Of a stretch of DNA of 34,094 bases, positions 1-34,094 are shown piece after piece. The notes beneath the pieces are model-generated. The model saw only the letters and a list, made by a program, of their open reading frames with translations, was not told the DNA's origin and did no database searches. The DNA is taken from the NCBI GenBank assembly GCA_003599255.1, contig QZJF01000013.1:1-34094 (forward strand), read 5' to 3'. The first letter of the stretch is position 1. The number at the start of each line of letters is the position of its first letter. The translations under genes were made by a program, and so were the position numbers. Origin of the DNA: a candidate division WWE3 bacterium (GTDB taxonomy: Bacteria; Patescibacteriota; WWE3; UBA101185; UBA10185).

Positions 1-639
1 GTCATTTGTCCCTGACAGAGTTGAGCTTTGGACCAGGTACACCGTTTGCTGCCCGGCCCCATCCTGGGTGACCATGTAGACTTTAAAAAAGGCACTTTCG
101 CTGACGTTCTCTGTTTTAATCCATACTGAAGCATTCATGTTGCTGAGAGGGGACGCAACAGCGAAATTTCCGTAATTATTTACGCCATGCCATCCGCTTC
201 CCGTAGTTGTGATTTTAGCTGAAGTACTTTCAAAGCCCGTAAGGTAATTGGCAGTGTCCCGTTGATATGCGGTCTGTGCATCAGTAACAGTTGCACTCCA
301 TGCCTGAATTATGGGCGTATTGCTGTAATCGATGATTTCAAATGATGGATTCGGCGCCAAATTTAACGAGTCGGAGAATGTTACTGTCTGCCATACGCCG
401 CCGTTTAATCTGTAGTTAATTTCTTTCACACCGCTTTCAAGGTCAGTTGCTGTCAGGGTGTAAGTAACAGGCGAAACATACCAGTCATTATCTCCATCGG
501 GCATATTTGGAGATCTTGTGTATGTGGTAACAGGGGGAGTAATGTCAGATTGAGCCTCTGTATAGGATACATCTGTTGAAATTGTAAATAAAAAGATAAA
601 CAGCAGAGATTTGAGGTTGAGAATACTATTTCTGGGCAT
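1..639 (-). CDS. Partial secreted/surface protein: signal peptide, Ig-like repeat (TPPVTTYTRSPNMPDGDNDWYVSPVTYTLTATDLESGVKEINYRLNGG), then a CBM-like beta-sandwich region; C-terminus lies off the window
   Basis: Open minus-strand frame from ATG at 639 to base 1, translated by hand: MPRNSILNLKSLLFIFLFTISTDVSYTEAQSDITPPVTTY...; not in the ORF track because it runs off the edge. Confidence 0.75.
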   Translation of the reverse strand, partial: MPRNSILNLKSLLFIFLFTISTDVSYTEAQSDITPPVTTYTRSPNMPDGDNDWYVSPVTYTLTATDLESGVKEINYRLNGGVWQTVTFSDSLNLAPNPSFEIIDYSNTPIIQAWSATVTDAQTAYQRDTANYLTGFESTSAKITTTGSGWHGVNNYGNFAVASPLSNMNASVWIKTENVSESAFFKVYMVTQDGAGQQTVYLVQSSTLSGTND

Positions 640-775
640 TAGATCAATACTAGCATATATAAAATGCATGATAAATATTCTGGACGCAGCATTGCTAAAG
701 GCCTATAGTCGTGATATGATTTTGGGCACCGATCCAATAAAAACAATCAGAAAGAACATCTGAAAGGAGAACAGA

Positions 776-1330
776 ATGCAAGGGGTACTTTTGGTTGTGC
801 ATAATGCCGACTATTACTATGCCGCAGAAACTGCTTTGGTAGTCGAATCATTGGGTAATTTGGCCAATGCAATGCCGCTCCCGGCAAAGTTGGCTGAATA
901 TAATGTTTCGATATCCGAAGAGGAGGACCCGGATACCGACTTGCAGGCTCTTGCGGACGCAAGCGGAAATTTAGTTTTCTACTTCGAAGTGGATCCCGAC
1001 GAGGGATGGACAATGGAGTATGGTTTCTATTGGCCGGAAATTGTCCAGGAGCTTGAGGAAATAGAGTGGTCAGGAACTTTTCCTGAGGGACTCTATGTCG
1101 ACGATGCAGACGACGATGAAGAGGAAGAGCTGATTGAACCGGAAGAGCCCCAATTTGGCATGGAGCCGTCAGTTCAGGAATCTTCAACAAATCTCTCATT
1201 ACTGTTTATAGCATTAGCAGTTCTGATAGTGCTGGGAGCATTCTTTGTTCTTGTGCTGTTGTACCAGAACGGTTTTCAGCTTCCTGCGGATTTTACGATT
1301 GAAACCTTAATCGAGTACCTGGGTTTCTAG
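776..1330 (+). CDS. Hypothetical acidic protein with a C-terminal transmembrane helix
   Basis: 184-aa ORF with upstream AAAGGAG; Asp/Glu-rich middle; hydrophobic LSLLFIALAVLIVLGAFFVLVLLY; followed by a terminator. Confidence 0.75.
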   Translation: MQGVLLVVHNADYYYAAETALVVESLGNLANAMPLPAKLAEYNVSISEEEDPDTDLQALADASGNLVFYFEVDPDEGWTMEYGFYWPEIVQELEEIEWSGTFPEGLYVDDADDDEEEELIEPEEPQFGMEPSVQESSTNLSLLFIALAVLIVLGAFFVLVLLYQNGFQLPADFTIETLIEYLGF

Positions 1331-1357
1331 CGTATTTCCGGAGCGTTGTTCTGCCGT

Positions 1358-1403
1358 ACACCCCTGAGTGGAATTAATTTTTCCGATCGGGGGTGTTTTT
1401 TAT
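1358..1403 (+). terminator. Rho-independent terminator
   Basis: ACACCCC (1358-1364) pairs with GGGGTGT (1390-1396), followed by a T-rich tract. Confidence 0.75.
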
Positions 1404-1454
1404 TTGTGTTCGTGTTGTATATATCCGACAAACCTGTAAAATTCATTTCCAGTT

Positions 1455-2573
1455 ATGAGTTTGTCTGTAGGGATAGTCGGACTTCCCAACGTAGGAAAAT
1501 CAACATTATTTAATGCCTTGTTAAAGAGGCAGGCTGCACTTGTGGCAAATTATCCATTCGCGACAATTGAACCAAACGTAGGAGTTGTAGATGTGCCCGA
1601 TAATAGGTTGCAGCGTCTTGCAGACATAGTCAAAGTAGATCAAGGTTTTAAATCCGGCGATAGGGAAGTACCTGAAAAGATAATACCAGCGACAATTCAA
1701 TTTTATGATATTGCAGGTCTTGTAAAGGGTGCTTCACAGGGTGAAGGACTTGGTAATGAGTTTCTGGGGCATATAAGGGGTGTTGACGCCATAATTCACT
1801 TAGTAAGAGATTTTAGCGACACCAATATCATAAGGACAAACTCCGATAAACCTGAGGAAAATATCGAAATTATAAATACTGAGTTAGTACTTTCGGATAT
1901 CCAATCCTTAACAAAACAGATTGCAAACCTGGAAAAGGTGGCTAAAACGGACAAAAGTGACACACTTGCTCACGAACTGAGTGCTGCACGAAAGATATTC
2001 GAAGTTTTAAATTCGGGAAAATTGGCAAGTAGCATAGATTTGTCTGTAGAAGAGAAAATTGCTTCCAAAAACTTAAATCTTTTAACTTTAAAGCCGATGA
2101 TTGTAGTTTATAACTGCGATGAAAAGGAATTGTACACTGAAGATACTCAAAGCAACGGTTCGATAGGTAACGACAGGACTGTATTATCCGCAAAAATAGA
2201 GTCAGAGATTTACTCAATTGAGGACAGTGCGGAAAGAGAACTATTTATGCACGAGTTGGGTTTGAAAGAATCCGGTTTGGACAAAATTGTTAGAAGCGCG
2301 TATTCGTTGCTGGATCTTGAAACATACTTTACCATGGGGCCTAAAGAAGTACGGGCCTGGACTTTTAGCCGCGGTTCCAAGGCTCCACAAGCGGCAGGTA
2401 AAATTCATACAGATTTCGAACGTGGCTTTATTTCCGCCAATGTTATCAATTTTTCCCAGTTGGATTCTATAGGAAGTCTTAAAAAAGCGCAGTCACTAGG
2501 TCAGGTCCGCTTGGAGGGTAAAGAGTATGTATTTAAGGATGGGGATATTGCGGTTTTTAACTTTAGTGTCTGA
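1455..2573 (+). CDS. ychF: Redox-regulated ATPase/GTPase YchF
   Basis: MSLSVGIVGLPNVGKSTLFNALLKRQA..NYPFATIEPNVGVVDVPD, typical YchF N-terminus; C-terminal TGS-like region. Confidence 0.96.
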   Translation: MSLSVGIVGLPNVGKSTLFNALLKRQAALVANYPFATIEPNVGVVDVPDNRLQRLADIVKVDQGFKSGDREVPEKIIPATIQFYDIAGLVKGASQGEGLGNEFLGHIRGVDAIIHLVRDFSDTNIIRTNSDKPEENIEIINTELVLSDIQSLTKQIANLEKVAKTDKSDTLAHELSAARKIFEVLNSGKLASSIDLSVEEKIASKNLNLLTLKPMIVVYNCDEKELYTEDTQSNGSIGNDRTVLSAKIESEIYSIEDSAERELFMHELGLKESGLDKIVRSAYSLLDLETYFTMGPKEVRAWTFSRGSKAPQAAGKIHTDFERGFISANVINFSQLDSIGSLKKAQSLGQVRLEGKEYVFKDGDIAVFNFSV

Positions 2574-2666
2574 TTTTTCGATAAATCAGCAATACTATTG
2601 CTTTTTTGCCTGTTTTTTTGTACTATTCATCGGTCCATATGTCTAGGAATATTAGGATTATGGTAT

Positions 2667-2696
2667 TAGACATGCCTCTATTTTATTGGTTATAAT
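2667..2696 (+). promoter_or_regulatory. Putative sigma70-type promoter for rpsF-ssb-rpsR
   Basis: TAGACA (2667-2672), 18-bp spacer, TATAAT (2691-2696). Confidence 0.6.
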
Positions 2697-2763
2697 GTGG
2701 GGGCTTATCGATAAGTCAAGAAAAACTTGCTTAGAAGTAACAATTTAATCAAATAATAAAAAA

Positions 2764-3048
2764 ATGAGTAATTATGAGTTAATGACAATTGTAGATGCCG
2801 TACTTAGTGAGGATAAAGCGAAAGCACTCTCTAAGGAAATTCAGACATTTATAGAAACCATGGACGGCAAGGTAACAAAGACTGACTTTTGGGGAAAGAG
2901 AAAACTGGCATATGAAATAGGTTCAACAAAAGAAGGGTATTATGATGTGATTTATTTTGAATTATTGCCGGAAAATCTGGAGAAACTAAAAGTTAAATTA
3001 AAATTGATGGAAAATGTTACCAGGTATTTAGTTACAGCTAAAAGCTGA
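2764..3048 (+). CDS. rpsF: 30S ribosomal protein S6
   Basis: MSNYELMTIVDAVLSEDKAKALSKEIQ...GKRKLAYEI; context with ssb and rpsR. Confidence 0.93.
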   Translation: MSNYELMTIVDAVLSEDKAKALSKEIQTFIETMDGKVTKTDFWGKRKLAYEIGSTKEGYYDVIYFELLPENLEKLKVKLKLMENVTRYLVTAKS

Positions 3049-3064
3049 TTAGGAGCTTTATTTT

Positions 3065-3532
3065 ATGGCAACAAGAAACTTAAACAAAGTAATGTTAATT
3101 GGAAACCTGACAAGGGATCCCGAGTTAAGATATACCCCACAGGGCAATGCAGTGGCTAGTTTTGTTATAGCGACAAACAGAGAATGGGTTGCCGGCGGAG
3201 AGAAAAAACAGGCGGCAGATTTTCATAATGTTGTAGCGTGGAATAAATTGGCTGAGATATGTTCGCAACTTCTGAAACGCGGTACAAAAGTATTTGTTGA
3301 GGGGAGACTGCAGACGCGTTCTTGGCAGGATACCGATGGAAGCAAAAAATACAAAACAGAGATAATCATTGATGACATGATTATTTTGACCAAGAAAAAC
3401 GCTGAAGGTGACATGGAAGATGCAGATACCGATGAAGGTGCAGTTCCATTCGAGGCCGACGCAGCAGGAACCGAAATAGATTTCGATAGTTTCGATCTTG
3501 ATCTTGATAATGCAACCGACGAAGAAAAGTAA
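3065..3532 (+). CDS. ssb: Single-stranded DNA-binding protein
   Basis: MATRNLNKVMLIGNLTRDPELRYTPQGNAVASFVIATNR OB-fold; acidic C-terminal tail. Confidence 0.95.
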   Translation: MATRNLNKVMLIGNLTRDPELRYTPQGNAVASFVIATNREWVAGGEKKQAADFHNVVAWNKLAEICSQLLKRGTKVFVEGRLQTRSWQDTDGSKKYKTEIIIDDMIILTKKNAEGDMEDADTDEGAVPFEADAAGTEIDFDSFDLDLDNATDEEK

Positions 3533-3545
3533 TTTATAGGGTAAT

Positions 3546-3794
3546 ATGAAGGAAAAAAGACAGAGAAAATCAAAAAGAGCACCGGTAAATACTCAGTGTT
3601 ATTTCACTCAGACTGGAACTAAGCCGGACTATAAAGAAATTTTGACATTGAAAAGGTTTACCTCCGACCGAGGCAAGATAATTCCTCAGAAGTATACCGG
3701 GATTACATCCAAGAATCAGCGGTTACTTGCAAAAGAAATAAAAAAGGCAAGGTATATGGCACTTTTGCCGTATACAGACAGGCACGCTATTTGA
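3546..3794 (+). CDS. rpsR: 30S ribosomal protein S18
   Basis: DYKEILTLKRFTSDRGKIIPQKYTGITSKNQRLLAKEIKKARYMALLPY. Confidence 0.95.
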   Translation: MKEKRQRKSKRAPVNTQCYFTQTGTKPDYKEILTLKRFTSDRGKIIPQKYTGITSKNQRLLAKEIKKARYMALLPYTDRHAI

Positions 3795-3806
3795 TATCAT
3801 TTTAGC

Positions 3807-4826
3807 ATGCCTGTCCTAGCTGCCTTTATTGATACACAGAATGTAAACATCCTGATATTTAAATCTTACGACGAGTATTATCTGTACAATTTCCCATATG
3901 TCTATACAAAAGAAGTTTTCTCAGCCAGCTATTCCGAAACCGAATTTTATCGGTCAGTTTTTGAATATTACTGCAAACAACACAAGTTGAAACTTTCCGA
4001 CTGCGACGTTGTAGTATCGGGATTTCTGGAACCACCGAAATTAGAGCTTCCCCTTAAATATTATGTTTCGGTTTTTGATGTTATCAGAAGAATATCCGGT
4101 TTTTACCCGATACTTGTAAATAACTATTCAATTTTTACTCCTCAAGGTTTCTACTGCTGGAACAGCACTGATCAAAATATGACTTCCGGAGAAATGATTG
4201 AAGCCGAAGAAGAAAATTTTTATGCAAACATGGCCATCTACCCGCATTTAATTGCTAGCGATCTTTCTACGCAATCGGATATTGACCAGAACATTATGTC
4301 ACTTCTCGGGGGCTCAAAATTAAGAATACCCGATAATATGCCGCTGACATTTTGCGGTTCTCGGTTCACCCATGAAAACATGATCCCGGAATTAAATTAC
4401 ATGATGATTCTCAATCTCATTCAGCATGAGGGAGTCTTTGATATAAGAATAGACAAATATAACTCGTCTATCCTGTTTGCGTTGTTGAATATTTACGATT
4501 CAAATATCCATCTGGAACCTGTTCCTGAAAAGGAAGGTACTGTGATATCGACATTCAACTCCTTGGAATGTATGGTTAAGTCAGAAATCGGTACTTCGCA
4601 ACTGGTTCAGCTTGAAAAAAACAGAATTTTTGTTTTGCCTGTGGGATCAAACGAAAGACCGGAGATTCTCTTAAAGAGCCATAATATTGATACAAAAGAA
4701 CTTAAAGTATCGGGTGGTAAGGTGGGGTTGATATTTGATACAAGAGAAGTCAGAGGGACTCAGTTGGACGATTTTAAAGTATTTAATTCAGGAATTAAAA
4801 GTTTCAGCAGTGCCCTTGGGATTTAA
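3807..4826 (+). CDS. Uncharacterised protein, possible ASKHA/MutL(GlmL)-like fold
   Basis: 339-aa ORF; N-terminal AAFIDTQNVNILIFKSYDEYYLYN and C-terminal GGKVGLIFDTREVRG resemble ASKHA/GlmL elements; family call tentative. Confidence 0.7.
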   Translation: MPVLAAFIDTQNVNILIFKSYDEYYLYNFPYVYTKEVFSASYSETEFYRSVFEYYCKQHKLKLSDCDVVVSGFLEPPKLELPLKYYVSVFDVIRRISGFYPILVNNYSIFTPQGFYCWNSTDQNMTSGEMIEAEEENFYANMAIYPHLIASDLSTQSDIDQNIMSLLGGSKLRIPDNMPLTFCGSRFTHENMIPELNYMMILNLIQHEGVFDIRIDKYNSSILFALLNIYDSNIHLEPVPEKEGTVISTFNSLECMVKSEIGTSQLVQLEKNRIFVLPVGSNERPEILLKSHNIDTKELKVSGGKVGLIFDTREVRGTQLDDFKVFNSGIKSFSSALGI

Positions 4827-4827
4827 T

Positions 4828-5814
4828 ATGTACATTCCGGTTATTAGTAAGCTTCAGTTTAATGAAAACGTATTTATAGAAAGAGTCCTGCCTGTGGAAG
4901 GTGAGATTCAGGTTGAACAGGGTAAGGATGTTGTACCTTATGACCACACAGGTGTATGTATGTATTCACATAGGGTTGTGAATCTTCCAAAGAATTTCAA
5001 ACCGAAGTCTTTCAAAAAAGATGGACAATTTTTTTATTATGGTGTGGATCTTGGGAAAGTCGATTCGAGCAAGGTTACTGCACCTTATAACGGCAATCTA
5101 TTTAAAAAAGAGGACGGAACATTTCTGTACAAGGAAGTAGAAGGCAAATACATTCTTCTTTCAGGGGTGTGGGGAAACGTAGACAAAATAATCGAGAAGC
5201 GCTCAGTTTTGATTAAAACAAGAACGTACGACTTGAACCTGGTTGCCGCGACGAATTTGACTTTTGCGGGAGAATTGATTGTCTTTCCCAATCCGTCGCA
5301 TGTGCTGGAAAAATTTTATTTGGACGAATTTACATCCGGAGCGGCTGATGGCAAAATTGTATATGTAGGAAATCATGTCACTATCAATCTACTTAACGAA
5401 GCGATAAAGTACGGCCTTGGTGGCGTGATAGCAGGCAGTGCTGATAAAAGAACTTTTCAGTATGCCCGTAAAAATAATATATGTTTCGGGCTTTTCAGTG
5501 GCTTTGGAGATATACCGACGCCTGATGATGTTTACAAGGTACTAAACGAAGTCACTAATCGTTACGTATTTTTTCAAGGTGAGCGAAGCATTTTAAGAAT
5601 ACCAATGCCGCCCGAAGCAACTCCAGTTAAAATGAAAACTTCCGGACCTCTTAAGTTTGTAAAGAAGGGAATGCAGGTTGTAGTGCTTCAAAAGCCCTAT
5701 TTTGGCAAGATAGGCATTGTTGACAGAAACACTGAATCTAGTATATTTGTTAAGTTCAACAGTACTGAAAATGCTGTAGAAGTTAGAGTTCCAAATGTTT
5801 ATGCGATAGACTAG
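4828..5814 (+). CDS. Uncharacterised protein, partner of the preceding gene; possible beta-barrel segments and a C-terminal KOW-like motif
   Basis: ORF track starts at 4735, but ATG 4828 lies 1 nt after the upstream stop and is the better start; MQVVVLQKPYFGKIGIVD is KOW-like. Confidence 0.75.
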   Translation: MYIPVISKLQFNENVFIERVLPVEGEIQVEQGKDVVPYDHTGVCMYSHRVVNLPKNFKPKSFKKDGQFFYYGVDLGKVDSSKVTAPYNGNLFKKEDGTFLYKEVEGKYILLSGVWGNVDKIIEKRSVLIKTRTYDLNLVAATNLTFAGELIVFPNPSHVLEKFYLDEFTSGAADGKIVYVGNHVTINLLNEAIKYGLGGVIAGSADKRTFQYARKNNICFGLFSGFGDIPTPDDVYKVLNEVTNRYVFFQGERSILRIPMPPEATPVKMKTSGPLKFVKKGMQVVVLQKPYFGKIGIVDRNTESSIFVKFNSTENAVEVRVPNVYAID

Positions 5815-5844
5815 ATCTTATCGTCTGAACGCGTAGAAACTACC

Positions 5845-7062
5845 ATGAAAGCATTCGAAAAATTTCAAAGGTTCTTAATATTGATACTGACTTCAGTCGG
5901 TTTTTTTTATGGAGGCTATTATTTTGGTAAGAGCGGTTATATTTTTGAATTAAGAAAAAATCCACCGAAAATCGAAGTAAGAAATCAATACCCTGTTAAC
6001 TCGGAAGTTGATTTTGCATTGTTCTGGGAAGTGTGGGATTTGGTTAGCAGCGAGTATCTTGAACGACCCGTGGACCCTCAAAAAATGATTTACGGAGCTA
6101 TATCGGGTATGGTTTCTTCTCTAGGAGACCCGTATACATCCTACTTGCCGCCCACAGTTAACGAAGCAGTTAGCGATGCCTTAAACGGTTCATATCAGGG
6201 CATAGGAGCCGAGCTGGGAATAAGAGAGGGTCAATTGATAATTGTATCTCCGATAGACGGTTCACCTGCCAAGGCAGTTGGTTTACGTGCAGGAGATAAG
6301 ATCCTTGAGATAGAAGATAGGAGCACCTTAGGTATGACTATATCCGAAGCGGTATCTCTAATAAGAGGAAACGCCGGTACCAAAATAACTTTAACTATGC
6401 AAACCGATAACCAGGATTCAAGAAAAGTGGAAATTACCCGAGGTGTCATTACCATTGCCAGTGTTACCTGGGAGGACAAGGGCGATGGAACTGCATATAT
6501 AAGAATAAATCGATTCGGCGGCGAAACAAACAATGAATGGAGCAAAGTGGTTACTGATATAACCATAAATATGAATCAACTTGATGCAGTTATTGTAGAT
6601 GTACGCGGTAACCCCGGTGGTTATCTGCAGTCCTCAATCTTTATCGCCGAAGAGTTTTTCAACAATAAGCCCGTAGTTTACCAAGAATCTGCAACAGGCG
6701 AGCAAAAAGCCTATGATGCAAAACGCCCCGGTGGATTTCAGGATGTGCCAGGAGTGTTCGTTCTTGTTGATGGTGGGAGCGCCTCTGCATCAGAGATTTT
6801 GGCTGCGGCCCTTAAGGATAACATTGGTGCAACTTTAATCGGCGAAAAGACTTTTGGGAAAGGTACAATTCAGGACGCGCAGGATTTTGAAGATGGTTCA
6901 GGTGTACACATTACAGTTGCCAAGTGGCTGACGCCTAAGAAAGTTTGGGTTCATGACATAGGAATTGAGCCTGATATAGCCGTTGAGAGGTCCGATGAGG
7001 ATTATAACAACAATGTAGATCCCCAATTGGACAAGGCATTGGAACTTGCAAAAGGACTTTAG
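5845..7062 (+). CDS. S41 family C-terminal processing peptidase with PDZ domain
   Basis: YQGIGAELG...PAKAVGLRAGDKILEIED; catalytic region GGSASASEILAAALKDN...GEKTFGKGTIQ; N-terminal TM. Confidence 0.95.
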   Translation: MKAFEKFQRFLILILTSVGFFYGGYYFGKSGYIFELRKNPPKIEVRNQYPVNSEVDFALFWEVWDLVSSEYLERPVDPQKMIYGAISGMVSSLGDPYTSYLPPTVNEAVSDALNGSYQGIGAELGIREGQLIIVSPIDGSPAKAVGLRAGDKILEIEDRSTLGMTISEAVSLIRGNAGTKITLTMQTDNQDSRKVEITRGVITIASVTWEDKGDGTAYIRINRFGGETNNEWSKVVTDITINMNQLDAVIVDVRGNPGGYLQSSIFIAEEFFNNKPVVYQESATGEQKAYDAKRPGGFQDVPGVFVLVDGGSASASEILAAALKDNIGATLIGEKTFGKGTIQDAQDFEDGSGVHITVAKWLTPKKVWVHDIGIEPDIAVERSDEDYNNNVDPQLDKALELAKGL

Positions 7063-7083
7063 TAAGTTATAAAATATTTCAGC

Positions 7084-8226
7084 ATGAAAAATAGTATCTC
7101 AAGATTTATCTTCGGATTATTTTATTTTCTGGCTTTTATTCTGGTTTTGTTTATCTCTATTTTTGTGTTTAATCCTTCAGGAGTTTCCTTGGGCGCTATC
7201 TTTCAGAGACTCGGTGGTTTATTTAATGTAGAACAGACGTATAACAATACCTCAGCTTTATTTACGCGTGAGGTAGTACAGGAGGAGTCTGCAGTCACTT
7301 CAGTAGTAGAAAAGGTTTCACCTTCGGTTGTTTCAATAGTAGTAAAAACCTATGATTTTGATATTTTTGAAGGTCCTTCATCCCGTGAATCAGGAATTGG
7401 GACAGGGTTTATTGTAGAATCAAGCGGACTTATCATCACAAACAGCCATGTGGTTGAGGATTCTGAAGGTGAGTACTCTGTAGTTCTGAAAGACGGAACA
7501 ACTTATGATGTAGAAGAGATACATCTGGATGAAATAACTGATATAGCTATTTTAGAGATAACTGCAAGAAATCTACCCATAGTTGAATTCGGTGACTCAG
7601 ATAATTTAAAAGTAGGTCAGAGAGCAATAGCCATCGGAAATGCTCTTGGTAAATTTCAGAACACGGTAACCGTAGGTGTGGTGTCAGGTATTTCAAGGCA
7701 AATTGTTGCTTCCGGGGGCTTCGGGCTTCCGAGCAAGGTTTACGAAAGCGTTATTCAAACTGATGCCGCTTTAAATCCGGGTAATTCCGGAGGGCCATTG
7801 TTAAATTCTGCAGGACAGGTGATTGGAGTCAATGTGGCTACGACTGCAGGTGCAGATAACATAAGTTTTGCAATACCCGTGAATTCCGTAAAACCTATTC
7901 TCGAAGGATTTTTAAAAGAGGGAAGGATAGTTCGTCCATATCTGGGGGTTTATTATTCCATGATTACCGAGGAAATTGCCCGTATAAGAAGTCTTCCTGT
8001 AGGTGCATATATCTCAAGAGTTGTACCTGAATCACCGGCACAAGACGCAGGACTAAAAAGAGGGGACATCATAATTAAAATTCAGGATAGGCAGTTAAAT
8101 GGTGAACAGTCCCTGGCGACGGCACTGGCAAAGTTCAAAGTAGGCGATAAGATTGAGCTTGAGGTTGATAGAGACGGTGAAATAATCAGAGTATCTCTTA
8201 CTCTTGAGGAAGTTCCGAGGGAATAG
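7084..8226 (+). CDS. S1C (DegP/HtrA-like) serine protease with PDZ domain
   Basis: TNSHVVED, DITDIAILEI, LNPGNSGGPLLNSAGQVIGVN; PDZ AGLKRGDIIIKIQDRQLNG. Confidence 0.95.
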   Translation: MKNSISRFIFGLFYFLAFILVLFISIFVFNPSGVSLGAIFQRLGGLFNVEQTYNNTSALFTREVVQEESAVTSVVEKVSPSVVSIVVKTYDFDIFEGPSSRESGIGTGFIVESSGLIITNSHVVEDSEGEYSVVLKDGTTYDVEEIHLDEITDIAILEITARNLPIVEFGDSDNLKVGQRAIAIGNALGKFQNTVTVGVVSGISRQIVASGGFGLPSKVYESVIQTDAALNPGNSGGPLLNSAGQVIGVNVATTAGADNISFAIPVNSVKPILEGFLKEGRIVRPYLGVYYSMITEEIARIRSLPVGAYISRVVPESPAQDAGLKRGDIIIKIQDRQLNGEQSLATALAKFKVGDKIELEVDRDGEIIRVSLTLEEVPRE

Positions 8227-9190
8227 AGTTTTCATCGATCTTCAGATTGTTTTCAAGAATCTGTCCGATACTACCGCCCATAATATTCTCAATACCATAC
8301 CAGCTTGTTTCGGTTCTATGATCGGTCACTCTGCTCTGGGGATAGTTGTATGTTCTGATCTTTTCGCTTCTGTCACCCGTTCCTACTTGGTTAAGCCTAA
8401 GTTCAGAAATATTTTGCACCTGTTGCTCCTGCATAAGATTATATAACTTGGATTGAAGTATGCCTAAAGCTTTATCTCTGTTTTTTCCCTGCGATCGTTC
8501 TTCCTGACATTCGATGACTATTTGAGTGGGTATGTGTGTTAATCTGACCGCTGTTGAAACTTTATTTACATTCTGACCCCCGTGTCCTCCGGCTCGAAAA
8601 AAATCCCACTTTAACTCTTCCGGCTTGATTTCAATATTGACCTTTTTTAGCTCGGGGAGTACGGCCACAGTAGCTGTAGAAGTATGTATTCTACCCCCCG
8701 ATTCAGTCACAGGTATCCTTTGTACTCTGTGAACACCGGATTCATTTTTCAATAGATTAAATACGTTTTGTCCGCGGAATTCCGCAACCAGGGTTTTTAT
8801 TCCTCCTGCCTCATTTTCGGATCTGAATACCTCTGAGACCTTCCAATTATTCACTTCCGCGTATCTGCTATACATTCTGTAAAGATCAGCCGCAAAAAGT
8901 CCCGCCTCGTCTCCTCCGGTTCCCGATCTAATCTCTACTATTACAATATTGGGATTGATATCAATCTCGCCTCTTGTATCTGTATTAGCTTTCTTTTCCG
9001 ATATAACCGATGATACGGTATCTATAGATTCCCTGAGTGCGTTCACTTGTGTTGTCAGCTGTTGAATTTCTTCTTTGATCAGACTCTGAAGTTGGGAGTC
9101 AGCCTCATTTTTTAACAGTTCTTCATTGCCGCTTATTTCTTTCTGCAGTTTGTCGATTTCCTGTTGTAAATAGTTTGTATTTTCCGTCAT
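8198..9190 (-). CDS. prfA: Peptide chain release factor 1
   Basis: RF1-type GVHRVQRIPVTESGGRIHTSTATVAVLPE (P-x-T) and GGHGGQNVNKVSTAVRLTHIPT; 3' end overlaps the protease gene by 29 bp. Confidence 0.92.
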   Translation of the reverse strand: MTENTNYLQQEIDKLQKEISGNEELLKNEADSQLQSLIKEEIQQLTTQVNALRESIDTVSSVISEKKANTDTRGEIDINPNIVIVEIRSGTGGDEAGLFAADLYRMYSRYAEVNNWKVSEVFRSENEAGGIKTLVAEFRGQNVFNLLKNESGVHRVQRIPVTESGGRIHTSTATVAVLPELKKVNIEIKPEELKWDFFRAGGHGGQNVNKVSTAVRLTHIPTQIVIECQEERSQGKNRDKALGILQSKLYNLMQEQQVQNISELRLNQVGTGDRSEKIRTYNYPQSRVTDHRTETSWYGIENIMGGSIGQILENNLKIDENSIPSELPQE

Positions 9191-9238
9191 AGGTATATTC
9201 TGATGTAAAAAGAAAAAATATTCAAAAGGGGAATGATT

Positions 9239-9595
9239 CTACTGCTGGTCAGTGCTTTCCGATGCCGGGGATTTTTCATCCTCTTTCATTTGTTTCATAA
9301 GCTCTTTAAGTGTAATGGGTTTGGTTTGTTTTGTCTGTTCAGTCTTGGAAGATTTTTTGTATTTTCTGGCTTCGTATTTTTGCTTGGTTTCTTCGATTTG
9401 TTTTGCTTTTTTATGAAATTTATCCACCCGTCCTTCGGTATCTACAAATTTTTGTTGTCCTGTAAAGAAAGGATGGCAATTGCTGCAGATTTCCACATGA
9501 ATAGATGGAATGGTCGAAATAGTAGTAAACGCGTTGCCGCAAACACAGGTTACTTCGCAGTCTTTAAATAATTTTGGATGTATGTCCTTTTTCAT
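9239..9595 (-). CDS. rpmE: 50S ribosomal protein L31 with charged C-terminal extension
   Basis: [57 protein letters not shown]; CxC...CxxC. Confidence 0.93.
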
Positions 9596-9643
9596 AGCTT
9601 TAAACAGAGGGTAGTATATCAGTAAAAAAGGGGCAAAACAAGC

Positions 9644-10666
9644 TCAGATTTTATGAAGTTTTGCTCTCTTTTTATGTGCGTGATATGAAGATTCGGCTAT
9701 AATCACGCCAACGGCTATTACAGCCCCTCCTATAAGGCTGTAAGTAGTCGGGAGCTCTCCTAATAATACATATGCAAACGGCAGGGTAAAAACGGCTTGC
9801 ATATAGCCAAGTATAGCAGTATCGGACACCGTTACTTTTGTCAGTGACCACTCAAACATGAAATACGCGGCAATTGAAGACAGTAACACCATGTAGAGTA
9901 ACCCTGCAATAGCCGTTTTGTCCAAAAACATAAGATTGTAATTTACGGGACCAAAGAAATTTAAATTTTCGAGTATAGAAAAGGGAAGCATTGTAACCAT
10001 GCCGACGTAAAAGGTTAGGGACATGAGAAGTATAGGGGAGTACTTTTTAGTCATTGGTTTCATATGTATAAAATTCAAACCCTTTTTTATCGTCGGAGTT
10101 ATTTCTCCCATGCTTATCTTGGACCATATTATATAAAGCAGGAAGGCCAGGTTATAAAGAACGGCAAGAATGTTGCCGTAAACACGTAATATAGGCGGTA
10201 CCGCGCTATCGCCTCCGTTTAGTATAGGTTCGAGTGTAACAAAGAGTGTACCAAGCGAGGCAAGGATTATCCCAAACTTGATGCCTTTATTTATCTTATC
10301 GTTGAAAAAGTAATGTCCCGCAGCCATTGAAAGCAAAGGTCCCATCAGATTGATAAATGCATAATCTACTGCAGTTGTGTAATTAAGTGCCAGAAATACA
10401 AGGACAATACTGGATTGTGAGAATATACCCAGGATAATTATTTTAAAATAATCCTTTTTATTTACTGGTTGTTTGCTCAGTTCTATAAACAAAATTGGCA
10501 GAAGGATAATACATACCATCAAAAACCTCAGAAAGATGAATGTATAAGGAGGAAGGTAGTGAAGTGTCAGTTTAATTACGGGACCGGCTGCAGCCCATAT
10601 GAGATTTACTATTACAAGGCCCAGAAAACCTAGGTAGAACGTTGAGGGCAGTAATTTTCTTCTCAT
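9644..10666 (-). CDS. EamA/DMT-superfamily membrane transporter
   Basis: About 10 hydrophobic segments; two EamA-like halves (IWAAAGPVIKLTLHYLPPYTFIFLRF...; SLTKVTVSDTAILGYMQAVFTLPFAYVLLGELPTTYSLIGGAVIAVGVI). Confidence 0.88.
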   Translation of the reverse strand: MRRKLLPSTFYLGFLGLVIVNLIWAAAGPVIKLTLHYLPPYTFIFLRFLMVCIILLPILFIELSKQPVNKKDYFKIIILGIFSQSSIVLVFLALNYTTAVDYAFINLMGPLLSMAAGHYFFNDKINKGIKFGIILASLGTLFVTLEPILNGGDSAVPPILRVYGNILAVLYNLAFLLYIIWSKISMGEITPTIKKGLNFIHMKPMTKKYSPILLMSLTFYVGMVTMLPFSILENLNFFGPVNYNLMFLDKTAIAGLLYMVLLSSIAAYFMFEWSLTKVTVSDTAILGYMQAVFTLPFAYVLLGELPTTYSLIGGAVIAVGVIIAESSYHAHKKRAKLHKI

Positions 10667-10686
10667 TTGTTAATGATATTAATTAA

Positions 10687-12000
10687 TTACAATTGTTTCA
10701 AGAATTCGTTAAAATCCAATGTTGTTTGTGTACCTGTAGAAAGATCCTTTAAAGTAATTTTCTGTTCTTTTAGTTCGTCTTCTCCGGCAATCAGGGCATA
10801 TCTGTAACCTTTTTTGTCAGCGTATTTTAGCTGTTTATCCAGTTTAGTTCCGGTCTGTGTCCACACAAATACGCTTTTCTTGTTACTCCTAAGTTCTTCC
10901 GCAGTTTTTAACGAATACTTGAGAAATCTAGGATCCTCGTCAGGCCAGGTTGTAATAAAGTATTCCACTTCACACTGGAGCCTGGGTAGCAGATTCCAAT
11001 TTCTTAGAAACTCCACCAAAGTCCAATCTCCCATGGCAAACCCTGTAGCCGCCATGTCAAAAGCCCCGAAAATCTCTATTAATTTGTCAAATCTTTCGCC
11101 GCCGAAGAGAGATCTTCTGTTTTTTGGGTTCTTATCAAATACTTCATATACAAGGCCGTCGCTGTAATCAAATCCCCTAATAATGCCCGGGTCAAACATG
11201 CAGTATTTGTCAAGGTCAAATTCACTTAGGGTAGCACGAAGTTTCAATAAGTCTGCGTATCCCTGATTATTTGAAAGAATTTGCTCAGGTATAATGTTTT
11301 GTAAATCATCAAATGTACTGTTCATAAATTGCTCAAGCAGGGAAATCTGTTTTTCATCTAAACCGTATTTTTTGCACTCATCGGCAAAACTTATTGACGT
11401 CATTTTCTTTCTTTTATCCATCAATCTTCTTGCAGTAGCTGCCATATTCTCATCCAATTCAAGAGTACCGGAAAGAAGGGCGCTAATGAGCTTTCGATCG
11501 CTATACTTAAGTGAAAACATGGATTCATCGGCACCGAATTCTTTCATCAGATCGATAATAAGTTGAAAAATTTCAAAATCCGCAGTAATTTCAGTTATTC
11601 CGAATATATTTGCTTCAAGCTGATAAAATTCACGGCCTCTTCCTAACTGGGGTCTTTCATATCGCCAATTATTTCCGATCATAAACCACTTGATAGGTTT
11701 AGGAAGTTGATTGTACTTTTGTGCAATCATTCGGACCGTTCCCGGTGTAAGCTCAGGTCTGATGGCTAATTTTCTGCCGCTTTGATCTTCAAACGAGAAA
11801 AGCTGATTTTTGACAATCTCCTCGCCGGTTTTTGCAGCAAATATCTCCAGTGGTTCCAGAATAGGGAAATCATATTCTTCAAAACCATATCTGACACAGA
11901 CCCTCTTCCAAGTGTCAAAAATATAATTTCTGATCTGCATCTCAGCAGGATAGAAATCTCTGGCTCCGATATAAGGCTGTGTCTGTAATTTTTCCTTCAT
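10687..12000 (-). CDS. hisS: Histidyl-tRNA synthetase
   Basis: RPELTPGTVRMIAQ, IIRGFDYSDGLVYEVF, GGERFDKLIEIFG; ORF track starts at 12027 but MKEKLQTQPYIGARDFYP at 12000 is the likelier start. Confidence 0.88.
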   Translation of the reverse strand: MKEKLQTQPYIGARDFYPAEMQIRNYIFDTWKRVCVRYGFEEYDFPILEPLEIFAAKTGEEIVKNQLFSFEDQSGRKLAIRPELTPGTVRMIAQKYNQLPKPIKWFMIGNNWRYERPQLGRGREFYQLEANIFGITEITADFEIFQLIIDLMKEFGADESMFSLKYSDRKLISALLSGTLELDENMAATARRLMDKRKKMTSISFADECKKYGLDEKQISLLEQFMNSTFDDLQNIIPEQILSNNQGYADLLKLRATLSEFDLDKYCMFDPGIIRGFDYSDGLVYEVFDKNPKNRRSLFGGERFDKLIEIFGAFDMAATGFAMGDWTLVEFLRNWNLLPRLQCEVEYFITTWPDEDPRFLKYSLKTAEELRSNKKSVFVWTQTGTKLDKQLKYADKKGYRYALIAGEDELKEQKITLKDLSTGTQTTLDFNEFLKQL

Positions 12001-12035
12001 ACTGATGACCATTATAACAAGTTTCACCTAGGATA

Positions 12036-12064
12036 TTGACTAACAATTTTAATTTTGATATTAA
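12036..12064 (+). promoter_or_regulatory. Putative sigma70-type promoter for the structured leader
   Basis: TTGACT (12036-12041), 17-bp spacer, TATTAA (12059-12064). Confidence 0.5.
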
Positions 12065-12084
12065 TTTATAACTATATGACTACA

Positions 12085-12272
12085 ATGTCTAAAACCCTCA
12101 ATTTAATATCTTTCGCACAGGCTACCGATAAGGCAGTCCTTAAGCCTGTTTGCATGGTTAGATATATTTTGACCCACTTTTGGTTTGGAGCGTCAGGAGG
12201 GTTTGTCTTGTAGGATATAGAAAAAAGGCTTCGCAGATTACAAGCACCTCCTGATAACAGGAGGTTTTTTTG
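12085..12272 (+). ncRNA. Structured leader/small RNA with nested helices, candidate antiterminator and terminator
   Basis: AAACCCTC(12092-12099)/GAGGGTTT(12197-12204); ATATCT(12106-12111)/AGATAT(12160-12165); ACAGGCT(12117-12123)/AGCCTGT(12143-12149); TAAGG(12129-12133)/CCTTA(12138-12142); CTTGTA(12207-12212)/TACAAG(12239-12244); terminator 12246-12271; alternative pair TCAGGAGG(12193-12200)/CCTCCTGA(12247-12254). Confidence 0.6.
12246..12271 (+). terminator. Rho-independent terminator
   Basis: ACCTCCTG-ATAA-CAGGAGGT followed by a T tract. Confidence 0.85.
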
Positions 12273-12285
12273 TTTTCACGGAGAC

Positions 12286-12357
12286 TTTTGATATATCGGT
12301 TTTTGCCTTTGGCACATTAGCACCCATGCGCCAAGGGCAGTAATCGGCATATCAAAA
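12286..12357. repeat. Long imperfect inverted repeat/stem-loop
   Basis: TTTTGATAT(12286-12294)/ATATCAAAA(12349-12357) enclosing TGCCTTTGGC(12304-12313)/GCCAAGGGCA(12330-12339). Confidence 0.7.
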
Positions 12358-12439
12358 AAAGATACAAGCACATTGATAAGGTTGCCGCGCTTTGCCGAGA
12401 GTGCGGTTAATACTGCATCTGAGCAAAGGAGAGTATACG

Positions 12440-14029
12440 ATGAAAGGTTTACCTACATTTGTCGCCCATAGCGGTGACGTACTGGGTATGAAGTGTCTGG
12501 ATATCTTGAAATCCACCAGACCAAAGTATCCGGTATTGGTAATCAGAGACGGTGAAACGGCTCCCGCAGGAACTATCGCTATATACGCCGGTGAAGCCAG
12601 AAACGGCAATTCCGTTGTATATCGAAACCAGCAGTGGCCTTCTCGTCATCTTCGGGTTGCGGCTCATCGCATTTATGAGACAAGGCCGGAATGGGCAGAG
12701 ACAACCCCTTTTGTTGTGGCTGTCAGAGACAACAATAGGGGACACTTGGACAGAGCCTTGCTGTACATGGCAGAAATGTACACAAGGTGGTTTAGAGGAG
12801 AAGCGGGTGTCAGGCTTCCGTGGGAAACCTGGAACGGACATCCGACAACCTATCAGGACTTGATGGAGGGCTGGTTTGACTTTGTGCAGGACAGCATTGG
12901 CAGGGATCAACTGGATGAAATCCTTTCAAGCAGAAGGATTCCGGATCAGTACAGGGATCGTGGCGGTGCGGTTGTATATCAACACTTTCCTCGTGAACGG
13001 GTGCTTACTAACAGGGATCAATCTTCGGGAGAAGCCAAATACTTGTCCTTTGGAACATCAAGCCTTGCGTCGCCACACGACTTTTTACAAGCCATGAAGG
13101 CGGCAATAGAAGCAAATCTCCCTTTGCAGTTCTTCACATACGGCGAAGCATATGATGCCGGAAGACACCTTCGGGAGAGGCTCCTGCCGAGTCTGAAAAT
13201 ATTCGGCCCGGCGGAAGAGAGCGTCATGCACGGACTTGTACCTCCGGACATGTGGAGCAGGAAGGCTCTGGATGTGTTTATGAATCCGGTGGAAGTTTCG
13301 GCATCGTTTTACAGTATGGGACTTTCCAAAATTGCTGAGACAGCAGGTTCCGAAGCGGGATGCAACATGGCTGAATGGTATCGGAATGCCTTGAGAATTT
13401 TGGCTGATAAAGTATTGCAGGTTGTTAAGTCCGACCTTCTAATAACTCTGGAGGAGGAAACCCTACCTGCTCAATACGCTCAATTGCGTGTTTCAGCATT
13501 GGCGGACATGGTGCATGTTGCATTGGGACACTCAGGAAACATTCTCAACGGTCCCTCAGGGGAAAACGTTCCAAGTGATCTTGCCGGATTCAGTTCTCTT
13601 TCCGGGAAAACTCTTGGCGAGTTGTTTTCCAATGGCTGGTGGCTAGGAGGTGCCTCGATCTACTACCTTTGGTACAAGCAGTCAGAGGTAATTCCGTTTG
13701 TAAGTATGGTCAATGACGGAGATTGGGGAAAAGTCAACCTGATGGCACGTGAGTGGCTTAAACCGCCTTATGAACTTTATGCCATGCCGGTCGGGTACTA
13801 TCGCATTTATCCCAGGTTGCACTCTGGTGAACTAAGCCATACCGCGATAGATCCATGGGTGTTTTTGGAGTTGATGGAACGGTGGGGAAGTGCTGTCACT
13901 GCTTCTGTCATTCGACGCATGTGGGAAAGCCTTGAAGCGCCTTTAAAAAGGCACAACATAGGCAAGCGCACCTATATAGAGGTGGGGGAAAGCGGCATAT
14001 CTGTCCGCGTAGTGCCTCCGGCTCAATAG
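12440..14029 (+). CDS. Orphan 529-aa protein of unknown family; possible divergent GIY-YIG-like N-terminal domain
   Basis: ATG 12440 preceded by AAAGGAGAG; the 12392 start in the ORF track is less likely; TIAIYAGEARNG...RHLRVAAHR...PFVVAVRDNNRGHLDRALLYMAEMY is faintly GIY-YIG-like. Confidence 0.8.
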   Translation: MKGLPTFVAHSGDVLGMKCLDILKSTRPKYPVLVIRDGETAPAGTIAIYAGEARNGNSVVYRNQQWPSRHLRVAAHRIYETRPEWAETTPFVVAVRDNNRGHLDRALLYMAEMYTRWFRGEAGVRLPWETWNGHPTTYQDLMEGWFDFVQDSIGRDQLDEILSSRRIPDQYRDRGGAVVYQHFPRERVLTNRDQSSGEAKYLSFGTSSLASPHDFLQAMKAAIEANLPLQFFTYGEAYDAGRHLRERLLPSLKIFGPAEESVMHGLVPPDMWSRKALDVFMNPVEVSASFYSMGLSKIAETAGSEAGCNMAEWYRNALRILADKVLQVVKSDLLITLEEETLPAQYAQLRVSALADMVHVALGHSGNILNGPSGENVPSDLAGFSSLSGKTLGELFSNGWWLGGASIYYLWYKQSEVIPFVSMVNDGDWGKVNLMAREWLKPPYELYAMPVGYYRIYPRLHSGELSHTAIDPWVFLELMERWGSAVTASVIRRMWESLEAPLKRHNIGKRTYIEVGESGISVRVVPPAQ

Positions 14030-14046
14030 TTTAAATGTGCGTATAG

Positions 14047-14088
14047 ACTGGCAGATGCTTTTTGAGAAATCTCAAAGTATCTGCCAGT
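14047..14088 (+). terminator. Long hairpin after the orphan gene (terminator-like, no U tract)
   Basis: ACTGGCAGAT...TTTGAG-AAAT-CTCAAA...ATCTGCCAGT, near-perfect 17-bp stem. Confidence 0.5.
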
Positions 14089-14117
14089 TACTTATTAAGT
14101 AAATTTGAGGAAAAAAG

Positions 14118-14885
14118 ATGAAAGAACTTAAAGAAGAAAAATTAAAAGTTTTAGTGTTTACTGCTCACCCGGATGATCATTTTCCGTGCAGCGGCACTAT
14201 GATAAAACTGCGGAAAGCGGGAATGGAGCTGTACGAGTGTCTATTTACCGACGGGGAGACTTCCGGAATGTTTAAAGACGGTAAGTTTCAGGAAAACGTG
14301 AATAAAGAAGAACTTAAAGAGGTTAGATCAGAAGAATTCAAAAAAGCTACAACAGTGCTTGGCACTAAAGAAGTATTCCTCCTTCATCAGCCCAATAACG
14401 GTATTCAACGCAATTACGATCTAGTCCTAAAGGTTATTGAGTTAATCAGAAAAGTGCGTCCGTACATAGTTCTAATGCATGGTTCTAATGACTATCACCC
14501 CGACCACAGAGCGCTTCATGAAATAGTCGTTGAGGCACTTCGTGCTGCAAGCATTCCCAAGGCGCTGGAGCTCGGAGAACGATATAGGGTTCCTATAGCC
14601 CTCTGTTTTGATGGGCTCTATATGACCAATTCGCAGTTAATTATGGATGTCAGCGATGTAGAGAATGATAAAAAAGAAATTGTTGAATGCTACAAGAGCC
14701 AGATACCCCAAAACACAATAGGTTACAAAGTTGACGATGCTATATGTACTTACAGGGCTTACCAGAGGGGATTTATTAATTATCTGGAGAAAAGCGGCGC
14801 TATGGCCGAGGCATTTTCGATTCCAGAAAAGTATCCGATTGCGGGGGATGAGATTTTGCGCTTTCTGTTGGCACAAAGTCAATAA
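14118..14885 (+). CDS. PIG-L/LmbE family deacetylase
   Basis: VFTAHPDDHFPCSGTMIKL and LMHGSNDYHPDHRALHE motifs. Confidence 0.93.
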   Translation: MKELKEEKLKVLVFTAHPDDHFPCSGTMIKLRKAGMELYECLFTDGETSGMFKDGKFQENVNKEELKEVRSEEFKKATTVLGTKEVFLLHQPNNGIQRNYDLVLKVIELIRKVRPYIVLMHGSNDYHPDHRALHEIVVEALRAASIPKALELGERYRVPIALCFDGLYMTNSQLIMDVSDVENDKKEIVECYKSQIPQNTIGYKVDDAICTYRAYQRGFINYLEKSGAMAEAFSIPEKYPIAGDEILRFLLAQSQ

Positions 14886-14888
14886 AAA

Positions 14889-16442
14889 ATGGAAAAACCA
14901 CGAATAATTATTGTAATGTCATGTTACTACCCATACATAGGCGGTGCCGAAAATCAGGCAAAACTGCTGGGGGAGAAATTGGCCGAAAAAGGGTGGAAAA
15001 TTACTGTTCTTACAAAGAAAAGACGACCTGATCTGCTTGAATTCGAGAAGTTAAATGGTGTAAGTATTTTCAGAGTGAACCATGGTGTACCGGGAATTTG
15101 TTACAATCTTTTCCGGTTCCGCAGCATGTATGACGTAGTAATTTTTGCAGGTCAACTATCCAATGCGTCGAAGATAAAGGTTTTTTTCCAGATGGTTGCA
15201 GGTGCAGCACTGAAACTTTTGTTCAAGAAAAAGGTTTTTTTGTGGCCAACTTCCGGCGCGGACAGATACAAGCTATTGCTGGATCCTTTCTTAAGCAGGA
15301 AATTGTTGCAGTTTTTTGATGGCATACTATGTAAAAGCAACGAGCAATTTGAGTACTTCTCTGAAATTGCGGGTAAGGAAGCCGAAGTATATGCTCCCCC
15401 GTGGAGTATGGTCGACGTAAATAAATACAATATTCCTGACGAAAACGAAGTATGTACTATTCGTAACGACCTTGGAATTCCGAATGATGCCATAGTCTTA
15501 TTATTCACGGGAAGATTATTTGAGGGGAAGGGAATTGATCTTCTCCTTGACGCATTTGAGGCTTTATATGAAGATTCCAAGCTTTTTTTACTCATTGCAG
15601 GGGCAGTACCTGTCGGGGAATTGGAATCTAACCCATACGTCAACCGTATTAAAAACGCATCATTTTACACGGGCTCCTGTTTGCTCGTTTTAAACGATTT
15701 CGATACGGAAAAATATTTTAAAGCGGCTGATATTTTTGTATTTCCTACATACTCGGAAGGTTGCCCTGTAGTTCAGCTTGAAGCTATGGCCACAGGATTA
15801 CTATGTGTGGCTTCCGACCTGACACCTATCAAAGAGAAAATCCGACAAGGCGAAACCGGTTATCTTTTTAGATCAGGCGATCTTAACGATCTCATAGTCA
15901 AAATAAAAATGGCTTTAAGCAATTTGAATAATAAAGTAATGCGCTCTACCGCCAGACTCGAAGTATCGGAAAAATACTCTATAGAAAATGTAACCTGTAG
16001 ATGGGAAAACCAATTGACAGAATATTGGCTCAGAACAACTCATGGGGTGATTATGCTCACACCATGGGCGTATCCTAGAATCGGCGGAATACAAAAAATT
16101 AGCCTGGAGACAGCAAAACGACTTGTTCGGCAGGGGTTCAAGGTAACAATAGTGACTAGAAAGCACATCAACGCACTAAAAACCCGGGAAACAATAGAAG
16201 GGATTCGTTTGGTCAGACTTTCCTGTATCCCATACGTAATGTACATTCAGTTGTCATTTTTATTAGTTAAAGAATGGAACAACTTCAGACATTTTTCAGT
16301 TTGGGGGGCTTACGGCTCATTCATTAACTTACCTATTTTGATTGGTGCCCTTGTACTGAGAGTTTTGGGTAAAAAAGTTTCCGTCAGGCTTTCTAATCAG
16401 CTGATGGACAATGAGGTATATGCTGAAAAAGTCACTATTTAA
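14889..16442 (+). CDS. GT4 glycosyltransferase fused to the N-terminal half of a second GT4 (ends at apparent frameshift)
   Basis: First GT4: SCYYPYIGGAENQAKLLGEKL...FPTYSEGCPVVQLEAMATGL; second starts at about residue 387: VIMLTPWAYPRIGGIQKISLETAKRL, then premature stop. Confidence 0.85.
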   Translation: MEKPRIIIVMSCYYPYIGGAENQAKLLGEKLAEKGWKITVLTKKRRPDLLEFEKLNGVSIFRVNHGVPGICYNLFRFRSMYDVVIFAGQLSNASKIKVFFQMVAGAALKLLFKKKVFLWPTSGADRYKLLLDPFLSRKLLQFFDGILCKSNEQFEYFSEIAGKEAEVYAPPWSMVDVNKYNIPDENEVCTIRNDLGIPNDAIVLLFTGRLFEGKGIDLLLDAFEALYEDSKLFLLIAGAVPVGELESNPYVNRIKNASFYTGSCLLVLNDFDTEKYFKAADIFVFPTYSEGCPVVQLEAMATGLLCVASDLTPIKEKIRQGETGYLFRSGDLNDLIVKIKMALSNLNNKVMRSTARLEVSEKYSIENVTCRWENQLTEYWLRTTHGVIMLTPWAYPRIGGIQKISLETAKRLVRQGFKVTIVTRKHINALKTRETIEGIRLVRLSCIPYVMYIQLSFLLVKEWNNFRHFSVWGAYGSFINLPILIGALVLRVLGKKVSVRLSNQLMDNEVYAEKVTI

Positions 16443-17211
16443 CAAACTTAATAATTATGTAGCCATTAATGAACATTTGGTAGGGGATTACGTGGATCTT
16501 GGTATCGATAAAAACAGAATATCTTATATTCCAAATGGAGTAGATACAAGCATTTTTTGTCCGCCGGATGAATATGAGAAGGTTCGCCTCAAAACCTGTT
16601 TTGATATTCCGCTTAATTTCAAGGTTATTATCTTTTCGGGTAGACTGGTGAAGGAGAAGGGTATTGATACACTTTTGGATGCGTACCGAAAGGTAAAAGA
16701 AGTCTATAAGAATGTTTGTTTAGTTGTAGTGGGAGGGGTAAACCCTGATCCTTCAAGACTATCAAGGGGAGCGATCATCAAAGATTTTGATGCCAAAGCG
16801 TGGGCATTCGACAAAGAAGATGCCGAAAACATTGCAAAGTCCAGAGGCGTCACAGATGTAAAATTTACGTGGTCAGTGCAGAATGTGGCAGATTATCTAA
16901 AGTGCGCCGATATTTATGTTTTTCCTTCAACTTACAAAGAGGGGTTATCCAATTCTTTGTTGGAAGGAATGTCAGTAGGTTTAGCGGTTGTTTCTTCGAA
17001 TGTATCATCGGTACGTACTGTTATTACGGATAAAGAGACCGGGTTACTTTTTGAGCCCGGTAACACTACTGAGCTTGCCTCCGGCTTAACTTATTTGTTA
17101 AAAAGTCCTGCTATGGCAAAAAAGCTTGGTTTAAATGCCAGAACACGAGTATTAGCAGAATATAATATTGAAAAGACAGTGGAAAAGTATGTGGAAGTTT
17201 TTACTGTTTAA
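16411..17211 (+). pseudogene. C-terminal half of the second GT4, in the +1 frame relative to the upstream ORF
   Basis: KSLFNKLNNYVAINEHLVGDYVDLGIDKNRISYIPNGVDTSIF...FPSTYKEGLSNSLLEGMSVGLAVVSSN; lacks its own N-terminal Rossmann domain, which is in the preceding ORF. Confidence 0.6.
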
Positions 17212-17256
17212 AGTAGTACAATGTATTACGCAGTAAAAATTTGTTAATATACTTTT

Positions 17257-17901
17257 ATGGAGATCACATTTATAGGGCATTCATGCTTTAAAATCAAAGG
17301 GAAAGATACTTCTGTTGTTATAGATCCGTACGACCCGAAAATAGGATACAAATTGCCTAAACTTGATTGCGATGCGGTTTTAATCAGTCATGATCATTTT
17401 GATCATAATAATGTTACCGGTGTGACGAGCTACAGACTTTTGGTTAATACCGCGGGAGAATACGAGATTTCCGATACAACTATTCTTGGCGTTCAGACTT
17501 TTCATGATAGTAAAGATGGATCTGAAAGAGGAAAAAACATTATTTATTCTATTTATATCGACGGCTTCAACATTGTCCATTTAGGTGATTTGGGTCACGA
17601 ATTAAGTGATTCGGTAATAGAAAAACTGGGCGTAGTTGATATTCTTCTGATCCCGGTTGGTGGCACTTATACTATTGATGCGGAAGTTGCATCCAAAGTT
17701 ATTTCATCAGTAGAGCCCAGTGTAGTAATCCCCATGCACTATCAGACACCCGATTTAAAAGGCATTGAACTTGGCAGTTTAGATAAATTCCTCGATGAGA
17801 TGGGTATGAAAAGCAACGGCAAGGTAGATAAGTTTAAAATAAATTCAAGGAATGAACTGCCTGATGATACAGAGATTGTTGTGCTTAACCCAAGCCACTA
17901 A
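17257..17901 (+). CDS. UPF0173-like metallo-beta-lactamase fold hydrolase
   Basis: MEITFIGHSCFKIKGKDTSVVIDPYDP; LISHDHFDHNN (HxHxDH); VIPMHYQTPD. Confidence 0.9.
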   Translation: MEITFIGHSCFKIKGKDTSVVIDPYDPKIGYKLPKLDCDAVLISHDHFDHNNVTGVTSYRLLVNTAGEYEISDTTILGVQTFHDSKDGSERGKNIIYSIYIDGFNIVHLGDLGHELSDSVIEKLGVVDILLIPVGGTYTIDAEVASKVISSVEPSVVIPMHYQTPDLKGIELGSLDKFLDEMGMKSNGKVDKFKINSRNELPDDTEIVVLNPSH

Positions 17902-17918
17902 AGTTTAAAATACCTTCA

Positions 17919-19250
17919 ATGGCCGCAAATAAACAAACAAAAAAAGAAACCGGCTACTTGCCACCCCATGACTTAGATGCTGAGAAGTCGGTGCTAGGTG
18001 CTTTGCTTATGGACAGGGACTCAATAGTTAAGGTTATAGAGTTTCTGAAACCGGAGCACTTTTACAGAGATGCCCATAGCAATATCTACCTAGCTATCCT
18101 AAATCTTTTTGAACGTAGGGAACCTGCTGACTTAATCACTGTTCCTGCAGAGCTTCGCAAACTAAATGAGTTAGATAATTCAGGAGGAGTAACTTATTTA
18201 ACCGAACTGATCAATTCTGTTCCAACCGCAGCAAATATAGAGGCTTACGCCAATATAATACGCGATGCCTCAGTGAAGCGATCTTTGATATCTGCCGCGG
18301 CCGAAATTAATGAGCTAGTGTTTAATGAATCCGAGGTTGCCGACATTCTTGACAGATCTGAGCAGTTATTGTACTCAGTATCACAGGATAGGTTGCGTCA
18401 GGACTTTATTCCTATCAAAGATACCCTTGAAATAACTTTCGAACGTCTTGACGAATTGAGCAGAAACAGGGGAGAACTTAGAGGTGTTCCTACAGGACTT
18501 CCTACTATAGATAAAATGCTTTCGGGTCTTCAAAAAGAAAACCTGATCATTCTTGCGGCCCGACCATCCGTGGGAAAGTCATCTTTTGCAATAAATATTG
18601 CTCAACACGCTGCCACAACCAAAAGATTCGGAATAGCCGTTTTTTCTCTTGAAATGGGCAGAGAGATGATAGTGGACAGAATGATTTCAGGTCAGGCAGG
18701 AATTGATAACTGGAAGATAGCCACAGGAAACTTGGATCAGGAAGATTTTGAAAAATATGGAGTAGCAGCAGGGGAATTAGCAGAGGCCCCCATTTACATT
18801 GACGATACACCTGGTATTAGTGTCCTTGAAATGAGAACAAAAACGCGACGTCTTATGTTGGAACACAAGATTGATTTGGTTATTGTAGACTATTTGCAGT
18901 TAATTAAAGCCAGAACTTCGGAGAGCAGGGTCCAGGAAGTATCCGAAATTTCCCAGGGATTGAAAAATCTTGCCAGAGAGATGAAAGTACCTGTCTTGGC
19001 TTTGTCACAACTTTCAAGAGCGGTGGAACAGCGGGGAGGAGATAAGAAACCTCAGCTCTCTGATCTTAGGGATTCTGGTTCAATAGAGCAGGATGCCGAT
19101 ATAGTGATGTTTTTGTTCAGGCCCAACGAGGAAGATAGGCAGAGCATGAAACTTATTGTTGCAAAACACAGGAATGGACCTACAGGAGACGTTGACTTAT
19201 TCTTTAAGGGCGAATTTACAAGATTTTACGAATTGGAAAAAAGAGAGTAA
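17919..19250 (+). CDS. dnaB: Replicative DNA helicase DnaB
   Basis: LPPHDLDAEKSVLGALLMD; LIILAARPSVGKSSFAINIAQ; VIVDYLQLI; LSQLSRAVEQR. Confidence 0.97.
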   Translation: MAANKQTKKETGYLPPHDLDAEKSVLGALLMDRDSIVKVIEFLKPEHFYRDAHSNIYLAILNLFERREPADLITVPAELRKLNELDNSGGVTYLTELINSVPTAANIEAYANIIRDASVKRSLISAAAEINELVFNESEVADILDRSEQLLYSVSQDRLRQDFIPIKDTLEITFERLDELSRNRGELRGVPTGLPTIDKMLSGLQKENLIILAARPSVGKSSFAINIAQHAATTKRFGIAVFSLEMGREMIVDRMISGQAGIDNWKIATGNLDQEDFEKYGVAAGELAEAPIYIDDTPGISVLEMRTKTRRLMLEHKIDLVIVDYLQLIKARTSESRVQEVSEISQGLKNLAREMKVPVLALSQLSRAVEQRGGDKKPQLSDLRDSGSIEQDADIVMFLFRPNEEDRQSMKLIVAKHRNGPTGDVDLFFKGEFTRFYELEKRE

Positions 19251-19267
19251 AAATATTGATGTAATTT

Positions 19268-19355
19268 GCCGTGGTGGCGGAATGGCAGACGCGGAGGTCT
19301 CAAAAACCTCTGGGGTGTAAACCCCTTGTGAGTTCAACTCTCACCCACGGCACCA
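19268..19355 (+). tRNA. tRNA-Leu (anticodon CAA), CCA encoded
   Basis: Acceptor GCCGTGG/CCACGGC, A73 and CCA; anticodon arm GAGGT-CTCAAAA-ACCTC; long variable arm; T arm GTGAGTTCAACTCTCAC. Confidence 0.95.
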
Positions 19356-19406
19356 ATCGTTTGATATAATTTCACATACACATTTCAAATAAGAGAGGAG
19401 AATCCA

Positions 19407-20171
19407 ATGAGCATTGGATGGCTGAAAGCCTTAAGATTACCAACAAGTCTTATGGCCGGTTTACTTGCTGTAGTGAGCTTCAAGCAAACTGCCTGGACGG
19501 ACACCGCTTTGTATCTTGGTGTCTTTACGGTCATAGCGGCTTCTGCCACTATGGTTCTTAACGATTGGTTTGATCGTCAACACGACGCGAAGAAGGGCAA
19601 GACATTTGCCGAGACTACCGGGAAAAAATTTGCTGTTTTTGCGGTTTCACTTTGGCTGATTGTCTTAGTCATGTCGCTTCCGCTATACGGTAAGAGCATC
19701 CCTTTGGGCATCATGACTTTTTTTATGATGATTCTGGGAATCTCATACTCGTTTACAAGGAAGATACACATGCTACCAACTGTGCACGTAGCAACAGCAA
19801 GTGCAGCAGTAGCTCTATATCCTGTCGCCTTTTATCAGACCAATTACAGCAGAGCCTGGTTGCTGGCCGGAATGACCTTCATGGTGATTTTCGGACGTGA
19901 AATACTCAAGGATCTTCAGGACCATCCCGATGATATCGGGTATAAGAAGACTCTTCCGCAAATTGCGGGAGTAACCGGTTCCAAGATGATCTCCGGAGCG
20001 GCGATAGTTTTGGGAGCGATCCTGTCCTTAGTGATTCATCTTTGGGCGGTGATTCTGCTTCCGGTGCTGGGGGCCGCAATAATATTTTTGGCGTTGAAGC
20101 AACAACTCGGAGTATCAAAAATGCTGATCAGCTTGAGCATGATGACATATCTTGTATTGATGCTGATTTAG
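19407..20171 (+). CDS. UbiA-family prenyltransferase
   Basis: NDWFDRQHDAKKG and REILKDLQDHPDD Asp-rich motifs in a multi-TM protein; GAGAGGAG Shine-Dalgarno. Confidence 0.9.
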   Translation: MSIGWLKALRLPTSLMAGLLAVVSFKQTAWTDTALYLGVFTVIAASATMVLNDWFDRQHDAKKGKTFAETTGKKFAVFAVSLWLIVLVMSLPLYGKSIPLGIMTFFMMILGISYSFTRKIHMLPTVHVATASAAVALYPVAFYQTNYSRAWLLAGMTFMVIFGREILKDLQDHPDDIGYKKTLPQIAGVTGSKMISGAAIVLGAILSLVIHLWAVILLPVLGAAIIFLALKQQLGVSKMLISLSMMTYLVLMLI

Positions 20172-20180
20172 CACACCATA

Positions 20181-20221
20181 AACAGGATCTGAAACAACCA
20201 ACAGATCCTGTTTTCTTTTTT
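20181..20221 (+). terminator. Rho-independent terminator
   Basis: AACAGGATCTG(20181-20191)/CAGATCCTGTT(20202-20212) plus T-rich tail. Confidence 0.9.
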
Positions 20222-20256
20222 CGGGCCGCCATTTTAATGGTGTATAATATCCGAGT

Positions 20257-20811
20257 ATGCTTGCAACCGATTTAAAGACAGGAACAATATTTAAAGAGAA
20301 CGGCCAACCCTTTTTAGTTATTAAATACGAACATATTAAATCAGCCAGGGGAGGCGCGAACGTAAAGGTTAGGGCTCGAAATCTCCTTACAGAGCAGGTC
20401 TTGGAAAAAAGCTATTTAGCCTCTGCAAAGATGGAAAGTGCTGACGTTTTTAGAAAAAACGCCCAATATCTATATAAAGAGAATGAATCGTATGTTTTCA
20501 TGGATCCTGATACTTATGAGCAAATTTACATTAGTGCTGATCTGGTAGGGGAGACTTCCCAATTTTTGAAAGAAGGGGAGAATGTACAGGTAATGTACTT
20601 CGAAAGCAGGCCGGTTTCGGTTGAGACCCCAATTACTATGGTTTTTGAAGTTACCTATACCGAACCCGGTTTTAAAGGTAATACCGTATCCAATGTGTAC
20701 AAAGATGCAATTTTGGATAATGGGGCATCGGTCAAGGTGCCAACGTTTATTAAGATCGGTGACAAAGTAAAGATAGATACCAGATCAGGTACATACGTTT
20801 CAAAGGCCTGA
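20257..20811 (+). CDS. efp: Elongation factor P
   Basis: LKTGTIFKENGQPFLVIKYEHIKSARGGANVKVRARNLLTEQVLEKSY...VKVPTFIKIGDKVKIDTRSGTYVSKA. Confidence 0.95.
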   Translation: MLATDLKTGTIFKENGQPFLVIKYEHIKSARGGANVKVRARNLLTEQVLEKSYLASAKMESADVFRKNAQYLYKENESYVFMDPDTYEQIYISADLVGETSQFLKEGENVQVMYFESRPVSVETPITMVFEVTYTEPGFKGNTVSNVYKDAILDNGASVKVPTFIKIGDKVKIDTRSGTYVSKA

Positions 20812-20819
20812 GGTTTTTT

Positions 20820-21818
20820 ATGATACTTCCTGAGCAAATGATAATAGGTCCACTTACAGTTAACACACTTTGGTTGTTTATTGGATCAGGGGTGTTGTTT
20901 TACTTCTTTATTATTTGGTACGAAGCAAGAAAAGACGGATTTGATGCCGATAGGATGTTTGATTTAACCTTTATCACAGTTATTATCAGCGCTGTGTTTT
21001 TAAATGTAATAAATAGTTGGTACCAGCGTCTTGAGGTACTTTCTTATGATTCACCATTCCTAAAGATGGATAGGTTTTATTTTGCAATGGGACTGTCTTT
21101 GATGGCTAACATTGGGGTATTTGTTATCTTGGCTAAAAAGTGGAAATGGTCTATATACAGAGTGTTGGACGATTTTGCTCTGGGACTGAATTTCCTTTTG
21201 TTGTTCGTTTCCGCAGGAATGTTAATTATTTTCGGTGATTATAGGCAAATTGTAGTCATATTCCTGCTACTTCTGCTTTATAGCAGGCTATTGAGATTCC
21301 GCGGATATAGGTTTCCTTCAGGTGTTGTTTTTTCCGCCTTTGTATATTTTATTTCCCTGCTAACGTTGATTTTTAGACCAAGTGGTTATTTGCTATTCTT
21401 TTTTCTGTTGGTTACAATTGGGACACTAAACTTATATTTTAGAAGGAAACGAAGTATGTCAAAAAATCTGCTTCCTCTTGATTTTCTGAATTTAATAAAG
21501 GACAAACTTACCTTAAAAGACAAACAGTTGAAGAAACAGCAAGAGCTACTAAAGAACGAAGACGCCTATTTGCAGGAAGGACGCACCGAAGGTAATTCGG
21601 AGATAATTGATGAAGCGATCCTTGAAGATTCGCAAAAGGAAATTACTGACGCCAAAATGAGTGCAGTAAAAACCATGCGTATACAGGTCAGAAGAGCTAT
21701 GGCATTTTTAAGGCTCGGAAAGTACGGGATATGTGAAGTATGTGGAAAACCTATTGATAAAGCCCGTTTGGAGTTCTACCCCGAAGCCACCAGATGTATT
21801 GATTGTGCGGAAAAATAG
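20820..21818 (+). CDS. Lgt-like multi-TM domain fused to a C-terminal DksA/TraR-type zinc finger
   Basis: N-terminal Lgt-like TM pattern; coiled segment KDKQLKKQQELLKNEDAYLQEGRTEGNSEI; CEVCGKPIDKARLEFYPEATRCIDCAEK. Confidence 0.75.
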   Translation: MILPEQMIIGPLTVNTLWLFIGSGVLFYFFIIWYEARKDGFDADRMFDLTFITVIISAVFLNVINSWYQRLEVLSYDSPFLKMDRFYFAMGLSLMANIGVFVILAKKWKWSIYRVLDDFALGLNFLLLFVSAGMLIIFGDYRQIVVIFLLLLLYSRLLRFRGYRFPSGVVFSAFVYFISLLTLIFRPSGYLLFFFLLVTIGTLNLYFRRKRSMSKNLLPLDFLNLIKDKLTLKDKQLKKQQELLKNEDAYLQEGRTEGNSEIIDEAILEDSQKEITDAKMSAVKTMRIQVRRAMAFLRLGKYGICEVCGKPIDKARLEFYPEATRCIDCAEK

Positions 21819-21824
21819 TCTCAG

Positions 21825-22148
21825 GTGTTTAACTGTTCGTATATTTTAAGCAACCATATTAACCGTAACATTTATGTTACTCTTGGACTCCTTTTGCTCA
21901 CCTTATTTATTTTTGTCTTTGTTAGAAATATCAAGAAGACAAAATTTAACTATCTGGCATTTTTCCTTGTGATGGTCGGGGGGTCGCTAAATCTGTATGA
22001 ACGTGCCTTTAATGGCTGTGTAAGAGACAATCTTAATTTTTACGGGCATATTTTTTATAATATTAATGATATAGTGGTGGTCTTAGGTTTATTTAAGATT
22101 TTATCTAGTCTATACTATAAGCCGGAAGGTAAAATTACATCAAACTGA
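21825..22148 (+). CDS. Small LspA-like (signal peptidase II) membrane protein, GTG start
   Basis: VGGSLNLYERAFNGCVRDNLNF...FYNINDIVVVLG matches the GG.lgN..dR...G.V.D...fN.AD....G pattern; rluD two genes downstream. Confidence 0.6.
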   Translation: MFNCSYILSNHINRNIYVTLGLLLLTLFIFVFVRNIKKTKFNYLAFFLVMVGGSLNLYERAFNGCVRDNLNFYGHIFYNINDIVVVLGLFKILSSLYYKPEGKITSN

Positions 22149-22149
22149 T

Positions 22150-22533
22150 ATGGGTAAAAAAATACTTTTAGTTGAGGACAACAAAACACTCAGTGACATG
22201 TACAAGGACGTGCTAAATGACGAAGGCTATGAGGTTATTACCGTAGGGGATGGTCTTGAAGCCGAGAAAATAATTCGCGCGGAACCTTGGGATTTATTGT
22301 TGCTGGATATAATGCTTCCTAAAATGGACGGAATCTCGATTTTGTCGGATATGAAAAAATCTGGTGTAATTAACAACAGGCCTGTGATTATTATTTCAAA
22401 TGTGAAAGAACCCAAGTTGTTGGAACAAACGGCTATTCTTGGGGTAAAGGATTACTATGTTAAGGCCGAATTAAGTCTAGATTTGTTGCTTGAGAAGATT
22501 TCTAGTTATTTAAGCCAATCTCAAAATGAATAA
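22150..22533 (+). CDS. Stand-alone response regulator receiver domain
   Basis: KKILLVEDNKTLSDMY...WDLLLLDIMLPKMDGISIL...KDYYVKAE. Confidence 0.93.
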   Translation: MGKKILLVEDNKTLSDMYKDVLNDEGYEVITVGDGLEAEKIIRAEPWDLLLLDIMLPKMDGISILSDMKKSGVINNRPVIIISNVKEPKLLEQTAILGVKDYYVKAELSLDLLLEKISSYLSQSQNE

Positions 22534-23224
22534 TTTCGAAATATTGTATGAAAACAGCGAGGTTTATGTAATAAACAAACCTGCGGGTGTTGTAGTAAAC
22601 AGAGCTATTACACATGATGAGGAAACTATCCAGGATTTTGTAGAAGAAAATATGAATTTGGAGGACCCGTTAGAAGACGATACCAGTGATTTCACATCAA
22701 GATCGGGGATTGTGCACAGACTTGATAAAGATACCTCAGGAGTTTTGTTGGCGGCAAAAAACAGAAAGAGTTTTGAACATCTGCAGGCGCAATTTAAGGA
22801 CCGCACAGTATCCAAAACCTATATCGCCCTAGTATACGGACAAGTAAATGATCAAAAAATTGAAATAAAGGCTCCCATAGGAAGAAATCCCAGACACAGA
22901 TTTAAATTTGCAGTTGTGTCTGAAGGTAAATACGCCGTTACCGAAATTGACAAGATTAAAGATGTAGTCATTGAGTCAATGAAATTTACTCTTTTAACCG
23001 TAAAGCCCCTAACAGGGAGGACTCACCAGATTAGAGTGCATCTTGCCGCTCTTAAGCATCCTGTTGTAAATGATCCGATATACTCTTCGAGAAAACAACT
23101 CGATGTGACGTCTAAGTTTTTTGACCGAATGATGCTTCATGCGAAGTGTTTAACTTTTAACGATCCTGAGGATTCTATGCCGAAAACGGTATGCGCCCCT
23201 TTACCTGATGAATTCAACCTGTAA
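22526..23224 (+). CDS. rluD: RluA/RluD-family 23S rRNA pseudouridine synthase
   Basis: IVHRLDKDTSGVLLAAKN; KPLTGRTHQIRVHLAALKHPVVNDPIY. Confidence 0.93.
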   Translation: MNNFEILYENSEVYVINKPAGVVVNRAITHDEETIQDFVEENMNLEDPLEDDTSDFTSRSGIVHRLDKDTSGVLLAAKNRKSFEHLQAQFKDRTVSKTYIALVYGQVNDQKIEIKAPIGRNPRHRFKFAVVSEGKYAVTEIDKIKDVVIESMKFTLLTVKPLTGRTHQIRVHLAALKHPVVNDPIYSSRKQLDVTSKFFDRMMLHAKCLTFNDPEDSMPKTVCAPLPDEFNL

Positions 23225-23245
23225 TTTGGTAGAATGAAATAGACC

Positions 23246-24319
23246 ATGAAAAGAAGACCTGCCCTAAGACCCAAGCCGAAAAGGCGTATTAAAAGTAAAA
23301 TTTCAGGATCCTCCCGGAAAACCCGGAAAGTTGTGAGGATTTCCGTTCTTTTTCTTGTTTCCTTGTGTGTTCTTACAACCCTTGCTGCTTACAAGTATTT
23401 GGATAGAAAATTCGCGTCTGCTTCCTCTTCTCATTCATCTGAATATTCGATAAAAGATTTGTCATCTCCAGCCATAATGTTTGTAGTATTGCAAAATATT
23501 GATTCAGATCCCCTTGTAATAAAAAGCATGAGCTTCTTATTTTTAGATACCGACGCTAATAGGACAATTTCTTATAATCTGCCTGTGCAGGCCCAAATTG
23601 ATGCACCGGGAAGGTTTGGTATAGAAGAGATTTCGAAGTTATTTTCTCTCGCGGCTCTTGACTCTGAAGATTCTCTAGAGGCCGGGGTAACTTATGCGGA
23701 GAAGGCGGTATTCAGGATTTTTGCTTATAGAAGCGATAAATTTATTGTAATCGACTCAAAACTTGAGGAATACTTTAATCGACTGTTTGAAAATGGAGAT
23801 TCGCTGGCTTTCTTGAGTGGCGAATTCCTGTCTAGTATGGGGGAGTTGATGTACACAGATCTTTCCATGCCTGATTTTATGAGGCTGGTTAGTTATATAG
23901 GTGCGGTACCCAAGGATTATCGAATTGAACGCAATTTAAGCTCCGATCCGTCTGCGCACATTGATGAAATAGATAAAGCAATTCAGGAGATAAATATTGA
24001 TTCAATTATTGCTGATGAGGGAGAAAGTATAGCGGTTCTGAACGGTAGTAATATACCCGGTCAAGCCGGATTTGTATCCAGAGCAATTAAGAACATGGGA
24101 GGTAGGGTAGTAGCCGTAAACAATACTGATGTCGGTTACGAGAAAAGCCTTATAGTTGCCGACAATCCAACATCTGAGACTACGATGAGGCTTTCTCGTG
24201 TATTGGGAATCGATACAGTGATTAACAAATCCGATGGCGGGTCCCAAATTGGCGAGGGAGAATTATACCGGGCCGATATCGTTGTGATATTGGGGTTTGA
24301 CAGCGGGGATAATTTATAA
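23246..24319 (+). CDS. Membrane-anchored LytR C-terminal (LytR_C) domain protein
   Basis: Basic N-terminus then TM; SIAVLNGSNIPGQAGFVSRAIKNMGGRVVAVNNTDV...ADIVVILG. Confidence 0.8.
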   Translation: MKRRPALRPKPKRRIKSKISGSSRKTRKVVRISVLFLVSLCVLTTLAAYKYLDRKFASASSSHSSEYSIKDLSSPAIMFVVLQNIDSDPLVIKSMSFLFLDTDANRTISYNLPVQAQIDAPGRFGIEEISKLFSLAALDSEDSLEAGVTYAEKAVFRIFAYRSDKFIVIDSKLEEYFNRLFENGDSLAFLSGEFLSSMGELMYTDLSMPDFMRLVSYIGAVPKDYRIERNLSSDPSAHIDEIDKAIQEINIDSIIADEGESIAVLNGSNIPGQAGFVSRAIKNMGGRVVAVNNTDVGYEKSLIVADNPTSETTMRLSRVLGIDTVINKSDGGSQIGEGELYRADIVVILGFDSGDNL

Positions 24320-24350
24320 TATGATTTTTCCAAGTACTCTCTCCTTTCTA

Positions 24351-24375
24351 CCCCCGCCCCTAATTTGGGCGGGGG
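24351..24375. repeat. Perfect GC-rich inverted repeat just upstream of the TraD-like ATPase gene
   Basis: CCCCCGCCC(24351-24359)-CTAATTT-GGGCGGGGG(24367-24375). Confidence 0.85.
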
Positions 24376-24394
24376 AAATATATTCCAAAAGGTT

Positions 24395-26965
24395 ATGTCA
24401 ATAAACTACGTTTTAATATTTTTAGGTGTTTTCATTGTTTTTCTTATATTTCTGTATATAAGGCTTAGAAAGATGTCCGGAAACAATACTCCGGCAAATA
24501 TGGAAAATATGGAGCTGCTTGAAATCCAGGTTTCACGAAACCAGGATCCGTCCAAGGAGGTTCAGATATCACCGTTAGCCGCGGAAAACATGTTTTCAGC
24601 CATTCACGGCTTATTGAGAGATGATCCGGATATTCAGGAACACTTTTCTTTTGAGATTGCCTCTTCAGGTAAAGATGGAATACGTTTTTATGTTGCCGTT
24701 CCCTCTCATACCTTAAAATTTATCGAAGGTCAGATTTATGCCCACTACCCCGGAGCACAGTTAAAAGTAGTTCAAGATTATGCTTCCAAATTTAGCGAAG
24801 AGGAAAAAGTGTATGAATTTGTTTCGGTTTACCTAACAAGGCCGGATTACTTTCCGATAAAAAGCTTCAGAGACATCGAAACCGATACCTTATCAAGTTT
24901 TACTTCTGCAATATCATCCATAAGTGAGGATGAGGAGATTTGGATTCAGCTTCAGATAAGGCCGATTGCTGACGTATGGCAGAAGGAAGGCCAGGATTAT
25001 GTCAAGGCAGTAAGGGCAGGGGAGGACGTGAATGGCAAATCAGGTAATTCGGCGATTTCCGGAATATTAGGTTTGGCGGTAAAAGAGGGCGTTCAAATTA
25101 CCACCGATGTTTTTGCTGGTGCGTTATCTTATAAGGCGAGGAATTTTGATGAAACAAAAGGTATTGCGGCGAAGGTTCCTGATATAAAAATAAGCGCCAT
25201 GGAGGAGTTGGAATTAAGGAGTATAGAAAACAAATTATCCCGCATGGGTTATATGGTTCAGTTCCGTGTAATGTCCTCCGGAGGTACCAAAGAACGGGTC
25301 GAAAGCCATCTGAGAGCTGTATTGGCCACACTCAAGCAATTTTCCTCTGCTTCTTTGAATAGTTTTACCTCTGTTCTTGAATCAAACAAAAAAGAAATAT
25401 TGGAAAACTACAAAATCCGCAGATTTGAGCCTGAAAAAGCATACGTACTTAACACCGAGGAATTAGGTACTGTATATCATTTGCCGACTTCTCACATAGA
25501 AACACCCAATATATCGTGGGTGTATTCCAGGAAATCGGAACCGCCTTCAAATCTTCCTACGCAGGACTGTAACTATATCGGTCACACAACTTACAGGAAT
25601 AAAAAGGTACTTTTTGGTCTTGATAACGGGGATGACAGGCTTAGGCATATGTATCTGATAGGAAAGTCAGGTACAGGAAAATCTACATTGCTAGAGACTA
25701 TGATATCTCAGGATATTGCAAATGGAGCCGGTGTGGGTGTTTTGGACCCACATGGTGAGACCATTGACCGTGTTTTAGATAGAATCCCTGACCACAGGAT
25801 AAAGGATGTTGTTTATTTTGACCCTTCAGATACTTCCAAACCTTTGGGTTTGAATCTACTCGAAATGAGCGATCCCTCAGAGAAAAATCTTATGGCTTCA
25901 GGCCTTGTTTCCGCAATTAAGCAACATTTTGATTATTCCTGGGGGCCGCGACTTGAGTATTTGCTGAATTATGCCATTCTGACCCTCCTGGAAGTACCCG
26001 GCACTACAATGTTGGGCATTACCAGATTAATGGATGATCCTAATTACCAAAAATACATTCTACATCAAATAAAGGATCCCTTGGTTATCAGGTTCTGGGA
26101 AAGGGAATTTAAAGAAATGAAGGGGAACCAGAAACTGGTTACGGAAGCTATAGCACCTATTCAGAATAAGGTAAACAGGTTTTTGGCCTCTACTACTATA
26201 CGTAACATTCTCGGACAAAAGAAGTCGACCCTTGATCTTTGGGATGCCATGAACTCCGGAAAGATTATACTTATGAACCTCTCAAAAGGTAAGATAGGTG
26301 CCGACAATGCCAATCTTCTAGGGGCTTTGTTAGTGTCCCGCCTTCAATTTTTTGCCCTTCAAAGGGCAAGGATTCCTTATGAAAAGCGAAGACCGTTTTA
26401 TCTTTATGTTGATGAGTTCCAAAACTTTGCCACCGGCAGTTTTGAAGAAATACTCTCTGAATCAAGAAAGTACAAGCTTGGATTATATCTGACACACCAG
26501 TTTACCGCTCAGTTGCCCGAGCCTTTATTGAAAGCGGTTTTTGGTAATGTTGGTACTATTGCTACATTTTCGCTGGGAGCGCCGGATGCGAAAGCTCTTG
26601 CCAGTGAGTTCGCGCCCTATTTTGATTCCGAGGATATAATATCGCTTGAGAGATTTTACGTTTACATCAAGCTTATGATCAACGGAATGACTTCACTGCC
26701 TTTTTCGGCTAGAATATTAGTACCTTGGGAAGAAGATAACTTTATAGTTCCGAAGACCTCCAATAGGGAAAAGGTTATTCAATATAGCAGGGAAACATAC
26801 GGAGTGGATCAGTCATATGTAGAGAACAAAATAAACAAATGGCTGGAGACTCAATTTGATAAGGGTATGGCGATTGCTCAAGAGATACGTAACAAGAGTG
26901 AAACACCTGAAGCATCACCTGCTGAAGTACCTCTTCCCGCAGATGATAAGGAGGACATAAATTAG
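24395..26965 (+). CDS. TraD/VirD4/HerA-like ATPase (type IV secretion DNA-binding domain protein)
   Basis: LIGKSGTGKSTLLETMISQDIANGAGVGVLDPHGE; PFYLYVDEFQNFATGSFEEILSESRKYKLGLYLTHQF; ATG 24395 preferred over TTG 24365. Confidence 0.9.
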   Translation: MSINYVLIFLGVFIVFLIFLYIRLRKMSGNNTPANMENMELLEIQVSRNQDPSKEVQISPLAAENMFSAIHGLLRDDPDIQEHFSFEIASSGKDGIRFYVAVPSHTLKFIEGQIYAHYPGAQLKVVQDYASKFSEEEKVYEFVSVYLTRPDYFPIKSFRDIETDTLSSFTSAISSISEDEEIWIQLQIRPIADVWQKEGQDYVKAVRAGEDVNGKSGNSAISGILGLAVKEGVQITTDVFAGALSYKARNFDETKGIAAKVPDIKISAMEELELRSIENKLSRMGYMVQFRVMSSGGTKERVESHLRAVLATLKQFSSASLNSFTSVLESNKKEILENYKIRRFEPEKAYVLNTEELGTVYHLPTSHIETPNISWVYSRKSEPPSNLPTQDCNYIGHTTYRNKKVLFGLDNGDDRLRHMYLIGKSGTGKSTLLETMISQDIANGAGVGVLDPHGETIDRVLDRIPDHRIKDVVYFDPSDTSKPLGLNLLEMSDPSEKNLMASGLVSAIKQHFDYSWGPRLEYLLNYAILTLLEVPGTTMLGITRLMDDPNYQKYILHQIKDPLVIRFWEREFKEMKGNQKLVTEAIAPIQNKVNRFLASTTIRNILGQKKSTLDLWDAMNSGKIILMNLSKGKIGADNANLLGALLVSRLQFFALQRARIPYEKRRPFYLYVDEFQNFATGSFEEILSESRKYKLGLYLTHQFTAQLPEPLLKAVFGNVGTIATFSLGAPDAKALASEFAPYFDSEDIISLERFYVYIKLMINGMTSLPFSARILVPWEEDNFIVPKTSNREKVIQYSRETYGVDQSYVENKINKWLETQFDKGMAIAQEIRNKSETPEASPAEVPLPADDKEDIN

Positions 26966-26975
26966 AAAGGATCTT

Positions 26976-27803
26976 ATGACCGATATTAACACTGAAAAAT
27001 ACATCTCAGATATAAAAAAGCTAGTCCAAGAAACGGAAAAAAACATCGAAACAATTAAAGGCATGCTCAAAACATTGGAATCCGAGGCAAAGAAGGACCT
27101 ATACAGAGATGTGGAGGGAATACTTGGAGTGTTTGACGGCTCCGCTATCACTACAGAATCGGGACAGACGCATGAAGTTCCGGCTAACTACGCCGCAAAA
27201 TCCCGGTTGGTATTTGGTGACACCCTCAAGCTAATTGAAGAAAATGGAAAGCAGGTATTTAAGTTAATCGAAAAGGTTGAGCGAAAGAAGATTGAAGGCA
27301 TTCTTACTAAGAAAGAGGGTAAGTGGTACATTCTCTCTGATGCAGGTTCATACAAAATATCCGACAGTGCGGCCGATTTTAACAAAGCGCAGTTAAATGA
27401 CGAGGCAGTGGCACTTATACCCGCTAATGATAGCTCGGCTCCATATGCTGCGCTGGATTTAATTAAGAAGAAAAAACAGGAACAAAGTGCACCAGATGTC
27501 GTACAGAAAACTGTTGAGAAGCCTGTTGAGAAACCCGTTGAAAAACCGGCGCCATTTAAAAAGCCTGCTTCCCGGCCGGCATCCCCAAAAACTATCGCTC
27601 CAAAACCTTTCAAGCGTCCTTCGCAGCCCAATCCGGCGCAACCCAATCCACCCAAGAGTCAAGAAAAGCCGAGGAGACCTGAAAATGTATCAAAACCCAA
27701 AGAATTTGTTGAAGATATAATTGGTCTTGACGAAGGAAAAAAAGGCGAGTTAAAGTTACAGCCAAGTACTTCCAAGGCTCTGGATGATGACGATCTAAGG
27801 TAG
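26976..27803 (+). CDS. Uncharacterised protein with N-terminal coiled coil and Pro/Lys-rich C-terminal half
   Basis: 275-aa ORF immediately downstream of the ATPase; VEKPVEKPVEKPAPFKKPASRPASPK. Confidence 0.75.
   Translation: MTDINTEKYISDIKKLVQETEKNIETIKGMLKTLESEAKKDLYRDVEGILGVFDGSAITTESGQTHEVPANYAAKSRLVFGDTLKLIEENGKQVFKLIEKVERKKIEGILTKKEGKWYILSDAGSYKISDSAADFNKAQLNDEAVALIPANDSSAPYAALDLIKKKKQEQSAPDVVQKTVEKPVEKPVEKPAPFKKPASRPASPKTIAPKPFKRPSQPNPAQPNPPKSQEKPRRPENVSKPKEFVEDIIGLDEGKKGELKLQPSTSKALDDDDLR
27511..27547 (+). repeat. In-frame 12-bp tandem repeats encoding (V-E-K-P)n
   Basis: CTGTTGAGAAGC CTGTTGAGAAAC CCGTTGAAAAAC. Confidence 0.8.
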
Positions 27804-27809
27804 AAGAAA

Positions 27810-28529
27810 CTAAACTCCAATCTCTAATTCTTCCGATTCCGCATCAGGTTCGTCAAGCGATCCTTTCTTTATGTATGGCCTGATATCCTGCTTTTCTGAT
27901 TTGAATACGGGAATGGATGTTTTAAAAAGAATCTCAACCATCTTATCTTTCCCCTTAATTACGCTTGCAATGGTGCTTGCTTTTAATTCCTGAGCTTTAT
28001 TGAGTCTACTTACAACGTCACCTGTTTCAATAGTTCCTATAAGAACTTCCTTTTTATTTTTTGTTCTGAAAATATCCACGCTGCGTTTTTTGATCTTCAG
28101 GACAAGAATCTCACCTGGGACAAGGTTTTCGCCCGTTATGCCTCTGCCTTTTAAGTCGAGTGAAATCTCGACGGTCGTTCCGGGTTCCTTAATCAGAAGG
28201 CTGGGATTAACAATGTTGTTATTGAGGTCTAGTTTTTTGCTGTTAATAAGGTCAATGTTTCTTTGAGCAACCTGATTGATGGGATCCAATTGCAGTACTT
28301 CCTTAAACATTTTTTTTGCTTTTGTGAACTGCTTGGTTTGCAAATAAGCTCTTCCAAGTCTAAGCCTGGCGTCTATGTTATTTGGATTTTTATCTAGTAT
28401 CTGAATATTGAATTGGATTGCTGATTCCCAGTTTCCTTTTAGTGCTTCTCCGATAGCCTTCTTAGCCAAGAGGGCGATATTTGCTTGCATGCGTATCAGA
28501 TAATCAAATATTTGGGGGTTTGTCAACAA
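27810..28529 (-). CDS. TPR-repeat protein with uncharacterised C-terminal domain
   Basis: GNWESAIQFNIQILDKNPNNIDARLRLGRAYLQTKQFTKAKKMFKEVLQLDPINQVAQRN. Confidence 0.85.
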   Translation of the reverse strand: MLTNPQIFDYLIRMQANIALLAKKAIGEALKGNWESAIQFNIQILDKNPNNIDARLRLGRAYLQTKQFTKAKKMFKEVLQLDPINQVAQRNIDLINSKKLDLNNNIVNPSLLIKEPGTTVEISLDLKGRGITGENLVPGEILVLKIKKRSVDIFRTKNKKEVLIGTIETGDVVSRLNKAQELKASTIASVIKGKDKMVEILFKTSIPVFKSEKQDIRPYIKKGSLDEPDAESEELEIGV

Positions 28530-28556
28530 GAGGTCTAAAGTGGTAGGATAAAACGT

Positions 28557-29108
28557 ATGTCAGGACACTCTAAGTGGTCTCAAATTAAACGCGACAAGGG
28601 AATGAATGATTCCAAGAGAAGCAAAGTATTTTCCAAAGTTTCAAAAGCTATTACTGTGGCAGCCCGAAACGGCGGAGGTGACCCGGATGCTAATCCAGCC
28701 TTGAGGCTAGCCATAGAGAAGGCTAAGGAAGCTAGAATGCCAAAGGATAATATCGAAAGGGCTGTTAAGAAAGGAACCGGGGAAGGAAGCGGTTCGGAAA
28801 TGTTTTATGAAGTAGTGTATGAAGGTTACGGGCCCGGAGGGGAGGCTTTCTATATCAAGGCTATTACGGACAATAAGAACAGAACTGTTGCTGAAATACG
28901 AAATATTTTCGGCAAAGCAGGGGGATCTCTGGGAAATGCAGGTAGCACCGCCTACATTTTTTCACCCGATCCGGAGAATCCCGCATTTACCATAGACATA
29001 AGTGATATAGAGCAGTTTACCCGTCTTGAAAAACTACTGGATGAGCTGGATAATCATGACGACGTCCAGGATATTTTCTTTAATTTTGATTTACCAGAAG
29101 AAGAATAA
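28557..29108 (+). CDS. yebC: YebC/PmpR (TACO1) family protein, compact form
   Basis: [55 protein letters not shown]; 183 aa rather than the usual ~240-250. Confidence 0.93.
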
Positions 29109-29599
29109 TGAGGATAATAGGAATAGATCCGGGCACAGCCCGTATGGGATATAGCATATTAGAAGTTATGCCCAGAAAGAAAAGCCAGCCCAAAATACTT
29201 AAAACAGATGTGCTTATTACTCCCGCCGGGGTGGATATGCATAAAAGACTTCACATGCTTTATGACGGCATTAACGAAATTGTAAGTGCACATTCTCCGG
29301 AGATTATGGTAATTGAAAAGTTATTTTTTAACACTAACGTTAAGACTGCAATAACCGTTGGTCAGGCTAGGGGAGTAGCTATGCTATCTGCTGCCCAGAA
29401 CGGACTTAGCGTATATGAATATACTGCGTTGGAGGCCAAGAGACTTTTAACCGGCTATGGACGTTCATCCAAAAAAGAAATGCAGGTTGCCGTGAAAGAT
29501 AGTCTGAAACTGGATTCACTTGTAAAATCGGATGATGCAAATGATGCAGTCGCTATAGCTTTGTGTTTTATTATGAAAGACATGGTGCGCGACTTATGA
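29108..29599 (+). CDS. ruvC: Crossover junction endodeoxyribonuclease RuvC
   Basis: [56 protein letters not shown]. Confidence 0.95.
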   Translation: MRIIGIDPGTARMGYSILEVMPRKKSQPKILKTDVLITPAGVDMHKRLHMLYDGINEIVSAHSPEIMVIEKLFFNTNVKTAITVGQARGVAMLSAAQNGLSVYEYTALEAKRLLTGYGRSSKKEMQVAVKDSLKLDSLVKSDDANDAVAIALCFIMKDMVRDL

Positions 29600-30399
29600 A
29601 GTTTATAGAACGTATAGAAAAAAAACATAGATACATAATTCAGTCACTTCTAATCGGATTCTTTTTATATCTGGCGTCTGTTCCGTTTTACAACAGTTCG
29701 CTTTATCTTAGAGCAGGTCTTGGATTTGCTTTTATAACAGCCGGTGTCTTGTTTACCCAATACCCCAACATAACCTTCAAAAATTTCTTTATGAGCGCAC
29801 TTGTGCCGGTACACTTGCTTCTTGGCGCATTACTTACTCTGAAATACTATCCAAATTTAAGTTTATTGTTCAGAGTAATCATTATTTTAGTGTTCTCTTT
29901 TATGTATTATGTAGTTTCTCTCGTTGAAAATATTTTTCTGGTTGTACAGGATAGAGAAGAGGTAATACCCTTGTACAGAGTCGCAATTGTTTGGGGGCAG
30001 ATAGTGCTGGTCTCGGTTGCTATACCTCTTTATGCAGGTCTGTTCAAAATTCCGACGAACGCTTACGTCCAGGTAATTCTTCTGTCCGCTTCTGTGTTTA
30101 TGCTTAACCTCTACCAAATTTGGTGTCACAGATACGAGAATAAGTTAAAGCCACTGGGAGTACTGGGAAGTATTGGGCTATCACTTTTTGTAACGTTTTT
30201 AGTTGCTGCGGTGGGCTTGGCAGTTTCTTTTATACCAACAGAGTCCTTTCTAAGGTCGTTGCTGGTTTCTGCTGTGCTGATGTTCGGGCTGGTCTACATA
30301 TCCAGCTATTTTAAAAACGAAATAACCAAAAGATTACTCGCGGAATATATTTTTATAATTCTTATATTTCTTGCAATATTGATGGCTTTCAGGCCATAG
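29596..30399 (+). CDS. Hypothetical multi-TM membrane protein
   Basis: ATG 29596 overlaps the ruvC stop (ATGA); about 8 hydrophobic segments; no recognised motif. Confidence 0.75.
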   Translation: MKFIERIEKKHRYIIQSLLIGFFLYLASVPFYNSSLYLRAGLGFAFITAGVLFTQYPNITFKNFFMSALVPVHLLLGALLTLKYYPNLSLLFRVIIILVFSFMYYVVSLVENIFLVVQDREEVIPLYRVAIVWGQIVLVSVAIPLYAGLFKIPTNAYVQVILLSASVFMLNLYQIWCHRYENKLKPLGVLGSIGLSLFVTFLVAAVGLAVSFIPTESFLRSLLVSAVLMFGLVYISSYFKNEITKRLLAEYIFIILIFLAILMAFRP

Positions 30400-30431
30400 A
30401 AAATTTATTCTTACCCAAAGTAGGGAAGAGT

Positions 30432-30480
30432 ACTATAGGGTTTAAGTCATAAATCTAGCACATGAGCCTATAGTGTGCTA
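30432..30480. repeat. Two overlapping, mutually exclusive inverted repeats
   Basis: ACTATAGG(30432-30439)/CCTATAGT(30467-30474) and TAGCACA(30456-30462)/TGTGCTA(30474-30480). Confidence 0.7.
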
Positions 30481-30498
30481 ATTATTAAGATATATTTA

Positions 30499-30601
30499 CT
30501 GTACATTTGTCATACTTTTCCTTTCAGGTCCTTGTTTTATAGCTTAAATAGCACCTTGTACGATTGTCATACATCTTTCTGTAAGTTTGTCATACTTTTC
30601 C
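30499..30601 (+). repeat. Three ~23-bp direct repeats (iteron-like), core TTGTCATAC
   Basis: CTGTACATTTGTCATACTTTTCC (30499-30521), TTGTACGATTGTCATACATCTTT (30556-30578), CTGTAAGTTTGTCATACTTTTCC (30579-30601). Confidence 0.85.
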
Positions 30602-30611
30602 GGGGGAGGGT

Positions 30612-30620
30612 TGTGGATAA
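30612..30620 (-). promoter_or_regulatory. Perfect match to DnaA box TTATCCACA
   Basis: TGTGGATAA on + strand. Confidence 0.55.
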
Positions 30621-31184
30621 ATCCAAGCGCGGACTGCCTGTACATTGACTTAACTATATAGTTGAAATAAAAATATATCAGTCTTAATTTCCGAAAAAAT
30701 GATGAATTTAATTTCATTTAAATGTAATTAATATATAAACATATTAAGTGCGCTAAACTAGTTATCCCCTTGAGATCGTGCGTTTAATTGTAAAAAACCT
30801 ATTTGCAGGCTTTACCACATACCTCATGTCGTTAAACATACATTATACGACGTCTAACATATACCCAGAATCTTATTGATGTGTATGTTCCCTTTCGGTT
30901 TTAATTAAAATTTTTTTTGATGATTTATTTTTTAATTAATGTACATAAATAAAAAATCAAATTATTTTATCTTCCCTCTTTAGTTTCTAATTTCTTTTTT
31001 ATTTCCTTATTTTTCCTGCATCCGGCCTGCCCACTCCAGCTTGTGTGCCCGAATCCCTCTCTTTTGTATGTGTTAATATAAATAAGGTATAAAATTGTGT
31101 CTGTGTCAGCAAAGAACATTGTACTGACGATCAAAAGTGCCTGTGAGGCTCCAGAATGCCCCACAATCGATTTTATAAAAAAAG

Positions 31185-32192
31185 ATGAGTAAAGTATCGT
31201 TGAACTCTGATCTTTATAGCGTCATACTGCAGTATCTTGAGTTTTGTGAAATTCAAAAGAATCTTTCTCAGAACACAATCAAGATGTATCACTTTTATTT
31301 AATGGATTTTCATGAGTGGTTGAAAGTTTATATGAAAAAGGATTCTGTAGTTCTAAAAGATATAGATTCGGAAGCTATAAATAAGTATCGAATATTTTTA
31401 AATCGCAGAAAAAGTACTAAATCCAACCTTGAGTTTAAAAGATCCACACAAAAAACATTTCTTGTTGCCGTCAGAGCCTTTTTAAAATACCTTGTGGTGG
31501 AACAGCAGATAGAAATCATGTCACCAGAACAGATAATACTGGGGAAAAATGAGGATAGAGTTCCCAAGGTTCTAAATAATGAGCAAATGCAAAGATTATT
31601 TGAAGTACAAGACCTTAATAAGAGGTCGGGCATTCGGGACCGCGCTATATTGGAGACTCTTTTTAGCACAGGCCTTAGGGTAAGCGAACTGGTAGGTCTT
31701 AACAAAGATGACGTTAATTTAAATTCTGGGGAGTTCACTGTTATTGGAAAGGGCAGGAAAGCACGTACGGTTTACTTATCCCCTTCTGCCATAAGCTGGT
31801 TGAAGAAGTATCTTTCAACAAGAAGCGATGAATACAAACCATTATTTTTAAGATATTCCGGAAAAAAAATGGAATCCCAGGATTATGACGGCAATTCTCT
31901 TCGTCTCACGGTCAGAAGCGTCCAAAGGCTTATCAAGAAGTATGCTGCTAGAGCCGGTATTTCGGTTGATGCTACGCCGCATACGCTACGTCATACCTTT
32001 GCTACGGGGCTATTGTACGAAGGGGCAGACCTTAGGAGCGTCCAGGAGCTATTAGGCCACTCAAACGTTTCCACAACTCAGATTTATACTCACGTCACAA
32101 ATGTCAGGCTAAAAGAAATACATAAGAAATTTCATAAAGATGTAGAAACTGAAGTAGAAAAAGAAGAAGAAAGTGTTGATTCGTTGTTGTAA
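31185..32192 (+). CDS. XerC/XerD-family tyrosine recombinase
   Basis: LFSTGLRVSELVGL; TPHTLRHTFATGLLYEGADLRSVQELLGHSNVSTTQIYTHV (R..HxLRH..H..Y). Confidence 0.95.
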   Translation: MSKVSLNSDLYSVILQYLEFCEIQKNLSQNTIKMYHFYLMDFHEWLKVYMKKDSVVLKDIDSEAINKYRIFLNRRKSTKSNLEFKRSTQKTFLVAVRAFLKYLVVEQQIEIMSPEQIILGKNEDRVPKVLNNEQMQRLFEVQDLNKRSGIRDRAILETLFSTGLRVSELVGLNKDDVNLNSGEFTVIGKGRKARTVYLSPSAISWLKKYLSTRSDEYKPLFLRYSGKKMESQDYDGNSLRLTVRSVQRLIKKYAARAGISVDATPHTLRHTFATGLLYEGADLRSVQELLGHSNVSTTQIYTHVTNVRLKEIHKKFHKDVETEVEKEEESVDSLL

Positions 32193-32194
32193 AG

Positions 32195-34093
32195 TTATTG
32201 ATTAGTACCGTATGCGGAAGCCGTTCGGGCCGCTTCCGTTGAGACTATCCTCAAAAGGTTGATGTCATTTCCCTTAAGAAATTCCCTGAGTTCCCAAACG
32301 CTCTCTACACCTATGTCCGCCAGGGTGCGGGCAAAATGGTGTCTAAACTCATCGATCCAGAAAGTCATCGAATTGGCTTTGGCACTATATTTCATGTAGC
32401 CGGGTTTGCCTTCGGGAACCTTAGTTCGTCCTGACGGGTTTATTCTAAGTTCATGAAGATGGTCGTACGATGCTTCAATAATCATGGTAGGTGCACTTGC
32501 ACTTCCGTGATATGGTTGCACATAATCCCCCTTTGCGTTTTGAAGATAAATTCCTCCGGCCTCGATGCTTCCCTTTGCCAGCTGTTGGCTGTATAGAACG
32601 CAATCAATACCCATTATGAGCAAGGGACCTACATTCGTTCCGACTCCACCTTCAACTATAAGTGATGTTTTGTTAAAAACTGGATCCGTGACAATGCTAT
32701 ACATTTCCTCCACCGTCGATATTGCCATACCGTTGATTGCCGAAGTGCACTGTCTTCCTCCTCCATGCCCGAATATTAAAGCGTCTACCTGCCCCTCCTC
32801 AAGATATTTGTTTGCCTGATAATTGTCGGTAATTTGTCCGGCGAAGATTTCTATTTCATTCCCGAATTCGTTCCTCAAAAGTTTGGCGGTCTCTATGCAT
32901 CTTGGGTCTCCATTTATTGTATAAATTCTAAATAACTTTATTCCGGCTTTTTTGTATAACTTTCCGGCTCTTTTAAGCTCTTCCATAGGGTTGTTTGTGC
33001 CGATAGCAACCCCGATATTTCTCGAAAATATCTCAAGCTCTTTTTTTGTAAGGTTTAAGTTTTCAAGATCAGTTTTAACAGAATTTACCAATTTTATTTG
33101 TCGTTCCGCATCGTCGGCAAATAAGCTATTTCTGGGGATAAATACCGGCATATGTCCGACTATTCCCGTCAACACAACATCTTTCCAACCGGTGATTGCC
33201 GGCATGGAGCCCATTCCTATCACACTGCGTGGGTACTTCCCTATTTTATTAAATAATCCAGTACTCGCTATTTTGCCTCTGCTGACTTCTTTTCTTGAAG
33301 CAATTTTCTTATAACCTAGCTCTTTTATGGCCCGGGCATATACGGGATGATGATTTTCTTTAAAGCCGTGGAGTAACAGTTCCAGAGTATTATTTCGGGC
33401 GTTACTTCTTTCTGGAAATATATCGGATTGTTTTTCCAACCTTTCGATCTCACTCAAAACTTTCTTATCGGTATTCTTTATAAAAAACTCTGCCCGTTGG
33501 GCCAGCGCCAGAGATCGTTTTTCAGGACCCATTTGTGTAAGTATCGGTTTGCCGTTTTTAAATCTACGTGTCTCTACCCTATCTACGTCAGTAAGAATCA
33601 AACCTACGCTGGGCGATTTATTATCGAAAGAATATCTCAAAAAGTATGGATTGCTTTCTTCAATTAAGGGTTTGAAATCTGCCGCTTTAAATTCTTTATT
33701 TGGTTTGTTTCCCTGAACTGCTTCCAAAGTGAACGCGAATTTGACTGCCTTGTTCACAGCTAGTTGATCAAAACTAACTCTCTTTATTTCAGAATGAAAA
33801 GGCTCCGGCAAGGCCAGAATATACTCATTGAGTACAAGTTTACTCCTGCTGAACTCATGTATAGCTTTTCTTCGCATGGAGTACTTGTCCTTCTCGTGAG
33901 GCTGCATTTCTGCAAAAGTTTTCTTGTATTTTGAGGTCTGCCCGTCAGGTATAAAAATGTCATCCCAACCGAAATTTGTTGAACCTTTAGGTGTGTCGGG
34001 CACAGTTCCAGATGTAACACCCTCAAATAAATGTGCTTCTCTGCCGTCATAGATGGCAAGTATTACCCTTGCTAAGGCTCTTTTGTCTTTATT
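32195..34093 (-). CDS. Partial fusion: C-terminal part of an ITPase/RdgB (Ham1) domain, ~150-aa linker, and an IMPDH/GMP-reductase-like TIM barrel
   Basis: Frame is open past 34003 to the window end (NKDKRALARVILAIYDGREAHLFEGVTSGT[V]PDTPKGSTNFGWDDIFIPDG...KTFAEMQPHEKDKYSMRRKA); barrel ALIFGHGGGRQCTSAINGMAISTVEEMY...LIVEGGVGTNVGPLLIMGIDCVLYS...YHGSASAP. Confidence 0.8.
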   Translation of the reverse strand, partial: NKDKRALARVILAIYDGREAHLFEGVTSGTVPDTPKGSTNFGWDDIFIPDGQTSKYKKTFAEMQPHEKDKYSMRRKAIHEFSRSKLVLNEYILALPEPFHSEIKRVSFDQLAVNKAVKFAFTLEAVQGNKPNKEFKAADFKPLIEESNPYFLRYSFDNKSPSVGLILTDVDRVETRRFKNGKPILTQMGPEKRSLALAQRAEFFIKNTDKKVLSEIERLEKQSDIFPERSNARNNTLELLLHGFKENHHPVYARAIKELGYKKIASRKEVSRGKIASTGLFNKIGKYPRSVIGMGSMPAITGWKDVVLTGIVGHMPVFIPRNSLFADDAERQIKLVNSVKTDLENLNLTKKELEIFSRNIGVAIGTNNPMEELKRAGKLYKKAGIKLFRIYTINGDPRCIETAKLLRNEFGNEIEIFAGQITDNYQANKYLEEGQVDALIFGHGGGRQCTSAINGMAISTVEEMYSIVTDPVFNKTSLIVEGGVGTNVGPLLIMGIDCVLYSQQLAKGSIEAGGIYLQNAKGDYVQPYHGSASAPTMIIEASYDHLHELRINPSGRTKVPEGKPGYMKYSAKANSMTFWIDEFRHHFARTLADIGVESVWELREFLKGNDINLLRIVSTEAARTASAYGTNQ

Positions 34094-34094
34094 A

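Follow-up and report, generated by a model that had tools for sequence, protein, structure and literature searches.

The locus lies in the 1.1 Mb genome of a patescibacterium of candidate division WWE3, within a stretch of 34,094 nucleotides (contig QZJF01000013.1) that is referred to here as the window. Upstream of a gene for a 529-aa protein, we identified a promoter, a short ORF and a set of overlapping RNA helices:

12036..12064, + strand: sigma-70-type promoter, TTGACT-N17-TATTAA (read directly and found by promoter scan; identical boxes in the same-genus ortholog)
12076..12213, + strand: predicted leader peptide ORF, 45 aa, MTTMSKTLNLISFAQATDKAVLKPVCMVRYILTHFWFGASGGFVL, with the stop codon TAG at 12211-12213 (translation; equal-length, in-frame ortholog in the congener G001; functional counterparts in seven more genomes)
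12092..12204, + strand: region 1:2, the P1-closed domain, AAACCCTC (12092-12099) with GAGGGTTT (12197-12204) (fold -32.8 kcal/mol; weakened in G001)
12163..12186, + strand: putative regulatory codon block, Tyr TAT 12163, His CAC 12175, Phe TTT 12178, Trp TGG 12181 and Phe TTT 12184
12193..12206, + strand: region 2, antiterminator 5' arm TCAGGAGGGTTTGT, within the final leader codons (SGGFV) before the stop
12240..12254, + strand: region 3, the 3' arm of the antiterminator, which overlaps the 5' arm of the terminator
12246..12271, + strand: region 3:4, intrinsic terminator with T7
12440..14029, + strand: first gene of the putatively controlled operon, 529 aa (no Pfam/NCBIfam match; no confident fold match)
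14118..17211, + strand: probable remainder of the operon, a PIG-L deacetylase and two glycosyltransferases (Pfam; operon extent inferred)

Alternative helices, leader ORF and downstream genes

The terminator stem has the form ACCTCCTG-ATAA-CAGGAGGT (12246-12265) and is followed by T7, whereas in the alternative structure TCAGGAGG (12193-12200) pairs with CCTCCTGA (12247-12254). The antiterminator (region 2, 12193-12206, with region 3, 12240-12254) has an energy of -21.4 kcal/mol compared to -13.1 kcal/mol for the terminator; positions 12246-12254 are common to both, and the two structures are mutually exclusive. The element as a whole folds at -57.8 kcal/mol, against a mean of -44.6 kcal/mol for shuffled sequences (z = -3.1), and the ortholog in G001 is similarly more stable than its shuffles (z = -3.7). 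A preliminary description of this stretch had proposed an attenuator-like arrangement of promoter, P1, antiterminator and terminator; each of these was found at the positions given there, and the mutual exclusivity is borne out by the pairings, the energies and joint changes of the arms in relatives, described below.

The ORF at 12076-12213, which that description had overlooked, spans P1 and the antiterminator 5' arm, its final codons being that arm. Its ATG is located 11 nt past the -10 box in the promoter scan, and the predicted mRNA is therefore nearly leaderless. The five regulatory codons include no tandem pair for one amino acid; the Trp codon lies 13 nt 5' of the matched region 2 stretch, which itself starts 17 nt before the stop. 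Given the usual ribosome footprint, stalling at HFWF would expose region 2 and arrival at the stop codon would mask it, which is the codon placement expected of a leader-peptide attenuator. When the leader is untranslated, P1 probably ties up the antiterminator arm.

Between the terminator and the gene (12285-12440), there is a second structured stretch, with a hairpin, CCGCGCTTTGCCGAGAGTGCGG, that shows compensatory changes in G001 and a loop, CTTTG, complementary to a CAAAG that overlaps the Shine-Dalgarno sequence. This stretch is possibly a translational control element.

The 529-aa protein produced no match in searches of Pfam, NCBIfam and PDB sequences. A first AlphaFold model hinted at a BshC/ArgRS-like protein; because a better, deeper model failed to reproduce this hint, we do not claim a bacillithiol-like pathway. 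Homologs of the 529-aa protein occur sporadically, and a PIG-L-like ORF is also next in three of the other genomes (G012, G077 and G162; similarity judged by eye). The N-terminal domain recurs in larger proteins without a known family (L024, L028 and L030), with ATP-grasp-like motifs discernible by eye, and the family is therefore modular. The putatively controlled operon is not recognisable as amino-acid metabolism.

Conservation of the leader within and beyond the genus

The element is also present in the one congener examined, G001 (candidate division WWE3 bacterium RIFOXYD1_FULL_39_9), where it is 77% identical. TCAGGAGG, CTTGTAG, TTACAAG, the terminator and the promoter boxes are unchanged, and the leader ORF, of the same length as in the window, encodes MANLTKPSNLICSLQATDKAALKRFNTMRYILVHFWFGGSGGFVL. 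From QATDK onward, where both peptides have the same residue, the third codon position also matches in 19 of 24 leader codons, compared to 39% of 305 codons in the downstream gene (P = 1.4e-4), and the leader is therefore constrained both as a protein and as RNA; elevated third-position agreement is expected if RNA pairing also constrains the leader codons. RNAalifold applied to the two congener sequences gave no information, since almost every pair is invariant between them. A DNA similarity search in plasmids gave no match.

The near-invariance of the core CAGGCTACCGATAAGGC.G.CCTTAAGC between the two congeners, the stable nested fold and the overlap of P1, antiterminator and terminator would all suit a metabolite-binding riboswitch, the reading offered in the preliminary description, in which the P1-P4 domain would be the aptamer and its closing stem would compete with the antiterminator. 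That core, however, consists of codons of the conserved ORF (QATDKA.LK), so that the supposed aptamer is a conserved, near-leaderless coding sequence, and P1 lacks covariation support because one of its pairs is lost in G001 (GCCCTC opposite GAGGAT). An Rfam scan yielded no family at either gathering or permissive thresholds (the best sub-threshold score was for PyrR, 18.5 bits vs 54), and the T-box and 6S covariance models gave no match. A search for the RNA core in the other genomes of the family found it only in the two congeners, yet the layout of leader ORF and antiterminator persists before homologous genes, as shown next. A riboswitch is thus very unlikely.

Homologous loci were collected via homology of the downstream protein, not via the RNA. 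A leader of this kind, with a short ORF followed by antiterminator and terminator, is present at 9 of the 10 loci, including the window; at the remaining locus, in G193, no clear leader of this kind was found. Outside the two congeners, the leaders, each ending in a stop codon, are:

G012: MQTWKLHMYIRCFINAEQAGMTSVA
G016: MQKVLSRWFHRYFKPTESAGVSSVV
G019: MSISLFRWFYRHLRPTTQAGVIPVV
G028: MIKNAFEENLNSWHYYCTNPLTAGGFLVVN
G077: MIISLQTMYMWKHPRTPERAGVFFIGTTVKNK
G162: MLNVNLNYWHRYTTLQTAGVSAV
G324: MKQINLAKFTAWYHYMTDPMGLAEFALT

Outside the congeners, these leaders are unrelated in RNA sequence and yet keep one fixed layout. The distance from the leader stop codon to the start of the terminator is 29-37 nt throughout the nine family members; that from the start of region 2 to the stop is 17-24 nt in eight of them and 40 nt in the ninth, G077. 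Counterparts of region 2, GCGGG or CAGGAGG, are present in 8 of the 9 leaders, and the arms change together, from CAGGAGG/CCTCCTG to GCGGG/CCCGC (combined P = 6e-6 for complementarity between region 2 and the terminator). The pairing is weak in G324 (4 bp, P = 0.73 by strict matching), where TGGGAT/ATCCCA is apparent by eye. Covariation supports the antiterminator/terminator exchange, unlike P1.

Just 5' of the antiterminator arm, the family leaders contain clustered W, H and Y, usually together with F. All three residues fall within 12 positions in each of the 8 independent family leaders, whereas this is so in 3 of the 30 leaders outside the family (P = 3e-6), and the chance of a 14-residue block holding W, H and Y is about 2% per leader; such a combined block is unusual.

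The persistence of this layout also bears on whether the element might instead be a small RNA in its own right (6S-like), or simply a short terminated mRNA with no relation to the downstream operon. The element has its own promoter and terminator and lies 170 nt, measured from the terminator, from the gene. Nevertheless, the layout lies upstream of this gene's homologs even in distant genomes, whereas the gene on the opposite side differs, the divergent hisS being found only in G000 and G001. Together with the grounds that speak against a riboswitch, this makes a free-standing RNA, the other option raised initially, extremely improbable.

Two side observations concern these loci. In G019 and G016, a conserved stretch after the terminator (L015 980-1100 and L016 665-785), unlike that of the window, ends in CGGCAGCAC.TTTAAAAAATGGAG before the start codon and is a possible further leader element. 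In G027 (L045), the W/H/Y block recurs in a leader (TYWFTHY) upstream of genes for an AstE/AspA-like protein and a glycosyltransferase, which hints at control of more than one type of operon by the putative Trp/His/Tyr signal.

Putative sister attenuators across Patescibacteria

Patescibacterial genomes were searched with a pattern that specified only the architecture (an arm, a gap, the complementary arm, a loop, a further arm and T6) and was blind to peptide content. There were 16 matches with GCGGG arms and 29 with GGAGG arms, and none in the controls. A prospective check with new arms, GGBGG, was noisier, with control matches and many chance matches, and only promoter-linked leader ORFs were kept. 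The leaders before recognisable genes are listed below; those given in full end in a stop codon.

GCGGG/GGAGG search, hisS (two): MTNMNLNVSHHSPDPDGGCCCML; MNWFVSAYHWTFLSHTFGRV
GCGGG/GGAGG search, thrS (two), Thr-rich: MLKIILTTSTTTSP; MFAFPAIFTTTTTG
GCGGG/GGAGG search, pheS (two), Phe-rich: MNRIFYFTYFTSQAGR; MSTNLFSFFFFTSREAVLS (the latter before an AlaX-PheS fusion)
GCGGG/GGAGG search, ileS, Ile-rich: MNMRRIEIIDIIIAPRKGGFFA (ileS comes after a 129-aa ORF)
GGBGG search, thrS (third), Thr-rich: MHIRLNTTTTTTARRVV
GGBGG search, trpB (two): NWWTTSLW; SIWWTAQKLW
GGBGG search, prephenate dehydratase (pheA-like): NFFYFWF
GGBGG search, DAHP-synthase-like genes: LFFYFYFF; NWFFFTDTF

The 12 leaders that precede genes of known specificity contain 50 cognate codons in all, compared to a mean of 20 after shuffling of the labels, and this total was reached in 0 of 200,000 shuffles. 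The two hisS leaders contain two His codons each and are weak taken singly (P about 0.06-0.08). Position and start codon guided the choice of leader ORFs, in part visually, and the shuffle test is the safer statistic for this reason. The cognate-codon rule holds for the putative sister attenuators before these 12 genes. Of 33 leaders, 24 have their ATG 6-11 nt past the -10 box, and the median promoter score is 6.5 for the leaders vs 4.1 for random ATGs. Among the best-scoring hisS and thrS genes of the phylum, chosen regardless of architecture, attenuators were found at 0 of 30 and 1 of 30, respectively, and the system is therefore sporadic rather than universal.

Arrest peptides and antibiotic-responsive leader peptides exist, and the leader could in principle be stalled by nascent-peptide or ligand arrest at its conserved C-terminus (SGGFVL or AGVxxVV, directly before the stop), or by a translation inhibitor, instead of uncharged tRNA. 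Such a mechanism would account for the recurrence of (A/S)-G-(G/V/M)-x-x-V-V as the last residues before the stop; these residues, however, are explained by the region 2 nucleotides, GCGGG or GGAGG. A stall at the stop codon would, moreover, mask region 2 and lead to termination, and the sister attenuators obey the cognate-codon rule. We therefore regard arrest of this type as unlikely.

The architecture searches produced several other matches. In G303 (L116 and L134), tandem attenuators with Met-rich leaders, NMYMMK and MIMAMMQ, precede the gene for a 492-aa protein without a known family. In G018 and G006 (L130 and L133), a match for which no plausible leader peptide is evident lies ahead of an rpsB-like (S2) gene and may represent a ribosomal protein leader. 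Further leaders were found at L122 (G255), L193 (G260), L186 (G298) and L165 (G251); some are rich in Ile or Leu (IITIIISIII, SLLLLG, SIIIAIILL), and one precedes a GreA-like gene.

Proposed mechanism and relation to known systems

Taken together, these results indicate that the element is very probably a ribosome-mediated transcription attenuator, in which a codon-paced leader peptide would control the operon that begins at 12440. Under the proposed mechanism, transcription would start just 5' of the ATG at 12076, and ribosomes would load on the nearly leaderless 5' end. A shortage of tRNA charged with Trp, His or Tyr, and probably also with Phe, would stall the ribosome at Y...HFWF (12163-12186), its leading edge reaching only about the start of region 2. 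Region 2 would then pair with region 3 (12240-12254), no terminator would form, and the polymerase would read into the operon. When amino acids are plentiful, the ribosome would run to the TAG at 12211 and cover region 2, and the terminator (12246-12271) would form; with no translation, P1 would occupy region 2, likewise resulting in terminator formation. The amino acids sensed are inferred from the codon content and from the sister attenuators.

Ribosome-mediated attenuators control trp, his, phe and thr operons of Proteobacteria, with the leaders trpL, hisL, pheL, pheM and thrL, and the mechanism has been modelled (PMC1183508). The patescibacterial elements resemble these attenuators: the regulatory codons lie in a short leader ORF, region 2 falls within or beside its end, and the antiterminator and terminator exclude each other. 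In contrast, the leader described here has a near-leaderless start, combines W, H, Y and F in one block where the others have a run of one amino acid, and precedes an operon that does not look like amino-acid metabolism. A leaderless attenuator mRNA is known in Sinorhizobium meliloti, trpL (rnTrpL) (PMC7298713), and here, too, the transcript is predicted to begin at or next to the leader ATG. The S. meliloti leader differs in being alphaproteobacterial and a single-amino-acid Trp leader.

Among aminoacyl-tRNA synthetase genes, E. coli pheST is controlled by a leader-peptide attenuator. The His leader of Bacilli hisS/hisZ is another such attenuator (PMC2965389), and those of Actinobacteria include Streptomyces trpS and leuS (PMC1262725, 2005). 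Like all of these, the putative patescibacterial attenuators combine a leader whose codons are cognate to the tRNA synthetase gene that follows with a terminator/antiterminator pair, but they have no sequence relation to them, precede thrS, pheS, ileS and hisS, and are sporadic, not fixed. Like the elements proposed here, T-box riboswitches respond to amino-acid starvation through antitermination ahead of tRNA synthetase genes. T-boxes bind tRNA directly, without translation, whereas translation of the leader is proposed here, and the T-box model found no match.

A 2010 survey recorded leader-peptide systems only in Proteobacteria and Actinobacteria, plus the hisS case in Bacilli (PMC2965389). 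Our full-text literature search, which took in few subscription papers and no preprints, found no paper joining Patescibacteria and leader-peptide attenuation. The class of mechanism is known, and its occurrence in Patescibacteria is provisionally new.

According to a 2024 review, cell-cycle regulation in Patescibacteria is virtually unknown, and these bacteria lack amino-acid synthesis pathways (PMC11665869). Near-leaderless leader peptides might constitute a phylum-wide sensor of amino-acid starvation. In this scenario, leaders for one amino acid would serve tRNA synthetase and aromatic genes, whereas a distinct leader combining Trp, His and Tyr (and sometimes Phe) would respond to starvation in general, such as when the cell leaves its host or exhausts it, and would switch on an uncharacterised glycan or small-molecule operon; we consider the case for this broader scenario evenly balanced. 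If the attenuator reading is correct, it would provide host-dependent Patescibacteria with a simple, testable means of sensing amino-acid supply and would mark the operon with the mixed Trp/His/Tyr leader as starvation-induced. It would also supply a natural switch for gene expression in organisms where inducible systems have yet to be developed.
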